A stretch of 64,000 bases of DNA, taken from contig SVGY01000011.1 of the NCBI GenBank assembly GCA_015056145.1, forward strand, positions 1 to 64,000, written 5' to 3'. The notes beneath the pieces are model-generated. The model did no database searches. It was not told the origin of the DNA and saw nothing but the letters and a program-made list of their open reading frames with translations. A program made the translations under genes and the position numbers. Shown here piece by piece: positions 1 through 64,000 of the stretch (within the stretch, counting starts at the first letter, position 1; every line of letters starts with the position of its first letter). Source of the DNA: Clostridiales bacterium. Its GTDB lineage: Bacteria; Bacillota; Clostridia; Christensenellales; Aristaeellaceae.

Positions 1-156
1 ACTTCTACAACCATGAACGCATTCAGTCAAAAACGGGAGTGGCTCCGCTCTCGCTTCGCCACTCCTCTTGATTCGCTTTCCCTACTCAGGGGTTTTTTGT
101 GCAGTCCGTATATTCTGGGGCGGTTCATTGGAAGGCGGGTCTTTTTGTATGGAAGA
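1..156. other. No gene recognised at left edge
   Basis: No convincing coding region. There is a 7-bp inverted repeat (GGAGTGG at about 36 and CCACTCC at about 60), and CCC-TACTCA-GGG followed by six T near 87-106, which could be a weak plus-strand terminator of a gene outside the window. Confidence 0.3.
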
Positions 157-180
157 AACAAAAAGGGGCGCAACGCCCCT
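157..180 (-). terminator. sigG terminator
   Basis: A perfect 7-bp stem (AGGGGCG/CGCCCCT, 3-base loop) is followed on the minus strand by a run of five T. The stem begins at the last base of the sigG stop codon, so termination is immediate. Confidence 0.8.
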
Positions 181-959
181 CAGAATCCCATATTTCTGCG
201 CATATGCACCAGCGCATTTTTTTCCAGACGGCTGACCTGTGCCTGGGAGATGCCGATCTCCCCTGCAACCTCCATTTGAGTGCGTCCCTGATAGAAGCGC
301 AGCTTGAGTATGTGGCGCTCCCGCTCGCCCAGCCTGTTCATGGCGTCCTGTACGCCGATTTCGTCCAGCCAGCCGCTGTCAGGCCGCTTGTTGTCGGTGA
401 TCTGGTCCATGATGCACAATGCATCGCCGCCATCGTTGAACACTGGCTCAAAGAGGCTTACAGGATCCTGGATGGCTTCCAGCGCAAAGACCACATCCTC
501 CCGGGGAAGGGCCAGGGCCTGCGCCAGCTCCGTCACGTTGGGTTCCCGGCCCAGCTGCTCTGACAGCTGATCCCGGGCCTTCAGGGCCTTGTAAGCGATA
601 TCCCGCAGGCTGCGGCTGACACGGATGGAATTATTGTCCCGCAAATAACGCCGGATTTCGCCGATGATCATTGGCACGGCGTAGGTGGAAAAGCGCACGT
701 TCAGCGTAACGTCAAAATTATCCAGCGCCTTGATCAGCCCGATGCAGCCCACCTGAAACAGGTCGTCCACGTTTTCGCCACGGTTGCCAAAACGCTGAAT
801 AATGCTCAAAACCAGCCGCAGATTGCCTCGGATAAACTCTTCCCGGGCGTTTACATCTCCTGCGTGCACCAGCGGGAACAGCTCCCGCATGCGCTCGTTG
901 GTAATGACGGGCAGCGTGGATGTGTCCACACCGCAGATCTCCACTTTGTTCAGTGCCAT
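180..959 (-). CDS. sigG: RNA polymerase sporulation sigma factor sigma-G
   Basis: Encodes a 259-aa sigma-70 family factor that directs late forespore transcription during sporulation. The N-terminus NKVEICGVDTS is diagnostic of sigma-G. Region 2 follows (RGNLRLVLSIIQRF, DDLFQVGCIGLIKALDNFD, about residues 40-95), then region 3 (IRVSRSLRDIAYKAL) and a region 4 helix-turn-helix (TQMEVAGEIGISQAQVSRLEK, split here only for description) near the C-terminus. The ATG at 959 is preferred over an upstream in-frame ATG at 1064. It has GGGAGGGG about 8 bases upstream and gives the family's usual length and N-terminus. A sigma-G type promoter precedes it, and a terminator follows directly, so it is monocistronic and probably autoregulated. 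Confidence 0.96.
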   Translation of the reverse strand: MALNKVEICGVDTSTLPVITNERMRELFPLVHAGDVNAREEFIRGNLRLVLSIIQRFGNRGENVDDLFQVGCIGLIKALDNFDVTLNVRFSTYAVPMIIGEIRRYLRDNNSIRVSRSLRDIAYKALKARDQLSEQLGREPNVTELAQALALPREDVVFALEAIQDPVSLFEPVFNDGGDALCIMDQITDNKRPDSGWLDEIGVQDAMNRLGERERHILKLRFYQGRTQMEVAGEIGISQAQVSRLEKNALVHMRRNMGF

Positions 960-993
960 AGAAAAATCCCCTCCCGTCCAATGCTTGTAAAAG

Positions 994-1023
994 AAGTATG
1001 GAACAAAGGGGATTTTTTCATGC
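994..1023 (-). promoter_or_regulatory. Sigma-G type promoter of sigG
   Basis: On the minus strand GCATG is followed by exactly 18 bases and CATACTT. The Bacillus sigma-G consensus is GHATR-N18-CATWHTA, so only the last base differs. It lies about 35 bases before the sigG start and fits autoregulation of sigG. Confidence 0.75.
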
Positions 1024-1099
1024 GGCGGACAGGGAATGCGACAATCAAAGCTATGATGCGACAAAACGGAGAATAGCCGCCAGGGTACTTGCCGCTTGC

Positions 1100-1124
1100 A
1101 TCATAACATAAGTTTTGTTATGAT
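1100..1124. promoter_or_regulatory. Perfect inverted repeat upstream of the diguanylate cyclase
   Basis: ATCATAACA and TGTTATGAT form a perfect 9-bp inverted repeat with a 7-base spacer in the sigG/GGDEF intergenic gap. No T-run follows, so an operator is more likely than a terminator. The cognate regulator is unknown. Confidence 0.4.
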
Positions 1125-1147
1125 AAATATATCTTCCATGTGGCCGG

Positions 1148-2371
1148 GTGGTGAAACCGATGATAATGATCAACGTGGCGCTGGATGCAATGGGCATGGC
1201 GGTGATCCTGACATTGCTGATGGGTGCACTGCTCAGCGGGCAGAAGCGTGAGCGCAAGGGCCGCTTCTTTGTGGCTTTGCTCATTCTGACTATGGTGCAG
1301 CAGCTAAGTGATATACTCAACTGGCTTTTTGAAGGAAAGCCGGAGCTTTCGTCTGCACTGTTCTGGGTCAATTTTTTGATTTTTATCTGCGGGCCCATCA
1401 CGGCGCTGGTGTTTTTCCACTACACACTTTCCCTGATTGCTGCAGAACCCAAACGATACCGCAAGGGCAGCCGGATTGCCATGGCGTTTTGTGTTTTGTG
1501 GATAGGGCTGAACGTGCTCAATGTTTTCAACAACATGTTTTATGGCGTGAATGCGGCAGGCAGCTATTACAGAGGCCCTGTATACATATTGGAACATGTG
1601 TATCATTTTGTTGTGATACTTGTAAGCACCGTGCTTGCACTGGGATGCAGAAAACTGCCGCCCCGGCAGAAGCTGGCCCTGCTTACCTATGCACTGCTGC
1701 CCTTTGCTGCTTTGCTGTTCCAGGTGTGGTTTTACGGCCTGTCTTCGCTTACCTACTGCGCACTGACGCTTTCCATGCAGCTGATCTACATCACTGTGCA
1801 TCTCAGCAACGTGGCCCAGCTGGAGCGACAGGGTGAGGAGCTTAGCCTGACCCGGCAGGCCTATCAGCAAACCCTGTACGATGCAGAAACCGACGACCTG
1901 ACTGGTTTGCTGAAACGGAAGGTTTTTGTGCAGAAAGTGGAAAAATATTTGGCGGGGCAGAGAGATAACAGCTGTGCCATGTGGATGATCGATATTGATC
2001 GCTTCAAATCCGTCAATGACGAGCTGGGCCATGCGGTGGGGGATGAGGTACTGGCGGCAGTGGCGCACAAGCTGGTTATGCTGTTGCCGGAGGATGCGCT
2101 GGTCGCCCGTTATGGTGGCGATGAGTTTTGTGCCTTTCTGCCGCAGGTAACGCTGGAGGAGCTGTATCACACGCTGCAAAGTGCACTGACGGCGCTATAT
2201 TTTCCATGCGGCAACGGAAGCCGGGAGGTAATGGTTTCTGTCAGTCTTGGCGCAGCCTATGCGCCTGCGGAAAAGAGCATTGCTTGCCCGGAACTTTTCC
2301 GGCAGGCAGATGAGGCATTGTACACCTCCAAAAAGAAAGGACGGAATCAGTATTCCCTCAAGGAACTGTAA
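1148..2371 (+). CDS. Membrane diguanylate cyclase (GGDEF)
   Basis: Predicted to make cyclic di-GMP from two GTP at the inner face of the membrane. The first ~220 residues hold about seven hydrophobic segments (roughly 14-30, 40-57, 70-90, 108-128, 150-165, 176-195, 202-220), a sensory module with no recognised ligand. A short coiled linker (225-245) leads to a GGDEF domain with DDLTGL (249-254), IDIDRFKSVND and an intact RYGGDEF (321-327). The inhibitory I-site RxxD before GGDEF is absent, so product feedback is unlikely. The start is either GTG 1148 or ATG 1160; GGGTGG lies better placed for 1160. Monocistronic, ending in a terminator. Confidence 0.9.
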   Translation: MVKPMIMINVALDAMGMAVILTLLMGALLSGQKRERKGRFFVALLILTMVQQLSDILNWLFEGKPELSSALFWVNFLIFICGPITALVFFHYTLSLIAAEPKRYRKGSRIAMAFCVLWIGLNVLNVFNNMFYGVNAAGSYYRGPVYILEHVYHFVVILVSTVLALGCRKLPPRQKLALLTYALLPFAALLFQVWFYGLSSLTYCALTLSMQLIYITVHLSNVAQLERQGEELSLTRQAYQQTLYDAETDDLTGLLKRKVFVQKVEKYLAGQRDNSCAMWMIDIDRFKSVNDELGHAVGDEVLAAVAHKLVMLLPEDALVARYGGDEFCAFLPQVTLEELYHTLQSALTALYFPCGNGSREVMVSVSLGAAYAPAEKSIACPELFRQADEALYTSKKKGRNQYSLKEL

Positions 2372-2408
2372 AACGGGTTCGAGAGGCAAATGTCCGCAAT
2401 AAGAAAAG

Positions 2409-2447
2409 ATGAGCATCCGGTGCAAAATGCTGGATGCTCATTTGTTT
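2409..2447 (+). terminator. Terminator after the diguanylate cyclase
   Basis: Perfect 10-bp stem ATGAGCATCC/GGATGCTCAT followed by TTGTTT on the plus strand. A-rich sequence before it gives a T-rich tract on the minus strand as well, so it may work both ways. Confidence 0.7.
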
Positions 2448-2526
2448 ATGTGGCTAAACAAATGCAATGCAGTGGTATTGTGCGAATAATAGCACATTCT
2501 TGAAGCGTTGGGCAAACGATCTTTTT

Positions 2527-2736
2527 TCAGTCAAAGTAAAAAATTTCTTCAAATTTTTTATCCAGCGCAATACAAATCACCAATGCCAGTTTTGCAGTGG
2601 GACTGTATTGTCCCGTTTCAATAGAGCTAATTGTATTTCTTGAAACACCAACTAATTTTGCTAACTCATCCTGCGATAGTTTCTGTTGTTTGCGAATTTC
2701 TTTTAGATGATTTTTTAAGACAAATTCTTCTTTCAT
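2527..2736 (-). CDS. XRE-family helix-turn-helix regulator
   Basis: A 69-aa protein that is essentially one Cro/C1-type helix-turn-helix: LKEIRKQQKLSQDELAKLVG then VSRNTISSIETGQYSPT. The YgzD/YozG-type small regulators have the same size and layout. The ATG at 2736 is chosen over one at 2751 because AGGTG lies 7 bases upstream. It follows the membrane protein gene with an 18-base gap, so the two are co-transcribed. It probably represses their shared promoter through the palindromes at 3117-3181. Confidence 0.88.
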   Translation of the reverse strand: MKEEFVLKNHLKEIRKQQKLSQDELAKLVGVSRNTISSIETGQYSPTAKLALVICIALDKKFEEIFYFD

Positions 2737-2754
2737 ATTAACACCTGCCAATGA

Positions 2755-3090
2755 TTAATAAAGGGTCGATGTTTCAATCAAGGTGCAGATATGTGTAACA
2801 GACAAGAGAATTGTCAATAACAGCCAAATAACGCCTGCAAAAATAACGCCCTTTTTCGATATCTTAATACCTCTGACGATATTCAGCACCGCATTATACA
2901 ATGTAATTATTGCAAAGAGTCCCCAATTGAGGGTTCCCTGAAAAGCAATCTGTGCGGCATAAAATACCAAACTCAATACAGCCATCGCAATTCCTGCAAT
3001 CAAAGAAGCATCTAATTCTGCGCTTTTGCTAACTAAATCCTTGTTCTTGTTTTCCTGCCGGCTCATTTCTAAAATGCTTTCTTTATTCAT
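2755..3090 (-). CDS. Small membrane protein, DUF6442-like
   Basis: 111 aa with a charged N-terminus (MNKESILEMSRQENKNKD) and three predicted membrane helices (about residues 30-48, 54-72, 82-102). The opening motif and pairing with a small XRE regulator resemble the DUF6442 family, whose function is unknown. GGAGG lies 7 bases before the ATG. First gene of a two-gene unit driven by a near-perfect sigma-A promoter covered by operator-like palindromes. Confidence 0.75.
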   Translation of the reverse strand: MNKESILEMSRQENKNKDLVSKSAELDASLIAGIAMAVLSLVFYAAQIAFQGTLNWGLFAIITLYNAVLNIVRGIKISKKGVIFAGVIWLLLTILLSVTHICTLIETSTLY

Positions 3091-3116
3091 TTTGTCTTCC
3101 TCCTATAATCAATTTC

Positions 3117-3181
3117 GACAAGTTTACTTGTCAAAAATGATTATAGCGCTGCCAAGTCAACTTGTCAATAACTTGCCAAGT
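3117..3181 (-). promoter_or_regulatory. Consensus promoter with three operator palindromes
   Basis: On the minus strand TTGACA (3163-3168), a 17-base spacer and TATAAT (3140-3145) match the sigma-A consensus perfectly. Three related palindromes overlap it: GACAAGTTTACTTGTC (3117-3132), AAGTCAACTT (3154-3163) and AACTTGCCAAGTT (3170-3181, centre imperfect). They share the half-site ACTTG. Binding there by the XRE protein encoded downstream would block polymerase. Confidence 0.75.
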
Positions 3182-3266
3182 TTTCTTTGCGTTTTTGCGG
3201 AGTGCAGATGTTTATGCCCGCCGCCTGCCTACATTATTGAGCATATTGCGATTATCCTTCACACAT

Positions 3267-3303
3267 AAAAAACAGCAAGCCGTAATCTGTTGGGCTTGCT
3301 GTT
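3267..3303 (-). terminator. Terminator of the ABC exporter operon
   Basis: Perfect 11-bp stem AACAGCAAGCC/GGCTTGCTGTT. On the minus strand it is followed by a T-run. It lies about 105 bases beyond the stop of the second exporter gene. Confidence 0.75.
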
Positions 3304-3408
3304 TTGGTTCAGTTCCGGTTTTTCAGTATAATTTTGTCACGGTTGGGATGAAATGTGAAAGGGAGATACTTCCTTTACATCATGCCTGCCGGACAAGTGG
3401 TTTTTGGG

Positions 3409-5322
3409 TTACTCCAGCTCAAATGCGCCGGTGTAGAGGCGGTAATAGGTGCCTTTCTGGGCGATGAGGTCTTCGTGGCTGCCACGCTCGATGATGCGGC
3501 CGTGCTCCAGCACCATGATGGCATCGGAATTGCGCACGGTGGAGAGGCGGTGAGCAATAACGAACACGGTACGGCCTTTCATCAGGGCATCCATGCCCTT
3601 TTGCACGATGCTCTCGGTGCGGGTGTCAATGGAGGAGGTAGCTTCGTCCAGGATCATTACCGGGGGATTTTCCACGGCGGCACGGGCGATGGAGATCAGC
3701 TGACGCTGGCCCTGGCTCAAGCCGCTTCCGTCGCCTTCCAGCAGGGTGTCGTAGCCCTTGGGCAGCATGCGGATGAAGCTGTCGGCGTTCACCAGCTTGG
3801 CGGCGGCGATGCAGTCTTCGTCGGTGGCGCTGAGGTTGCCGTAACGGATGTTTTCCATAACGGTGCCGGTAAACAGATTCACATCCTGCAGTACCATGCC
3901 CAGGGAGTGACGCAGGTCGTCCTTTTTGATCTTGTTGATGTTGATGCCGTCGTAGCGGATCTTTCCATCAGCAATATCGTAAAAACGGGTCAGCAGGTTG
4001 ATGATGGTGGTTTTGCCTGCGCCGGTAGAGCCTACAAAGGCGATTTTCTGGCCCGGCTTGGCAAAGAGGGTGATGCCATGGAGTACCATTTTTTCTTCGG
4101 TGTAGCCGAAATCCACATCGTCCATGACAATATCGCCCTTTACCTCGGTGTAGGTGAGGGTGCCGTCCTTGTGGGGATGCTTCCATGCCCACAGGCCGGT
4201 GCGCTCTTCGGTTTCCTCCAGTTCACCGTCGGCGTTGCGGCGGGCGTTGACCAGCGTAACATAGCCTTCGTCCACCTCCGGCTCCTCGTCCATCAGTTTG
4301 AAGATGCGCTCTGCACCCGCCATAGCCATAACGATGGAGGCCAGCTGCTGGGAAACCTGGCTCAGAGGCATAACAAAGCTGCGGCTCATGGTGGTCATGG
4401 CAACGATGATACCCAGCGTGAGGGGGGCGATGCCCGTAAGGCTCAGGTTGGGAACCTTCAAAAGAACCATTACAGCGCCCACCACGGCCAGAAGCACATA
4501 GAGTATGTGGCCCATGTTGTTCATAATGGGCATGAGGATGTTGGCAAAGCTGTTGGCGGCGGTGGCGTTTTCGCACAGCTCGGCGTTGCGCAGGTCAAAT
4601 TCCTCAATGGCCTCGTCTTCGTGGTTGAAAACCTTGACCACCTTCTGGCCGTTCATCATTTCTTCAATGTAGCCGTTCACGCCTGCCAGGGCCTTCTGCT
4701 GCTTTACGAAGAATTTGCCGCTGTTGCCGGAAAGCTTTCTGGCGATGAGCATCATGCAGAAGGCGAAACCTACTACCAGCATCGTCAGCCAAAGGCTCAG
4801 ACTGAGCATGGCCACAAACACGGAAATAATGGAAATCAGCGAGGAGAAGACAGAGGGCAGCGCCTGGGCAATGAGCTGACGCAAGGTGTCCGTATCGTTG
4901 GTGTAGTGGCTCATGACCTCGCCGTGGCTGTGGGTATCGAAGTAGCCAATAGGCAGCTTTTGCATCTTTTCAAACATTTCGTCGCGAACCTGCTTCAAAA
5001 CGCCCTGAGATACTTTTACCATCAGCCGGTTGTACAGATAGGCGGAAAGTACGCCTGTGAGGAAGATGCCCGCCACAATGAACATCATTCGGGCCAGAGG
5101 TGCGAAGTCGGGATGATCTGACAACAGCAGAGGGGTGATGAATTTGTCGATGAGGGTACGGATGAGCATGGAACCCACCACGCCCACCACGGCATTGATG
5201 AGGATAAACAGTACCACGAAAATCAGACGCAGCTTATATTTGCCGATGTAACCGAAAAGCCGGGAAATGGTTCCCTTCAGGTTTTCGGGCTTGGGACCGG
5301 CTTTGGGACCGCCTCGCATCAT
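3409..5322 (-). CDS. ABC exporter half-transporter, catalytically competent subunit
   Basis: 637-aa type I ABC exporter half with a six-helix membrane domain (about residues 30-330) and an ATPase domain (about 395-630). The ATPase motifs are complete: Walker A GSTGAGKTT, signature LSQGQRQ, Walker B VMILDEATSSID with the catalytic Glu, and switch His in IAHRLST. The region just before Walker A has an insertion of roughly 40 residues rich in E, K and W. The ATG at 5322 overlaps the stop of the upstream partner by 4 bases (ATGA), so the two are translationally coupled. They almost certainly form a heterodimer that exports drugs or lipids; substrate is not predictable. Confidence 0.93.
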   Translation of the reverse strand: MMRGGPKAGPKPENLKGTISRLFGYIGKYKLRLIFVVLFILINAVVGVVGSMLIRTLIDKFITPLLLSDHPDFAPLARMMFIVAGIFLTGVLSAYLYNRLMVKVSQGVLKQVRDEMFEKMQKLPIGYFDTHSHGEVMSHYTNDTDTLRQLIAQALPSVFSSLISIISVFVAMLSLSLWLTMLVVGFAFCMMLIARKLSGNSGKFFVKQQKALAGVNGYIEEMMNGQKVVKVFNHEDEAIEEFDLRNAELCENATAANSFANILMPIMNNMGHILYVLLAVVGAVMVLLKVPNLSLTGIAPLTLGIIVAMTTMSRSFVMPLSQVSQQLASIVMAMAGAERIFKLMDEEPEVDEGYVTLVNARRNADGELEETEERTGLWAWKHPHKDGTLTYTEVKGDIVMDDVDFGYTEEKMVLHGITLFAKPGQKIAFVGSTGAGKTTIINLLTRFYDIADGKIRYDGININKIKKDDLRHSLGMVLQDVNLFTGTVMENIRYGNLSATDEDCIAAAKLVNADSFIRMLPKGYDTLLEGDGSGLSQGQRQLISIARAAVENPPVMILDEATSSIDTRTESIVQKGMDALMKGRTVFVIAHRLSTVRNSDAIMVLEHGRIIERGSHEDLIAQKGTYYRLYTGAFELE

Positions 5323-7076
5323 TCGTCCTCACCGCCTTTCGTCTGGGATTCGTATACTTCCTGATAAATGATGCTGTTTTTCAGCAGCTCTTCATGGGTG
5401 CCCATGGCAGAGATGCGGCCTTCATCCATAACGATGATGCGGTCTGCATCCATTACCGAAGCAATGCGCTGGGCAATGATCAGCTTGGTGGTATCGGGGA
5501 TTTCCTCCCGGAAAGCCTTGCGGATAGCAGCGTCGGTGGCAGTGTCCACGGCGCTGGTGGAATCGTCCAGGATGAGGATCCGGGGTTTTTTCAGCAGTGC
5601 CCGGGCAATGCAAAGGCGTTGCTTCTGGCCGCCGGATACATTGGTGCCGCCCTGCTCGATGCGGCTGTCGTAGCCATCGGGGAAGGACATGATGAAATCG
5701 TGGGCCTGAGCCAGCTTTGCGGCATGCTCGATCTCTTCATCGGTAGCGTTTTCGTCGCCCCAGCGCAGGTTTTCCCGGATGGTGCCGGAGAAGAGCTCGT
5801 TCTTTTGCAAAACAAAGGAAACTGCGTCACGGAGGGTGGTCAGGTCGTACTTGCGAACGTCTTCTCCGCCTACCAGCACGGTGCCTTCACTGGCATCATA
5901 CAGGCGTGGAATCAGCTGCACGAAGGTGGATTTGGAGGAACCGGTACCGCCCAGGATGCCGATGGTCTCGCCGGAGCAAATGTCCACGTTGATGTTGTCA
6001 AGGGCAGGCTTTTCTGAATGGCTGTTGTAGCGGAAGGTAACGCCTTCAAAACGGATGGAACCGTCCTTTACCTCGGTAAGGGCGTTTTCGGGATTGGCGA
6101 TGTCGCTTTCCTCGTCCAACACCTCCACAATGCGCTCCATACTTGCCCGGGAGATGACCAGCATAACGAAAATCATGCTCAGCATCATCAGACTGGAAAG
6201 GATCTGCATGGTATAGGTGAACAGGCTGGTAAGTTCGCCGGTAGAAAGGCCCAGCGCCGCATTGTTGCCGCTGGCTACGACTGCCTTGGCGCCCAGCCAG
6301 CTGATAAGGAGCATGCAGCCGTACATGCAGGTCTGCATCAGAGGGCCGTTGAAAGCCAGCAGTTTTTCGGCTTTTACAAACAGATTGAAAATCCGCTGGG
6401 AAATGGAGGTGAACTTATCCACCTCGTGATCTTCACGGACAAAGGCCTTCACCACACGGATGCCATGAAGGTTTTCCTGCACCACGCCGTTGAGCTTGTC
6501 GTAGGTTTTGAAAACCCGCTCAAAAATGGGGTGAGCGTTGCTGGCGATCAGGTACAGGCCCAGCGCCAGAATGGGGATGAAAATAAGGAACACCAGGCTC
6601 AGCTTTCTATCCACAAAAAAAGCGGCCACCAGCGAAAACAGGAGCATAAAGGGGGAACGGAACGCCGTGCGGATAACCATTTGATAGGTATTCTGCACAT
6701 TGGTCACGTCGGTGGTCATGCGGGTTACGAGGCCGGCGGTAGAAAAACGGTCGATATTGGAAAAAGAAAAGTCCTGCACATGCACATACATATCCCGGCG
6801 CAGGTTCTTTGCAAAGCCTGCAGAAGCCTGGGCGGCATATTTGCCTGCCAGTGCGCCGAAGGCGAGCGACAAAAGGGAAGAAAACAGCAGTGCAAGGCCC
6901 ATTTTTACCGTGACGGACATGCCGGCACTGCCCTCTACGCTGATGCCCTTGTCAATCAGTTCGGCCATCAGCAGAGGAATGATGACCTCCATGACCACTT
7001 CCAGCGAAACGTACAGCGGCGCTTTGATGGATGCCGACTTGTACTCCCGCACGCTTTTCAGCAGTTTGCGAATCAT
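5319..7076 (-). CDS. ABC exporter half-transporter, degenerate-site subunit
   Basis: 585-aa type I ABC exporter half with a membrane domain (about 20-310) and an ATPase domain (about 345-575). Walker A is GGTGSSKST and the signature VSGGQKQR is intact. The Walker B end reads ILILDDSTSAVD, with Asp in place of the catalytic Glu, and the switch residue is Gln (IIAQRIAS) instead of His. This pattern is characteristic of the non-hydrolytic half of heterodimeric exporters such as TM287/288 or BmrCD. AGGAGGG precedes the ATG by about 9 bases. It is 30 bases downstream of the MarR gene in the same direction. Confidence 0.93.
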   Translation of the reverse strand: MIRKLLKSVREYKSASIKAPLYVSLEVVMEVIIPLLMAELIDKGISVEGSAGMSVTVKMGLALLFSSLLSLAFGALAGKYAAQASAGFAKNLRRDMYVHVQDFSFSNIDRFSTAGLVTRMTTDVTNVQNTYQMVIRTAFRSPFMLLFSLVAAFFVDRKLSLVFLIFIPILALGLYLIASNAHPIFERVFKTYDKLNGVVQENLHGIRVVKAFVREDHEVDKFTSISQRIFNLFVKAEKLLAFNGPLMQTCMYGCMLLISWLGAKAVVASGNNAALGLSTGELTSLFTYTMQILSSLMMLSMIFVMLVISRASMERIVEVLDEESDIANPENALTEVKDGSIRFEGVTFRYNSHSEKPALDNINVDICSGETIGILGGTGSSKSTFVQLIPRLYDASEGTVLVGGEDVRKYDLTTLRDAVSFVLQKNELFSGTIRENLRWGDENATDEEIEHAAKLAQAHDFIMSFPDGYDSRIEQGGTNVSGGQKQRLCIARALLKKPRILILDDSTSAVDTATDAAIRKAFREEIPDTTKLIIAQRIASVMDADRIIVMDEGRISAMGTHEELLKNSIIYQEVYESQTKGGEDE

Positions 7077-7106
7077 TGGTTAAGTCCCTCCTGAGTGTAA
7101 ATAATT

Positions 7107-7559
7107 TCAGTCCAGATTACGCTGCATCCTTTCCAGATAGGACATCAGCTGCTTTTGCTCCTCAGCGGTGAAGCCGGACAGGAGACGGTTTTCCATCTCG
7201 TCCGCATTCTGGCGCAGCCTGCGATGCAATTCCAGAGAGCGTTCGGTCAGTACCAGCTTTTTCAGCCGTGCGTCCTGCTTTACGGGCAGACGCTGTATCA
7301 ATCCTTTTTGCTCCATCAGCTGAAGAACCTTGGATGCGGTGGAACGGGTGGTGCCAAAGGCGGTTTCCAGATCCTTCTGAAAAACATCCTGTTGCTGGTG
7401 CTCGTAGAGGTAGCAGATAATTCGGGTATTGGTGATGGAAACGTCGGTCAGCAGGTGTTTCTGGCCGTTTGCCTCCATGCGGCGGTGGAAACGTTTGCTG
7501 AGCCGGTGTATCTCCCGTCCTGCCCTGAAATCCCGTTGGCGATCTTCGTCGGGGTTCAT
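7107..7559 (-). CDS. MarR-family transcriptional regulator
   Basis: 150-aa winged-helix regulator. The recognition region reads VFQKDLETAFGTTRSTASKVLQLMEQKGLI, split by the turn, and the wing holds PVKQDARLKKLVLT, both typical of MarR. It is the first gene of an operon with the two exporter halves, so it likely senses a toxic ligand and derepresses the exporter. AAAGGAG lies 8 bases before the ATG. Its promoter overlaps a perfect palindrome at 7597-7610, the probable operator. Confidence 0.92.
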   Translation of the reverse strand: MNPDEDRQRDFRAGREIHRLSKRFHRRMEANGQKHLLTDVSITNTRIICYLYEHQQQDVFQKDLETAFGTTRSTASKVLQLMEQKGLIQRLPVKQDARLKKLVLTERSLELHRRLRQNADEMENRLLSGFTAEEQKQLMSYLERMQRNLD

Positions 7560-7596
7560 GGATGCTTCTCCTTTCTGAAATGTTGGATGGTTGATT

Positions 7597-7639
7597 GTTT
7601 GACCTCAAACATTATAGGCGCAGGAGGGCCACAAGTCAA
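7597..7639 (-). promoter_or_regulatory. MarR-exporter promoter and operator
   Basis: Minus strand: TTGACT (7634-7639), 17-base spacer, TATAAT (7611-7616). The perfect palindrome GTTTGAGGTCAAAC (7597-7610) directly adjoins the -10 box, placed to block initiation. Confidence 0.75.
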
Positions 7640-7756
7640 TGATGGTTTTGTGAACATTCAAAGCAAATCTGGTTGTTTGGACAAAATGTCGGGCAGAGGC
7701 TGCCGGAAAAAGGTATACTGATAGTGTAATCTGCAGGTGGACCGGAGGGGAAAGAG

Positions 7757-8686
7757 TTGAATTACTACGAGAGAATACAGAGATCCATCGATTATATCGA
7801 AGAAAACCTTCTGGAGGAGCTCACCCTGGAACGATGCGCCCGGGAGGCGTATATGAGCCTGTCCGGCTATCACAGAATGTTTCTTTCGGTGGTTGGATAC
7901 AACGTAAAGGAGTATATCCGGCTTCGCCGCCTTACCATGGCGGCCGAGGAACTGACCAGGGCGAACCATTCCGTGATGGATGTGGCAATGAAATATGGCT
8001 ATGAATCTGCGGACAGTTTTTCCAGGGCATTCAAAAGCCGGATGGGGATTCTGCCCTCTCGCCTGAAGAATGCTTCTCTTTTGCCTGAAATGAAAAAATT
8101 GATGAAGGTGAATGTTGTGGAAAAATGGTTTGAAACGGATGGACGCCTTGCGGAAAAATACCCGGATATCAAGGTAATCAGGGAGCTTCCTCCGATGCAG
8201 GTGGCGTGTTTTACCTATTATGGCCATCAGCCGGAAGATCACGCTTTTGAGTCGCTGAAGGCCTGGGCTGCGGAGCATGATCTGGCCCTTCACCGGGAGG
8301 GCTACCGGGTATTCGGGTATAATCATCCCGACCCGGAAAACGTGGATTCTGACGAAACCTACGGCTATGAGGTATGCCTTACCATTCCCGATGAACTCTA
8401 CAACACCCTGCCGGATGTGCCGGCGGATTTTGTCAGAGGGACTTACGACGGGGTGAAAAGAAGAGTTCTGCCCGGGGGCAAATATGCGGTTATGTCCGTT
8501 AAGCGGGAGGAAGAAGGCGACATCGGTCAAGAGATCATGAAAGCGTGGAAACGCTTTATCATCTGGCTTGACGAAAGCAAATACACATTGGGCGGAGGAC
8601 AGTACCTGGAGGAACACCTGGATTTTTCTGAAGATGACGACCATGTGGGCGGCGTGGATCTGTATGTATCCATCCGGCAAGGGTAA
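7757..8686 (+). CDS. AraC-family regulator with GyrI-like ligand-binding domain
   Basis: 309 aa. Residues ~8-105 carry two helix-turn-helix motifs of the AraC type (LTLERCAREAYMSLSGYHRMF; VMDVAMKYGYESADSFSRAF). Residues ~125-308 form a GyrI/SOUL-like effector domain (PPMQVACFTYYGHQPED, GGKYAVMSVK, FIIWLDESKY). The layout matches multidrug-responsive regulators such as Rob/BltR-like activators. The start is TTG at 7757 with GGAGGGG 7 bases upstream. Divergent from the MarR-exporter operon, which it might also influence; that is inference. Confidence 0.88.
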   Translation: MNYYERIQRSIDYIEENLLEELTLERCAREAYMSLSGYHRMFLSVVGYNVKEYIRLRRLTMAAEELTRANHSVMDVAMKYGYESADSFSRAFKSRMGILPSRLKNASLLPEMKKLMKVNVVEKWFETDGRLAEKYPDIKVIRELPPMQVACFTYYGHQPEDHAFESLKAWAAEHDLALHREGYRVFGYNHPDPENVDSDETYGYEVCLTIPDELYNTLPDVPADFVRGTYDGVKRRVLPGGKYAVMSVKREEEGDIGQEIMKAWKRFIIWLDESKYTLGGGQYLEEHLDFSEDDDHVGGVDLYVSIRQG

Positions 8687-8699
8687 ATACAACAAAAAA

Positions 8700-8737
8700 G
8701 GCGGGACGCTTTTCCGGCGTCCCGCCATTTCTTTTTA
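8700..8737. terminator. Bidirectional terminator
   Basis: Perfect 10-bp stem GGCGGGACGC/GCGTCCCGCC with a T-rich tract on both sides. It separates two converging genes. The minus-strand gene's stop at 8735 lies just outside the stem. Confidence 0.8.
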
Positions 8738-9169
8738 CAGATAACTGCGGATATCCACCGCCAGTTCCTGTTCCAGATTGACCAGTTTTTTTGCAACTTC
8801 TTTGGAGGAGTGGTCGGCGGCTTTATATTCGTTGAGGTACTTGTGCAGGGATTTAACGCCCATGTTGCAGCCGTCGGTCATCAGGTCGGCAATGGTTTGG
8901 TCGCTGGGTTTCATCATGAGCATGGCGTGGGTTTTCATCCAGGACATGCCTTTTGCCATGGGGTTTGGGTCCTTGCCCTCATCCTGATAGCGGCTGAGCA
9001 ACTGCTGAATTTCCCTGTCCAGCTCGTCGTGCTGCCTGCGGCTTTTGACCAGTACCTGCCGGAAATCTTCGGACTGGATTTTGTCCACCACTTCCTCGAT
9101 GGACTCCACGCCCATTTTGACCCCTGCATCGCATTCCCGCAAAAGACGGATGGTATCCTGTTCAATCAT
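8735..9169 (-). CDS. Four-helix-bundle protein, DUF2383/ferritin-like
   Basis: 144-aa soluble, mostly helical protein. Four amphipathic helices can be drawn (about 3-30, 34-63, 75-100, 103-140). The pattern of MGVESIEEVVDKIQSEDFRQVL then HDELDREIQQLL resembles the PA2169/DUF2383 ferritin-like group. No clear di-iron ExxH pair is visible, so metal binding is uncertain. Monocistronic, 94 bases downstream of gyrA in the same direction; no known pathway. Confidence 0.6.
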   Translation of the reverse strand: MIEQDTIRLLRECDAGVKMGVESIEEVVDKIQSEDFRQVLVKSRRQHDELDREIQQLLSRYQDEGKDPNPMAKGMSWMKTHAMLMMKPSDQTIADLMTDGCNMGVKSLHKYLNEYKAADHSSKEVAKKLVNLEQELAVDIRSYL

Positions 9170-9262
9170 GGCAGATTCCTCCTTTTCACAAGGAGTGTGC
9201 CCGGAAAGTGGAAGGAGTATGCAAAAGCAGGCCCCGGCCAGGAACCGGAGCCTGCGGAAAAA

Positions 9263-11818
9263 TTATATATCGCTGTCATCCATGGGCAGGCTGTCTCCGG
9301 CGGATAATTCGTCCCCGAGAGAGAGCTCTTCCGTTATGGTTTCGTCGGCGGGAAAAAGATCGGAATCCAGAATTTCTTCCGGCGCTTCCTCCTGCTCCTG
9401 CTCGGCCCGGGCCACGGCGACGATCTTTGCGCCCTCGGCAATGCGCATCAGGCGCACGCCCTGGGTGGCACGGCTGGTTTCACGGATGTCGGAAACCGCC
9501 ATACGGATGATGGTGCCGTCGTCGGTGATGAGGAGGATGTCTTCGTCCAGATTCACCGCCAGGTGCTTGGCAAGCAGGCCGGTTTTGTCGGTGAGGTTCA
9601 TGGCCTTGATGCCCATGCCGTTGCGGCCCTGTTCCCTGTACTGCTCGGGATCGGTACGCTTGCCGTAGCCGTTTTCGGTGATGGCAAGCACTTGCTGGCC
9701 TTCCAGCAGCATGCTCATGTCGATGATCTCGTCATCGTCTCTCAGGCGCATGGCGTGCACGCCCATGCCGTTGCGGCCGATGATGCGGATGGTGCTCTCG
9801 TGGAAGCGGAGGGCACGGCCCTGCTTGCTGCCCACGATCATGCTCATGTCGCCGTCGGTCAGGTTCACAGCCACCAGTTCGTCATCCTCCTTGAGGGTGA
9901 TGGCGATGAGACCGGCCTTGCGCAGGTTCTGGAACTCGCTGAAGGGAGTACGCTTGATCATGCCCCGCTTGGTCATCATGACCAGATAGTGATCCTGAGC
10001 ATCCCTGGGCACGGGAATCATGGCGGTGATCTTTTCGTCGCTGGCTACCTGTAGCAGATTGACGATGGCCATGCCCCGGGCAGTGCGGCCTGCTTCGGGA
10101 ATCTGGTAGCACTTGAGGGTGTACACACGGCCCTTGCTGGTGAAGAAGAGGATATCCTCGTGGGTGTTGACGATGATGAGCCGCTCCACGAAGTCTTCCT
10201 CACGGGTGGTCATGGCGCTGATGCCCTTGCCGCCACGGTGCTGTGCACGGTAGGTGCTCTTGGGCAGACGCTTGACGTAGCCGAAGTGGGTCATGGTAAC
10301 CACCATGTCGTCGGACTGAATCAAGTCTTCGATGTCGATCTCGCCTTCCAGATGGGTCAGCTCGGTGCGGCGCTCGTCGGCGAAGCGGTCACGGATCTCG
10401 GCCATTTCGGTTTTGACCACGCCCATGAGCAAGGTTTCATCAGCCAGCAGGCTGTTGAAGTAAGTAATGCTCTTTTGCAGTTCGTCATACTCTGCTTCCA
10501 GGCGTTCCCGCTCCAGACCGGTAAGACGGGCAAGACGCATGTCCAGAATGGCCTGGGCCTGTTTTTCGCTGAACTGGAACCGCTCGATCAGGTTGGCACG
10601 GGCAGTGGGAGTATCCGGGCTCTTTTTGATGATCTCCACGATCTCGTCGATGTGATCCAGCGCCTTGAGGAGGCCCTCCAAAATATGGGCCCGGGCCAGC
10701 GCCTTGTCCAGATCATACTGGGTGCGGCGGGTGACAACTTCCTTCTGGTGGCGCAGATAGTGGTAGATCATTTCACGCAGGTTGAGTACCTTGGGCTCGT
10801 TATCCACCAGCGCAAGCATGTTGGCGCCGAAGGTTTCCTGCATGGAGGTGTGCTTGTAGAGGTAGTTGAGGATGATCTGGGGATGGACATCCTTTTTGAG
10901 CTCGATGACGATACGCATACCCTTGCGGTCGCTTTCGTCACGGATGGCGGAAATGCCTTCCAGACGCTTTTCGTGCACCAGCTCGGCAATGCGCTCCACC
11001 AGCTTGGCCTTGTTGACCATGTAGGGGATTTCCCGTACCACGATGCGGCTGCGGTTGCCGGCCATGGCCTCGATTTCGGTCTTGGCACGGACGATGATGC
11101 GGCCACGGCCCGTGTGGTAGGCAGCGCGGACGCCGCTCATGCCAAGAATGGTGCCGCCGGTGGGGAAGTCGGGGCCCTTGATGAACTGCATCAGGTCATC
11201 CACAGTACAGTCGGGATGATCGATCATGTGAATGCATGCGTCGATGGATTCCCTGAGGTTGTGGGGCGGGATGTTGGTTGCCATGCCCACGGCGATGCCG
11301 TTGGAGCCGTTCACCAGCAGGTTGGGGTAACGGCTGGGCAGAACGCTGGGCTGCAGCAAGGTTTCATCGAAGTTGGGGTAGAAGTCCACGGTGTCCTTGT
11401 CAATTTCGCCAAGGAGATGCATGGTCAGCTTCTGCATACGGGCTTCGGTGTAACGCATGGCGGCTGCGCCGTCGCCGTCCACAGAGCCGAAGTTGCCCTG
11501 ACCATCCACCAGCAGGTAGCGGATGTTGAAATCCTGTGCCAGACGCACCATGGCATCGTACACGCTGCTGTCGCCGTGGGGGTGGTATTTACCCAGCACG
11601 TCGCCCACCAGACGGGCGGACTTGCGGTAGGGCTTATCCGGGGTCATGCCCAGCTCGTTCATGGCGTAGAGGATGCGGCGGTGCACAGGCTTGAGGCCGT
11701 CCCGCACATCCGGCAGCGCACGGCTGATGATAACCGCCATGGCGTAGCTGATGAAGGATTTTTTCATTTCCTGTTCAAGATCCACAGGAATAAGCTTGTC
11801 ATTGATTTCGGAAGCCAT
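9263..11818 (-). CDS. gyrA: DNA gyrase subunit A
   Basis: 851-aa type IIA topoisomerase subunit that cuts and rejoins DNA to introduce negative supercoils. The catalytic tyrosine is Tyr123 in [10 protein letters not shown]. The quinolone region reads [12 protein letters not shown] with Ser84 and Asp88 (E. coli 83 and 87), so no resistance substitution is visible. The GyrA box is QHRGGKG, one change from QRRGGKG, which supports gyrase rather than topoisomerase IV. The tail is acidic. It follows gyrB with one WG-repeat gene between them. A long open frame on the opposite strand (10160-12061) is a shadow. Confidence 0.97.
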
Positions 11819-11827
11819 AGAGGCAGG

Positions 11828-13213
11828 TCACTCCTTTGCGGTGGAATGGTGGGTGGTTTCCGTAAGGATGGTACGGGGCAGACCGTCGCAGCTGTAGACG
11901 ATGTGTCCGTAAGCGTCGATGTAGCAACCGAGGGAAGGATTGCCGCTGGGGCTCGACTCCCAGTAGGGGGTGGCGGGAAAAAAGTTGTCGTCATATTGGG
12001 CCTGTGTGGCGGCATCCCATTCCCATTGGGGGAGGGGATCAGACCATGTTACATAGGCTAGTCCGTCCAGGAAGGGGAAGGCATAGTCAAACTGAGGCGG
12101 ATACAGAACGCTGCCGTCTGCCCGAAGGAAGCCTTCGTTGTTGCTGTCGTCGGAACCCTCATTTTTTTCGTCCCAGAACAGGAAGAAGTCGTCGTAGGGG
12201 AACAGGAAGTAGGAATCCCATTCAAAGGTCCATCCAGCAAAATACATGGTGTGGTAAACGTTGCCCTGCGTGTCGGTGAGCTGTACATGGTCATCTTCAT
12301 CTGCCCAGGTCCAGTACAGACCGGCGGAGGAAGGCGGCACAATAGCGTCCTCGGGCCAGGAATCGGTTCTGTTGGAAGACTCCCACAGGAAATCGCTCCG
12401 ATCAGGGGCTGTAGCAACGATATTGCCTTCCGCATCCAGCAGACTGTAGCCCTCCGGACGGGAAGCGACCCAGGAAAGATCGCCACCGTATTGCTCGACG
12501 ATCTCGGGATAATATTCCACAACCTCTTCCCAGTAATCGTTGTTCCAGTAAACCGTCGCCACGGGTTCGGCGTCCGGTTCGTCGGGGGGAAGGAAGAAGG
12601 GCAAAGTAGGATCGAACCACAGTCCTTCACAATAGGGGAGGCCGTCTCCATTCAGCGGATAGCCCAGAGTGAATTCCGACGTGAAGTATGGATTGATGCA
12701 TTCAAACACATAGCCAAGACCGGCTTCACCGGAAACAATGCCGCTTTCGTTAAGGAAACGGCCGAGATTGGCATCGAAGAGAAGCTCGACTCCGTCATCC
12801 CATATTTCCACCGTTAACTGGTCGGAGAAGAAATTGCAGGAAATATCGTCAAAATAATCGGGCAAACGTGCAACCGGTTCGCCGTTGCGGTCAACAATGA
12901 AGTAGTTAAGCTCTTCAACCTCGCTGAAGACCGCAACCAACGCATACCGACCCTTTGCAAAGGTTTTCGCTTCATCCCATCCGGGCTCCACAACCCATCT
13001 TCCTACCCGGTCGATGAGCCCCCATTTCCCGCTTTCCGCATCATAGGCGGCGTAGCGGGTATCGGGCATTTCGTCAAGGACGGCCTGACGCTCTTCCTCG
13101 GTGGTGGCAGCCATGTAGCGGCCGTAGTAATCTTCCTGGGGAAGATCGTCGGCAGAGGCAATGCCACCAAGCAGCATGAGCAGGGCAAGCGTGAAGGAAA
13201 GAAATTTCATCAT
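11828..13213 (-). CDS. Secreted WG-repeat protein
   Basis: 461-aa exported protein with a signal peptide (MMKFLSFTLALLMLLGGIASA, cleavage near ASA-DD). It has several WG-type repeats: KWGLIDRVGRWVVEP, YFIVDRNGEPVARLP, YSLLDAEGNIVAT. It is strongly acidic and rich in Trp and Tyr. WG repeats are beta-propeller-like units of unknown function. The ATG at 13213 is preferred to 13228, having AAGGAA 7 bases upstream. It sits between gyrB (18-base gap) and gyrA (9-base gap) and seems part of their operon, an odd partner for topoisomerase genes. Confidence 0.75.
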   Translation of the reverse strand: MMKFLSFTLALLMLLGGIASADDLPQEDYYGRYMAATTEEERQAVLDEMPDTRYAAYDAESGKWGLIDRVGRWVVEPGWDEAKTFAKGRYALVAVFSEVEELNYFIVDRNGEPVARLPDYFDDISCNFFSDQLTVEIWDDGVELLFDANLGRFLNESGIVSGEAGLGYVFECINPYFTSEFTLGYPLNGDGLPYCEGLWFDPTLPFFLPPDEPDAEPVATVYWNNDYWEEVVEYYPEIVEQYGGDLSWVASRPEGYSLLDAEGNIVATAPDRSDFLWESSNRTDSWPEDAIVPPSSAGLYWTWADEDDHVQLTDTQGNVYHTMYFAGWTFEWDSYFLFPYDDFFLFWDEKNEGSDDSNNEGFLRADGSVLYPPQFDYAFPFLDGLAYVTWSDPLPQWEWDAATQAQYDDNFFPATPYWESSPSGNPSLGCYIDAYGHIVYSCDGLPRTILTETTHHSTAKE

Positions 13214-13231
13214 GACACTTCCTTGCAAAGA

Positions 13232-15241
<2,010 letters not shown>

Positions 15242-15317
15242 TCACTCCCTTTGACGGCAGACCCATTACGCTGAAGGGCTGTCAGCCGACGTAAATCGCT
15301 TTCTATTGAACTAAATT

Positions 15318-15346
15318 ATTATATCATTTTTTTTCTTATTTGAAAA
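15318..15346 (-). promoter_or_regulatory. Probable gyrB promoter
   Basis: Minus strand: TTTTCA (15341-15346), 17-base A-rich spacer and a perfect TATAAT (15318-15323), about 85 bases before the gyrB start. The -35 match is weak. Confidence 0.5.
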
Positions 15347-15488
15347 GGATTACAGGTGTAAAAAGGCAAAAAAACCGAAAGTTTTTCTACTTATTTTATA
15401 TGTTTTTTCGGGAGGAAGCCAGGTAAGCGTCACCATACCCATCGACAGATATATCGCTTTTTTGCATCCCGGTTTTTAACAAAAGCTC

Positions 15489-15518
15489 TTTACAAATCCG
15501 GGAAAAGGTTGGTATAAT
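15489..15518 (+). promoter_or_regulatory. Promoter of tRNA-Arg
   Basis: TTTACA (15489-15494), 18-base spacer, TATAAT (15513-15518), about 45 bases before the tRNA. Confidence 0.65.
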
Positions 15519-15562
15519 AGGCGTGCTCGCTTCCCTTTCCAAGGGAAAAAAGAGCGTGGCTT

Positions 15563-15639
15563 GCGCCCGTAGCTCAGTAGGATAGAGCGGTCGCCTCCTA
15601 AGCGACAGGCCGTGGGTTCGACTCCCGCCGGGCGTGCCA
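15563..15639 (+). tRNA. tRNA-Arg(CCT)
   Basis: 77-nt cloverleaf with acceptor stem GCGCCCG/CGGGCGT and encoded CCA. The anticodon stem-loop is GTCGC-CTCCTAA-GCGAC, giving anticodon CCT (arginine, AGG codons). The T-arm contains GGTTCGACTCC. It has its own promoter and terminator. Confidence 0.95.
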
Positions 15640-15641
15640 TC

Positions 15642-15676
15642 AGCGCTGCAGACATGGTTGCTGCAGCGCTTTTTTT
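15642..15676 (+). terminator. tRNA-Arg terminator
   Basis: Perfect 10-bp stem AGCGCTGCAG/CTGCAGCGCT followed by TTTTTT, three bases after the tRNA CCA end. Confidence 0.85.
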
Positions 15677-15760
15677 GTGGCATTCAGGCAGAAGGAAGCC
15701 TCCTTGGCAAATGGAAAGGTATGTGATAATATACAAGCAAATCCTGTTTCGGGGTGAATT

Positions 15761-16162
15761 ATGAAAAAGGTTGCATTTATCTGTGTGCACAATTCCTGCC
15801 GTAGTCAGATGGCGGAGGCGCTGGGCAAAAAGTTGGCGGCCGATGCATTCCAGAGCTGGTCCGCTGGCACGGAAACCAAGCCTTGCATCAATCAGGATGC
15901 GGTACGGCTGATGAAACAAGTGCATAACATCGACATGGAAAAAACCCAGTACAGTAAACTCCTGTGTGATATCCCGGCAGTGGATATCGTGGTGACAATG
16001 GGTTGCAATGTGCAATGCCCAACGCTGCCCTGCTCCCACCGGGAGGATTGGGGGCTGGAGGATCCCAGCGGCAGGGAGGACGAATGCTTCCTTGCCACCA
16101 TGCGCCTTATTGAGGAAAAAGTGCTGGATCTGCGCCGCAGGGTAAAGGAAGGGCTTCTCTGA
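15761..16162 (+). CDS. ArsC-like protein (low-molecular-weight phosphatase fold)
   Basis: 133-aa cytosolic enzyme of the arsenate reductase/low-molecular-weight tyrosine phosphatase fold. The P-loop is CVHNSCRSQMAEA at residues 9-21 (CX5R nucleophile Cys9). A second cysteine group, MGCNVQCPTLPC, occupies the place of the redox pair of thioredoxin-linked ArsC. The later ED/DPSG acid loop fits the fold (WGLEDPSG). Thioredoxin-coupled arsenate reduction is therefore likely. No other ars genes are nearby, so phosphatase activity remains possible. RBS is weak (GGGG about 8 bases upstream). Confidence 0.8.
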   Translation: MKKVAFICVHNSCRSQMAEALGKKLAADAFQSWSAGTETKPCINQDAVRLMKQVHNIDMEKTQYSKLLCDIPAVDIVVTMGCNVQCPTLPCSHREDWGLEDPSGREDECFLATMRLIEEKVLDLRRRVKEGLL

Positions 16163-16217
16163 GAAAAGAAAGCAGCTTTTCAGCCTGTGATTTATTGATT
16201 TGTGTGAGGGAAAACGG

Positions 16218-17612
16218 ATGAAAAGAAATAAGAAATTCAAGGTATACCTGGCCCTTCTGGGAATGCTGCTGGTTCTTTTTGGTTCTTCAGCATCAGCAGA
16301 AACCCACTGGACGGATTTGGCGGATGAACTCTGCAACATGGAAAGCAGCAGGGGCACCTATTATTTTATGAGATCCGAGGATAAACTTGAATATTTCCAG
16401 GTGTTGGTGGATTGGGGCATCTCCTTTCCGGAGGAGGTACTGAATGCTGTGAATGATACTTCCCTGTCCGCTGATGAGCGTGCCCGGGCTGCGACCGACG
16501 CCATAATGCAATGGCTGGAGATAACCGACGAACACGATGTGATTTATTTCTTTGTGCTGGAAAAAACAAAGGGTTTGTTTGATTACTGGCCCCTTGAGGA
16601 TAAACATGCACTTACGGAAATACGTTCAAAGCATCTGCCGTTGGAGAAAATGCCTGGATATTGGCTTTTGCCCGGAGAGGGAGACGCTTCCTACGAAGAA
16701 ATCCGGGAGAAATCCCTGGAGGTGCTGGAGCAGCAGTTCGGACTCGGCCCGGAAGAAAGCCAGGATCTTGTTTTTGTGGCGGAGCTATATCAGCGAAGTG
16801 AAGAGGAACCCAAAGAGTGGGAGGTCTACTTTCACATTAAGGAGCGCAGCTGGTCGGAGCTGTATTTCAGAACGATTGCCTATCGCCAGACGTGGACGGC
16901 TGATGGAACATTGCTTTACGCTTGGCAGGAAGAGGACGCAGGGGAGTGGTGGAGTCCGCATGATTATGACTATCTGCTGCCGGAACCGTCTGCACCTGTG
17001 AGGCCGAGGAATGCCACCCCTGTTCAACAATCGGATTTGCCGGGAGAAATTGCAGAAGATATCTTGGGCAGGTATCCTGCTCATCTTGTGGAAGCATGGG
17101 ACGTAAGTACAAGGGCTGATGGAAGCAAGATATACGCCATTGCCCTCTGGAAGGAAGAGGGAGCCGTATTGATGATCTACAAGGAGGAAGATGGACAGTT
17201 TTCGGTAATGGTGGACAGTCAGACGGCACTTCTGGCAGGGGAAGATTTGAATTTTTTTGCGCTGCAGCAAAGTACGCCTGATTACCCCACAACAGGTAGA
17301 CTTGTTTTTGGATATAGGGCAACATCGTTCTTTTCATGCGATTTCTATGCGGAATGTGATGAAAATGATGTGTGGGTTGTTACCCAGGGTGTGTTTTGGA
17401 ATAGTAACATGGAAGCAGAACATAATCATTCCTTCGATGCAGAGCAAGGGTCTGTGCGCTGTACGGTTCGATATCCTTTTTCAGATGATGAAGAGAGTAT
17501 TGTGTTCAAACCTTTGTACCGTCCGGAATGGAAGGATGCATTCGATCTGCGCCGTTTTAACATAAAGGATTTTTTTGATATTGATTTTTCCTTTTATGCT
17601 CTGCCGGAATAA
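16218..17612 (+). CDS. Secreted protein of unknown function
   Basis: 464 aa with a clear signal peptide (MKRNKKFKVYLALLGMLLVL then FGSSASA, cleavage before ETHW). The mature part is acidic and rich in Trp, Tyr and Glu. I recognise no domain; the middle part (KEWEVYFHIKERSWSEL, SKIYAIALWKEEGAVLMIYK) looks like beta-sandwich or PepSY-like repeats. The ATG at 16218 is chosen over 16200 because GAGGG lies 8 bases upstream. It stands alone and is followed by a terminator. Confidence 0.7.
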   Translation: MKRNKKFKVYLALLGMLLVLFGSSASAETHWTDLADELCNMESSRGTYYFMRSEDKLEYFQVLVDWGISFPEEVLNAVNDTSLSADERARAATDAIMQWLEITDEHDVIYFFVLEKTKGLFDYWPLEDKHALTEIRSKHLPLEKMPGYWLLPGEGDASYEEIREKSLEVLEQQFGLGPEESQDLVFVAELYQRSEEEPKEWEVYFHIKERSWSELYFRTIAYRQTWTADGTLLYAWQEEDAGEWWSPHDYDYLLPEPSAPVRPRNATPVQQSDLPGEIAEDILGRYPAHLVEAWDVSTRADGSKIYAIALWKEEGAVLMIYKEEDGQFSVMVDSQTALLAGEDLNFFALQQSTPDYPTTGRLVFGYRATSFFSCDFYAECDENDVWVVTQGVFWNSNMEAEHNHSFDAEQGSVRCTVRYPFSDDEESIVFKPLYRPEWKDAFDLRRFNIKDFFDIDFSFYALPE

Positions 17613-17671
17613 CAGAATCATTTTTCACAGCCCTTTTCTCAGAAGGAGCAACACGGGCTTATCGAGAAAAA

Positions 17672-17714
17672 CGGAGCCGCTGCCATGAGGTTGGCAACGG
17701 CTCCGCTTTTTTAG
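17672..17714. terminator. Bidirectional terminator
   Basis: Stem CGGAGCCG/CGGCTCCG extended by TGCCA/TTGGCA inside. It is followed by CTTTTTT on the plus strand and by TTTTT on the minus strand. It separates two converging genes. Confidence 0.75.
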
Positions 17715-17782
17715 GATTTGGTTTTGTTTGATGATGAAAAAACATTGCAGGCCCATAGAGGGCATGTATATGCCGCAATTTC

Positions 17783-18025
17783 TCAGAGGGACATAGGCTC
17801 ATCATCGCCGGCCCATGCAAACCGGGGACCGGAATATCCCTCTTTTTCCACATGCTCCGTCCACATGGAGGCAGGCCGTACCCAGTACTCCTTTCCTCCG
17901 TAGAGCGCCTGATAGACCACCATGGGTTCCAGGGTTTCAGAATGCTTTGCCACATAAAGCAGCCGGTAAAGGTTCCCTTTGAAATGCCGGTAAACACCCG
18001 GTTTCAACTGATCCATGCTTTTCAT
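17783..18025 (-). CDS. DUF1653 protein
   Basis: 80-aa single-domain protein. The DUF1653 signatures are present: LKPGVYRHFKGNLYRLLYVA, KHSETLEPMVVYQALYG and YWVRPASMW. The family is small, cytosolic and uncharacterised. The ATG at 18025 overlaps the ABC-F stop by 4 bases (ATGA), giving translational coupling and making it the last gene of the murC - dpaL - ABC-F operon. Confidence 0.85.
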   Translation of the reverse strand: MKSMDQLKPGVYRHFKGNLYRLLYVAKHSETLEPMVVYQALYGGKEYWVRPASMWTEHVEKEGYSGPRFAWAGDDEPMSL

Positions 18026-19620
18026 CGGCTGCGCTTCCACTCCAGGAATTCCTCGAAAGTGCCTTCACGATCCAGGCAGCCCTGCTGGCCGAGGGGGAAT
18101 TCAATAATGCGGTTGGCGATTTCGTCGATGAACTGATGGTCGTGGCTGGCAAAGAACAGGTTGCCCGGATAAGCCTGCAGGCCGTTGGAGAGAGCGGTGA
18201 TGCTTTCCAGATCCAGATGGTCGGTGGGCTGATCCAGGATGAGGGCGTTGGCCTTGCTCATCATCAGGCGGCTGAGCATGCAGCGTACCTTTTCACCGCC
18301 GCTGAGCACCTTGGCGGGCTTGTACACTTCGTCGCCGCTGAAGAGCATGCGGCCCAGGAAACCGCGCAGGTACGTTTCGGTCTGGTCAAAGGAATACTGG
18401 CGCAGCCAGTCGATGAGGTTGCCGTCGAAATCCTCAAAGAAACGGGTGTTGTCCTTGGGGAAATAGCTCTGGGACATGGTTACGCCCCATTTGAAATTGC
18501 CTTCGTCGGGGTTCAGCTCGCCAACGAGAATGCGGAACAGGGCCGTTGCGCCGGCTTCGTTGTCGCCTACGAAAGCGATCTTGTCGCCCTTCTTTACAGT
18601 AAAGGAAACGTTGTCCAGCACCTTCACACCGTCGATGGTCTTGGAAATGCCTTCCACGGTGAGAATGTCCTTGCCGGCTTCCCGTTCGGGCTCAAAGCCC
18701 ACGAAGGGATACTTGCGGCTGGAGGCAGGCAGCTGCTCGATCTGCATGCTGTCCAGGATCTTTTTGCGGCTGGTGGCCTGACGACTTTTGGACTTGTTGG
18801 CGCTGAAACGACGGATGAATTCCTGCAGAGCGGCGATCTTTTCTTCACGCTTCTTGTTCTGCTGGCGCATCAGGTTCTGGATGAGGGTGCTGGAATCGTA
18901 CCAGAAATCGTAGTTGCCGCTGTACATTTTGCAGGTTTCGTGATCCACGTCCACAATGTTGGTGCATACGGCATTGAGGAAGTGACGGTCGTGGCTGACT
19001 ACGATGACGATGGCGCTGCAGTCCACCAGGAAATCTTCCAGCCATTCGGTGCTTTCCACGTCCAGGCCGTTGGTGGGCTCGTCCAGGAGGATGATGGAGG
19101 GGTGGCCGAACAGGGCCTGGGCCAGCAGCACCTTCACCTTCTGGCGGCCGTCGAGGCTGCTCATCTGGGCGTAGTGCAGATCGGTGGAGATGCCAATGCC
19201 GTTGAGCAATTGTGCGGCTTCGGTTTCGGCTTCCCAGCCGCCCATTTCCGCAAATTCGCCTTCCAGCTCGGCGGCCTTTTCGCCGTCGGCCTCGGAGAAG
19301 TCCTCCTTCATGTAGAGGGCATCTTTCTCCTTCATGATGTCATAAAGGCGGCGGTTGCCCATGATGACGGTATCCATCACGGAGTATTCATCGTATTTGA
19401 AATGGTTCTGCTCCAGAACCGACATGCGGTCTTCCTTCTGGATGCTGACGGTGCCGGTGGTGGGGGGCAGCTCGCCGGAAATGATGCGCAGAAGGGTGGA
19501 TTTACCTGCGCCGTTTGCGCCGATGATGCCGTAGCAGTGGTCGGGCTGGAACAGCAGGTCAACGTGCTTGTAGAGCAGGTCTCCCGCAAACTGAAGGCTG
19601 ATGTCATTAAGCTGAAGCAT
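18022..19620 (-). CDS. ABC-F family ATPase
   Basis: 532-aa soluble tandem ATPase of the ABC-F class (YkpA/YbiT-like), which act on the ribosome in translation rescue or antibiotic protection. The first domain has Walker A GANGAGKST, a divergent signature SLDGRQ and ILLDEPTNGLD. A charged linker with KKREEKIAALQEF matches the ABC-F arm. The second domain keeps LSGGEK, but its Walker A is GDNEAGATAL (no Lys-Ser/Thr) and its Walker B reads ILDQPTDHLD with Gln for the catalytic Glu. RBS AAAGGA precedes the ATG. It lies 23 bases after dpaL in the same operon. Confidence 0.9.
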   Translation of the reverse strand: MLQLNDISLQFAGDLLYKHVDLLFQPDHCYGIIGANGAGKSTLLRIISGELPPTTGTVSIQKEDRMSVLEQNHFKYDEYSVMDTVIMGNRRLYDIMKEKDALYMKEDFSEADGEKAAELEGEFAEMGGWEAETEAAQLLNGIGISTDLHYAQMSSLDGRQKVKVLLAQALFGHPSIILLDEPTNGLDVESTEWLEDFLVDCSAIVIVVSHDRHFLNAVCTNIVDVDHETCKMYSGNYDFWYDSSTLIQNLMRQQNKKREEKIAALQEFIRRFSANKSKSRQATSRKKILDSMQIEQLPASSRKYPFVGFEPEREAGKDILTVEGISKTIDGVKVLDNVSFTVKKGDKIAFVGDNEAGATALFRILVGELNPDEGNFKWGVTMSQSYFPKDNTRFFEDFDGNLIDWLRQYSFDQTETYLRGFLGRMLFSGDEVYKPAKVLSGGEKVRCMLSRLMMSKANALILDQPTDHLDLESITALSNGLQAYPGNLFFASHDHQFIDEIANRIIEFPLGQQGCLDREGTFEEFLEWKRSR

Positions 19621-19643
19621 GGTGTATTCCTTTCTGTAGTTGG

Positions 19644-20756
19644 TTATTCGGAGATGATTTGCTGGTAGTGTTCGGGGTCGGTATCACCTTCGGTGGAAAA
19701 GAGCAGCACATGAGCATTTTCATCAAGGCCAAGCTTTTCCCGTTCGGTACGGAAATCGTCATTGGTCATGAGATGAATGAGAGCGCCCAGGGTAACGGCG
19801 CCGCATTCACCGCTGATGATGGCGGGGTCGTCGCCAAGAGGCTTTGCCAGGCGGCGCATGCCCTCGAATGTCACCTCATCCTTGCAGCGCAGGAACGCAC
19901 TGGCCCGGGAGGTGAGAATGGGTAGAGTCTGAGGATTGGGTTCGCCGCAGTTGAGGCCGTACATGCTGGTGTGGGGCAATGCGTCGATGATGACCTTTTC
20001 GCCTTTTTTGGCAGATTCCATCACGCAGGGTACTTCCCAGGTTTCCACAACGCCAAAAACGGGTTGGTTTTCCATGACGGTGGCCAGGTATCCCAGAACG
20101 CCGCCGGCCATGGAGCCAACGCCGGCCTGGGCAAATACATGGGTGGGCACTACGCCTGCATCCTGCATCTGCTGAAGGGCCTCTGCAGGCATCACGCTGT
20201 AGCCCACTGCAACGCTGCGGGCGATGTTTTCAAAGCCGGGCAGCTCCGTATCCTGCACCAGCAGACCGCCCTCCTTCAGGGCATATTCATGGGCCATATG
20301 AATGGTTTCATCGTAGTTTTTTCCGGTGAGGATGACCTTGGTCATGCCCATGTTGCGGATGGCTTCCGCCCGCTCGGGTTTGGTGCCGCTGGACATGAAA
20401 ATGATGGCCTCCATGCCTTCCCGCTTGGCAGCCCATGCCACAGCCCGGCCAAAGTTGCCGTCGGTGGCGGCGATAAGCTTTTTGGCAGAAAGACTGCTGC
20501 CTGCCGCCTGCCTTACAGCGTTGAGGGTGCCCAGCGCCTTGAAGGCGTTCAGACCGAAACGGCGGGATTCGTCCTTGATATAGATGCCGCCAAGGCCCAG
20601 CTCCTTTGCAAGGAAGGGGAGGGAATAAAGGGGCGTGGGCTCGTAGCCGGTGATGCGCTCGTAATCCTTCTTAACGGTTTCAAACGCATGGCGATTCATC
20701 CAAGGGGGCAGAGCGCCCATAGCCGGGGAGTTGAGATAGATTTCCATCTGAGACAT
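19644..20756 (-). CDS. dpaL: Diaminopropionate ammonia-lyase
   Basis: 370-aa fold-type II PLP enzyme. It splits 2,3-diaminopropionate to pyruvate and ammonia. The PLP lysine lies in DESRRFGLNAFKALG. ATDGNFGRAVAWAA and LLVQDTE carry the two catalytic-type Asp residues of E. coli YgeX, and the C-terminal LLFSTEGDTDPEHY is a family signature. The family is usually about 400 aa; this one has a slightly short N-terminus. It follows murC by 28 bases. Diaminopropionate release from antibiotics or oxalyl compounds is the usual source; the link to murC is not obvious. Confidence 0.92.
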   Translation of the reverse strand: MSQMEIYLNSPAMGALPPWMNRHAFETVKKDYERITGYEPTPLYSLPFLAKELGLGGIYIKDESRRFGLNAFKALGTLNAVRQAAGSSLSAKKLIAATDGNFGRAVAWAAKREGMEAIIFMSSGTKPERAEAIRNMGMTKVILTGKNYDETIHMAHEYALKEGGLLVQDTELPGFENIARSVAVGYSVMPAEALQQMQDAGVVPTHVFAQAGVGSMAGGVLGYLATVMENQPVFGVVETWEVPCVMESAKKGEKVIIDALPHTSMYGLNCGEPNPQTLPILTSRASAFLRCKDEVTFEGMRRLAKPLGDDPAIISGECGAVTLGALIHLMTNDDFRTEREKLGLDENAHVLLFSTEGDTDPEHYQQIISE

Positions 20757-20784
20757 CGCTGTTCCACCTTCCGTCGGGGCGATT

Positions 20785-22191
20785 TCAGCCCTGTTTCTTT
20801 TGCTGGTTTTCGTAGATCTGGTCGTTGAGCTGGTTGATGTTGCCGCAGCCCATAGTCAGTACCAGATCCCCGGGCTGCCAATGATCCCGGAGGTATTTTT
20901 CGGTGTCGTCAAAGCTGGGGGTGTGGATGGCGTTGATGCCGTTTTTCCGCATGCCTTCCACCAGCATTTCGGCTTTGATATCGCCGGGATCCTTTTCACG
21001 GGCTGCATAAATATCCGTGACCAGCGTGATGTCTGCTTCTTTGGTGCAGGTGAGGTAATCGTTAAAAAGATTCTTCACCCGGCTGAAAGTGTGGGGCTGC
21101 ATAACTGCCCAGAGGCGGTTGCGGGGCTGCATGGCGGCTACGCTGATGGCGTTTTTCATTTCTGTGGGATTATGACCGTAGTCGTGGTAGAGCTTCACGC
21201 CCTCCACAACGCTGGTCAGCTCAAAGCGGCGGTGTGCACCTTCAAAGTGGGAAAGAGCCTGGCAGGCCTTTTCCATATCTGCTCCCTTGACCCATGCACA
21301 GGCAAGGGCGGCAAGGGAATTGCTGACGTGGAAGAAGCCAGGCACATTCAGTTTCACATGGCCCAGTTTTTCTCCCCGGAAGCAAAGATCGTAGCTGCCG
21401 TGACCCAGCTCGTCATACACAAGGCCTGCGGGGCTGAAATCGCAATCGGCGCCGAAACCGAAGGTGTAGGTTTTGCAGGGCAGCTTTTCAAACAGTTCTA
21501 CAATGCGCTTGTCCTCACCGTTGCCCACCGCTGCGCCATTCTCCGGCAGCAGGTCCAGGAACAGGCCGAAGGTGCGCTGCACATCGTCGATATCCTTGAA
21601 GAAATCCGGATGATCCATATCGATGTTGAGCACCACCGCCACCGTGGGCCGCATATGCAGGAAACTGGCGTTGAACTCGCAGGCCTCCGCAAGGAAGGTG
21701 TCGCCCTGGCCGATGCGGATGTTGCCGCCGATGAAATCCAGATTGCCGCCAATGCTGATGGTGGGATCCATGCCGGTTTCCACCATGATCTGGGCCAGCA
21801 TGGAGGTGGTGGAGGTTTTGCCATGGGTGCCACAAACGCCTACTGCGCTGGAATAGCCCTCCATCAGCTGGCCCAGCAGAGTGGCCCGCTCAATGCAGGG
21901 TATATTCAGGCGGGCCAGTTCCACCCGCTCGGGATTATCCGGCAGGATGGCCACGGTGTAGATCACCAGATCGGCTCCGTGAACGTTTTCCGCTTTGTGG
22001 CCGATGGTTACGGGCACATGGTACTCGTCCCGGAGCAGCTTGGTGGCGTAGGTTTCCAAATTGTCGGAACCGGTAAGGATATAGCCCTTTTCCAGCAGCA
22101 TTCTGGCAAGGCCGCTCATGCTGCTGCCGCCGATGCCGATCATGTGGACGTGCTTGCCTGCGTAGTCCCGGATGTGAGGTGTATTCATCAT
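20785..22191 (-). CDS. murC: UDP-N-acetylmuramate--L-alanine ligase
   Basis: 468-aa cytosolic ligase that adds the first peptide residue to the peptidoglycan precursor. The N-terminal Rossmann motif is HMIGIGGSSMSGLARML, the ATP loop GTHGKTSTTSML, and the Mur ligase C-terminal domain shows HPHTFSR-like PHTFSRVKNLF and GDLVLTMGCGNI. The ATG at 22191 has AAGGAG 8 bases upstream; the longer frame from 22230 lacks a site. First gene of a four-gene operon with dpaL, the ABC-F ATPase and the DUF1653 gene. Confidence 0.96.
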   Translation of the reverse strand: MMNTPHIRDYAGKHVHMIGIGGSSMSGLARMLLEKGYILTGSDNLETYATKLLRDEYHVPVTIGHKAENVHGADLVIYTVAILPDNPERVELARLNIPCIERATLLGQLMEGYSSAVGVCGTHGKTSTTSMLAQIMVETGMDPTISIGGNLDFIGGNIRIGQGDTFLAEACEFNASFLHMRPTVAVVLNIDMDHPDFFKDIDDVQRTFGLFLDLLPENGAAVGNGEDKRIVELFEKLPCKTYTFGFGADCDFSPAGLVYDELGHGSYDLCFRGEKLGHVKLNVPGFFHVSNSLAALACAWVKGADMEKACQALSHFEGAHRRFELTSVVEGVKLYHDYGHNPTEMKNAISVAAMQPRNRLWAVMQPHTFSRVKNLFNDYLTCTKEADITLVTDIYAAREKDPGDIKAEMLVEGMRKNGINAIHTPSFDDTEKYLRDHWQPGDLVLTMGCGNINQLNDQIYENQQKKQG

Positions 22192-22234
22192 TGCTTGCAC
22201 TCCTTGTATGGTTTGCCTGTAGCAGGGCAAAACA

Positions 22235-22258
22235 AAGCCGACCGTTTGAATCGGCCTT
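22235..22258 (-). promoter_or_regulatory. Possible attenuator hairpin in the murC leader
   Basis: Between the promoter and murC the minus strand can form AGGCCGA/TCGGCTT followed by TGTTTTG. The U-rich tract is imperfect, so this may be an attenuator or merely leader structure. Confidence 0.3.
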
Positions 22259-22264
22259 CCGTAT

Positions 22265-22294
22265 ATTATACGCTATGAAGCCCGGTTTCATCAA
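22265..22294 (-). promoter_or_regulatory. murC operon promoter
   Basis: Minus strand: TTGATG (22289-22294), 18-base spacer, TATAAT (22265-22270), about 75 bases before the murC start. Confidence 0.6.
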
Positions 22295-22380
22295 TAGGAA
22301 AAGGGGAAAAGTCACCATTTGGAACGAAAAGGGAACATGGTTTTTGGGGGGCGGGCTTGAGGACTGCAAAACAAAGAAAA

Positions 22381-22598
22381 ACGCAGGAGAATGCCTCTCT
22401 CCTGCGTCAGCTTGTGGAAAAACCTCATTTTTGTCAGTCAAAGCCGCAAATCTTGCACCTTCGTTGCTCGCTGTGCTTTCTTGAAAGCGCTGCGGCACAA
22501 GGAATGTGTGCTCTGCCCACACCCGGCAGGGGGATGATCCCCCTGCACCCTGCGCATTTTTTGACAGCCAGACGCAGGAGAATGCCTCTCTCCTGCGT
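22381..22598 (-). mobile_element. Terminator-nested repeat element, copy A
   Basis: A 164-bp core (22408-22571), inverted relative to the two other copies, flanked by two identical 27-bp copies of the local terminator hairpin (22381-22407 and 22572-22598; stem ACGCAGGAGA/TCTCCTGCGT). Only the copy far from the minus-strand gene ending at 22615 is followed by the T-tract on that strand. Core features: ends resembling CAGGCTGTCAAAAAA / CAGCTTGTCGAAAAA inverted repeats, and an internal palindrome GCAGGGGGAT-C-ATCCCCCTGC. No coding capacity. Confidence 0.8.
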
Positions 22599-22614
22599 TT
22601 TTTTTGAGCCCTGT

Positions 22615-23304
22615 CTATTCCCGGAGCAGTTCCAAATATCCGCTCAGGGCCTTTACTTCCTTGCGAAGCTGCGCTGCGCCCGGCAATACAGCCTCCACCG
22701 CAGCGTGAAAGGCAGGGCTGTGGTTCATGTGCTTTATGTGGGTTAGTTCATGAACTACGATGTAGTCTATTTGCCGGGGCGCACAGTGCATCAGCGCCAC
22801 GTTCAGCCGGAGGCTGCCCTTGCTGCTCATGCTGCCCCAGCGCTTCTGGGCATAGCCGAAACCGATGCGGCTTGGCTTGAGTCCGGTGATTTTGGACCAT
22901 TTGTCCACATACAGGGGCAGTACCCGTCTGGCTTCCCCCTGGAGCCATTTCAGCGCCTGAGCCCGGACGCTTCCCTCCTCAGGCAGATACAGCGTGTTGC
23001 CATCCAGCCGGGCGGTTTTGCCCTCCCAAGCCTGAAGGAAGAGGGTTCCGCCCAGATAGGGCAGTTTGCCGCCCTGGACAGGATCGAATTGTTCCATACG
23101 CTTGGCACGGGATTGGAGCAGGGCTCGCTTTTCTGCGATCCAGCCACTCTTTTCCCAAAGAAACCGCTCAATCTGCCAAAGGGGCATTTTGAGCGGTGCG
23201 TGGGCTATAACCATGCCGTTTTTGTCCAAGGAAATGGACAGGGTGCGGCGATTGGTACGAACCAGTTGATAGCTGCCGATGGTGGCATGTTTTTTGTCAG
23301 TCAT
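22615..23304 (-). CDS. YgjP-like zinc metallopeptidase (DUF45)
   Basis: 229-aa M48-related metal-dependent hydrolase. The zinc motif is YIVVHELTHIKHMNHSPAFH, giving HELTH plus a downstream His. The N-terminal RTLSISLDKNG and IAEKR pattern is typical of YgjP/UTP pyrophosphatase-like proteins. The ATG at 23304 overlaps the end of the upstream acetyltransferase gene by 8 bases, so the two are coupled. The gene ends directly before the terminator that hosts repeat copy A. Confidence 0.88.
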   Translation of the reverse strand: MTDKKHATIGSYQLVRTNRRTLSISLDKNGMVIAHAPLKMPLWQIERFLWEKSGWIAEKRALLQSRAKRMEQFDPVQGGKLPYLGGTLFLQAWEGKTARLDGNTLYLPEEGSVRAQALKWLQGEARRVLPLYVDKWSKITGLKPSRIGFGYAQKRWGSMSSKGSLRLNVALMHCAPRQIDYIVVHELTHIKHMNHSPAFHAAVEAVLPGAAQLRKEVKALSGYLELLRE

Positions 23305-24100
23305 AGTTGATACCCGGATAGAAGCAGGCGGTGCGCACAAAGGTTGCGTTGCAGCTCTGGGCAAGACGGGCCTGAACCTCGTTGCGGCGGATCACTTCCG
23401 CTTCCACATAATTGACGCCGTGCTCGCTGAGCATTTTCATTCCGGCGGCGATCATGTGCTTGGCCATGCCCATGCGGCGATAATTGGGCACCACATACAG
23501 ACCCAGCAGCCGTGCAGAGCTTCCTTCGCCGGCAAAGGCGATCTCGCCCACCAGCTCCTGGCCCCGGCTGATGTACATGGCCAGGAAATTGGGGGTGGAC
23601 ATGAAATGCTGAAGCTGATCAGGCCGCCAGGCATTGAGGCGGTAGGTGTTCATGCGTTGCAGAAAGCCGCTGATCTGGGCTTGGGTGTCAAAGGGCACAC
23701 GGTTCATATCATAGCCCATGGGAGCGCTGGGTTTTGCATTGGGCGGGCAGATGCTGATTACGTCCAGTGCGTCGTTTCCGTCAAATCCGCTTTCCATATA
23801 GAAGCCCATCATTGCCGTATCCTGGGGGTTCACCTGGGCAAACGCCCGGGCCGCAAGATGCGGGTTCTGGTTGCGCAGCTGCTGGAGCCTGCCCAGAACT
23901 GCACCAAGGGCCATATCCTTTCCCGGCCCGTTTGAGCGGATGCTGATGTAGTAATTCAGCGGCCGCTCCGGAAACAGGTAGGGATGATAGGAAGGGATCA
24001 GAAACCCTTCTGCAATGGGAATATTCGCACTGTCCGCCACCACGAATACGTTTTCCGGCGGCAAACCGTTGTTGGTCTGCGGAGGGTGGAACACATGCAT
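23297..24100 (-). CDS. GNAT-family N-acetyltransferase
   Basis: 267-aa protein. The C-terminal ~100 residues carry the acetyl-CoA motif LLGLYVVPNYRRMGMAKHMI, with RRMGMA as the pyrophosphate loop, and VNYVEAEVIRRNEVQARLAQ as motif B. The N-terminal half (LNYYISIRSNGPGKDMALGAVL) looks like a decayed or divergent second GNAT domain. The ATG at 24100 follows GGAAAGGAT at about 9 bases; 24112 is the alternative. Substrate unknown. Coupled to the metallopeptidase gene. Confidence 0.82.
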   Translation of the reverse strand: MHVFHPPQTNNGLPPENVFVVADSANIPIAEGFLIPSYHPYLFPERPLNYYISIRSNGPGKDMALGAVLGRLQQLRNQNPHLAARAFAQVNPQDTAMMGFYMESGFDGNDALDVISICPPNAKPSAPMGYDMNRVPFDTQAQISGFLQRMNTYRLNAWRPDQLQHFMSTPNFLAMYISRGQELVGEIAFAGEGSSARLLGLYVVPNYRRMGMAKHMIAAGMKMLSEHGVNYVEAEVIRRNEVQARLAQSCNATFVRTACFYPGINYD

Positions 24101-24226
24101 GAAACAGATCATCCTTTCCTAAAACCCGGACATTGCCATTCTGAAGACAGATTACAACATATTGTACCCCAATTTGACAATATATGCAAGGGGTAGAGCC
24201 GGGCAAAAGAGAGGCGCTTGTTTTTT

Positions 24227-25105
24227 TTACAACCCTGCGTGGATGGCCAGCTTGGCAAAGAAATCCTCCAGGACAAAGCGGCTGTCCACCCGGTCGTATA
24301 CCTGAATGGTTCTGCCGCAGGGGTTATCCTGATAGGAGGTATCCTCCATTACAATGGGAGCAGGGCGGCTGACCTTTGTGCCAATGGAGGGATCCAGTAT
24401 CACCGCCACGGCAGGAGAATCTCCCAGAGTCCAGCTTTCGCCGGCGGTCCAGCCTGCGTGCTCGCTGCGGTTATACTCCTCCATCTGCCGGAAAAGGTAT
24501 TCGCCTGCCTCGCCGCAGGGCAGTACCTTTCTTTGCAGCTCTGCCAGCCCTACCCGGATGGAGCCGTAGGCAGACATGGGAATCTGCCACAGCGGAACCG
24601 GTGCGGCCAGCACTTCGTTGGCAGCCTTCACATCATTGCCGAAATTGAACTCCCGGAAGGGGGCGCCGTGGCCGTCATAGCTCTGGCCGCCGATGGTGAC
24701 CACCGTGAGCCGGGAGGCGATATCCGGCGCAATCCTCAGGGCACGGGCCATATTGCTCAGCGCCCCAAGGCACAAAACAAACAGGGGATGCTCATCCTCC
24801 CGGCGGGCTTCGTCAATGATGAAACGAACGCCTTCGGATACAGTGCCCTCTTCAAGGGGATACTCTTCGCCTCGCAGCAGATTGGCCTCCATGCCCAATT
24901 TGTCCACAAGGAGCTTCATGGCCTGGTAGCTTCTTTCCATGGAGCCTTCCACCCGGAAATGCTCTGCCACAATGCCTTTCACCATCAGCTTGGGGCTGAG
25001 CAGCGCATGGGCGATGGCAAAGGGGTCGTCAGCTTCGCAGGCAGTATCCGTATCAATAATTACCCTCAGCTTCTTGTAATCCGGCACTTCGTAGAGGAAT
25101 GACAT
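24227..25105 (-). CDS. Nucleoside hydrolase (IUNH family)
   Basis: 292-aa hydrolase that cleaves the N-glycosidic bond of nucleosides. The calcium-binding motif is RVIIDTDTACEADDPFAIAH at the N-terminus, and LTVVTIGG and FNFGNDVKAANEVL follow the family order. The central Asp/Asn cluster is conserved, but the purine-pocket His region is not obvious, so the base preference is unclear. GGAGGAG lies 6 bases before ATG 25105, which is preferred to 25147. Stands alone. Confidence 0.88.
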   Translation of the reverse strand: MSFLYEVPDYKKLRVIIDTDTACEADDPFAIAHALLSPKLMVKGIVAEHFRVEGSMERSYQAMKLLVDKLGMEANLLRGEEYPLEEGTVSEGVRFIIDEARREDEHPLFVLCLGALSNMARALRIAPDIASRLTVVTIGGQSYDGHGAPFREFNFGNDVKAANEVLAAPVPLWQIPMSAYGSIRVGLAELQRKVLPCGEAGEYLFRQMEEYNRSEHAGWTAGESWTLGDSPAVAVILDPSIGTKVSRPAPIVMEDTSYQDNPCGRTIQVYDRVDSRFVLEDFFAKLAIHAGL

Positions 25106-25212
25106 GGCATTCTCCTCCTTTGTATTTTGCATAAATGTTGGTTTCATTATACATCAAACCAGCAAAAAACAACAGCATCCAGCCATGCGGCGGCAAAGAA
25201 AAAGACCAATGA

Positions 25213-25242
25213 GAAAAGCCCGTCGGCACAAGGCTGACGGGC
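25213..25242 (-). terminator. Terminator of the class A PBP gene
   Basis: Stem GCCCGTC/GACGGGC, extended by internal pairs, with TTTTCTC after it on the minus strand. It lies 14 bases beyond the stop codon. Confidence 0.75.
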
Positions 25243-25255
25243 GGAAGGGGTTTTG

Positions 25256-28030
25256 TTACGGTCCCCAGAAAATGGAGACCTCGTTTTCTGAAAGGCTTTC
25301 CACGGCGGAGGAATCGCCCCGGTCGCTGCCTGTGAAAAAATCCCAGATGTTTTCCAATAGATTTCTCCCGCCGCTTACATTGGCCTGCGCCACCTGCACC
25401 GATTGCACCCCTTCCAGCAGGATGCCGTTATTCAGAAGCTCTGCATGTACGGGAATAACCCGGTAGGTGTAGGTGACGCCGCTTTTGGCCTTGGTATCGG
25501 TAAAGTACAGGGTTTCGCCTGCGGAACCGTACAGCTCCGTGAGGATGAAGCTTTCGCCGGCAGTATCCCGCTGGATTCGGTACACTGCGCTGTCCGAAGG
25601 CTGCATAACCAGCACGGGATAGCCGTCGCCGTTGTGGGAAACGGAGAAGCTGTTGAGGGCTCGGGGAGGTGTCCATACGTCACTGCGCTTGGTGGGGTGG
25701 TTATCCTCGGTAAATACTTCCGTATAGCGGTAATTGGAGGGTGTCAGATCTGTGGCGAGCATGGGTTCGCCACGCCATTTGATGGACTGGGTGTCGATTT
25801 CCAGGGAAATGATACCTCTGGGTCTTGTGAATTGAGGTTTTTCCCGGTTGCGGTACAGATCCCGGAAATAGTTGCGTGCCATGAGGGCGGTATTGTCGCC
25901 GCCGCTGATCCAACCTGCAAGTTTGTGGCTGGAGTCCGGGTTGTCAAAACCCATCCAGAAGGCGCAGGCGATCTCGCTGTTGTAACAGGCCATCCAGATA
26001 TCCCGGTTGCCGCCGCCGGTCATGTTCACGGTGCCGGTTTTTCCGGCTACAGGAGTGCCTGCGCCGGAAAGCTTTGCGCCAGTGCCGGAGGAAGTGACCG
26101 TCTGCAGAAGACTGGTCATCAGGTAGGCGGAAGTCGCCTTCAATACCCGGTTTCCTTCATCCCGGTTCAGGTAGAGCACCCGTCCGGAAGAATCCGTGAT
26201 TTTGCGGATGAAGTGGGGCTGATAAAAGATGCCTCCATTGGCAAAGGGGGAATAGGCTGCAGCCAGCTGCACCGGCGATACGCCGTAGGTCATTGCACCC
26301 AGCCCCAGGGCCAGGTTGCTGTCCCGGTCATCCAGCGGGATGCCCACGCTGGAAAGATAGTTGCGCCCTGCGGTTACGCCGATCTTGTTCATCAGCGCCA
26401 CGGTGGATACGTTCAGGCTGCTTTTCAGCGCCGTGCGGATGCTGACATTGCCGTAGTAGGTATAGCTGGCGTTGCGGGGTTTGTAGCCGTTGAAATTGGT
26501 GGGTTCATCCTTGAGAACGCTGCAGGTCATGTAGCCGTACTGATTGATGGCCGGGGCATAAACAGCCAGCGGTTTCAGGGCGGAGCCGGGCTGGCGGCGC
26601 ATCTGAGTGGCCCGGTTCAGACCCCGGCGCACGTCGTAGCTGCGTCCGCCGACGATGGCCAGCACCTCGCCGGTTTTTACATCCACACAGGCCGCCGCAC
26701 CCTGTACTTTGGTTCCGTCGCCTGCATTGGCGGGAAAAACGTCGGTTTCAAACTGCTTTTCCAGCAGCGACTGGTGGGTGGGGCTCAGAGCGGTTTCGAT
26801 ATAGAGCCCGCCGGAGAGAACCTCTTCGCCGGTCATGCCAAGCAGGTTCTGCGCTTCGTCCAGCACCGCATCAGCATACCAGCCGTAAACCATTCCCTCC
26901 GCTTCCGGCTCTGCCAGCGCAAGGGTTTCGCCTACTGCTTCGTCGTGCTCCTGCTGGGTGATCATTCCCTCCGCCAGCATGGTGGAGAGAATGTACCTGC
27001 GCTGGGAGAGGTTTCTTTCCGGGGCCACATGGGGTGCATAGTAACTGGGAGCCTTGATGCTGGCGGCAAGGGCGCACGCCTGGTTCAGGGTCAGGTCTGC
27101 CGCATCCACGCCGAAATATGCCTGGGCTGCAGCCTGTATGCCGTAGGCGCCATTGCCGAAATAGATATAGTTGAGGTACATGGCAAGGATCTCCTCCTTG
27201 GTCATGAGCCTTTCCAGCTGCAACGCAAGCCAGATTTCTTCGGCCTTGCGGGCGATGGTTTTGTTTGTGCTGAGATGGCTTTGGCGGATCAGCTGCATGG
27301 TGATGGTGCTGGCTCCCTGGGAATAGGCGCCGTCCCGGAGGTTTGCCGCCAATGCGCCGAACAGCCGCACAATATCGATGCCTTTGTGCTCATAAAACCG
27401 GAGATCTTCCGCCGCCACAAAAACATCTTTGATCTGTTGGGGTATTTCCTCCACGGGCAGCACTACCCGGTCCTGCGAACCCCGGATGACTGCCAGAACC
27501 TCGCCTTCCCTGTCCAGAATGTAGCCCCGCTGGGGTGGCCGGGTGATCTTGCTGACATCCAGCTTTTGCCAGTTGGGCACATTGAGCACAAATACCGCAA
27601 CGCCCGTAGCAGCAAGGGAAAGCAGTACCAGAATCCCGGCGGCTCTGCGCAGGGGATGCCGTCTTTCGGGAATGCCGGTATGGTGGCGCTCCGGTGTGCC
27701 CAGAGAAATCGCACGTCGCTCCCGCTCCAAAGCAAGCCTTGCAGCCTGGCGGGGTGTGATATCCGCCTTTCTGCGTTTTGGATGTTTTTTTGCTTTTTCC
27801 AGCTGCTTTTCTTTTTTGTGGGCAAGCTTTGCCTGCTGCTTTTCCTGACGGAGCATGCGTTTCCGCTCACGCCTGGATAATTTGGGCAGTACCTCTTCCC
27901 CGGCGTTGTTCCCAGGCGGGTTTTCCGGGGTGGATTTGTCCTCTGTATCCTTTGCCTGTATAGGATCATCCCCGGCGCTTACAAGGCGTTCATCCTCAGG
28001 CGGAGTCTCTTTGCGCTTTTTCACTTTCAT
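25256..28030 (-). CDS. Class A penicillin-binding protein (transglycosylase/transpeptidase)
   Basis: About 924-aa bifunctional cell-wall synthase. A highly basic cytoplasmic tail (1-130) precedes one membrane helix (131-151). The GT51 domain has catalytic Glu208 in AAEDLRFYEHKG and GASTITMQLIRQ. The transpeptidase has S483-x-x-K (PGSALKP), SLN (538-540) and K664-T-G. A C-terminal fibronectin-III-like segment follows. The ATG at 28030 directly abuts GGGAGGG, so the GTG at 28024 (6 bases from that site) may be the true start. A longer frame upstream lacks a site. Divergent from the FtsH-like gene. Confidence 0.94.
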   Translation of the reverse strand: MKVKKRKETPPEDERLVSAGDDPIQAKDTEDKSTPENPPGNNAGEEVLPKLSRRERKRMLRQEKQQAKLAHKKEKQLEKAKKHPKRRKADITPRQAARLALERERRAISLGTPERHHTGIPERRHPLRRAAGILVLLSLAATGVAVFVLNVPNWQKLDVSKITRPPQRGYILDREGEVLAVIRGSQDRVVLPVEEIPQQIKDVFVAAEDLRFYEHKGIDIVRLFGALAANLRDGAYSQGASTITMQLIRQSHLSTNKTIARKAEEIWLALQLERLMTKEEILAMYLNYIYFGNGAYGIQAAAQAYFGVDAADLTLNQACALAASIKAPSYYAPHVAPERNLSQRRYILSTMLAEGMITQQEHDEAVGETLALAEPEAEGMVYGWYADAVLDEAQNLLGMTGEEVLSGGLYIETALSPTHQSLLEKQFETDVFPANAGDGTKVQGAAACVDVKTGEVLAIVGGRSYDVRRGLNRATQMRRQPGSALKPLAVYAPAINQYGYMTCSVLKDEPTNFNGYKPRNASYTYYGNVSIRTALKSSLNVSTVALMNKIGVTAGRNYLSSVGIPLDDRDSNLALGLGAMTYGVSPVQLAAAYSPFANGGIFYQPHFIRKITDSSGRVLYLNRDEGNRVLKATSAYLMTSLLQTVTSSGTGAKLSGAGTPVAGKTGTVNMTGGGNRDIWMACYNSEIACAFWMGFDNPDSSHKLAGWISGGDNTALMARNYFRDLYRNREKPQFTRPRGIISLEIDTQSIKWRGEPMLATDLTPSNYRYTEVFTEDNHPTKRSDVWTPPRALNSFSVSHNGDGYPVLVMQPSDSAVYRIQRDTAGESFILTELYGSAGETLYFTDTKAKSGVTYTYRVIPVHAELLNNGILLEGVQSVQVAQANVSGGRNLLENIWDFFTGSDRGDSSAVESLSENEVSIFWGP

Positions 28031-28129
28031 CCCTCCCGGCGATCCTGTGGGCGCTTCTGCAAACCGCCCGTTGATACTTTGCGCTTTCTTTTCTCTCAAA
28101 TACCATGGAAAAGCGGGCAATATGTACCA

Positions 28130-28159
28130 TTTACTTTGCCCGGACGCATCCTGTATACT
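28130..28159 (+). promoter_or_regulatory. Candidate promoter of the FtsH-like gene
   Basis: TTTACT (28130-28135), 18-base spacer, TATACT (28154-28159), about 50 bases before the start codon. Confidence 0.5.
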
Positions 28160-28207
28160 TTTTTCGGATGAAGTATCCCAAGGAATTAATTCAAAGGAGG
28201 AATCACC

Positions 28208-29731
28208 GTGCCGCTGCGCCGCCCAAGGATACTGCCGACGGTTTTGCTGGCTCTGATGCTTTTTATTACGATATTTTCGGTTTTTGTGAAAAAGGATACC
28301 AGCGGCGATGCGGCTACACGCATCCTGCTGTGCCTGCTGCTGGCGGGCATTCCTGCCCTGCTTTTGCTGACCCGGCGTCCCTCTCCGGCCCATGGTTTTG
28401 CTGCCGGAAGCACGGGTTTTTCGGCTGCGGAGGTTCCCTCCACGCGCTTTACCGACGTGGCTGCCAACGAAGAGGCCCTGGAAAGCATGAGGGATTTGAT
28501 TGGGTTTATCAAAACGCCGGAAAAATATGCCTCACTGGGTGCACGGGTCCCTCGTGGCATACTGCTCTACGGTATGCCCGGCACCGGCAAAACCCTACTT
28601 GCCCGAGCCCTTGCCGGGGAAGCAGGAGTTCCCTTTTTTGCAGTGAATGGCGCTGATTTTGTGGAAATGTATGTGGGCGTTGGCGCAAGCCGTGTCCGCA
28701 GCCTTTTCCAGAAGGCGAGAAAAGCTGGCCGTGCGGTGATCTTTTTTGACGAGATAGACGCTATTGGAAAAAAGAGAACCAACCAGAATGACGAACGGGA
28801 GCAGACCCTGAACGCCCTCTTGTCGGAAATGAGCGGGTTTAGCGAAGGGGACGGCATTGTTGTGCTGGCTGCCACCAACCGTATTGATACGCTGGATGAC
28901 GCATTGCTCCGTCCGGGTCGTTTTGACCGGCGCATAGAGGTGCCGCTGCCTGGCCCGGGAGAACGGCTGAAAATACTGGAAGTCCACGCCCGTAACAAGC
29001 CCATGGGCGATGATGTGTGCCTGAATGAACTGGCAGCGGAAACCTCGCTGTTTTCCGGCGCAAGGCTGGAAAGCATGCTCAACGAAGCGGCCATCCTTGC
29101 AGCCAAACGGGGCAGCGACCGCATCTTCAAACAGGACATCAGCACCGCTATGGATGTAATGCTCTTTGGCATGGAACGTCCCGGCGGCATCAGCTATCAG
29201 CAGGAAAAGGAACAGACCGCCGCACATGAGGCAGGCCACGCTTTGCTCACGGCATTGCTTCTGCCCGAGAGCGCCATCCGCAAGGTTTCTATCATCCCCA
29301 CAGGCAATGGAGCAGCTGGTTACAGCATGGCCATCCCTCCGGAAAAGATGTTTTATCAGAAAAGAGAGCTTCTTTCCCATATTGCGGTGGCCCTTGCGGG
29401 TCGGGAAGCGGAGATTCTCTTTTCCGGCGAAGATTTTCTTTCTACGGGTGCCGCCAACGATATTGAAAAAGCGGCCTCCCTGGCCCAGCGTATGGTGTGC
29501 GAGTGGGGGATGATGCCCGGCGGAACGGAAGCCTATCTGTTTTCCCAAGCCGGACGGGAGGCTGCACAGCAGCAATGGCTGGATATGGGCCAGCAGCTGG
29601 CGGCGGGCATGCTGCGCCATCATATGAACAAATGGCGGAGGTTGACAAGGCTGCTGGTTCAGAAGGAAACCCTCGGCAAGGAGGAGATCCGGCAATGCCT
29701 CAAGGAAGCACCTCCTCATCGGCCCTCCTGA
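28208..29731 (+). CDS. Short FtsH-like membrane AAA metalloprotease
   Basis: 507-aa AAA protease. Two membrane helices (about 10-27 and 38-55) are joined by only ~10 residues, whereas normal FtsH has an extracytoplasmic domain of roughly 75. The AAA module is complete: Walker A GMPGTGKT (122-129), Walker B VIFFDEID (177-184), [20 protein letters not shown]. The peptidase site is HEAGH (340-344). The GTG start at 28208 has AAAGGAGG 7 bases upstream. It may be a second, sporulation- or stress-specific FtsH paralogue; that is inference. Its 3' end overlaps the convergent SRAP gene by 32 bases. Confidence 0.88.
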
Positions 29732-30296
29732 CCACCAGCGCCGGGGGCCTGAATAGCAGCCTGAGTGCATCGTAGGGCATGGAAGGCGGGGCGTTGAGCC
29801 AGTGAAGGCATGCCTCTCCTTCCAGCAGCACTGGCATGCGGTGATGGTAGGGCTGCATCTGTTCATCGGCTTCACGGGTCATGATCACAAAGCCCTCGAA
29901 AGGTTCGCTGGCTCTGGGACTGAAGCGGCCGTACAGACCGGCAGCCATCATCAGCCCGCCGGACGCTGAGACGTTTTCGCTCTGGAAAAAATATTTCTCT
30001 TTGGTTTTGGAACCGCTTGCCGTCCTTTTCCATTCAAAAAAGCCACTCATGGGCACAAGACATCGACGCTCCCTTACTGCCCGCCGGAACATGTTCGTCA
30101 CATCCGCTTTTTCGCTTCGGCTGTTGATCACCAGTCCCCCTCCGCCAATTCGGGGAAACCCCCATTTCATCAGCCGGGGAACGCCTTCTTTCACGCCGGG
30201 AATTATCACCGGTGTGCTTTGCCCCGGATACACTTCCCCTGCATGAAAATTCAGACTCTGCGCCGCTGCAGGCGTAAAACAGTATCTGCCGCACAT
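29700..30296 (-). CDS. SRAP-family abasic-site DNA-protein crosslinker (YedK/HMCES)
   Basis: 198 aa. SRAP proteins trap abasic sites in single-stranded DNA through Cys2. The mature N-terminus MCGRYCF, the motif MKWGFPRIGGGGLVINSRSEK (split by the active-site loop), RRCLVPMSGFFEW with the catalytic Glu, and YHHRMPVLL with the active-site His are all present. It is slightly shorter than the typical ~220 residues. GGAGGGAG lies 6 bases before the ATG. The stop lies inside the end of the convergent FtsH-like gene. Confidence 0.93.
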   Translation of the reverse strand: MCGRYCFTPAAAQSLNFHAGEVYPGQSTPVIIPGVKEGVPRLMKWGFPRIGGGGLVINSRSEKADVTNMFRRAVRERRCLVPMSGFFEWKRTASGSKTKEKYFFQSENVSASGGLMMAAGLYGRFSPRASEPFEGFVIMTREADEQMQPYHHRMPVLLEGEACLHWLNAPPSMPYDALRLLFRPPALVVRRADEEVLP

Positions 30297-30346
30297 AGCT
30301 CTCCCTCCATTTCATTCTTCAGTGTGCCTGAAAAAAGACCCGGCAA

Positions 30347-30402
30347 ACCTGTGAACGGTGAAAATACTTTCCGTTGACAGGTTTTTTCATTGGGACTATA
30401 CT
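30347..30402 (+). promoter_or_regulatory. NUDIX promoter embedded in an inverted repeat
   Basis: TTGACA (30374-30379), 17-base spacer, TATACT (30397-30402). The -35 box lies in the right arm of a 13-bp inverted repeat with one mismatch (AACCTGTGAACGG / CCGTTGACAGGTT), which is followed by TTTTTT. It could be an operator or a terminator-like structure. Confidence 0.65.
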
Positions 30403-30446
30403 GCATTTATCCTGTTTTTCAAAAACTTTCACAGAAAGGGAGCCAT

Positions 30447-30932
30447 ATGAGCGACATTTTTTTCAAAACCCCGGAAAATGTTTTTTCTTACCGGGTTGGA
30501 GGCATTTTGATCCACAATGGAAAAATTCTTCTGCAAAAGTTGATAGGGGAGGAAGGCTACGCCATTCCCGGCGGTCATGTATCCTTTGGGGAGACGGGCG
30601 AAGCTGCACTGATCCGGGAGTTTCAGGAGGAGCTTTTGGCAGAAATCCGGGTGGAGAGGCCGGTGTTTTTGGGCGAAGTGTTTATTCCCTGGGATCATAG
30701 ACCCTGCCATCAGCTGTGCCTTTATTACCTTGTTACTCTGAAGGAACCCGTTCAGATCGCCACGGAAGGGGAGATTAAGGTGGAGGATAAACTGGACGGC
30801 AAGAGCTACCGTCTTGTTTTCCGTTGGACGCCGCTTGAGGAGCTTGATTCCGTAACCGTTTATCCCACCAGCATCCAGCCCCTGCTTTCAAACCCTCCCG
30901 ACGGTATTACCCATTTTATCTATCGGGAATAG
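30447..30932 (+). CDS. NUDIX hydrolase
   Basis: 161-aa pyrophosphohydrolase. The NUDIX box is complete, GGHVSFGETGEAAL followed by IREFQEELLAEI, matching Gx5Ex7REUxEExGU with Leu for the last Gly. The start ATG 30447 has AAAGGGAG 5 bases upstream, so a longer frame from 30390 is not used. Substrate cannot be told; an ADP-ribose or modified-nucleotide house-cleaning role is typical. It has its own consensus promoter and is followed at 90 bases by parE. Confidence 0.9.
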   Translation: MSDIFFKTPENVFSYRVGGILIHNGKILLQKLIGEEGYAIPGGHVSFGETGEAALIREFQEELLAEIRVERPVFLGEVFIPWDHRPCHQLCLYYLVTLKEPVQIATEGEIKVEDKLDGKSYRLVFRWTPLEELDSVTVYPTSIQPLLSNPPDGITHFIYRE

Positions 30933-30938
30933 CAGGAT

Positions 30939-30968
30939 TTGCGGGTTTTGGGATTTTCGTGCTATAAT
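30939..30968 (+). promoter_or_regulatory. parE-parC promoter
   Basis: TTGCGG (30939-30944), 18-base spacer, TATAAT (30963-30968), about 53 bases before the parE start. Confidence 0.6.
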
Positions 30969-31021
30969 AACATGTTGTGACTGTTTCCCCGAAAGATTAG
31001 TAAACGGAGTGATCCATTTTC

Positions 31022-33097
31022 ATGGCAAAGCAATACAACGCAAGCAGCATACAGGTTCTGGAAGGACTGGACGCAGTAAGAATGCGCCCGGGCATGTACA
31101 TTGGCTCCACGGGCAGCCGGGGGCTTCACCACATGCTGTGGGAAATCGTGGATAATGCTATCGACGAGGCCATGGGCGGCTATGCCCAGCATGTTTGGGT
31201 CACCCTTCATGAGGATGGCTCTGCCAGCGTCCGGGACGACGGCCGGGGTATGCCTGTGGATATCCACCCCACCATGGGCATCAGCGGTACGGAAGTCATT
31301 TTTACCAAACTCCACGCAGGCGGCAAGTTCAACAACGAAAATTATGATTATTCCGGCGGCCTGCACGGCGTGGGCGCTTCCGTTGTCAATGCCCTGAGCC
31401 GCTGGACCACGGTGGATGTTTTTCATGATTTCAAACATTATCAGACTCGTTTTGAAAGTGTGGAGGATCCTGCCACCGGCAAGGTAACTGCGGGCAAAAC
31501 CGTCCAGCCCCTCACCCTGCAGGGTAACACCCGGGAGCGAGGTTCGCTGATTCACTTTATGCCGGATGACCGCATTTTTGAAACCACTCACTTCAATCAC
31601 GATACGGTCTGCCGTCGCCTGCGGGAGCTGGCCTATCTCAACAAGGGGCTCAGCATTACCTTTACAGATGAACGTATCCCCGAGGAACCGGTGGCTCCGC
31701 AGGATATTACTGCATCCGAGCTGGCGGAGGATCAGATCCTTGATGAAAGCCAGGAAGGTTCTGATGAGCTGAAGGAAAAGCGTACCCAGGAATTCCACTA
31801 CGAGGGCGGCATCGTGGACTATGTGCGCTACCTGAACGAAGATAAAACTGCCCTCTACAGCCAGCCTATATATCTGGAAGGCAGGCGGGACGATGTGGTG
31901 TTCCGTGTGGCGATCCAGTATACCGACAGCTACACCGAGAACGTTTTCTCCTACGTCAACAACATTCCCACCGGCGAGGGCGGCAGCCACGAAACCGGCT
32001 TCAAGGCCGCCTACACCAAGGTGATGAACGATTTTGCACGCAAACTTGGCGCATTGAAGGAAAAGGATGCCAATCTTGGCGGCGACGACTTCCGGGAAGG
32101 CATGACCGCCGTGATGATCGCCATGGTAAAAAATCCCCAGTTTGAGGGCCAGACCAAGGGCCGCCTGGGCAATACGGAGGTTCGCCCCGTTGTGGAAGCC
32201 ATCGTGACCCAGCACCTGACGGCATTCTTTGAAAACCTTAAAAATCAGGAGCTTTGCCAGAAATTGGTGGAAAAAGCCGTCCGTGCCGCCCATGTGCGTG
32301 AGGCTGCCCGGAAGGCCCGTGACGTTGCCCGTACCCGCAGCGCTCTGGAAGCTGCCCCGCTGGTGGGCAAACTGGCCAGCTGCACCGGCAGAAAGCCGGA
32401 ACTGAACGAGCTGTTCATCGTTGAGGGCGACAGCGCCGGCGGCAGTGCCAAGCAGGGCCGGGACCGCCGCTTTCAGGCTATTCTTCCCCTCAGAGGCAAG
32501 CCCCTCAATGCTGAAAAGAAACGCATTGACCAGGTGCTGAGCAACGAGGAATTCCGTTCCCTCATCACGGCCCTTGGCACCAATATCGATGAAAGCTTCA
32601 GCCTGTCCGGCCTGAAGTATCACAAGGTTATCATCCTCAGTGATGCGGATCAGGACGGCGCACATATCCGGGCCATCCTGCTCACCTTCTTCTACCGCTA
32701 CATGCGGGAGCTGATCTCCGCAGGGCATGTATACATCGGCATGCCGCCCCTTTACAAAATACAGCGTGGCAACAAGGTGCAGTACGCCTACGACGATGAG
32801 GAACTGAAAAAACTCACCAAGGGCAATTCCAAGGGGTACACCCTGCAGCGCTACAAGGGCCTTGGCGAAATGAACCCGGAACAGCTTTGGGCCACCACCA
32901 TGGATCCGGCACAGCGCAAGCTGATGAAGGTGACCATTGAGGATGTAACCCAGGCCGAACGCCTTGTGACTATCCTCATGGGCGACAAGGTGGATCCCCG
33001 CCGGGAGTACATCAGCCAGTACGCCAATTTCAACCGTGAAGACAGCTTCACCACCATTACCGACACCATGGAAGAGGAAGGGAGGATGGCTCCGTGA
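31022..33097 (+). CDS. parE: DNA topoisomerase IV subunit B
   Basis: 691-aa GHKL ATPase subunit that with ParC unlinks replicated chromosomes. ATP site: [76 protein letters not shown] and SDADQDGAHIRA. An acidic insertion of ~35 residues (ASELAEDQILDESQEGSDE) sits in the transducer region. It overlaps parC by 4 bases. Assignment to topoisomerase IV rests on the partner subunit's divergent C-terminal box and on gyrB/gyrA being present at 9-15 kb. Confidence 0.93.
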   Translation: MAKQYNASSIQVLEGLDAVRMRPGMYIGSTGSRGLHHMLWEIVDNAIDEAMGGYAQHVWVTLHEDGSASVRDDGRGMPVDIHPTMGISGTEVIFTKLHAGGKFNNENYDYSGGLHGVGASVVNALSRWTTVDVFHDFKHYQTRFESVEDPATGKVTAGKTVQPLTLQGNTRERGSLIHFMPDDRIFETTHFNHDTVCRRLRELAYLNKGLSITFTDERIPEEPVAPQDITASELAEDQILDESQEGSDELKEKRTQEFHYEGGIVDYVRYLNEDKTALYSQPIYLEGRRDDVVFRVAIQYTDSYTENVFSYVNNIPTGEGGSHETGFKAAYTKVMNDFARKLGALKEKDANLGGDDFREGMTAVMIAMVKNPQFEGQTKGRLGNTEVRPVVEAIVTQHLTAFFENLKNQELCQKLVEKAVRAAHVREAARKARDVARTRSALEAAPLVGKLASCTGRKPELNELFIVEGDSAGGSAKQGRDRRFQAILPLRGKPLNAEKKRIDQVLSNEEFRSLITALGTNIDESFSLSGLKYHKVIILSDADQDGAHIRAILLTFFYRYMRELISAGHVYIGMPPLYKIQRGNKVQYAYDDEELKKLTKGNSKGYTLQRYKGLGEMNPEQLWATTMDPAQRKLMKVTIEDVTQAERLVTILMGDKVDPRREYISQYANFNREDSFTTITDTMEEEGRMAP

Positions 33098-35586
33098 GCA
33101 AGAAAGACGAAATCATGAATGCCGAGCAGGGCATACTTTCCGTCCCCATGGAAGAGGTCATGCACATGAGCATGATCCCTTACGCCGAGCATGTTATCAT
33201 GGACCGTGCAGTGCCCCGGGTGGAAGACGGCCTCAAGCCTGTACAGCGCCGCATCCTCTTTACCATGAACGAGCTGGGCATCACGCCCGATACGCCCTAC
33301 CGCAAATGCGCCCGTATCGTGGGCGACTGCCTTGGTAAATATCACCCCCATGGTGACAGCAGCGTTTACGATGCGCTGGTACGCCTTGCCCAGCCTTTCA
33401 ACATGCGGGCTACCCTGGTGGATGGCCACGGCAACTTTGGTTCTGTGGATGGCGACAGCGCAGCCGCCATGCGTTATACCGAATCCCGCATGACCCAGCT
33501 GGCCATGCTGATGCTCAAGGATATCGACAAGGATACTGTGCCCTTCCGTCTCAATTTCGACGACACCCTCAAGGAGCCGGATCTTCTGCCTGCCAGCTTT
33601 CCCAATCTTCTGGTAAATGGTGCAAACGGTATCGCTGTGGGCCTTGCCACCAATATCCCGCCCCACAACCTGCGGGAGAGCATCAATGCAGTCATTGCCC
33701 AGATCGACAAGCCGGATATTACCGTGGACGAATTGATGCAGATTCTGCCCGCTCCGGATTTTCCCACCGGCGGTATTCTTCTCAATACCCCCGAACTGCG
33801 TCAGGCCTATGAAACCGGCAAGGGCAAGCTGTTGCTCCGGGCCAAGACCCATATTGAGGATGGCCCTGCCGGGCGCAAGCTTATCGTTATCACGGAGCTG
33901 CCCTATCAGGTGAACAAGGCCGCCATGCTGGAAAAAATCCTCCGCCTCAGCGAGGAAAAGAAGGCCGCTCTTGGCTGTATCTATGACATCCGGGATGAGA
34001 GCGACCGTACCGGCATGCGTGCAGTGATTGAACTGCGCAAGGATTCCGATGTGGACAAGGTGCTCAGCTACCTTTTCAAATACAGCGATATGCAGGTCAC
34101 CTTTGGCGTGAATATGGTGGCCATCGCCGAGGGCAAGCCCAAGCTGCTGAGCCTGCGCCGCATGATCCGCTACTATATTCGTCACCGCAAAAACGTAGTC
34201 ACCGCCCGCACTCAGTACGAGCTGGACAAAGCCCGTGCCCGTGCCCATATTCTGGAAGGCCTGATGATTGCTGTGGATAATCTGGACGAGGTCATCGCCC
34301 TGATCCGTGCCAGCAAGAATCCCAAGGAAGCCAAGGCGGGCCTTGTGGAACGCTTTGATCTGACGGAGATCCAGGCCCAGGCTATTCTGGATATGCGCCT
34401 GCAGCGCCTCACCGGCCTTGAGATCGAAGCCCTGCGCAAGGAATATGCAGAGCTTCTCAAAACCATCGAAGAGTTGGAAGCCATTCTGGCGGACGAAAAG
34501 AAGCTGCTCCGGGTCATCAAGAAGGAACTGAAAGCCGTGGCGGACAAATTCGGTGATGAACGCCGCACCGCTGTGGAAGAAGTGGAAAACGTTGTGGAGG
34601 CGTTGGTGAAGGAAGAAAAGATCGCCGAAGAAGCGGTGATCACCTTCAGCCGGGATGGTTACCTGCGCCGCAGCGCCCCCCGGCCCCAGCGCAAGGCAGC
34701 CGGAGCAGAGGCCGAAGCCCCCGAAGAACCGCCCTTGTACCGTTTTGAGACGGATACCGATCATTCGCTGTTCCTGTTTACCAATCTGGGTAACTGCTAC
34801 CAGATCGGCGTGGGCAGCCTGCAGGAAATGAACAAACCCAAGGACAGAGGCTCGCTGCTCAGCGGCGTGCTGGCAGGGCTGGAAGGCGGCGAAGAGCCCA
34901 TCTATATGATGTGCCATACCCATGAAGAGCTGGAGAAACTGCCGGATATGCTGTTCGTTACCGCACGGGGCCAGCTGAAACGCTCCGCTGCCACCGAATA
35001 TGCCGTGAAACGTTCCAAGTTTGCCGCCCTGAATCTCAGGGACGGGGACAGCCTCCACTGCATTCTGCCCCTGGATCTTGCTTCCGACGTACTGCTGATT
35101 TCCCAGGGCGGCATGTGCATCCGTTTCCATGCAGATCAGATTCCCGCTATGGGCCGTGTGTCTGGCGGCGTAAAGGGTATGAATCTGGATTTGAGCGATG
35201 AGGTGCTTTGGGCAGGCCAGCCGGCACCCACCGACCAGCTGCTGCTGATGACGGAGCGGGGCTTTGCCAAACGTGTACCCTACCTGGATTATGAGCCCCA
35301 GGCCCGTGGCGGTAAGGGTCTCAAAACTTTCTACTACAACAAGAGCGGCTCCAACGGTACCCGTCTGGCCGGGGCGTTGCTCATTACCGGCCCTGGATGC
35401 ATGGTGCGCATCCAGCAGAAAAATAGCCCCTTTACCGATCTGATGGCCGACGAGGTTATCCTGCAATCCAAGCAGGATCGGGGTATGCCCTACATCATGG
35501 CCCTCATGGATGATGTGGTGACGGGGATGCTGCTTCTGGGCAGCACGCCTGCGGATAACAGCAGCATGCCCTCTGAGGGGGAATAA
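33094..35586 (+). CDS. parC: DNA topoisomerase IV subunit A
   Basis: 830-aa DNA-cleaving subunit. The catalytic Tyr128 lies in [11 protein letters not shown], and the quinolone region reads [12 protein letters not shown] with wild-type Ser and Asp. The C-terminal domain has blades, but the GyrA box is replaced by QARGGKG, as expected of ParC. The GTG start overlaps the parE stop (GTGA). An ATG at 33115 is an alternative. A long acidic loop rich in Ala, Glu and Pro (about residues 530-550) precedes the C-terminal domain. A terminator follows. Confidence 0.93.
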   Translation: MSKKDEIMNAEQGILSVPMEEVMHMSMIPYAEHVIMDRAVPRVEDGLKPVQRRILFTMNELGITPDTPYRKCARIVGDCLGKYHPHGDSSVYDALVRLAQPFNMRATLVDGHGNFGSVDGDSAAAMRYTESRMTQLAMLMLKDIDKDTVPFRLNFDDTLKEPDLLPASFPNLLVNGANGIAVGLATNIPPHNLRESINAVIAQIDKPDITVDELMQILPAPDFPTGGILLNTPELRQAYETGKGKLLLRAKTHIEDGPAGRKLIVITELPYQVNKAAMLEKILRLSEEKKAALGCIYDIRDESDRTGMRAVIELRKDSDVDKVLSYLFKYSDMQVTFGVNMVAIAEGKPKLLSLRRMIRYYIRHRKNVVTARTQYELDKARARAHILEGLMIAVDNLDEVIALIRASKNPKEAKAGLVERFDLTEIQAQAILDMRLQRLTGLEIEALRKEYAELLKTIEELEAILADEKKLLRVIKKELKAVADKFGDERRTAVEEVENVVEALVKEEKIAEEAVITFSRDGYLRRSAPRPQRKAAGAEAEAPEEPPLYRFETDTDHSLFLFTNLGNCYQIGVGSLQEMNKPKDRGSLLSGVLAGLEGGEEPIYMMCHTHEELEKLPDMLFVTARGQLKRSAATEYAVKRSKFAALNLRDGDSLHCILPLDLASDVLLISQGGMCIRFHADQIPAMGRVSGGVKGMNLDLSDEVLWAGQPAPTDQLLLMTERGFAKRVPYLDYEPQARGGKGLKTFYYNKSGSNGTRLAGALLITGPGCMVRIQQKNSPFTDLMADEVILQSKQDRGMPYIMALMDDVVTGMLLLGSTPADNSSMPSEGE

Positions 35587-35605
35587 GGCCGATTGGAGAC
35601 TTGCA

Positions 35606-35640
35606 AACAGCGTCCGGGGAATAACCGGATGCTGTTTTTT
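35606..35640 (+). terminator. parE-parC terminator
   Basis: Stem AACAGCGTCCGG/CCGGATGCTGTT with one wobble, followed by a run of T, 20 bases after parC. Confidence 0.85.
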
Positions 35641-35728
35641 CATTGCCGGAAATATTTTTCCTGGCGGCACAAAAAAACGGCTTTATGTGCATCCTGATGG
35701 ATGGAACTTTCCGAAAGGGGGAACCCGG

Positions 35729-36063
35729 ATGACAAAAGATGTATACATCCGACGAGTGACACAAAACAAGGCCAAGATGTACCGGATTGCATTCACGATT
35801 CTGAAAAATGATGCAGATGTGCAGGATGCGTTGCAGGAAGCTGCTTTGAAGGCATGGGAAAAACAGCATACATTCAAAAATGAGGCTTTCTTTTTTCATG
35901 GATGACCCGCATCCTTATCAACGAAAGCTATCAGCTGCTCCGGAAGAAAAAGCGGGTGAGTTGTATGGAACATTTGCCCGAGTATTCCACATTTGCCCCC
36001 AGGACCGTTGGTTGGTTCACTGAAAGCTATGGTCCAAGCTATAGTCAGTGGATGGAAGACTGA
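35729..36063 (+). pseudogene. Broken ECF-type sigma factor gene
   Basis: The first frame reads MTKDVYIRRVTQNKAKMYRI, FTILKNDADVQDALQEAALKAWEK and NEAFFF, then stops. One base out of frame the protein resumes as WMTRILINESYQLLRKKKR, exactly what follows in ECF sigma region 2. The break lies at a run of six T (near 35891-35896), consistent with loss of one T. The remainder lacks any sigma region 4 and stops at 36063, so the gene is both frameshifted and truncated. GGGGG precedes the ATG. The anti-sigma gene expected next is missing. Confidence 0.8.
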
Positions 36064-36106
36064 TCTCCGGGAACTGGATCTGATCAAACAGAAAAGGGTT
36101 TTCTAC

Positions 36107-36145
36107 ACAAAAACGACCGCCCGTGCCATATGCGCAGGCGGTCGT
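36107..36145 (-). terminator. Terminator of the LTA-synthase-like gene
   Basis: Perfect 9-bp stem ACGACCGCC/GGCGGTCGT followed on the minus strand by TTTTTGT, 13 bases after the stop codon. Confidence 0.85.
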
Positions 36146-36157
36146 TCGAGTTCTTTT

Positions 36158-37696
36158 TTATTGCGGGATAAGGAAATGATCGGAGTAGTATTCCGAGTGT
36201 TTTTCCACTTCTTCGTAGAAGGCCTCTTTGCCCATGGTCTCCATCAGCGTATCCTGATCAGAGAAGAGGTTTGTTCCCAGTGCAAGACGGTCTCCTTCGA
36301 TATCGCATCCCATAGCTGCCAGGATGGTGGGCATAATGTCAAAACTGCAGAAAGTGCGGTTCTGCGTTCTTGAAGGTTCCAGATCGGTGTTGATGAAACA
36401 GTTGTACACCCTTCTGTCAAAATTCTCTTCGACAGTGCGAACTATGTATTCGTTATCCATCGTCAGATGGTCGCCGCAGATGACGATGACCGTATCCTCG
36501 TAGAAATCCTGCTGTTTGATCCATTCCACAAAGGAGTAAACCTGTGCGCTGGAGCAGGAATAGACGTTGTTGTACTGTTCCTCGTAGTCATCACCGCAAT
36601 GCTCGCACACATAGCCGCTGGGGAAGTGGGTATCCACCGTCAGCAGGGTAAAGGCGAAGGGTTCGTCCCCCTGGGCCATTTCCGTCAGCTTGATTTTTGC
36701 GTAGTCGAAGAGGTAGAAGTCCTCCATGCCCCACCAGACAAAGTAGTCCTCCGGAATAATTCCGTCGGCCTTTGCGGCTTCGATATCATAGATGGCATCG
36801 GTTCCGTGCTGGGAGAAATAGCGGTTGCGTTTGGCAAAATCGCCATCCGAGCCAATCATCAGTGCCTGGTTATATCCTTCGGCATGGAGAATATCCATCA
36901 GCGTAGTTGCGCCCGGGAGGAAGTATTCCGAACCGTAAAGATCCGTGCCGGAAGTAAGGGGCAGCTTCAGGGGGATGCCCGCCGTCTGGCTTACCATGGC
37001 GGCGATGGTCCAGGTGGCGTAGGGAGGGGCATAGAAACCGCCCACTCCATCGTTGTGGGAAAAGTTCACGTTTTCATCCGCCATTTGCCAAAGCTCGGGG
37101 ATAAGGTTCTCCTGCATGGCGCCCCCCTGCTCCTTGGAGAAGAAGGTGGTTTCTGTGGACTCCAGAAGGATATAGATCACATTGCGCTTTTTTTCCGGGA
37201 AAACGATATTGGCCTTCTCGGGCGCCACATAGTGCTCTTCGTACAACTGCGATTTTTTCAGGGAGTGGCGGACATAGGGAAAGAAATTAACGATATACGC
37301 CGCAGAGAACACCATAATTAAGCAAAGGAGCACGGAAACGGCTTTTTTTGCCTTCCAGTTGAAGGGATAAAGCGACTTTCGCTCGGCGGCTCCCTCTGAT
37401 TGGACGGGAATTTTGCGTACGCAGCGCAGAACAAAGAAAATGAGCGCTCCGCCGGCCAGCAGCGTGGGCAGAAGGGCTTCCAGCAGGTAGGAATACACCA
37501 GCGTGGATTCCACGCCGCTCATACCGCCAAAAAGAGTGTTGATAATAGCGTAAAAGCCAACATCGCCATATACACGCCGATACCATATTGCAGAAAACAA
37601 CGCAAGTGCGCCAAGCAGAATCAGCACAGAGCAAAGAATGCCCCAGAAGACATTCCAGTTTTTCCTCTTCTGTGTGTCAACAGTTGCACATTTCAT
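36158..37696 (-). CDS. LTA synthase family phosphoglycerol transferase
   Basis: 512-aa membrane enzyme of the sulfatase/alkaline-phosphatase superfamily. About four N-terminal membrane helices (18-38, 68-90 and two near 118-138) precede the extracellular catalytic domain. Catalytic Thr is in PYATWTIAAMVSQTAGIPL. Metal ligands are visible in LLESTE, IGSDGDF and VICGDHLTMD. Such enzymes transfer glycerol phosphate to lipid or glycan acceptors. Two Cys (CEHC) lie between the metal motifs, possibly a disulfide or metal clip, which is unusual. Shorter than LtaS (about 640). GAGGTAG lies 6 bases before the ATG. Confidence 0.88.
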   Translation of the reverse strand: MKCATVDTQKRKNWNVFWGILCSVLILLGALALFSAIWYRRVYGDVGFYAIINTLFGGMSGVESTLVYSYLLEALLPTLLAGGALIFFVLRCVRKIPVQSEGAAERKSLYPFNWKAKKAVSVLLCLIMVFSAAYIVNFFPYVRHSLKKSQLYEEHYVAPEKANIVFPEKKRNVIYILLESTETTFFSKEQGGAMQENLIPELWQMADENVNFSHNDGVGGFYAPPYATWTIAAMVSQTAGIPLKLPLTSGTDLYGSEYFLPGATTLMDILHAEGYNQALMIGSDGDFAKRNRYFSQHGTDAIYDIEAAKADGIIPEDYFVWWGMEDFYLFDYAKIKLTEMAQGDEPFAFTLLTVDTHFPSGYVCEHCGDDYEEQYNNVYSCSSAQVYSFVEWIKQQDFYEDTVIVICGDHLTMDNEYIVRTVEENFDRRVYNCFINTDLEPSRTQNRTFCSFDIMPTILAAMGCDIEGDRLALGTNLFSDQDTLMETMGKEAFYEEVEKHSEYYSDHFLIPQ

Positions 37697-38051
37697 TCTT
37701 AACTACCTCGATATATGGGTCAAAAATAAGGTGAAGTGGGTGCAAACAGGGCGACAGGGGATACGGTGCAGCACACCCTGGGAGACAAAGCAACCCGAAG
37801 GAAACAGCAGTCAGCGTCTCGCTCCTGAAGGGGCCCAACAAAGAATTATAGCACTTTGCGCAAAAAAAGACAACAATAAAACATTTTAATGAATAACCAG
37901 CGGAAACCGACTTTTTTCAGATGATTTCGCAAGTAGAAGATAGTCCGGGCAGACAGGAAAAGACAGGGAAGTATCGGGTTTGCAGTCTAAGTATGACTGT
38001 GATAAAATGCCAATAATCAGCTTGCCATATAAAAAAGAGGAGCTGAAAAAC
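37697..38051. other. Gene-free stretch with LTA-synthase leader and promoters
   Basis: Holds the minus-strand promoter of the LTA-synthase gene (TTGTCT 37868-37873, 17 bases, TATAAT 37845-37850), which implies a leader of about 140 nt. It also holds a weak plus-strand promoter (TTGCAG then TAAAAT near 38009) before the broken gene at 38052. No coding region or known riboswitch is recognised. Confidence 0.5.
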
Positions 38052-38190
38052 ATGAAGAAAGCAGATGCCGCCGTGGATGTATACAGCAGAGGTTTTCACT
38101 GTCCGCAGCGGTGCTGGCTGCCTTTCCCGGGGAACAGGACCTAACGAAGAACTGGGTATTAGGACTTGGCAGCTGTTTTGGTATTAGTTG
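38052..38190 (+). pseudogene. Remnant of a C_GCAxxG_C_C family gene
   Basis: Frame one reads MKKADAAVDVYSRGFHCPQ. Shifting by one base continues AVLAAFPGEQDLTKNWV and LGLGSCFG. Together this is the N-terminus of the C_GCAxxG_C_C redox-protein family (xGFxCxQAVLAAF...LxSCFGGG). The remaining Cys/GCA motifs are lost, and sequence after 38190 is unrelated. A good site (AGAGGAG, 9 bases) still precedes the ATG, so the decay is recent. The homology is recalled from the motif; an alignment would confirm it. Confidence 0.65.
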
Positions 38191-38307
38191 TTGCCGTTTC
38201 TGGTTTATGCGTGATTTCTTCACCGATCAGAATGGCTGGGATGATAGAAATATTGCATACAGGGAAAGCCGCATTTGTTCAAAGTTTGACTAAAAAATGG
38301 TGGTGAG

Positions 38308-38718
38308 ATGAAAATGACATTTGGTGAACGTTTATATGGGTTGCGTAAAACGAAAAACATTTCACAAGAAGAACTGGCAGAAATATTGGATGTGTCTCGA
38401 CAGTCAATTTCAAAATGGGAAAACGACAGGGCATACCCGGAAATGACAAGGCTTCTCTTTATGAGTGAGTATTTTGAGGTTTCTTTGGATTATCTAATGC
38501 GGGGAACAGAAGAAGAAAACAAAGAAGAGAGTATGGCGAAGTATAAAGCCAAAAACATGCTGTTGATCTGGAACAATTTTGTATCGAACTTGTCAAGCAA
38601 ACAGCGGAAATTGATGATGATATTGTATGTGCTGTTGATATGTGTTTGTATTGCTGTTGTTATTGGATTTATTTATGGGGTCGGATATGCGATAGGGAAA
38701 TTCATCGGATATTTATAA
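38308..38718 (+). CDS. XRE-family regulator with membrane tail
   Basis: 136 aa. Residues 1-65 are a Cro/C1 helix-turn-helix (LRKTKNISQEELAEILDVSR, QSISKWENDRAYPEM) followed by a short charged linker. One hydrophobic helix lies at the C-terminus (about 102-135), ending VGYAIGKFIGYL. The layout is that of membrane-anchored one-component regulators common in Clostridia. GTGAG precedes the ATG at 38308; an ATG at 38314 is also possible. The next small gene shares the GYxIGxF ending. Confidence 0.85.
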   Translation: MKMTFGERLYGLRKTKNISQEELAEILDVSRQSISKWENDRAYPEMTRLLFMSEYFEVSLDYLMRGTEEENKEESMAKYKAKNMLLIWNNFVSNLSSKQRKLMMILYVLLICVCIAVVIGFIYGVGYAIGKFIGYL

Positions 38719-38836
38719 AAACGGCCTGAATTTGTGATTGTAACTGCAAGTTTACACAAGTGCAACCCTGGATTTATGGTTCTTTTTGATGAATAAAGTT
38801 ACTTTCTATGTATGAAATTCTTTAGGAGGTAACTAC

Positions 38837-39001
38837 ATGTGCAAAGTGAGTAACATCATAAGGGACATCAAGACATGGGTAAATGCAGGCGAGGAAAGAG
38901 TGGTTTTTGTCAGAAAGGCATTTGCCGTCAGTTTGGCATTGCTTATTCTTTATAAATTTGGATATGTCATAGGAACGTTCCTGGCACAGATTGGGATATA
39001 A
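38837..39001 (+). CDS. 54-aa small membrane protein
   Basis: Short ORF with AGGAGG 7 bases before its ATG. The N-terminal half is charged (MCKVSNIIRDIKTWVNAG), and the C-terminal half is one membrane helix (AVSLALLILYKFGYVIGTFL). Its end, FGYVIGTFL, resembles VGYAIGKFI at the end of the upstream XRE protein, suggesting a paired function or a duplicated tail. No family is recognised. Confidence 0.65.
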   Translation: MCKVSNIIRDIKTWVNAGEERVVFVRKAFAVSLALLILYKFGYVIGTFLAQIGI

Positions 39002-39151
39002 ACTAACTGAATAACAGGATGAAACCTTTTGCCAAACCAAATATGGCGAGCGAAATCAGAGGAAAAACTGCCCGGTTCTCGTTTCGGTTGACGACTGCGG
39101 GTCGCTATGCCCTGCGGGCATGTGTCCACCGGACCCCGCTTCCCTCCGTCG

Positions 39152-39174
39152 CCCGCGGCCTTTTGGTCCCGAAC
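39152..39174. repeat. 23-bp copy of tRNA-Pro sequence (probable att site)
   Basis: 23 consecutive bases starting CCCGCGGCCTTTTGG are identical, and in the same orientation, to 43447-43469 inside tRNA-Pro(CGG). The shared block runs from the anticodon loop to the T-arm. Flanks differ. It probably marks one end of the integrated island; the integrase remnant lies between. The surrounding GC-rich segment 39030-39190 has hairpins such as ATGCCC-TGC-GGGCAT and no convincing gene. Confidence 0.6.
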
Positions 39175-39272
39175 GCTGCAATCAATCGTTCAAAACATAG
39201 TATTTGTTCGGGTTTCTGATGTGATTTGGGGGTGTATAGACCTTGAAAAAGGCGGTATCACACCCATAAAAA

Positions 39273-39305
39273 TGTATTGCAATTCGCAATACATTCGCAT
39301 ATAAT
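39273..39305 (+). promoter_or_regulatory. Toxin-antitoxin promoter and operator
   Basis: A perfect inverted repeat TGTATTGC-AATTC-GCAATACA (39273-39293) overlaps the -35 box TTGCAA (39277-39282). A 17-base spacer leads to TATAAT (39300-39305). This is typical of autoregulated RelB/DinJ operons. Confidence 0.75.
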
Positions 39306-39329
39306 ATAACCAAGAAAGGAGTGAACCCC

Positions 39330-39626
39330 ATGGCAAAGAGTTCCAATGTTATGGCTCGCGTCGAGCCGGAGATCAAGGAGCAGGCAGAAAGGATCCTGGC
39401 ACAGCTTGGTCTGCCTGTATCCGTCGTGATCAATTCCCTTTATCGTCAGATCATCATGCGAAAGGGGCTACCCTTTTCCATGACTGTACCTGCGGGCATT
39501 CCCACCCGAGACACTATGAGCGATGCTGACTTCAATGCCATGATGAGCCGTGGTCTCACGCAGGCCAAGCAGGGAGAGTCCGTCCCATTGGAGGCTGCCA
39601 TGGCGGATTTGCTTCGTGAGGAGTAA
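39330..39626 (+). CDS. DinJ/RelB-family antitoxin
   Basis: 98-aa antitoxin. The ribbon-helix-helix N-terminus reads NVMARVEPEIKEQAERIL then LGLPVSVVINSLYRQII, typical of DinJ/RelB proteins that bind their own promoter as dimers. The acidic C-terminal tail is the usual toxin-binding part. AAAGGAG lies about 8 bases before ATG 39330, so the upstream in-frame GTG at 39321 is not needed. Two bases separate it from the toxin gene. Confidence 0.9.
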   Translation: MAKSSNVMARVEPEIKEQAERILAQLGLPVSVVINSLYRQIIMRKGLPFSMTVPAGIPTRDTMSDADFNAMMSRGLTQAKQGESVPLEAAMADLLREE

Positions 39627-39628
39627 GC

Positions 39629-39955
39629 ATGGAGTACGAAGTCAGAATCACTACCCAGGCGCAGGAGCAGCTGCGGGAGATCAGAGACTATATCGCCAAT
39701 GAGCTGTTCGCACCTGATGCCGCACAGAACACGCTACGGCTGCTGGCTTCCGCAATGGCATCTCTCGCCCATATGCCCGGGCGCGTCCGTTTGGTAGACG
39801 AGGAACCCTGGCGCAGCGAAGGTGTACGGATGAAAGCCATTAAGAATTACCTGATGTACTTCTGGATCGATGAGGAGAAAAAGCTGGTACAGGTCTTTGC
39901 GGTCATCTACGCCCGGAGAGATCAAGTCAGTGCGCTTATTAGCATGGAAATGTAA
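39629..39955 (+). CDS. RelE/ParE-superfamily toxin
   Basis: 108-aa toxin with the RelE/ParE fold. Signs are QAQEQLREIRDYIANEL (helical hairpin), MPGRVRLVDEEPWRSEGVR and the C-terminal strands IKNYLMYFWIDEEKKLVQV then VIYARRD. The YARR ending is the ParE-type signature. RelE enzymes cleave mRNA on the ribosome and ParE proteins poison gyrase; the ending favours ParE-like but does not decide. Followed by a hairpin at about 39960-39990. Confidence 0.88.
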   Translation: MEYEVRITTQAQEQLREIRDYIANELFAPDAAQNTLRLLASAMASLAHMPGRVRLVDEEPWRSEGVRMKAIKNYLMYFWIDEEKKLVQVFAVIYARRDQVSALISMEM

Positions 39956-40014
39956 GGGAACCGCTTTGCCGGGTCTCGGCAAGGCGGTATATTATAAGCG
40001 CACAAGAAAACACT

Positions 40015-40599
40015 GGTACATATTCTGCACCCATTGATTATGTTGGTTCCACGGCTTATGACGGCGCACTGAAAACCGCTACGGCTAATCGCTATATCCC
40101 GGTTCCGCAGGAACTGCGCGCTATGCTGTCTAAGGTGAGAGGCTTCCCGCAGCAGTATGTATTTCATACGGAAACCGGCCAGCCTTGGCCGCAGAGCAGC
40201 TTCAAACGCATCTGGCTCAGTCTGATGGAGGCTTCCTATTGCGTAGAGGAGCGCAAGGTGATCAAGGCAACCAAGCGCAAGAACGACATCATCAAGCAGC
40301 TGAAACCGACGCTCACACCGCATTATTTCCGGCATAATTACGCAACGCTGCTATTTGAGGCCGGTGTGGAGCCGCTGATCGCCATGAAAATACTGGGCCA
40401 TACAGATTACCAGACCACGGCAAACATCTACACGCACCTCAAATCCGACATGATGAAGAAATCCAGCGTTGATATGGAGGATGTTTTCCGCCGGAAGAAG
40501 GATGCGAAAAGCGCACTGGCCAAGGCGCAGACCACGAGGGACAAGAGATCCCGGAAGCCAGTGCTGGATATGAGCCTGCCGTGGGCGTGGAAATTCTAA
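40015..40599 (+). pseudogene. Truncated tyrosine recombinase (integrase)
   Basis: The open frame encodes only the C-terminal half of a phage-type integrase. It starts around ALKTATANRYIPVPQELR, then TPHYFRHNYATLLFEAGV (catalytic HxxR) and LGHTDYQTTANIYTHL (H and nucleophile Tyr). The N-terminal DNA-binding domains and the first catalytic Arg are missing; upstream, in-frame sequence becomes unrelated, with a stop at 39940. It is therefore an inactive remnant of the enzyme that may have inserted the island at tRNA-Pro. Confidence 0.82.
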
Positions 40600-40652
40600 C
40601 GGGGACGATAAAAGCCATGACGCATTGAGCGCCATGGCCGGTGTCATTGTGT

Positions 40653-41000
40653 TTAATCCTGCCCGAGGATTTGTGTCGAGTCGTCCATAATTACTTCTCG
40701 GAATGGACGACTGCCTATCCCGGTGAAACAAAGCAGCTCATCCATTGAAGCAAAGGACGCTAATCGAACGAATTGCTCGCCTTCGCTAGCGTGAAGGTTC
40801 ATTGCGTATAACCCAAAGAGGATTTCACGTCCTTCAGAATCCCGCTCTGGATCGTTTTCATGCATAATTCCGGTATGCAGTCGATAGTCATGCGCTTCAT
40901 AGCGGAACTCTAGACCAAACCAATGTCCGTCGGAAGGCGACCATTCACCGGTATACTGAGAAGTGAATTCTTCGAGCGACTGGTATTCGTTTATTCTCAT
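40653..41000 (-). CDS. Hypothetical protein, third gene of DUF4417 operon
   Basis: 115-aa acidic, aromatic-rich soluble protein (YTGEWSPSDGHWFGLEFRYE, HDYRLHTGIMHENDPERDSE). I recognise no family. The ATG overlaps the stop of the upstream gene by 4 bases (ATGA). Its conserved-looking pattern and tight coupling argue for a real gene. Possibly an immunity or adaptor protein for its neighbours; that is speculation. Confidence 0.65.
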   Translation of the reverse strand: MRINEYQSLEEFTSQYTGEWSPSDGHWFGLEFRYEAHDYRLHTGIMHENDPERDSEGREILFGLYAMNLHASEGEQFVRLASFASMDELLCFTGIGSRPFREVIMDDSTQILGQD

Positions 41001-41377
41001 TGCAATCCATACTCCTTTTTGATTCGACGAATCAGAGCCATTTCAGCAGGCGTAGGGGGAATGCCGGGATCGTTTTTGTTGTGGCTCATATACTCGTGCC
41101 GATGTGGCTTGACGCCTTTGTGCTCGTGCAGTAAATCGATGCTTACGGCCTGTTTATGCTTATCGTCATAATAGGCAATATGCTTGAGTTTACCGTCCTG
41201 AACAACTGCGTATACTCGGTTGGGGGTATGAGAAAACTCGGGAGCCTTAACACCGCCCTTGGTTTGGATCAGTACTTTAACTTCTCCTGACATGCCGATG
41301 GATTGATACTGCTGTCCGCCCTTAACGAAGGTAAAGTCCTCCATGTTCACATCGACAAATGCTCCACGCGCACCCAT
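40997..41377 (-). CDS. Hypothetical protein, second gene of DUF4417 operon
   Basis: 126 aa. The N-terminal half (FTFVKGGQQYQSIGMSGEVK, VYAVVQDGKLKHIAYYD) looks like a small beta domain. The C-terminal half is rich in His (LLHEHKGVKPHRHEYMSHN), recalling tails of phage-encoded or polymorphic-toxin proteins, but no family is assigned. The ATG abuts the DUF4417 stop (TAA-ATG), and GGAGGTGG lies within the end of that gene. Confidence 0.68.
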   Translation of the reverse strand: MGARGAFVDVNMEDFTFVKGGQQYQSIGMSGEVKVLIQTKGGVKAPEFSHTPNRVYAVVQDGKLKHIAYYDDKHKQAVSIDLLHEHKGVKPHRHEYMSHNKNDPGIPPTPAEMALIRRIKKEYGLQ

Positions 41378-42067
41378 TTACGCCACCTCCTCCACAACGA
41401 AGACCTTCGGCACGCAATCCATATGCAGTTGAGAGGCATTCGTCGCAAACGAATCCTGATAACTGAAACGGATGAATCGACCAGACATGCCTTTGATCAT
41501 GTCGCCATATACGACAATAATCGAAGGCGCAAGTCGGCGTTTCATTTCGTTGAAGCCAGCAAGAAAATCCTCTGCATTGCCCTTGCATCCAAGGGTAGAA
41601 ATGACGACCGGAGATCCTTGCTCGATGCCGCTAAAACAGACATCATAGGTTCGAGGATCGGCCCATCCAACTGTCGGAAGCACTGTGCAGCCGTAGTTCT
41701 GCCAAGTACAGCCCAACCAGCGAGCCTTGTATACGTTATGCCGAATCTCATTCAGATTCATCGATGCGTATGCGCTGAAGTCGGGAGTCGCCACGGCAGC
41801 ACAAGTCTGGAACAGAGCGACACGCTTTAATGGATGATTCCACAGGGGCATCAGATCCTTGTCGAAGCTGAACATATGAATGAGGGTATTCGAGTTATCA
41901 TGCTTCTTCGACAAGTTCTTGAATCCTGTAATGTCAAGAGCTTCCCAGTCTATAGCATCCTCGGGAGTTTTGCGGATAATCGGCATGTCCTGATCATCCA
42001 GGTCACATCCGCCAATCACAGGGCGAACGACTCGATATTTCTCGTATTCGGATAAACCTTTAATCAT
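41378..42067 (-). CDS. DUF4417 protein
   Basis: 229 aa. It matches my memory of DUF4417, found on phages and mobile elements: FSAYASMNLNEIRHNVYKAR, WLGCTWQNYGCTVLPTVGWA and FCFSGIEQ-like CFSGIEQGSPVVISTLGC. Function unknown. Start ATG 42067 has AAAGGA upstream; the longer frame from 42094 has no site. First gene of a three-gene minus-strand operon with two tightly coupled unknowns, located in the accessory island. Confidence 0.8.
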   Translation of the reverse strand: MIKGLSEYEKYRVVRPVIGGCDLDDQDMPIIRKTPEDAIDWEALDITGFKNLSKKHDNSNTLIHMFSFDKDLMPLWNHPLKRVALFQTCAAVATPDFSAYASMNLNEIRHNVYKARWLGCTWQNYGCTVLPTVGWADPRTYDVCFSGIEQGSPVVISTLGCKGNAEDFLAGFNEMKRRLAPSIIVVYGDMIKGMSGRFIRFSYQDSFATNASQLHMDCVPKVFVVEEVA

Positions 42068-42124
42068 TGTTTTCACGTCCTTTTGACATTTCACAAAGTG
42101 AAGATATTGTTCATATTTCCGTTA

Positions 42125-42153
42125 TTGTCTTGACGGAAAGGACGTGCTATAAT
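42125..42153 (+). promoter_or_regulatory. Promoter of candidate small RNA
   Basis: TTGTCT (42125-42130), 17-base spacer, perfect TATAAT (42148-42153) on the plus strand. No plus-strand protein gene follows; a strong terminator does. Confidence 0.6.
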
Positions 42154-42159
42154 TCATCT

Positions 42160-42239
42160 GTCCGGGATGTGTTACAGCACGTCCATCCGAAGCGCATTGG
42201 AAGGCTACTGGTAATAGCTTTTCCGTGCGCTTCTTTTTT
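42160..42239 (+). ncRNA. Candidate small RNA opposite a mini-ORF
   Basis: A consensus promoter is followed about 30 bases later by a perfect 8-bp outer stem GAAGCGCA/TGCGCTTC (42189-42196 and 42226-42233) with further pairing inside, then TTTTTT. The implied transcript is about 80 nt with no open frame. It is antisense to the sequence after an 8-codon mini-ORF on the minus strand (42238-42264, MMRVYRPP) with a perfect GGAGGTG site. The layout resembles the antitoxin RNA of type I toxin systems whose toxin frame has been deleted. Direction and boundaries are predicted only. Confidence 0.4.
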
Positions 42240-42281
42240 AGGGCGGGCGATAAACTCGCATCATACTCACCTCCAAATCGA

Positions 42282-42803
42282 TTACTTGCTTAGCGTTTTA
42301 AGTTGAACGCTAGCAGCATCTGCAGATACACCGAATTTTTCCTGAATCTGCCTGACTGTCATGCCCTTAATCAGGTAAGACGATGCCAACAGTTCACCGC
42401 CAAAGGCATTTGCCTGCCATTCCGGGTCTTCGAAAGGCTTGAGCTTTTCATCAGGAGCCAGTCGACACAACGCAACGCAATCCTCGTCGTGCATGAGAAG
42501 ATGACCTATCTCATGAGCTATGGTTAGACGATCGCGTCCGCTGCCCTCAACCGCTCTCAAGTACACATCCTCTCGTATGCGGATCAGATTTCTACTGGGA
42601 TAGGTTTCTCCGTGCTTGTTGCCCATCTCAATTACAGGGACGATTTCAAGCTGGAAATCTGGAATGAGGAGAGGCATAATGTTCTCTAAAAAAGATACGA
42701 TTGGAAAATACATGACATCTTCCAAGTGGGTCAGATGCTTGATGTACTTCACAAACCTGCGAATGTCGTTTCTTGACATGGGTGATGCCTTATAGCAATT
42801 CAT
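42282..42803 (-). CDS. ImmA/IrrE-family metallopeptidase
   Basis: 173 aa with the zinc motif RLTIAHEIGHLLMHDED (HEIGH, with a downstream acidic ligand). ImmA-type proteases cleave the cognate XRE repressor to induce mobile elements. The start directly follows the stop of the XRE gene (TAA-ATG), the standard pairing. It lies at the right side of the island, consistent with a decayed ICE or prophage control module. Confidence 0.92.
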   Translation of the reverse strand: MNCYKASPMSRNDIRRFVKYIKHLTHLEDVMYFPIVSFLENIMPLLIPDFQLEIVPVIEMGNKHGETYPSRNLIRIREDVYLRAVEGSGRDRLTIAHEIGHLLMHDEDCVALCRLAPDEKLKPFEDPEWQANAFGGELLASSYLIKGMTVRQIQEKFGVSADAASVQLKTLSK

Positions 42804-43163
42804 TTACTTACTGCCCTTCTCAAGCATTTTCCTGATTTTCTCCAGCTGGTCTGAATCAAAATCTGCAAACTTTCTAGCGAATGAGACCGCCAGTTCTCGG
42901 TTACTCAAAGCAACACCATGGAAGTTCAACTCAAGGCTTTCTTCAGTTTCGGCGATAGCAGCCGTGAATTCAGCGCGCTGTTGCTCGTTCAGATTGTACA
43001 TATCGCAGATGCGCTGATTCCATGTCGTAGGCATTCGCTTCTTTCCGTTTTCTACAGCGGACAGAAACGATACAGTTACATTCAGCTTATCCGCCATGTT
43101 CTTCAAAATCTCACCATTGTCGATGCGCAGTTTCCTCAGAAACTTACCTATACTAGTTAACAT
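42804..43163 (-). CDS. XRE-family repressor, ImmR-like
   Basis: 119 aa. Helix-turn-helix: FLRKLRIDNGEILKNMADKL then NVTVSFLSAVENGKKRMP. The C-terminal region (FARKFADFDSDQLEKIRKML) is helical. It is co-transcribed with the ImmA/IrrE protease, its probable cleavage enzyme. The promoter ahead carries a palindrome at the -35 box, consistent with autoregulation. GGAGGAG lies 8 bases before the ATG. Confidence 0.9.
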   Translation of the reverse strand: MLTSIGKFLRKLRIDNGEILKNMADKLNVTVSFLSAVENGKKRMPTTWNQRICDMYNLNEQQRAEFTAAIAETEESLELNFHGVALSNRELAVSFARKFADFDSDQLEKIRKMLEKGSK

Positions 43164-43202
43164 TGCGGGCTCCTCCTTCTATCTAGCTCATTGGCTATAC
43201 TC

Positions 43203-43243
43203 ATTATAACTCGACAGGTTCCAAAAGTCAACCGATAGGTTGA
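43203..43243 (-). promoter_or_regulatory. Promoter and operator of the XRE/ImmA-IrrE pair
   Basis: Minus strand: TTGACT (43226-43231), 17-base spacer, TATAAT (43203-43208). The perfect palindrome TCAACC-TATC-GGTTGA (43228-43243) overlaps the -35 box. Confidence 0.75.
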
Positions 43244-43345
43244 ATTATTTCTCCTGAAAGATGAACTTCGAGATAGGGTAAATTTTGAATGGATATAAAC
43301 AATGCCGTCTTTGGCCCTTTTCCCAAGGTTGCACATCCGTTGCAT

Positions 43346-43417
43346 GAAAAAAGCGCCAAAGACGGCGCTTTGTGCAAATTGAATAAAAAAAGAACCGGAA
43401 TCCTTTCGGATTCCGGC
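43346..43417 (-). terminator. Tandem terminators after tRNA-Pro
   Basis: Two minus-strand terminators. The first, CCGGAATCC/GGATTCCGG with a GAAA loop and TTCTTTTTTT, begins 7 bases after the tRNA. The second, AAGCGCC/GGCGCTT with TTTTTT, follows at 43346-43370. Confidence 0.8.
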
Positions 43418-43423
43418 ATTTTC

Positions 43424-43500
43424 TGGTCGAAGTGGCGGGATTTGAACCCGCGGCCTTTTGGTCCCGAACCAAACGCGCTACCAAACTGCGCTACACCTCG
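43424..43500 (-). tRNA. tRNA-Pro(CGG)
   Basis: 77-nt cloverleaf with acceptor stem CGAGGTG/CACTTCG and encoded CCA. The anticodon stem-loop is TTTGG-TTCGGGA-CCAAA, so the anticodon is CGG. The T-arm holds GGTTCAAATCC. Its positions 43447-43469 are repeated at 39152-39174, making it the likely integration target of the island. Confidence 0.94.
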
Positions 43501-43510
43501 ATGAAAATAC

Positions 43511-43586
43511 TGGAGCCAATGAGGGGACTCGAACCCCTGACCTGCTGATTACGAATCAGCTGCTCTACCGACTGAGCTACATTGGC
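43511..43586 (-). tRNA. tRNA-Thr(CGT)
   Basis: 76-nt cloverleaf: acceptor GCCAATG/CATTGGC with encoded CCA, anticodon stem-loop GCTGA-TTCGTAA-TCAGC (anticodon CGT), T-arm GGTTCGAGTCC. It lies 10 bases upstream of tRNA-Pro and is co-transcribed with it. Confidence 0.95.
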
Positions 43587-43639
43587 GCATCAGCATTTTT
43601 CATTATACCAAAGGAAATTCTTTTTGTCCATACCTCTTT

Positions 43640-44776
43640 TTACTTTTTGCCCAGAATATCCTCGATGGCTGCTGCGAGCTGCTCCACGTCATCCTGAGTG
43701 TTGTATATGCCCACGCTTGCCCTGCAGGCGCCGGACTCCAGCGTGCCCAGCCATTGATGCATGGCCGGAGCGCAGTGTAGCCCTGCCCGGAGAGCAAATC
43801 CCCGGCGGGAAAGTTGATCGCACATTTCGCCGGCATCCATTTGCCCGGGAACAAAGCTCACAACGCCCACCATGGGTGCGGTTTCGTGACCCAGTACCCG
43901 TAAACCTTTCAGGTTTTGAAGACTGCTGCGCATTTGCTGGGCCAAATCTCTTTCGTATTCTTCGATTTCTTGCCGGTGCGCAAGGGCAAACCTTGCGCCT
44001 GCAAGCAATCCTGCGATGCCAGGCAGGTTTGGAGTGCCGCTTTCGTAGCGGTCTGGCAGGGAATGGGGCTGATACATGCTTTCGCTCAGGGAACCGGTTC
44101 CCCCAGTGATGAGGGGCCTTGGCAGCATTCCAGCTCCCAGCACCAGCAGACCGGTGCCGTGGGGCCCCAGCAGGCCTTTGTGGCCGGGTATGGCGATCAT
44201 ATCGGCCCCTAGCTCCTTCAGTGATACCGGCAGTATGCCTGCGGTCTGGGCAGCATCCACCAGCAGTGGAATGGCACGGTTTTTCAATACCCGGGAAAGC
44301 TCTCCCACCGGCTGAACAACGCCGGTAACGTTGCTGGCGTGGCAGAGCACGCACAGAGCTGTCTTGGGAGAAATCGCTCTGGCCAGCGTCTCCGGTCGCA
44401 GCAGACCGTCCGGCTCTGGGTTAACAACCTTCAGGGTGATCTGACCGCTTTCCTCCAGGGACTTAAGTACCCGCATCACTGCGTTGTGCTCGCCGTGAGA
44501 GCACAGTACTTCGTCGCCCCGGTAGAGGCTGCCCCGGATGGCAAGGTTCAGCGCTTCGGTGCAGCCAGAGGTGAATATGACGTTTTCCGAAGCGGGTGCG
44601 CCAAAAGCCTCTGCCAGCAACTCCCGACACCGCTCGATGATCCGCCCGCCGCACAGGGACAGCCTGTGGCCGGAACGCCCCGGGTTTCCACCCAGCTTGA
44701 TCAGGGTGCCGGTCATGGCTTTTGCCACCATGGGCGGCTTGGGCCAGGAGGTGGCTGCGTTGTCCAGATAAATCAT
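43640..44776 (-). CDS. Cysteine desulfurase family protein (class V aminotransferase)
   Basis: 378-aa PLP enzyme. The N-terminus MIYLDNAATSWPKPP, VIFTSGCTEALNLAIRG, the PLP lysine Lys200 in IAIPGHKGLLGPHG and the active-site cysteine Cys335 in RAGLHCAPAMH mark a cysteine desulfurase. The short GPHGTG form fits the EF2568-type subfamily, often found with DUF3343 and selenium metabolism. Start ATG 44776 has GGAAGGAG 8 bases upstream. Divergent from a DUF3343 gene, which supports a sulfur or selenium transfer role. Confidence 0.9.
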   Translation of the reverse strand: MIYLDNAATSWPKPPMVAKAMTGTLIKLGGNPGRSGHRLSLCGGRIIERCRELLAEAFGAPASENVIFTSGCTEALNLAIRGSLYRGDEVLCSHGEHNAVMRVLKSLEESGQITLKVVNPEPDGLLRPETLARAISPKTALCVLCHASNVTGVVQPVGELSRVLKNRAIPLLVDAAQTAGILPVSLKELGADMIAIPGHKGLLGPHGTGLLVLGAGMLPRPLITGGTGSLSESMYQPHSLPDRYESGTPNLPGIAGLLAGARFALAHRQEIEEYERDLAQQMRSSLQNLKGLRVLGHETAPMVGVVSFVPGQMDAGEMCDQLSRRGFALRAGLHCAPAMHQWLGTLESGACRASVGIYNTQDDVEQLAAAIEDILGKK

Positions 44777-44852
44777 GATGCATTCTCCTTCCATTTTCAC
44801 GCCGGAGCGCCTGCGCCGTATACTGTATGTGGAAGAAAGGGGGAAATGAACC

Positions 44853-45122
44853 GTGCAGGAAACATTTGGAATTGCATCCTTCCGTTCCCGTCAGCAGGTA
44901 ATGAAGTTTGAAGCTGCGCTGAGGCGGGCGGGCATCCGGGTGCAAATCATCACTACGCCCAGGGATGTATCCATCGGTTGCGGACTCAGCGTCCGTTTTG
45001 AATTGGAGGATTTTTCCAGGGTGGATACGGTGTACAGGCAGCTCCGGCCGACCAATCTGATCGGTTTTTACCGAGTGGAGAGAAATGGCCAGGGGCGGGC
45101 AGCGGTAGTACCGCTCAGATAA
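44853..45122 (+). CDS. DUF3343 protein (putative Se/S carrier)
   Basis: 89 aa. The DUF3343 pattern is clear: FGIASFRSRQQVMKFEAALR, IITTPRDVSIGCGLSVRFEL, with the single conserved Cys in GCGLSVRF. Members are proposed to carry selenium or sulfur beside desulfurases. GTG start at 44853 with GGGGG about 9 bases upstream. The last third, RNGQGRAAVVPLR, is basic. It is divergent from the cysteine desulfurase, its likely partner. Confidence 0.85.
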   Translation: MQETFGIASFRSRQQVMKFEAALRRAGIRVQIITTPRDVSIGCGLSVRFELEDFSRVDTVYRQLRPTNLIGFYRVERNGQGRAAVVPLR

Positions 45123-45130
45123 ACAAAAGG

Positions 45131-45200
45131 CCGGAAGGACGACATACCGTCCCTCCGGCAGAAAACACAAAAAAAGCCCGCTTTTCATCTGAAAAGCGGA
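45131..45200. terminator. Converging terminators
   Basis: A hairpin GCCGGAAGGACG/CGTCCCTCCGGC (45131-45160, one mismatch) ends the DUF3343 gene. CCGCTTTTC/GAAAAGCGG (45179-45200) followed on the minus strand by GCTTTTTTT ends rpmB. Confidence 0.7.
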
Positions 45201-45225
45201 ATCTTTTTATCACAATTTGAACCCA

Positions 45226-45441
45226 TCAGGCTTCCACGTTGGATTTCGTGGGCAGCGCACGCTGCACATTGCCGCTGCGCAAGCAACGGGTGCACACGTT
45301 CATCCGCTTTGCCTGACCGTTGACCAGAACGCGCACATTCTGCACGTTGGGAGCCCAGATGCGATTGGACTTACGATTGGAGTGGCTGACGTTGTGGCCG
45401 CTCATCGAACCCTTTTCGCACACTTCGCAAAACTTGCCCAT
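45226..45441 (-). CDS. rpmB: 50S ribosomal protein L28
   Basis: 71 aa. MGKFCEVCEKGSMSGHNVSH and RIWAPNVQNVRVLVNG then MNVCTRCLRSG are L28. It is the zinc-binding C+ form, with two CxxC pairs (CEVC and CTRC). AGGAGG lies 7 bases before ATG 45441. Monocistronic with a strong terminator, and it is the only ribosomal protein gene here. Confidence 0.96.
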   Translation of the reverse strand: MGKFCEVCEKGSMSGHNVSHSNRKSNRIWAPNVQNVRVLVNGQAKRMNVCTRCLRSGNVQRALPTKSNVEA

Positions 45442-45700
45442 CATTACACCTCCTAACGGGACTTTTGCTTCATAACAGCTCGTCTATTTTATCATGGTTT
45501 TTTTCATTTGGCAAGGAAAAAAATCAGTTTTCTGACGAAAAGTATATAACCCTTGTAAACAAAGCGTTTCCAGGCTGTGCAGATGGCTTGGAAGCAGAAT
45601 GAAACCCATGAAAATACACTTAAGGGAGAAAACGAGCAAAGAAATCTTCCATTTTTCGTGGTTTTACGATACAATATTTCTATGCACAAAGGAAAGAAGT

Positions 45701-46576
45701 GTGAGCAGCGTGATAGAAATCATCGTTAATCCTGTGGCAGGAAGCGGCGCAGCAAAGGAAACTGCGCTGGAAGTGGAAAAATATCTGCAGCAGAAGGGTC
45801 AGGAATTTAAAATCATATACACGGAGTACCCCAACCATGCCAGCCAGCTGGCACGGGATGCTGCCAGCCGGGGCGTTGAGACCGTTGTGGCGCTGGGGGG
45901 CGACGGCACCGTATCCGAAACTGCGGAGGGGCTTGTAAACAGCAAAACCGCCCTGGGCATTATCCCTGCAGGCACAGGAAATGATTTTATCAAAACCGTG
46001 GGTGTACCTGCTCATTGGAAGGCGGCGGTGGATTTTCTTCTGGAACATCCTGCCCGCCCCGTCAATACAGGCCTTGTGAACGAGCGTCTCTTTATGAATG
46101 CCTGCGGAATGGGCTTTGATGAACTGGTGCTGGAGTATTCCCTGGAGGCCAAGAAACATGCCAAGGGCATCTGGCCTTATCTTTATGGCGTATTCAAGGC
46201 AATATTCACTTTCAAGCCCATTGAGATGCATATCGAAATTGACGGGCAGGAACCCATGGACGGCAAGTACATGATCTGCTCCATCGCAAATGGTCGCTAC
46301 ATTGGCGGCGGCATCCCCATCATGCCCATTGCGGATATTGGTGATGGGCTTCTGGATATCCTTGTGGTGGACAGCGTACCCCGGTGGGTCATCCCCTTTT
46401 ATCTGCCTTCCATTCTGATGGGAACCCTTTATAAGAAAAAAGTGGCCCATCATTACCGGGCAAGCCGTTGCCTGCTGCGCTCCGAAGGGGCGAAACTGAA
46501 TCTTGACGGAGAAATTGTCCCGGTGGATGAAACGCTGTTCCTCAATAAGCCGGATGCGCTTCTGATGCACTGGTAA
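45701..46576 (+). CDS. Diacylglycerol/lipid kinase family protein (YegS/DgkB type)
   Basis: 291-aa soluble lipid kinase. The catalytic domain starts IEIIVNPVAGSGAAKE and has the nucleotide loop VVALGGDGTVSE and IIPAGTGNDF. The C-terminal half shows the two-domain fold with ICSIANGRYIGGGIPIMP. These enzymes phosphorylate diacylglycerol or related lipids, feeding phosphatidic acid back to phospholipid synthesis. GTG 45701 is chosen because AAAGGAAAG precedes it and the family begins at that point; an in-frame ATG at 45599 would add 34 unrelated residues. Confidence 0.9.
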   Translation: MSSVIEIIVNPVAGSGAAKETALEVEKYLQQKGQEFKIIYTEYPNHASQLARDAASRGVETVVALGGDGTVSETAEGLVNSKTALGIIPAGTGNDFIKTVGVPAHWKAAVDFLLEHPARPVNTGLVNERLFMNACGMGFDELVLEYSLEAKKHAKGIWPYLYGVFKAIFTFKPIEMHIEIDGQEPMDGKYMICSIANGRYIGGGIPIMPIADIGDGLLDILVVDSVPRWVIPFYLPSILMGTLYKKKVAHHYRASRCLLRSEGAKLNLDGEIVPVDETLFLNKPDALLMHW

Positions 46577-46657
46577 AGAACGGGTATTTTCTTGGTTTTC
46601 TGCATATACTCCCTGTGATTCGGGAAGCGAAGCTTCTTTTTGAAAGGATGAGGGAGT

Positions 46658-46972
46658 GTGGCGGAAATTGGGAATGGCATCAAACGTACTTTTTTCCGTG
46701 GAGTGGAGGCTCTGGGTGCAAGGGCAGCCCATATGGCGGACAGAGCCCGGGAAAGGCTGAAGGAACTCAATGCCGAGCGGCAGATAGACGAGATTCTGGA
46801 TCAGGTGCTGAAGGCGGCCCGGGAAGCTTTTGCCATGGGGGAACCCCTGCCGGAGAAGATGACGATTCTGCTTTCGGAGCTGAACCGGCTGGAAGCGGAA
46901 TATGGGCTGCAGGATGCTGAAGAAGGAACCGCAATCGAGGAAGAGACGCCCGATGCCGGAGAGGAAAATTGA
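46658..46972 (+). CDS. Small helical protein, paralogue of the one at 58.3 kb
   Basis: 104 aa, soluble, highly charged and helical. It shares an ordered pattern with the protein at 58347-58754: an aromatic N-terminal helix with xExxGxxAAxxAD, then EIxxQ, LPE and LLSExNxLE (here KMTILLSELNRLEAEY). The tail is acidic (EEGTAIEEETPDAGEEN). No known family. GTG start at 46658 with GAGGGA 3 bases upstream, or further GGATG. It is followed by a terminator. Confidence 0.75.
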   Translation: MAEIGNGIKRTFFRGVEALGARAAHMADRARERLKELNAERQIDEILDQVLKAAREAFAMGEPLPEKMTILLSELNRLEAEYGLQDAEEGTAIEEETPDAGEEN

Positions 46973-46976
46973 GCAC

Positions 46977-47008
46977 GGAACGCCTCATGATCGGGGCGTT
47001 CCGTTTTT
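46977..47008 (+). terminator. Terminator
   Basis: Stem GGAACGCC/GGCGTTCC then GTTTTTG, 5 bases after the small helical protein gene. Confidence 0.8.
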
Positions 47009-47039
47009 GCACATTCCGGCATAGCAAAGGAGGACAAGC

Positions 47040-47930
47040 ATGATTTATCTGAAAAAATTCCGACTGCCTTCTCCGCTTCAGGAGGAGCTGTTTCTGAATG
47101 ATATCCGCCGGACCTGCTACACGGGCGCATACCCTTTTGGAATTTTTATGGAAAGGGAAGTTCCGGGTTTTACCTTTGAGCCCATTACCATCTTTTGCGG
47201 CGGGAACGGCAGCGGTAAAAGTACGATCCTGAACGTGATCGCCGCTGCGCTTCAAATCGGTCACGAAGCGCCCTTCAACCGAAGCGCCATGTTTGACGAT
47301 TATGTGAAACTGTGCGATTATGAGGTAAGCCACCATTTTGCCGGTGAATGCAGGGAAAAAAGCCGCATCATTGCCAGCGACAATGTGTTTGACTACCTGC
47401 TGAACGTGCGCTGCCTCAACGACGGCATCGACAACCAGCGGGAAAAACTGTTTGAGGAATACCTTGATGCAAAGTATTCCAAGTTCCAGTTCCGGGGTAT
47501 GGGGGATTATGAGGATCTCCGCAAAGTGGTTCAGGCAAGGCGCTCTACCCAATCCCAGTACGTCCGGAACCGTCTCATGAGCAACGTCCGGGAACGGTCC
47601 AACGGGGAAAGCGCTCTGAGCTGCTTTGTAAACACCATTGAGGAAAATGCGCTCTATCTGCTGGACGAGCCGGAAAACAGCCTCTCTCCGGAAAAACAGC
47701 TGGAACTGCTTTCCTTCCTGTGCGATTCTGCACGGTTCTACCATTGCCAGATCGTGCTGTCCACCCATTCGCCCTTTCTTCTGTCGGCCCCCGGGGCCAA
47801 GATTTACGACCTGGATTCCAATCCTCCGAGAGTGCGCCGTTTTGCGGAATTGGAAAACGTCCGTGTGTATTATGATTTTTTCAAAAAGCATGAGGATGCC
47901 TTTGAGGCTGCCCGGGACGGGCCAGGTTGA
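47040..47930 (+). CDS. AAA-family ATPase (COG3910-like)
   Basis: 296-aa SMC/RecF-like ATPase without a coiled-coil arm. Walker A FCGGNGSGKSTILN, signature-like SNGESALSCF, Walker B NALYLLDEPENSLSPEKQ and the switch LSTHSPFLLS are all intact. The compact layout matches predicted ATPases of the COG3910 type, of unknown role; anti-phage OLD-like proteins share the fold but no nuclease domain is fused here. AAAGGAGG lies 6 bases before the ATG. Confidence 0.85.
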   Translation: MIYLKKFRLPSPLQEELFLNDIRRTCYTGAYPFGIFMEREVPGFTFEPITIFCGGNGSGKSTILNVIAAALQIGHEAPFNRSAMFDDYVKLCDYEVSHHFAGECREKSRIIASDNVFDYLLNVRCLNDGIDNQREKLFEEYLDAKYSKFQFRGMGDYEDLRKVVQARRSTQSQYVRNRLMSNVRERSNGESALSCFVNTIEENALYLLDEPENSLSPEKQLELLSFLCDSARFYHCQIVLSTHSPFLLSAPGAKIYDLDSNPPRVRRFAELENVRVYYDFFKKHEDAFEAARDGPG

Positions 47931-48012
47931 AATAACGGCGATAAAGTGCTATGATGCCCATATGCGGTTTTCCGCATGAAATTGTTTTTTGGCCCGTAAA
48001 AGGAGTATCGGT

Positions 48013-49386
48013 ATGAGAATCGTTGTAATCGGCGAAGGCAAGGTAGGCTATACCCTCACCCGGGAACTGAGCCGTGCAGGCCACGACCTTCTGGTAATTG
48101 ACAACCGCAAGGATACCCTCAGCCAGACCGAGGAACGGCTGGATGTTATGGTAATGGAGGGCAACGGCGCCAGCGTGAAGGTGCAGGAGATGGCCGGCGT
48201 TGGACGCAGCGACCTGATGATCGCCGTAACCAATGCGGACGAGACCAATCTTCTGTGCTGCATGGTGGCAAGAAAGCTGGGCTGCAGGCATACCATCGCC
48301 CGTATCCGCAATGCCGCCTATGCTGAGGACGTGTATCGCCTGCAGGATGAACTGGGGCTGAGCATGACGGTGAACCCGGAGCGTTCTGCTGCAAGGGAGA
48401 TTTTTGGACTGTTGCAGTACCCCTCCTTTTTGAAGCGGGATACCTTTGCCAAGGGCCGTGCGGAAATCGTGGCCCTGCCGGTGCGTGAGGGCAGCCCCAT
48501 GGATGGTATGAAGCTGCTGGAGTTGTACAAATCACTCCGGGTCAGGGTGCTGGTATGCGCTGTGGAGCGCAATAAGGAAGTGTTCATTCCCGACGGACAG
48601 ACTGTGCTGCAGGCAGGCGATCATATCTATGTGACAGCTCCCATGCGGGCGCTGATGCAGCTGGTAAAATGGATGGGCATCGAGACGCCCCGCATTCGCT
48701 CCGCTATGCTGGTGGGCGGCAGCCGCACCGCAGTATATCTGGCGGAAATGCTGGTAGAAGCAGGCATTGATGTAAAACTCATCGAGCATAACGCTGCCCG
48801 GTGCGAGGAACTCAGCGAGGAACTGCCCAAGGTGAACATCATCCATTCGGACGGCACCTCCTTTACTACGCTTGCTTCCGAAGGCATTGCAGAAACGGAT
48901 GCGGTTGTAACCCTCACCGACCTTGACGAGCAAAACCTGATTGTATCCATGTTTGCCAATTCTCAGCATGTGCCCAAGGTGGTCAGCAAGATCAACCGTG
49001 AGGAATACTGCTCCATTCTGCCGGATAATGCAGCGGAGTGCGTTGTGAACCCTTTGCAGCTGACCAGCGTAAATATACTGCGCTATGTTCGGGCCATGCA
49101 GAACAGGCAGGGCGAGGGCGTGCTGACCATGCACCGGCTGGTGAACGAACAGGTGGAGGCGCTGGAATTCCGGGTGACGGAAAACACCCGCTTCCTGGGC
49201 ATGTCCCTTGCGGATATGCAGCTCAAGCCCGGCATTCTGGTTTCCAGCATCACCCGGCGCAATAAGGTGATCGTCCCCAGCGGTATCGACAGTTTTATGG
49301 TGGATGACCGTGTGGTGATTGTAACCCGCTCCGATCACAACTTCAATTCCCTCAACGATATTTTTGCCGGAGGAAGCAAGGCATGA
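48013..49386 (+). CDS. trkA: Trk potassium uptake regulatory subunit TrkA
   Basis: 457-aa cytosolic gating ring subunit with two RCK units. The first NAD(H) site is MRIVVIGEGKVGYTLTREL, with acid DNRKDTL. The second is AMLVGGSRTAVYLAEMLVEAG. Two TrkA-C domains (about 135-215 and 370-455) bind nucleotides or regulators. It overlaps trkH by 4 bases (ATGA). Start ATG 48013 has AAAAGGAG 8 bases upstream; the frame from 47989 lacks a site. Confidence 0.95.
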   Translation: MRIVVIGEGKVGYTLTRELSRAGHDLLVIDNRKDTLSQTEERLDVMVMEGNGASVKVQEMAGVGRSDLMIAVTNADETNLLCCMVARKLGCRHTIARIRNAAYAEDVYRLQDELGLSMTVNPERSAAREIFGLLQYPSFLKRDTFAKGRAEIVALPVREGSPMDGMKLLELYKSLRVRVLVCAVERNKEVFIPDGQTVLQAGDHIYVTAPMRALMQLVKWMGIETPRIRSAMLVGGSRTAVYLAEMLVEAGIDVKLIEHNAARCEELSEELPKVNIIHSDGTSFTTLASEGIAETDAVVTLTDLDEQNLIVSMFANSQHVPKVVSKINREEYCSILPDNAAECVVNPLQLTSVNILRYVRAMQNRQGEGVLTMHRLVNEQVEALEFRVTENTRFLGMSLADMQLKPGILVSSITRRNKVIVPSGIDSFMVDDRVVIVTRSDHNFNSLNDIFAGGSKA

Positions 49387-50840
49387 ATTACCGGATGATA
49401 GCAAAGCTGCTGGCGCAGGTTTTGCGGTTTGTGGCGGTGTTTATGCTGCCTGCACTTGCTATTTCTCTGTTTCAGAAGGAATATGCAGCTGCAATGGGCT
49501 TTGGCATAACCATACTGATTATGGTGGCGCTGAGCCTGCTTACAAAGCTGTTTAGGCTGAAAAGGCAAACCATGTATGCCAGAGATGGATATGTGCTGGT
49601 TTCCCTTACCTGGTTTCTGATTTCCATGTTGGGTGCGCTGCCTTTCTGGATTTCCGGAGCTGTGCCCAATTATGTGGATTGTTTCTTTGAAGTGGTGTCC
49701 GGCTTTACCACTACCGGCGCCAGCATCCTGACGGATGTGGAAGCCTTGCCTATGGGCCTGCTTTACTGGCGCAGCTTTACCCACTGGCTGGGCGGCATGG
49801 GTGTGCTGGTATTCCTGCTGGCCATTGCACGCTTCACCGAGGGAGCAGGGGACAGTATGCATATCATGCGTGCGGAATCTCCCGGCCCGCAGGTGAGCAA
49901 GCTGGTGCCCCATACTTTCCGCAGCGCCCAGATCCTGTACCTGATTTACATCGGCCTTACGGTTATCCAGGTTGTACTTTTGCTGGCAGGAAACATGCCG
50001 CTTTTTGATGCAGTAACCACAGCCTTCGGCACGGCCGGCACTGGCGGTTTTGGCATCAAGGCCGACAGCATAGGGGGCTACAGCCCCTATATTCAGTGGG
50101 TGGTAACGATTTTCATGGCCCTCTTCGGCGTGAACTTCGGCGTGTACTATCTGCTGCTCCTGCGTTCCTTCCGCAAGGTTTTGCGCAATGAGGAACTGTG
50201 GTTTTACCTGGGCATCATGTTCTCCTTCGGGCTGATCATCTTCTTCAATCTTCTCCCTTCCATGCCAGGGCAGGCAGGAGATGCCATCCGGCACAGCTTT
50301 TTCCAGGTGTCCAGCATTATGACCACCACCGGTTTTGCCACGGTGGACTTCAACCAGTGGCCGCAGCTGAGCCGCACCCTCCTTGTGGTGCTGATGATCA
50401 TCGGTGCCAGCGCAGGCTCCACCGGCGGCGGCTTCAAGTGCTCCCGTGTGCTGATCCTCTTCAAGTGTCTGCACCGTGAGGTATACCGCATGCTGCATCC
50501 CAATACCGTCAAGCAGATCCACATGGATGGCGAGCCGGTGCCCCGGGAGGCGATTCGCAACGCTTATGCCTTCATGTGCGCCTACTGCCTCATTGCCATT
50601 GTCAGCACAGTGCTGATTTCCCTGGACGGGTTCTCCCTTGAAACCAACCTTACCGCCATGCTGGCCACTCTGAACAATATCGGCCCGGGCCTTGATCTTG
50701 TGGGCCCTGCGGGCAACTATTCCATGTTCAGCAATTTCAGCAAGATTGTGCTTTCTGTGAATATGCTCCTGGGCAGGCTTGAAATTTTCCCCATTATTAT
50801 CATGTGCATGCCCACGGTGTGGAAGCGTTCCAGAGTGTAA
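49383..50840 (+). CDS. trkH: Trk potassium uptake channel TrkH
   Basis: 485-aa membrane protein with about ten helices in four pseudo-repeats. Selectivity-filter regions are visible: FTTTGASILTDVEALP, FGTAGTGGFGIKADS, MTTTGFATVDFNQWP and NNIGPGLDLVGPAGNYS. It forms the K+ pore gated by TrkA, encoded immediately upstream. It ends IIIMCMPTVWKRSRV. The following terminator region holds repeat copy B. Confidence 0.95.
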   Translation: MNYRMIAKLLAQVLRFVAVFMLPALAISLFQKEYAAAMGFGITILIMVALSLLTKLFRLKRQTMYARDGYVLVSLTWFLISMLGALPFWISGAVPNYVDCFFEVVSGFTTTGASILTDVEALPMGLLYWRSFTHWLGGMGVLVFLLAIARFTEGAGDSMHIMRAESPGPQVSKLVPHTFRSAQILYLIYIGLTVIQVVLLLAGNMPLFDAVTTAFGTAGTGGFGIKADSIGGYSPYIQWVVTIFMALFGVNFGVYYLLLLRSFRKVLRNEELWFYLGIMFSFGLIIFFNLLPSMPGQAGDAIRHSFFQVSSIMTTTGFATVDFNQWPQLSRTLLVVLMIIGASAGSTGGGFKCSRVLILFKCLHREVYRMLHPNTVKQIHMDGEPVPREAIRNAYAFMCAYCLIAIVSTVLISLDGFSLETNLTAMLATLNNIGPGLDLVGPAGNYSMFSNFSKIVLSVNMLLGRLEIFPIIIMCMPTVWKRSRV

Positions 50841-50871
50841 GAAAGCAAAACCAGCCATCGGATACATAAGA

Positions 50872-51099
50872 AGGCCTCCCGCAGCCATTTGCTGTGGGAG
50901 ACCTCAGGCTATAAAAAATGCGCCGGGTGCAGGGGGATCATCCCCCTGCCGGGTGTGGGCAGAGCCCACATTCCTTGTGCCGCAGCACTTTCAAGAAAGC
51001 ACAGCGAGTACCGAAGGTGCAAGATGTGCGGCTTTGACTGACAAGAATGAGGTTTTTCGACAAGCTGAGGCCTCCCGCAGCCATTTGCTGTGGGAGGCC
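50872..51099 (+). mobile_element. Terminator-nested repeat element, copy B
   Basis: A 164-bp core (50904-51067) between two 32-bp copies of the shared terminator hairpin of trkH and the thioredoxin reductase gene (50872-50903 and 51068-51099; stem GGCCTCCC/GGGAGGCC). The left copy has one change, GGGAGACC, which stays paired as U-G only in minus-strand RNA. The core holds the palindromes GCAGGGGGAT-C-ATCCCCCTGC and TGTGGGC-AGA-GCCCACA, and ends in GACAAGCTG. No coding capacity. Confidence 0.85.
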
Positions 51100-51120
51100 G
51101 TTGTGATTGCAAGAAAACGG

Positions 51121-52374
51121 TTACAGACTTGCAATGTATTCTTCTGCCATGTGCGCCGCAACAGCTCCGTCGGAAGCGGCAGTTACCACCTGCCTGAGGG
51201 GCTTCAGGCGTACATCGCCTGCGGCATACACCCCGGGGAGCGAGGTTTCTGTAGTTTCGCCGGCAAGAATATAGCCGTCTTTCAGTTCCAGTTGATCTTT
51301 GACCAGCTCCGTGGCAGGGTTGCGGCCAATGCTTACAAACAGACCATCGCAGGGGACGACCGTTTCCTCGCCGGTGATCACGTCCCGGAGACGCACGCCG
51401 GTAAGGTTGCCTTCGTGGAGCAGTTCCGTAACGACGCTGTTCCAGCGGATTTCCAGGTTTTTTGCCTGCATCAGGGGTTCGTGATAGATCTTGGTGGCCC
51501 GGAGAGAATCCCGGCGATGGATGAGGATGACTTTTTCTGCGATGCGGCTCAAAAGCAGCGCATCGGCAGCGGCAGAGTTTCCGCCACCCACCACCGCAAC
51601 GGTTTTGCCCCGGTAGAACATACCGTCGCAGGCTGCGCAGTAGGCAACGCCCCGCCCCAGCAATTGTTTTTCATTGGGCAGCCCCAGCTCTCTGGGATTG
51701 GCCCCGGTGGCAAGCACCACTGTCTTTGCGTGGAACACGCCTTCGCTGGTCTGGATAATTTTGGGACTGGTGGCCAAGTCCACGGCATGTACGGAAGCGA
51801 TCAGCGATTTTGCACCGAAACGTTCTGCCTGCTGCTGCATCTGCCCGGACAGCTCGAAACCGCCCACGCCCTGAACAAAGCCGGGATAATTGTCAATCTG
51901 GTGGGTCAGCGCCATCTGTCCGCCGGCGGAAAGCCGTTCCAGCACCAGCGTATCAAGGCCGGCTCTGGCGGCGTAAAGAGCGGCTGTGTATCCACCCGGC
52001 CCACCGCCGATGACCACCATATCATAGAGATGAGTATCCGACTCCTTCTGCTTTTCAGGCAGAATACCGGAAAGGAATTGGTCGATATCCGCTTTGGACG
52101 GAGGTTCCACGATCTGGCCAAGAGGCTCGCCGCCTCGGTACAGTCTCAGGGTGGGAATGCGGCGGATATCCTCTTCTTGCCGGATGCCCTCAACTTCATC
52201 CACGTTGATTTTCACAACGGTGAGTACGTCGGCATATTCGTCTGCAATCTGGTCGTAGGCTTTTTCGATGCGGCGGCAGTCGCCGCACCAGGGCGCCCAG
52301 AAATCCACCAGAATGGTATTGGAAGATTGAAGCAGTTCATGAAGCTGCTGCCTGTTTATATTTGTTGCTGCCAT
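51121..52374 (-). CDS. Thioredoxin-thioredoxin reductase fusion
   Basis: 417-aa two-domain redox enzyme. Residues ~1-105 are a thioredoxin with active site WCGDC (Cys30, Cys33). Residues ~115-417 are an NADPH thioredoxin reductase: FAD site VVIGGGPGGYTAALYAARAG, redox pair YCAACDG (Cys246, Cys249), NADPH site AVVGGGNSAAADALLL and FAD motif GVYAAGDV. The domain order is the reverse of the Mycobacterium leprae fusion. Reductase and substrate protein in one chain would pass electrons internally. RBS AAAGGAG precedes the ATG. Terminator region is occupied by repeat copy B. Confidence 0.93.
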   Translation of the reverse strand: MAATNINRQQLHELLQSSNTILVDFWAPWCGDCRRIEKAYDQIADEYADVLTVVKINVDEVEGIRQEEDIRRIPTLRLYRGGEPLGQIVEPPSKADIDQFLSGILPEKQKESDTHLYDMVVIGGGPGGYTAALYAARAGLDTLVLERLSAGGQMALTHQIDNYPGFVQGVGGFELSGQMQQQAERFGAKSLIASVHAVDLATSPKIIQTSEGVFHAKTVVLATGANPRELGLPNEKQLLGRGVAYCAACDGMFYRGKTVAVVGGGNSAAADALLLSRIAEKVILIHRRDSLRATKIYHEPLMQAKNLEIRWNSVVTELLHEGNLTGVRLRDVITGEETVVPCDGLFVSIGRNPATELVKDQLELKDGYILAGETTETSLPGVYAAGDVRLKPLRQVVTAASDGAVAAHMAEEYIASL

Positions 52375-52473
52375 GGTGTCGGCTCCTTTCTTTTGCGCTG
52401 ATGTTTGAGGGGGTGTGTAATCAGGATACCCCTTCGGCGGGAATCTGAATCCGAAAAAAACGTTTTTGCGGTG

Positions 52474-53061
52474 TTACAGGGCAGAAACAGCCAGCGTCAG
52501 TCCACGAACAATTTCCGCAAGGGGAAGGGAGGGGGCGTTGTCCCTCGCCTGCTCGGGCAAGAACGGCACATGGATGAATCCTGCACGGGTTTCCGTGCCT
52601 TCAAAATGATGAAGCACAGAATAGAGCACATCGTTGCAGACAAAGGTTCCCGCTGTGGTGGACAGGCTGCAGGGTACCCCTCCGGCTGTCATGGCAGCAA
52701 TCATCTCCCGCACAGGCACAGTGGCGAAGTATGCAGCAGGCCCGCCGGAAACAACCGGTAGGTTTTCCGGCTGATTGCCCTCGTTATCCGCAATGCGGGC
52801 CTCCCGGAGATTGATACCGATCACCTCCGGCGTGATGCCTTTGCGGCCCCCTGCCTGCCCGATGGACAAGATCACATCGGGCCCGAGGGCCTGGGCGGTT
52901 TGCAGCAGCAAGGAAGCCGCTTTGCCAAAAACCGTGGGTAACTGTAGCTTGGTCAGGGTGTATTCTCCAATGCGATCCTCCAGCAGCTTCACGGCCTCCC
53001 AGGAAGGATTCAGGCTTTCGCCGCCGAAGGGGTCAAAACCGGTGATCAACAGTTTTTTCAT
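52474..53061 (-). CDS. pcp: Pyrrolidone-carboxylate (pyroglutamyl) peptidase
   Basis: 195-aa cysteine peptidase C15 that removes N-terminal pyroglutamate. N-terminus MKKLLITGFDPFGGESLNPS, VILSIGQAGGRKGITPEVIG, catalytic Cys in STTAGTFVCNDVLYS and His in AGFIHVPFLP are all family hallmarks. The ATG at 53061 has AAAGGAG 5 bases upstream; the longer open frame is not coding. Single gene. Confidence 0.94.
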   Translation of the reverse strand: MKKLLITGFDPFGGESLNPSWEAVKLLEDRIGEYTLTKLQLPTVFGKAASLLLQTAQALGPDVILSIGQAGGRKGITPEVIGINLREARIADNEGNQPENLPVVSGGPAAYFATVPVREMIAAMTAGGVPCSLSTTAGTFVCNDVLYSVLHHFEGTETRAGFIHVPFLPEQARDNAPSLPLAEIVRGLTLAVSAL

Positions 53062-53122
53062 AAAGGCTCCTTTGCGCCATGCGGAAAGAGCACGGCGGTA
53101 TATTTCCATTTCTGATGAATGG

Positions 53123-53151
53123 ATGGTAACAGTTTGGACAGAAAAAGTCAA
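53123..53151 (-). promoter_or_regulatory. Candidate pcp promoter
   Basis: Minus strand: TTGACT (53146-53151), 17-base spacer, TACCAT (53123-53128), about 62 bases before the pcp start. Confidence 0.45.
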
Positions 53152-53209
53152 TTGAGGATGTGGCATGCGGATCGGGCTGCGCCTTGACGCTGACTTAGTG
53201 CGTTGCACC

Positions 53210-53247
53210 AAAAAACTTGCAGACTTTGGAAAAAACAGTCTGCAAGT
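53210..53247 (-). terminator. Terminator of the efflux operon
   Basis: Perfect 11-bp stem ACTTGCAGACT/AGTCTGCAAGT followed on the minus strand by TTTTTT, 12 bases after the tetR-type gene. Confidence 0.85.
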
Positions 53248-53258
53248 CATTGTTTCTG

Positions 53259-53843
53259 TTATGCCAGCACCCGGTCGCATACGCCTTCCACCAGGATGCG
53301 CAGTGCGTTGTGGAAGCCTTCGCCCACATCGGGTTTGAACACCAGAGACATCACCATCAGCCACAGCACAGAACAGGCTTCATCCACGGACACCTTCAGA
53401 GCGGCGCCGGATTTCACGATCAGCCGCCGGATACGTTCGTGGTCGCTGATGTAATGCTTGCGCAGAAGGCCGTCAGGCAGCCTGGATAGCAGCCGGGGCA
53501 GATCCTGCCGCAGAAAGGAAACCAGCCCCGATTGGTCTGCTGCCCGGCAAACGTCGTAGAAGGCATCCATTGCCCGTTGGCGGAGGGGACGTTTTTCATC
53601 TGCAAACAAAACCCGCTCCGCTTCGCCGTAGATATCATCCTGAATGCTTTCCAGGGTGCGCAGGAACAGGTGCTCCTTGCTTTTGAAAAAATGATAGAAC
53701 GCACCTTTGCTGATGCCGGCTTCCCGGGCAAGCTCATCCACGGTGCAGCTGTTCATGCTGCCAGAGCACAGCTGCCGGCGGGCGGCGGCCAGAAGACCGG
53801 CTTCGATTTCGTCACGCCGGGCAGAGGTAAATGCGGTCGCCAT
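53259..53843 (-). CDS. TetR-family regulator
   Basis: 194-aa repressor. Helix-turn-helix: CTVDELAREAGISKGAFYHF followed by FKSKEHLFL. The ligand domain has no further assignment. It is the last gene of the ATPase - permease - adaptor operon, 15 bases after the adaptor gene, with GGAGG 9 bases before its ATG. It therefore probably represses the operon's own promoter near 58 kb and responds to an exported compound. Confidence 0.9.
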   Translation of the reverse strand: MATAFTSARRDEIEAGLLAAARRQLCSGSMNSCTVDELAREAGISKGAFYHFFKSKEHLFLRTLESIQDDIYGEAERVLFADEKRPLRQRAMDAFYDVCRAADQSGLVSFLRQDLPRLLSRLPDGLLRKHYISDHERIRRLIVKSGAALKVSVDEACSVLWLMVMSLVFKPDVGEGFHNALRILVEGVCDRVLA

Positions 53844-53858
53844 CAGAAAAAACCTCCG

Positions 53859-54920
53859 TTATTCCTGGCCATCCAGCCAAAGAGTGACGTTCATGCCCGG
53901 CACCACATCAAAACCTGCGGAGAAAGTAAGAACCACGTCGTAGTAAACGGCATTTTGCTGTGCAACGCCCAGAGAGGAAATCTCCGTTACAACACCGGTG
54001 ACGGTCTTGTCGGGGTAACGGTCGAAAACCAGATTCAGACTGTCGCCCAGGGCGATTTTGTCCAGATCCACCTCGTCCACCCGAACGACCACTTCCGGCT
54101 GGCTGAGATCATGAACGGTGCAAAGCAGCTGGCCCTTGTACACTTGCTGCCCGGGAACGAGGTAACTTATTTCCAGTGCGCCGCCCACGGGGGCAGTGAT
54201 CTGGGCGGAGGTAATGGCGGGGTCGGCATCGGGGGAGACGGTTTCAAAGAGCAGCTGGCCCTTTGTTACTTTTTCGCCCTGCTGCACATACACCTTCAGA
54301 ACCCGGCCGGAGGCGTTGATGGGCAGGTCGGGCTGCCGGGTGACAATGCCCGTGCCCAGCTTTGTTTTGGTGCCCATGTTTTCATCGCTGAAAATATCTA
54401 CCTTCTCACCGTCGTCAAAAAGGCCGGAGGTCAGCTCCACGGTGTAGCTTGCACCTTCTGCTGCAATGATGCGCCCCTTGCCCTTGTTGTCCTCATCGTT
54501 GGACTGGCGGATGTATACAGCTTCACCGGCGTGCACCACGGGCGTGCCGTCATCGTCGTAGGCATCTTTGGTATCGGCGGTGATGAACTGGGCGTTTTCC
54601 CGGGTCATGGTACCCACGGAGCCGTAGAGCAGAAGGGAATCCTCGCACAAATCGCCTTCCTCAACGAAAACCGCCTGCATTACGCCATCGGAAGGCGCAT
54701 AGACCTTCTGGGTCATCATCTCAAAAAGAACATCGCCGGCGGCTACGGTATCGCCATAGTTCCAGTCGAAGGGGGTCAGTACGCCGCTGAAGGGGGCGGT
54801 GATCTGCAGAATGTTTCCGCTGCGCACCACGCCGCTGGCGGTGGCGGGCTGGTCTGCCAGCACAGGGAATGACGTGAGCATCATCATGAAAGCCAGAATA
54901 ACGGCAAAACTTCTTTTCAT
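53859..54920 (-). CDS. HlyD/MacA-like efflux adaptor
   Basis: 353 aa with a signal sequence (MKRSFAVILAFMMMLTSFPVLA) and lipoyl-like/beta-barrel segments: ITAPFSGVLTPFDWNYGDTV, INASGRVLKVYVQQGEKVTKG and EVVVRVDEVDLDKIALGDS. It lacks a long coiled-coil hairpin. In a Gram-positive cell it would act at the outer face of the membrane, assisting the adjacent FtsX-type transporter. Many Asp residues (DAYDDDGTP, DEDNKGKG) make the loops acidic. AGGAGG precedes the ATG. Confidence 0.85.
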   Translation of the reverse strand: MKRSFAVILAFMMMLTSFPVLADQPATASGVVRSGNILQITAPFSGVLTPFDWNYGDTVAAGDVLFEMMTQKVYAPSDGVMQAVFVEEGDLCEDSLLLYGSVGTMTRENAQFITADTKDAYDDDGTPVVHAGEAVYIRQSNDEDNKGKGRIIAAEGASYTVELTSGLFDDGEKVDIFSDENMGTKTKLGTGIVTRQPDLPINASGRVLKVYVQQGEKVTKGQLLFETVSPDADPAITSAQITAPVGGALEISYLVPGQQVYKGQLLCTVHDLSQPEVVVRVDEVDLDKIALGDSLNLVFDRYPDKTVTGVVTEISSLGVAQQNAVYYDVVLTFSAGFDVVPGMNVTLWLDGQE

Positions 54921-54932
54921 TTTATTTCCTCC

Positions 54933-57239
54933 TTATTCCACGCTCTTGAGCGCTTCCACCATGTCGATGGTTTTCACCTTGCGGGTGAGAAGTTTGGTTA
55001 TCAGCAGCGAGAACAGATATGTTACCACGCAGGCGATCACATAGGACGGCAGCTCTACCGTGGAAGCGAAAACCATGGTATCGCTTTCTGCCAGCTTGAG
55101 TACCAGCCCCGTCAAAAAGCGGCCCGGCCATAGGGCACAGAGAATGCCAAGGCCTGTAAGCAGATTGTTTTCTGTGGAAATCAGCCGGCGGATTTCCTTC
55201 TGGTGGTAGCCCAGTACCTTCAGGGTGGCGTATTCCCGGCTGCGTTCCATGAAGTTCAGCAGGCCCATGTTGTACAGCACCACAAAGGCAAGACCCAGCG
55301 CCGCTGCGCTCATGAGGGTGAAGATCTGGCTGAGGCTGTCCAGTATGGTAAGGGTATCCTCGCCCTGGGCTTCGGGATAGATCAGCTCGTCCAGTTCCTC
55401 CAGGTCGTTGAGGTATCGGAGACCGGCTTCGGTGGGGTTTTTAATGTGCAGAGCAGTAGGGGTGAATGCACCTTTTTTCTGTGCCTCCCAAAAGCTGCGG
55501 CTCATATAGGCGCTCTGGCCTACGGTGATGCTGGCGATGCTTTCCACATGGGTGAGGATGGGTTCGTCATCGCCGGTGAGCCATATCTGAATGGGATCGC
55601 CTACGGATACATGCAGCACTTCTGCCAGCTTCTGGGAAAGCATTACGCCCTCTGCAGGCATTGGCGCCCAGGATTCTTCCGGGCCGAAGTTCATCAGCAG
55701 CTGCTGATCCTCCATGACGCTCATAAGAACGGTGCGGGAGGAATTGCTGCTCCGGGCGCTGACGGTAACATCCATAACGGCTTCGGTGCATTCTGCGTCG
55801 ATGCGTTTTTTGTATGCTTCGGCATCGCCTGCGTTTCCGGAGAGATTTGCCCGGACGCTGTATTTGACCGTGCCTTTGTAGTATTTATCCACAAAGAACT
55901 GTATGCTGTCCTGAAGGCCCAGGGAGGTGATCAGCAGAGCCGTGCACATAAACACGCCCACAAAGCTCATGAGGGTGCGGGTTTTGTTGCGCAGCAGATT
56001 GCGTATCACCATTTTTCCGTTGAAATGGAGCCGTTTCCAAAGCCCGGTCCAGCGTTCCAGAAGCAGCTTTTTGCCTGCCTTGGGCGGCTTTGGGCGCAGC
56101 AGGGAGGCGGTTTGTTCCCTGGCGTTACTGTGGTATGTTTTGTAGCAGATGCCCACGGCCAGTGCAACGCACAGCACGCAGGAAGCAATCTGCCCGGGAG
56201 AAACAGGCGCCTGGATGCGGTAGGGCAGGGAGAACTGAACTTCCTCCAGGATCCACAGAAGATCGGGCAGAGTAAGCCGTCCCACTATCAACCCCGTTAC
56301 GGAACCCAGCAGCGAGGGGTAAAGGGCATAGCTGAGGTAGTGCCGCAGCATCTGTCCGTCCCGGTACCCCAGCGCCTTCAGCGTGCCCATCTGCACCCGC
56401 TGGTTTTCCAGCATGCGGGTGATGGTGGTAAGCACGATCAGCGCAGCGATAAAATAGGCCAGCAGGGGGAAGAGATAGCTGAGGTTGCGGAACATATCCA
56501 CATCCTTCTGAACGCCGTGGGTGGCAGTGTGGGAGGCATGGTCGATGATCAGTGCCTCGGGATAAAGGGTGGAAATGGCGGACTTGACGGCGGCCTGGTC
56601 CGCATCCGGGGAAAGCTCCGCCACAACACTGCTCAGGGGCAGTATGGGAATACTGTCATGATTGACGATGATAAAGCCGTAGGAACTTGGATCCTTGAGC
56701 AGATTTTTGCTCAGGGCAACGTATTCCGGGCTCAGGCAGGTGCCCCGGATGGTGTAACGCCAGGTCTGGCCCTGCCACTCCAGGCCGATGGTATCGCCGG
56801 GATGCAGGCCGTTGGCGTCGGCAAAGGCATGGTCCAGCAGGCATCCCCGCAGATCATTTGGGGCAAGGGTTTCGCCTTCATACATCAGCGGGACGTTGAT
56901 CTCGCTGACACGGTCTACTGCCGTTATCATCAGGCTGGAATCCCCGGGCAGGTCGGTGTCCATGGCGAGGGTGGCCCGTGCCTGAATTCGCTCCACGCCG
57001 TCCACCAGCTGGATATCCTTCAGGGTTTGCCTGTCCACCGGCTGAAGAGTGATCCACAAATCAGCCAGATTCTGTTTTTCAAAGTAGGTGTTTGCGGACA
57101 GATCAATCATGCGCCAGGCTGCATCCAGGCCGCAGAACAGCCAGGTTCCCAGCGCACACAGCAAAATCACCGCCAGAAACTGCATCCGGTTTTTCCACAT
57201 GTCCCGGATGAGCTTGCGGCCAAGCGTGTTTTTTACCAT
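54933..57239 (-). CDS. FtsX-type ABC transporter permease (MacB-like)
   Basis: 768-aa membrane protein with an N-terminal helix, a large extracellular domain (about 50-255), three helices (about 260-375), a further helix near 425, a second extracellular domain and three C-terminal helices (about 640-760), the two-FtsX-domain arrangement. The FtsX motifs are ENQRVQMGTLKALGYRDGQM and RSREYATLKVLGYHQKEIRR. It works by mechanotransmission rather than classic transport, moving peptides or antibiotics from the membrane. It overlaps the ATPase gene by 7 bases. Confidence 0.9.
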   Translation of the reverse strand: MVKNTLGRKLIRDMWKNRMQFLAVILLCALGTWLFCGLDAAWRMIDLSANTYFEKQNLADLWITLQPVDRQTLKDIQLVDGVERIQARATLAMDTDLPGDSSLMITAVDRVSEINVPLMYEGETLAPNDLRGCLLDHAFADANGLHPGDTIGLEWQGQTWRYTIRGTCLSPEYVALSKNLLKDPSSYGFIIVNHDSIPILPLSSVVAELSPDADQAAVKSAISTLYPEALIIDHASHTATHGVQKDVDMFRNLSYLFPLLAYFIAALIVLTTITRMLENQRVQMGTLKALGYRDGQMLRHYLSYALYPSLLGSVTGLIVGRLTLPDLLWILEEVQFSLPYRIQAPVSPGQIASCVLCVALAVGICYKTYHSNAREQTASLLRPKPPKAGKKLLLERWTGLWKRLHFNGKMVIRNLLRNKTRTLMSFVGVFMCTALLITSLGLQDSIQFFVDKYYKGTVKYSVRANLSGNAGDAEAYKKRIDAECTEAVMDVTVSARSSNSSRTVLMSVMEDQQLLMNFGPEESWAPMPAEGVMLSQKLAEVLHVSVGDPIQIWLTGDDEPILTHVESIASITVGQSAYMSRSFWEAQKKGAFTPTALHIKNPTEAGLRYLNDLEELDELIYPEAQGEDTLTILDSLSQIFTLMSAAALGLAFVVLYNMGLLNFMERSREYATLKVLGYHQKEIRRLISTENNLLTGLGILCALWPGRFLTGLVLKLAESDTMVFASTVELPSYVIACVVTYLFSLLITKLLTRKVKTIDMVEALKSVE

Positions 57240-57934
57240 GCAATCTCCTCCACGGAAGCGGGGTGCTCATTGAGTTCCACAGCGTCGATCCTTCCGCTTT
57301 TCATGCGGATGACCCGGTTGGCCAGGGGGGCAATGGCTGCGTTGTGGGTGATAATGGCCACGGTGGTGCCGTATTTCTGGCTTACTTCTTTGAGAAGGGC
57401 CAACACCTGCAGACCAGTTTTGCTGTCCAGTGCGCCGGTGGGTTCGTCACACAGGAGAAGCGCAGGGTTTTTGCACAGGGCACGGGCGATGGATACACGC
57501 TGCTGTTCGCCGCCGGAAAGCTGGGCGGGAAAATTCTGCATTCTGTCCTCCAGCCCTACCTGACGGAGCACCTGCGCAGGGTCCAGGGCATCCTTGCATA
57601 CCTGCCGTGCCAGCTCCACGTTTTCCAGCGCAGTCAGGTTGGGCATCAGGTTATAGAACTGAAACACGAAGCCAACATCCGTGCGGCGGTACTCGGTCAG
57701 CTCTTTGCCGCTGAGTGCGGTAATGTCCTTGCCATCCACCGTGATTTTGCCGCTGGTGACCTTGTCCATGCCGCCAAGCAGGTTGAGCACGGTGGTTTTT
57801 CCTGCGCCGCTGGGGCCAAGCACCACGCACAGCTCGCCTTTTTCGATGGCAAAATTCACCTTGTCGGCTGCCAGCACGCTGACGCTGCCCATTTTGTATT
57901 CTTTTGTAACGTCTTCAAATGAAATGTAGCTCAC
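57233..57934 (-). CDS. ABC transporter ATP-binding protein (MacB/LolD type)
   Basis: 233-aa ATPase driving the adjacent FtsX-type permease. Walker A GPSGAGKTT, signature LSGGEQQR, Walker B LLLCDEPTGALD and switch His in IITHNAAIA are complete. The YRRTDVGFVFQFYNLMPNLTA motif is typical of MacB/LolD. GTG start with GGAAAGG 6 bases upstream. First gene of the efflux operon; its promoter is at 57990-58018. Confidence 0.94.
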   Translation of the reverse strand: MSYISFEDVTKEYKMGSVSVLAADKVNFAIEKGELCVVLGPSGAGKTTVLNLLGGMDKVTSGKITVDGKDITALSGKELTEYRRTDVGFVFQFYNLMPNLTALENVELARQVCKDALDPAQVLRQVGLEDRMQNFPAQLSGGEQQRVSIARALCKNPALLLCDEPTGALDSKTGLQVLALLKEVSQKYGTTVAIITHNAAIAPLANRVIRMKSGRIDAVELNEHPASVEEIAW

Positions 57935-57989
57935 GGTTATTCCTTTCCGGGCGGAGGATGTCTGTGACCAAAAACGCCCTTCCGGTCAT

Positions 57990-58018
57990 AGCGTATCAAA
58001 AGCGCCAGGGGATGTCAA
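57990..58018 (-). promoter_or_regulatory. Efflux operon promoter
   Basis: Minus strand: TTGACA (58013-58018), 17-base spacer, TACGCT (57990-57995). The -10 box is poor, as may suit a regulated promoter. An imperfect repeat of GACCGGAAGG lies downstream. Confidence 0.5.
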
Positions 58019-58102
58019 CGAAAGGAAGGGGGGAAATACAGATTTTACAGATGCTTCATAAATGACACGGCCCTGTCAGGCAGAAAAAGGGCGCAAACAA
58101 AA

Positions 58103-58322
58103 ACCGCTGCAGATATGCTTTCTGCAACGGGCAGGCTGTCAACATAGGTGCGGGTGCAGGGGGATCATCCCCCTGCCGGGTGTGGGCAGAGCCCACAAGC
58201 CTTGTGCCGCAGCACTTTTAGAAAGCACAGCGAGCACCAGAGGTGCAAGATGTGCGATTTTGAACGTAAATAATGAGGTTTTTTGACAAAATGACCGTTG
58301 CAGATATGCTTTTCTGCAACGG
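58103..58322 (+). mobile_element. Terminator-nested repeat element, copy C
   Basis: A 163-bp core (58131-58293) between two near-identical copies of the local terminator hairpin (58103-58130, 28 bp; 58294-58322, 29 bp; stem CCGTTGCAG/CTGCAACGG). The hairpin far from the minus-strand gene is the one followed by TTTTTG on that strand. The core is the most diverged copy at its right end, but it keeps both internal palindromes. The far hairpin carries CCGC for CCGT, pairing as U-G only in minus-strand RNA. Confidence 0.82.
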
Positions 58323-58346
58323 TTTTTAATGAAAACAAAAGGGAAA

Positions 58347-58754
58347 TCAGCCTTCGATTTCGCTGGTTTCTTCGGCGGGCTGGGCTTCCTCTGCGGAAAC
58401 GGCCTCGACGGCTTCTTCGGCAGCTTCCTCAGCGGGGGCTTCGGCATCGGAACCGTCGGTGAGGGCGGGCTTGGCTTTCTTGGCCTTGCGGGCAGCCTTG
58501 GAGGCGGCAAGGGCTTCTTCCAGGGTGTTCTGCTCGCTCAAAAGGGCGGTGAGTTCCTCGGGGAGGGCAACGCCGTTTTGCCACAGCTCCTTGAGCTTGG
58601 AGGGCAGCTGCGCAGCGATTTCCTTGCGGCGGGACTCCATATTGATCTCGCTCAGCTTCTGCTTTGCGTTGTCAGCCAGATTGGCGGCGCCCTGTCCGAC
58701 GCTTTCTACACATTTGAACCAGGCGGATTTCACTTTTTCGGTAAAGTTGGCCAT
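58347..58754 (-). CDS. Small helical protein, paralogue of the one at 46.7 kb
   Basis: 135 aa. An aromatic helix (KVKSAWFKCVESVGQGAANL), a charged middle (ADNAKQKLSEINMESRRKEI) and LPEELTALLSEQNTLEEAL match the 46.7-kb protein in order. A Lys/Ala-rich hinge (KAARKAKKAKP) and a long acidic Ala/Glu tail are specific to this copy. No family recognised. AAGGAAGG lies before the ATG. Its terminator hosts repeat copy C. Confidence 0.75.
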   Translation of the reverse strand: MANFTEKVKSAWFKCVESVGQGAANLADNAKQKLSEINMESRRKEIAAQLPSKLKELWQNGVALPEELTALLSEQNTLEEALAASKAARKAKKAKPALTDGSDAEAPAEEAAEEAVEAVSAEEAQPAEETSEIEG

Positions 58755-58912
58755 TTGGGGGATTCCTTCCTTTCAACGATGGATGATATATTCCGGGCGG
58801 GCAGGCTGGGTTTCCGGCCTGCGCCGTTTTACCGGAAAACAGTATATCACACCCCGGGGAAAAAAGCAGGAGTTTTGGAAAAGATTTACGGATGGGAAAT
58901 AATTTCGGAAAG

Positions 58913-58937
58913 AAAAAACGCCCCCCCGAAGGAGGCG
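58913..58937 (-). terminator. Terminator of the secreted protein gene
   Basis: CG-rich hairpin (GCGCCTCC/GGGGGGCG, with wobble) followed on the minus strand by TTTTTTC, 15 bases after the stop. Confidence 0.7.
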
Positions 58938-58952
58938 CTTTTGGGATGCCGA

Positions 58953-59357
58953 TCAGTTGCTGCGGACAATGTAGGTGGTGGGGCGCTCGAGGCCGTTGCC
59001 GATGATGCCGTTGCTGACCACCTTGAAGGTGCCCGTGCCCACATACTTGGAGCCGCCGGCAGAAGCCGTTGCGCTACCGCTAGCGCTGCCGTACCAGGAA
59101 GTGACGTAAACCCAGGAGCCGTTTTCCTGACGGTACAGGGTGACGGTGATGCTGCTGTTGTAGCCGCCGGAGGGGGTTACGCTGCCGGAGCAGTAGGCAG
59201 TGCCGCCGCTGAGGTTAAGGCTTGCCTTGATGGCAGCGGTGAAGGAATAGCGGGGTGTGATCCCTGCGCCTTCCGCATATACCGACAGGGTCACTGCGGA
59301 AAGGAGAAGCATGCACAGGCACAGGCAGGCAATCTTTTTGAAGAGGGTGTTTTTCAT
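58953..59357 (-). CDS. Small secreted protein
   Basis: 134-aa exported protein. The signal peptide is MKNTLFKKIACLCLCMLLLS with cleavage near VYA-EG. The mature ~105 residues are rich in Ser, Gly, Thr and Tyr (SGGTAYCSGSVTPSGGYNSS, ITVTLYRQENGSWVYVTSW) and look like a single beta-sandwich; no family is recognised. Start ATG 59357 has AAAGGAGG 7 bases upstream. It is downstream of the ECF sigma/anti-sigma pair, in the same direction, and may belong to their output. Confidence 0.75.
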   Translation of the reverse strand: MKNTLFKKIACLCLCMLLLSAVTLSVYAEGAGITPRYSFTAAIKASLNLSGGTAYCSGSVTPSGGYNSSITVTLYRQENGSWVYVTSWYGSASGSATASAGGSKYVGTGTFKVVSNGIIGNGLERPTTYIVRSN

Positions 59358-59432
59358 GGTGTATACCTCCTTTTGTTGATGGGTACACACTATTCTATGA
59401 AAATTTTTTTCTACTTATTACAAAAGCAAAAT

Positions 59433-60137
59433 CTATTTTATGGTTGTCACACTCTCGGCAATACGAATGATTTCTTCCCGGCTGGAATGCAGCGTGGTTA
59501 TGTGGAAAATGTGTCGTCCGTCACTCCAGAAGATAGTATGGCGGTCTTCTTCTGCAATCAATGTGGCGGCGTATTGATTTACTTCGACTTCTTCCAAAGA
59601 GGCTCCTTCGGTATCTATATTCATAGCAGAATTCAGCCCATTTTCGTAATAAGTCAGCTCGCATGCCCCGTTCTCCCGGTTGGTGAAGGTCACTTCTGCC
59701 CCGGGGATCCCGGGATAGCACAGAACCTGCAAAATTTCAAAGCGATCGGGAATGTATGCGGGGTAACAATCGCCGGTCCATTCTGCGGGTACGTCAAAAG
59801 AGGAGTGCTTATCCTCCACCAGGTGCAGGGAAGTATATTCGGGTTCTGCCTTGGTGAGCAGTTTCAGCACATGAACACGCACGGTTCTGCTGGCGGCGAT
59901 GGCTACACTGCCGGCAACAGCCACAATGGCGATGAATATGGCGGCAATCTGCGCAGCCTTGGGCAGGGTTTTCCCGAAAAAGTTTTTGATTTTTTGCCTG
60001 CGGAAGTACTTGTGGATGAGGTCGCAATGCTTTGCGTCCTGCCGGGCAAAGAATGCATCCATTTCTGCAGTGTTGCCGGCGGCTTTTTCCGCTTCCAGTT
60101 CCTCAAGTAATTCCCGGGTTTCCTTTTCCAGCAGCAT
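59433..60137 (-). CDS. Anti-sigma factor-like membrane protein (DUF4367)
   Basis: 234-aa single-pass protein. The N-terminal cytoplasmic helical part (about 1-60) precedes a membrane helix (AQIAAIFIAIVAVAGSVAIA, 62-81). The C-terminal extracellular domain, with AYIPDRFEILQVLCYP and ITTLHSSREEIIRIAESV, is DUF4367-like. It follows the ECF sigma gene and is expected to hold that sigma at the membrane. The first in-frame ATG (60137) has only a weak site. In-frame sequence reaches back to a GGGAGGG at about 60210 but with no ATG/GTG/TTG, so a rare start codon is possible. Confidence 0.82.
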   Translation of the reverse strand: MLLEKETRELLEELEAEKAAGNTAEMDAFFARQDAKHCDLIHKYFRRQKIKNFFGKTLPKAAQIAAIFIAIVAVAGSVAIAASRTVRVHVLKLLTKAEPEYTSLHLVEDKHSSFDVPAEWTGDCYPAYIPDRFEILQVLCYPGIPGAEVTFTNRENGACELTYYENGLNSAMNIDTEGASLEEVEVNQYAATLIAEEDRHTIFWSDGRHIFHITTLHSSREEIIRIAESVTTIK

Positions 60138-60208
60138 TTCGCCCAGGAAATCATAGGCTTTATCTGATAACGATCTGTCCAGATGAGGTACATCGATGCG
60201 TTTCGTGA

Positions 60209-60826
60209 TTATCCCTCCCAGTTTTCCGGGTTCTCCCGGGCAATTTTTTCAAGGCGGCGTTTGGCTCGGTGCAGCGCAGTACGGGCGGTGGCAACGCTTA
60301 TGCCCAGTACTTCGGCAATTTCTTCGTATTCCAGAAGATCAATGTGGCGCAGGCGGATCAGTTCCCTGTCCCGCTGGCTCAGCGAGGGAAAAGCATGCAG
60401 TATTTCCAGGGCAGTCTCCCTGCTGAGGATGACTTCGTGAAGGGCGGATTCGTCGGCTGTGGTTTCCAGCGACTGAAAATCCACCGCTTCCTCCTGAGGC
60501 CTGCGAAACGCATTGCGTTTGCGCAGAAGATAGTTGCAGGCGTTGCGCACGATGCACACAATGTACTTGGGCAGGTGCTCTTCGGGCACGCCACGGACGT
60601 TTTTGATATACCGGCACATGTTTTCAACGGCGTCGGACATCGCTTCCTCTGCATCCTGCGGGCGGTTGGCAAAATAACGCATGGCGACTTTGTACATCAG
60701 CGGCTTATAACGGATGTACACGTCCGTCATGAAATCCCGGTCCTGATCATCTTCCAGCATAAGAACAGCCAGGGGCAAAATGGCGCCGTGGATTTCCATC
60801 ATGTTCCGAAAATCAAAGTGCTGCAT
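60209..60826 (-). CDS. ECF-family RNA polymerase sigma factor
   Basis: 205 aa. Region 2: YIRYKPLMYKVAMRYFANRP, DAEEAMSDAVENMCRYI and YIVCIVRNACNYLLRKR. Region 4: LSQRDRELIRLRHIDLLEYEE followed by IAEVLGISVATARTALHRAK. An N-terminal extension of ~30 residues is present. It is co-transcribed with the anti-sigma-like gene downstream. GGAAGGAG lies about 9 bases before ATG 60826. The broken sigma at 35.7 kb has the same domain but is not closely similar. Confidence 0.92.
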   Translation of the reverse strand: MQHFDFRNMMEIHGAILPLAVLMLEDDQDRDFMTDVYIRYKPLMYKVAMRYFANRPQDAEEAMSDAVENMCRYIKNVRGVPEEHLPKYIVCIVRNACNYLLRKRNAFRRPQEEAVDFQSLETTADESALHEVILSRETALEILHAFPSLSQRDRELIRLRHIDLLEYEEIAEVLGISVATARTALHRAKRRLEKIARENPENWEG

Positions 60827-61056
60827 CGATAGCGCTCCTTCCTTGTTTGCGCAGTGACAAGTGCGCAGCTGCAGGGTGACCGGTAGAATTCAATATTTTT
60901 CCGGCCGTTGCACCATAAAGATACAGCAGTAAAAGAATTTCGTCAAATATAATGATACATGGCAAGGTCAAAATGACGAAATAATATTTGTAAAATGTTT
61001 GTTCGTCATGTGCGCAGTCCACGGCGTAAGGATTTTGCAGGAAAAAGAAAAAATGG

Positions 61057-61085
61057 TTGAGAGTACAGAAAAAACGTGATACAAT
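61057..61085 (+). promoter_or_regulatory. Promoter of the zinc-ribbon membrane protein
   Basis: TTGAGA (61057-61062), 17-base spacer, TACAAT (61080-61085), about 40 bases before the start. Confidence 0.6.
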
Positions 61086-61124
61086 AATACAAAATCCGAC
61101 AAATGAACAAGGAGGCACTTATTA

Positions 61125-61901
61125 ATGGAAAATCGTTTTTGCGGTAAATGTGGTCAGCCGTTGGGCACCTGTTCCTGCGATACAACCGATATCCGCCATT
61201 ATGCTTCCGCCGGTACCCAGGCGGCTCGGCAAAACGGCGCAGGCACAGAACCGAATTTTGTTGTGAATCAGTTTGACAATCTGGCTCTGGGCCAGGGCGA
61301 AGTGGCGGTACGCCAGTACCACATTGGCAGGTACGGCTGGTTCAAGCGCCTGTTTGGCCGGGGCAATTCCTATGTGCTGATTACCAATAAAAGGGTCATT
61401 CACAAAACGGACGCTTCCTGCCTGGGCACCAATACCAACACCGTGGAAGAGATCAACATCGATTGCGTGAACGGCGTGCGCAATATGCGCAAAAGAAAGC
61501 TTTCCTTCCTGAGGATCCTGCTGGGCCTTTTGCTGATCTATTGCGGCATTGTGATGTTCTTTCAACTGGGCGATTTCTTTGATGTGCTGGAAAATGTTAT
61601 GTACGATCTTTTCGATTGGGATCTGAGCCTGATCGTCCCGGGCCTCTTTTTCATGATTCTGGGTGTTTTGCAAATTGTTCCCAGAAAGCCCTCTTACCTG
61701 TTCCATGTTTATGCCTACAACTCTGCGCCGGCGCTGCTTTCCGGTGTGAATCTCAGAGGCAAGACTTTCGGCCTGACCGGCATCGTGTTCCCCTTCAAGG
61801 CCACCAAGGAATCCATCGTAATGATGAGGGAAATCGGCGCATGCATTCTGGATATCCGCAACAAAGGGGAAGCGGCTGTGAAGGCATGGAAGAATATCTG
61901 A
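61125..61901 (+). CDS. Zinc-ribbon membrane protein with PH-like domain
   Basis: 258 aa. It starts with half a zinc ribbon (RFCGKCGQPLGTCSC). After a linker, GRGNSYVLITNKRVIHKTD and TVEEINIDCVNGVRNMRK resemble a bacterial PH domain (bPH2 type). Two membrane helices (about 128-148 and 163-183) interrupt it before KPSYLFHVYAYNS. Function unknown. AAGGAGG lies 9 bases before the ATG. The next gene encodes a second zinc-ribbon protein, so they may be partners. Confidence 0.72.
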   Translation: MENRFCGKCGQPLGTCSCDTTDIRHYASAGTQAARQNGAGTEPNFVVNQFDNLALGQGEVAVRQYHIGRYGWFKRLFGRGNSYVLITNKRVIHKTDASCLGTNTNTVEEINIDCVNGVRNMRKRKLSFLRILLGLLLIYCGIVMFFQLGDFFDVLENVMYDLFDWDLSLIVPGLFFMILGVLQIVPRKPSYLFHVYAYNSAPALLSGVNLRGKTFGLTGIVFPFKATKESIVMMREIGACILDIRNKGEAAVKAWKNI

Positions 61902-61978
61902 TTTTTTCCGAAAAGCAGGAAAAAACTCTGATTGCACCAAAAGAACATTATGCATAGTACAGAGAAAGGATATATAGT

Positions 61979-62572
61979 ATGAACGTTTTTGGAAGCAAGT
62001 CGGTATCCTGGGAATGCCGTTCCTGTCATAAACTGAATCATCCTGCCTGCGGATTCTGCGAGCATTGCGGTAAACAGAAGGGACTCAGGAATCTGACAGA
62101 ACTGATTGAATTGCTCATTGAAAAAGTAGCAGATCTTTTTGGAAATAAAACCGGAACTACCGTAAAGGCTCCTACGGCTCTCTCCCAGAACGCAAGAGTA
62201 TGCCAGGTATGTGGCAGCGTTACCCGGGACCTCAACCGCAGTGTGTGCCAGAATTGCGGCAGCCTCCTGCCCGCCAGGCAGCAGGCCAACCTGCCTCAGC
62301 AGAACCCGCAGTTCAGGCTGCCTCAGGGGGCGCAGCCCTATTCCGTGCCCCGTTCCCGTCGCTATGCTGAGGTACAGACCGAGGCAGGCCGCCTGCAGGG
62401 TGCGCCTCAGCCCCGACCGGTTCAGAACCCTGCCCGGCCGCCTTATGCTGAAAAGCAGATGCCTGCTCAGATGGGCAATATGCCGGTACCCCGTCCCGGA
62501 CAGCGGGAGGCCGCTCCGGAAATCCCTCCCGTACAGCCCGCAGGTGAAGCCGCCGCTGCCCATGAGGAATAA
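61979..62572 (+). CDS. Double zinc-ribbon protein with Pro/Gln-rich tail
   Basis: 197 aa. Two zinc-ribbon modules are visible: WECRSCHKLNHPACGFCEHC and VCQVCGSVTRDLNRSVCQNC. The C-terminal ~90 residues are low-complexity and rich in Pro, Gln, Ala and Arg (RLPQGAQPYSVPRSRR). No enzyme domain, so an interaction role is likely. AAAGGA lies about 8 bases before the ATG. 77 bases after the zinc-ribbon membrane protein gene, probably co-transcribed. Confidence 0.75.
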   Translation: MNVFGSKSVSWECRSCHKLNHPACGFCEHCGKQKGLRNLTELIELLIEKVADLFGNKTGTTVKAPTALSQNARVCQVCGSVTRDLNRSVCQNCGSLLPARQQANLPQQNPQFRLPQGAQPYSVPRSRRYAEVQTEAGRLQGAPQPRPVQNPARPPYAEKQMPAQMGNMPVPRPGQREAAPEIPPVQPAGEAAAAHEE

Positions 62573-62613
62573 AAAAACTTCCTCCGCATGTATGAACGTG
62601 CGGAGGAAGTTTT
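62570..62613. terminator. Bidirectional terminator
   Basis: Perfect 12-bp stem ACTTCCTCCGCA/TGCGGAGGAAGT, with TTT on the plus side and seven T on the minus side. It separates two converging genes. Confidence 0.85.
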
Positions 62614-62638
62614 GCATCTGCAAGAGTTTGTTGGCAGA

Positions 62639-63313
62639 TTACAGCAAAAGAGCAGGAAGCTTGCGGAGATCGTCAATGACATGGAATGGCTGGGCGGCTG
62701 GGGGCAGGGGAGCATTGCTCCGGTTTACCCATGCTGCATCGATGCCCACGGCAGCGGGCCCGAATACGTCGTCGGCGAGGGAATCGCCAATGAACAGGGC
62801 GTCCCGGGGCGGGCAATCCTCCCGGGCAAGTATGTGGCGGTAAAAATCTGGATGGGGTTTGTACTTCCCGATGAGTTCCGAGGTGTAGATTGCATCCATC
62901 TGCAAGCCTTCTGCGGCAAGGTTCTCCAGCAGCGGGGCTGTATCTGTGGTTGAGCCGATGACCATCCTGAAACGGGTACGCAGGAGGTGGACGGCTTCCT
63001 TTACATCCGGGTACAGCTTTCGGCCCAGGAGGCTTTGCAACATGATATGTACATCTTCCTGCCAGGGACGGCAGATGTTGTGATGCTGATAAAGGGCGGC
63101 AAGGTCTTTTTCAAATATTTTTCTTTCAGGAAGAAAGACGCTTTCGTTGGCTTTATCCATGTGGAGCCGGTGCATCTGCTTCCACTGACTGTAAAACTGC
63201 TGGGGGGAGAGGGGCTGGCTCTGTAAGGATAGGATTTTTTTCGTTGCATCCACCGAACCGGTGCCCGTGGAAAACAAAGTGCCATAGGCATCAAAAATAA
63301 GAAGTTTTTTCAT
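62639..63313 (-). CDS. HAD-superfamily hydrolase
   Basis: 224-aa hydrolase of the haloacid dehalogenase fold. Motif I LLIFDAYGTLF with Asp8 nucleophile, motif II MVIGSTTDT, conserved Lys in YTSELIGKYKPHPDFY, and motif III ALFIGDSLADDVFGP are present. It resembles the (S)-2-haloacid dehalogenase/phosphatase class; the natural substrate is unknown. Start ATG 63313 has AAAGGA upstream, preferred to 63394, which would overlap the next gene. It follows the isochorismatase-like gene by 14 bases. Confidence 0.88.
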   Translation of the reverse strand: MKKLLIFDAYGTLFSTGTGSVDATKKILSLQSQPLSPQQFYSQWKQMHRLHMDKANESVFLPERKIFEKDLAALYQHHNICRPWQEDVHIMLQSLLGRKLYPDVKEAVHLLRTRFRMVIGSTTDTAPLLENLAAEGLQMDAIYTSELIGKYKPHPDFYRHILAREDCPPRDALFIGDSLADDVFGPAAVGIDAAWVNRSNAPLPPAAQPFHVIDDLRKLPALLL

Positions 63314-63327
63314 GGAAGGGATTCCTT

Positions 63328-63855
63328 TCAGCGGGGGTTTACCAGGCGGATTGCATCCGCAAAGGAAATGCATTCCGCATATCTTCCCTTCCAAATAAAC
63401 TGATTGTAATATTCATAGGTGGCTTCGGCGGTCATGTGGGCATTATCCACTGTGCTGTTGGCGTATTCGGGCACAAGGATGCGGAATCCTTGCTCATATC
63501 CGCATTTCACGGTGGCGTCGATGCAGTATTCGGTTTGCAGGCCTGTGATCATCAGGCTTTTTTCTTTTTTGGTGCGGAGATATTTCAGCAGGCCGGTTTT
63601 CCGGAAAGGGCTGTTTCGGGTTTTGTCAAAAATGAGCTCGTGGGGTTTGGGGGTGAAAAGCGGGGATATTTCGTAGGCTGGGTTTCCGGGGCTCAGAGGA
63701 GCGCCGGGGCCATCGCTGTGGCGGATGAATACCACCTCCGTGCCTACGGAGCGGGCAGCGCTGATGAGCGCCTTTACCCTGTGGCAGAAAATATCGTACT
63801 GATACAGGTCGGGCGTCACGAGGCCGTTCTGGCAATCAATCACAAGAAGAATCAA
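63328..63855 (-). CDS. Isochorismatase-family cysteine hydrolase
   Basis: 175-aa hydrolase. The triad is visible: Asp in LILLVIDCQNG, Lys in IFDKTRNSPF, Cys in TGLQTEYCIDATVKCGYE. Members act on isochorismate, nicotinamide or amides; the substrate here is open. The start is a TTG at 63855 with AAAGGAGG 8 bases upstream, giving the family's N-terminus; the longer open frame to 63930 has no family match. It overlaps the end of the upstream gene by 20 bases. Confidence 0.85.
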   Translation of the reverse strand: MILLVIDCQNGLVTPDLYQYDIFCHRVKALISAARSVGTEVVFIRHSDGPGAPLSPGNPAYEISPLFTPKPHELIFDKTRNSPFRKTGLLKYLRTKKEKSLMITGLQTEYCIDATVKCGYEQGFRILVPEYANSTVDNAHMTAEATYEYYNQFIWKGRYAECISFADAIRLVNPR

Positions 63856-64000
63856 GGGAAGTTCCTCCTTTGCCTGTAAGGATGACCAGGGCTTGGGCGA
63901 GGCTCCTGTGCCGCAGGCGGCGGGGCTCAAAGTGCAAAAGACCGTACACCAGTTGAAGTACCAGCCCTGCGCCGAAGGTGCTCACAAGCGTGCCGACCCC
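63836..64000 (-). CDS. C-terminal end of a YczE/YitT-like membrane protein (partial)
   Basis: The last 54 codons of a minus-strand frame running off the right edge (stop TGA at 63836-63838). The sequence GVGTLVSTFGAGLVLQLVYG fits the final helix and the GxGTxxxxxxxG pattern of YczE/YyaS-type membrane proteins, but the assignment rests on this stretch only. Its end overlaps the isochorismatase-like start, which supports coupling. Confidence 0.45.
   Translation of the reverse strand, partial: GVGTLVSTFGAGLVLQLVYGLLHFEPRRLRHRSLAQALVILTGKGGTSLDSSCD

What the first reader, a model, noticed from the sequence alone, without database searches (positions are those of the whole stretch)
50872..51099. 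A 164-bp non-coding element present three times, each inside a Rho-independent terminator
Three cores (22408-22571 inverted, 50904-51067, 58131-58293) are 164, 164 and 163 bp and clearly homologous over their whole length. They share the palindrome GCAGGGGGAT-C-ATCCCCCTGC, a second stem TGTGGGC-AGA-GCCCACA (one mismatch in copy A), and imperfect terminal inverted repeats (CAGGCTGTCAAAAAA at one end, CAGCTTGTCGAAAAA at the other). None encodes a protein. All three sit in the terminator just after a gene. This looks like a MITE-type or structured-RNA element with strict preference for terminators. I do not recognise it as a known family.
Basis: partly seen in the sequence, partly recalled or inferred. 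Interest (0 to 1): 0.92.

Follow-up and report, generated by a model that had tools for sequence, protein, structure and literature searches.

The report
Mini-transposon that duplicates terminator hairpins
A 164-base mobile element without genes has spread to dozens of places in this bacterium's genome by landing on DNA hairpins, nearly always those that end transcription, and leaving a full copy of the hairpin on each side, which may be why so many copies are tolerated.

Summary
The three copies are real. They belong to a family of at least 72 copies at 58 sites in the host genome, median pairwise identity 97.5%. The key feature was missed: each element lies between two copies of the target's hairpin, not inside a terminator. 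In 65 of 72 copies a direct repeat (the hairpin) abuts both junctions, centred on the hairpin.

The ends match those of an IS1182-family branch (4 of 4 transposases tested over the NF033551 cut-off): a matrix built only from IS ends ranks MITE ends 1-4 and 7 in the window. These ISs behave alike: 41 of 80 loci show a hairpin direct repeat of 19-64 bp; 128 of 134 readable junctions abut a stem of 7+ bp, against 83 of 800 random points.

So: a MITE probably mobilised in trans by a hairpin-targeting IS1182-type transposase that duplicates the whole hairpin. Published IS1272 deletes its hairpin; duplication was drawn there only as a possible pathway. Terminator preference largely reflects where strong hairpins lie. 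No such transposase was found in this genome. Internal stems covary; an RNA role is open.

The parts
22381..22407 (.). Copy A, left copy of the duplicated 27-bp terminator hairpin
   Evidence: read; identical to 22572-22598; (L103)
22408..22571 (-). Copy A of the MITE, 164 bp, inverted
22572..22598 (.). Copy A, right copy of the hairpin, followed by a T run
   Evidence: (L103)
50872..50903 (.). Copy B, left copy of the 32-bp hairpin
   Evidence: one difference from 51068-51099; (L104)
50905..51067 (+). Copy B of the MITE, 163 bp (base 50904 may belong to either side)
51068..51099 (.). Copy B, right copy of the hairpin
   Evidence: called terminator-like (L104)
58103..58130 (.). Copy C, left copy of the hairpin, preceded by an A run
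   Evidence: called terminator-like on the minus strand (L105)
58132..58293 (+). Copy C of the MITE, 162 bp, the most diverged of the 72 copies (87% to consensus)
58294..58323 (.). Copy C, right copy of the hairpin (one substitution and one indel from the left copy)
   Evidence: (L105)

Best explanation
The element is a MITE of an IS1182-family branch. Inferred mechanism: a DDE transposase supplied in trans binds the ends (CTGGCTGTCAAAAAA / CAGCTTGTCGAAAAA), recognises a hairpin or cruciform as target whatever its sequence, and joins the two 3' ends of the element at the two 5' feet of the hairpin. Gap repair then leaves a whole hairpin on each side, so the hairpin sets the length of the target duplication (18-41 bp at MITEs, 19-64 bp at ISs). 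Rho-independent terminators are hit because they are most of the strong hairpins available. Insertion is probably mild because the outer face of each hairpin copy keeps its A or T tract, so a terminator remains for each direction. Shown: the duplication, its symmetry about the hairpin, the shared ends, the same behaviour of autonomous ISs. Inferred: transposase in trans, cut positions, cruciform or single strand, tolerance.
For: 65 of 72 MITE copies have a direct repeat abutting both junctions. Repeat centre within 1 nt of hairpin centre in 41 of 46 MITE and 36 of 40 IS cases, 6.7% expected for windows displaced by up to 20 nt; length follows hairpin span, r = 0.79 and 0.77. IS loci: 41 of 80 with a hairpin direct repeat; 128 of 134 junctions abut a stem of 7+ bp, 83 of 800 random positions. 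IS-end matrix ranks MITE ends 1-4 and 7 in the window. Transposases pass the IS1182 cut-off, 4 of 4 tested. Relatives' MITEs also have repeats of 11-30 nt at both sides, 10 of 11 examined.
Against: No IS1182 or DDE_Tnp_1 transposase found in the host genome, which is 94% complete. 17 of 56 IS copies with both junctions were scored as having different hairpins on the two sides (L222 is a miscall, L197, L225, L228 weak). Seven of 72 MITE copies lack the clean repeat, and 8 of 46 analysed MITE repeats have a hairpin under 8 pairs. No exact empty site found. No transposition was observed.
Confidence: 0.87

Rival explanations
1. A structured RNA or 3'-UTR regulator maintained by selection at terminators; mobility is secondary or past.
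For: Four internal stems stay paired in 97.2% of cells over 13 elements; 5 pairs change on both sides; covariation score above 500 of 500 shuffles and all slid versions.
Against: It does not explain hairpin duplications or IS-type ends. Only 22 of 500 shuffles argue on the count of double changes, sequences are related, and palindromes may be kept for DNA reasons. No Rfam family. It can coexist with the MITE reading.
Confidence: 0.05
2. Hairpin replacement as in IS1272/TnSha1, with the two flanking hairpins being coincidental or later duplications.
For: Same transposase family and hairpin targets (PMC5678879, PMC4923244).
Against: Those elements are reported to delete the stem-loop without target duplication; here the same hairpin stands at both junctions in 65 of 72 MITE copies and 39 of 56 IS copies.
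Confidence: 0.03
3. Another element that uses terminators or makes long duplications: IS1202-type insertion or RNA-templated (group II intron-like) insertion.
For: Long duplications and terminator sites (recalled features of those groups).
Against: Duplication length follows the hairpin instead of being fixed; ends match IS1182 elements; no Rfam intron match in the window.
Confidence: 0.03

Closest known systems
IS1272 / TnSha1 (IS1182 family, Staphylococcus; PMC5678879, PMC4923244)
   Same: IS1182 family; target is a hairpin without sequence consensus; several targets are terminators (passages read).
   Different: They delete or replace the stem-loop and make no target duplication. Wan et al. 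draw whole-stem-loop duplication only as pathway b of a possible model. Here the whole hairpin is duplicated, and the most abundant form is a 164-bp MITE.
Other IS1182 members said to target palindromes (Siguier et al. 2015, seen only as cited in the two papers above)
   Same: Palindromic targets.
   Different: No details could be read; whether they duplicate the palindrome is not known to me from any call.
Autonomous ISs found here: L125=L161 (Eubacteriales bacterium OttesenSCG-928-N13), L180 (Gemmiger sp. An120), L166-L169 (Chakrabartyella piscis), L226
   Same: Ends CAGnCTGTCrAAAAA and duplicated hairpin.
   Different: About 1.5-1.6 kb with a transposase of about 440-450 aa; found in other genomes than the host.
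Bacterial MITEs and small repeats such as RUP, BOX, SPRITE, Chunjie, QMITE2 (review PMC10969869, passages)
   Same: Short, non-coding, multi-copy intergenic repeats; SPRITE is described as terminator-like.
   Different: The eight passages shown for my terms describe no MITE whose target duplication is a whole hairpin, and IS1182 is not named in that review's main text.

Membership tests
MITE of an IS1182-family branch | short, without a transposase gene, many near-identical copies | tested here: met
   164-bp consensus, 72 copies, median pairwise identity 97.5%, 13 identical
MITE of an IS1182-family branch | terminal repeats shared with an autonomous IS | tested here: met
   matrix from 41 ISs ranks MITE ends 1-4 and 7 in the window; copy B's left end is not among the 14 listed
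MITE of an IS1182-family branch | same kind of target duplication as that IS | tested here: met
   hairpin repeats centred on the hairpin in both
MITE of an IS1182-family branch | autonomous partner in the same genome (usual, not required) | tested here: not met
   PF05598, PF01609 and NF033551 give none in G000
MITE of an IS1182-family branch | mobilised by the IS transposase | not testable with these tools
   needs a transposition assay
IS1182 family (the autonomous relatives) | transposase matches the family model above cut-off | tested here: met
   NF033551, 375-410 bits against a cut-off of 270, 4 of 4 tested
IS1272-type stem-loop replacement | hairpin deleted or replaced, no target duplication | tested here: not met
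   same hairpin on both sides in 65 of 72 MITE copies and 39 of 56 IS copies
IS1202 group | duplication of nearly constant length (about 24-29 bp, recalled) | tested here: not met
   18-41 bp at MITEs and 19-64 bp at ISs, following the hairpin
IS1202 group | IS1202-type transposase and ends | not tested
   no such transposase was searched for
Described structured RNA family | match to an Rfam model | tested here: not met
   gathering threshold only; 3 tRNAs and nothing at the elements

The most novel reading that the evidence does not exclude
A branch of IS1182 transposases measures its target by structure: it joins its ends at the feet of an extruded cruciform or folded strand, so the hairpin itself dictates the duplication (18-64 bp). 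Its MITEs carry a conserved, covarying internal module that rides into 3'-UTRs at terminators and acts on the transcripts there, so that dozens of unrelated genes in one genome share an inserted, still-terminated 3'-UTR module.
Probability: 0.25. Interest if true: 0.88.

Novelty: new variant of a known kind. Interest (0 to 1): 0.7.

Why it matters
In most insertion sequences the length of the target duplication is a constant of the transposase (established knowledge). Here length and position follow a DNA hairpin, and autonomous elements in named, cultured bacteria show it too, so the question whether such transposases read cruciform or single-strand structure becomes directly testable. It also suggests how a mobile element can occupy terminators in large numbers: by duplicating the whole hairpin it leaves a terminator on each side. 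Inserts of 164 bp in dozens of 3'-UTRs could alter transcript ends.

Tried and rejected
Rfam gathering search: no family at the elements. Phage collection: no match; plasmid collection: one 44-bp match (88.6%) in a Candidatus Magnetococcus plasmid, not followed (the tool warns that records near the window's genome may be left out). Search for TIR pairs 350-5000 bp apart in the loci held at that point: only tandem MITEs in L071 and L107. Lone left ends: L116 reads as a truncated copy, L114 as a chance match in a gene. A first gene analysis by longest ORFs mis-called genes (which also ended with an error after printing its results); repeated with a coding score. In one search five sites come out as divergent; window copy C is one of them and is a miscall, since the reverse ORF 58347-58754 has matches in 16 of 17 genomes. 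For one search I removed that spurious forward ORF and added three reverse ORFs to the coding mask by hand. Exact empty sites: not found. Another DUF772 transposon of the genus with other ends (L119, G013): no hairpin repeat detected.

Rows dropped or mis-set: L174 left out of the IS set and 9 tandem-internal copies out of the MITE set; 9 of 64 paired copies had no ungapped repeat (several have indels and count as repeats). L174's right end is mis-set in the matrix. L052 was left out of the element alignment because no flanking repeat was found; several relatives' elements were trimmed to their ends by hand. In one search the 17 'different' cases include L222, which one search shows to have the same hairpin on both sides, and weak cases L197, L225, L228.

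Papers: 10 searches. PMC5678879: passages and part 1 of the Discussion; PMC4923244 and PMC10969869: passages; all others listings only. In those listings and passages I saw no report of whole-hairpin duplication by IS1182 elements or their MITEs; the library is open-access only, and ISfinder or TnPedia pages could not be searched.

Full report
OBSERVATION. The genome in which the window lies (G000, 2.77 Mb, 31 contigs, 94% complete) holds 72 right ends of the element at up to 3 mismatches (reversed-pattern control 0) and 57 left ends (control 0). All 72 right ends were fetched with flanks: 72 copies at 58 sites, 50 sites with one copy and 8 with two to four copies in tandem. The consensus is 164 bp, median pairwise identity is 97.5%, and 13 copies are letter-for-letter identical, which suggests recent activity.

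The element does not sit inside a terminator; it lies between two copies of one hairpin. In copy A the 27-bp hairpin 22381-22407 recurs exactly at 22572-22598; copies B and C show the same with one or two changes. Genome-wide, 65 of 72 copies have a direct repeat abutting both junctions. The other seven are L060, L061, L064, L075 (no matching repeat; one flank lost or rearranged), the two copies of L072 (different hairpins) and L099 (repeat 6 nt off). In the ungapped set the repeat is 18-41 bp long. Of 55 such copies 9 tandem-internal ones were left out; in the remaining 46 the repeat's centre lies within 1 nt of the hairpin's centre in 41, against 6.7% for windows of the same length displaced by up to 20 nt; 38 of 46 hairpins have 8 pairs or more; length follows hairpin span with r = 0.79. 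None of 300 random 27-nt windows of the window carried a centred hairpin of 8 pairs or more.

THE AUTONOMOUS RELATIVES. A search for DUF772 transposases in the genus gave an interrupted IS in G002 (L121) flanked by a duplicated 40-bp hairpin, with ends CAGACTGTCAAAGAAG. Its transposase fragment matched 25 of 150 genomes of the family; among the loci kept, L125, L126 and L130 show the same arrangement. L125 has an intact 449-aa frame and ends CAGCCTGTCAAAAAAGG. A scan of named genomes with an alignment of six transposases kept the best 80 of 539 loci, mostly Clostridia, among them Gemmiger sp. An120 and An87, Chakrabartyella piscis, Claveliimonas bilis and Acetobacterium wieringae. L161 there (Eubacteriales bacterium OttesenSCG-928-N13) matches L125's protein at 100%; L125's genome is in the window's family, so the host is probably one of the Clostridia; its species was not identified. 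In 41 of the 80 loci a hairpin-type direct repeat of 19-64 bp flanks the IS, including a 64-bp palindrome duplicated whole (L226) and all four copies in the complete C. piscis chromosome. Many of the other 39 are cut by contig ends. Of 134 IS junctions that could be read, 128 abut a stem of at least 7 bp, against 83 of 800 random positions in the same loci. In 40 IS cases the repeat is centred on the hairpin within 1 nt in 36. All four transposases tested pass the NCBIfam cut-off for IS1182.

LINK BETWEEN MITE AND IS. A position matrix was built from the ends of those 41 ISs, with no MITE in it, and run over both strands of the window. Ranks 1, 2, 3, 4 and 7 are MITE ends (rank 4 ties with rank 5 in score); ranks 5 and 6 are not, and copy B's left end is not among the 14 listed. 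Relatives in the genus carry diverged MITEs with other variants of the same ends; of 11 examined, 10 have an exact repeat of 11-30 nt on both sides. By DNA match 15 of 60 genomes have it: 13 of 17 in the genus (own included), 2 of 19 in other genera of the family, 0 of 24 beyond; the matches listed for one of those two (G030) are short and cover the palindrome region, those of the other (G027) were not displayed.

WHY TERMINATORS. Hairpins of 10 or more pairs in the window: 16, of which 15 are intergenic and 12 of these have an A/T tail; 4 of the 15 are the elements' own hairpin copies. A hairpin-seeking element would therefore mostly land in terminators. 0 of 58 sites lie inside a called gene, and 53 of 58 have at least one called gene ending towards the site. 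Of the 72 copies, 62 have a T-rich stretch after the right copy or an A-rich stretch before the left one; one-sided cases are 11 and 16, so no strong orientation bias appears. Selection against other sites may add to this and was not tested.

MECHANISM. Wan et al. 2017 (PMC5678879, part 1 of the Discussion) reason that a DDE transposase joining its 3' ends at the two 5' feet of a stem-loop would duplicate the stem-loop, and at the 3' feet would lose it. They report the second outcome for IS1272, and Furi et al. 2016 (PMC4923244, passages) report partial deletion of the hairpin for TnSha1. The elements here fit the first outcome in large numbers. Each insertion leaves the outer A tract on the left hairpin and the outer T tract on the right one, so both directions should keep a terminator (inference). 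Tandem arrays could arise by renewed insertion or by recombination: copies differ from each other in 7 of 8 arrays, but every array runs in one orientation, so this stays open.

INTERNAL STRUCTURE. On 13 elements from several species four stems keep 97.2% of cells paired. Five pairs change on both sides (22 of 500 shuffles reach that); the covariation score exceeds all 500 shuffles and all slid versions. This supports constraint on the palindromes, for DNA or RNA reasons. The RNA fold of copy B with its hairpins has z = -6.65, in part because the two hairpin copies pair with each other; the element alone folded as DNA has z = -2.76.

AGAINST. The host has no detectable IS1182 transposase: PF05598, PF01609 and NF033551 give none. 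Of 56 IS copies with both junctions, 39 have the same hairpin and 17 were scored different (L222 is a miscall, L197, L225 and L228 are weak). In 8 of 12 such genomes only one match to the transposase was found. Recombination with loss of one copy, chimeric assembly, or capture of two hairpins could explain this; I could not tell. No exact empty site was found: at the orthologous gene end in 16 relatives (site B) and 15 (site C) the element is absent from the 330 nt printed after the stop; hairpins visible there have other sequences.

VERDICT. A new variant of a known kind: hairpin-targeting IS1182-type transposition with whole-hairpin duplication, carried here by a very successful MITE. That this outcome has not been described rests only on the ten open-access literature searches listed.

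Noticed in passing
L173, L175, L176, L182, L183, L191, L198, L199, L200, L206, L209, L214, L236: IS1182 copies flanked by two different hairpins, each abutting the IS end; 8 of 12 such genomes show only one match to the transposase.
   Followed up: partly
L121:446-3048 (G002:C51): Hairpin-flanked unit of about 2.6 kb with an interrupted IS1182 transposase and a separate 191-aa ORF with a signal-like N-terminus (L121:2275-2850, no Pfam hit): possibly a cargo gene.
   Followed up: no
L042:871-1500 (G013:C37): Tandem array with a period of about 121 bp whose units contain palindromes like the MITE's internal stems.
   Followed up: no
L063, L068, L070, L071, L072, L089, L107, L110: Eight MITE arrays of 2-4 copies, each in one orientation, although single insertions show no strong orientation bias.
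   Followed up: partly
L072 (G000:C8:178290-178643): Array with three different hairpins; the middle one has the sequence of the hairpin at another array, L070, on the same contig.
   Followed up: no
L135 (G064): CRISPR-like 29-bp repeats near a broken IS1182 transposase.
   Followed up: no
window 37628-39320: About 1.7 kb in which my coding-score caller places no gene.
   Followed up: no
L040 and L053 (G014): Palindromes like the MITE core stand directly beside a terminator hairpin without an evident second hairpin copy.
   Followed up: no
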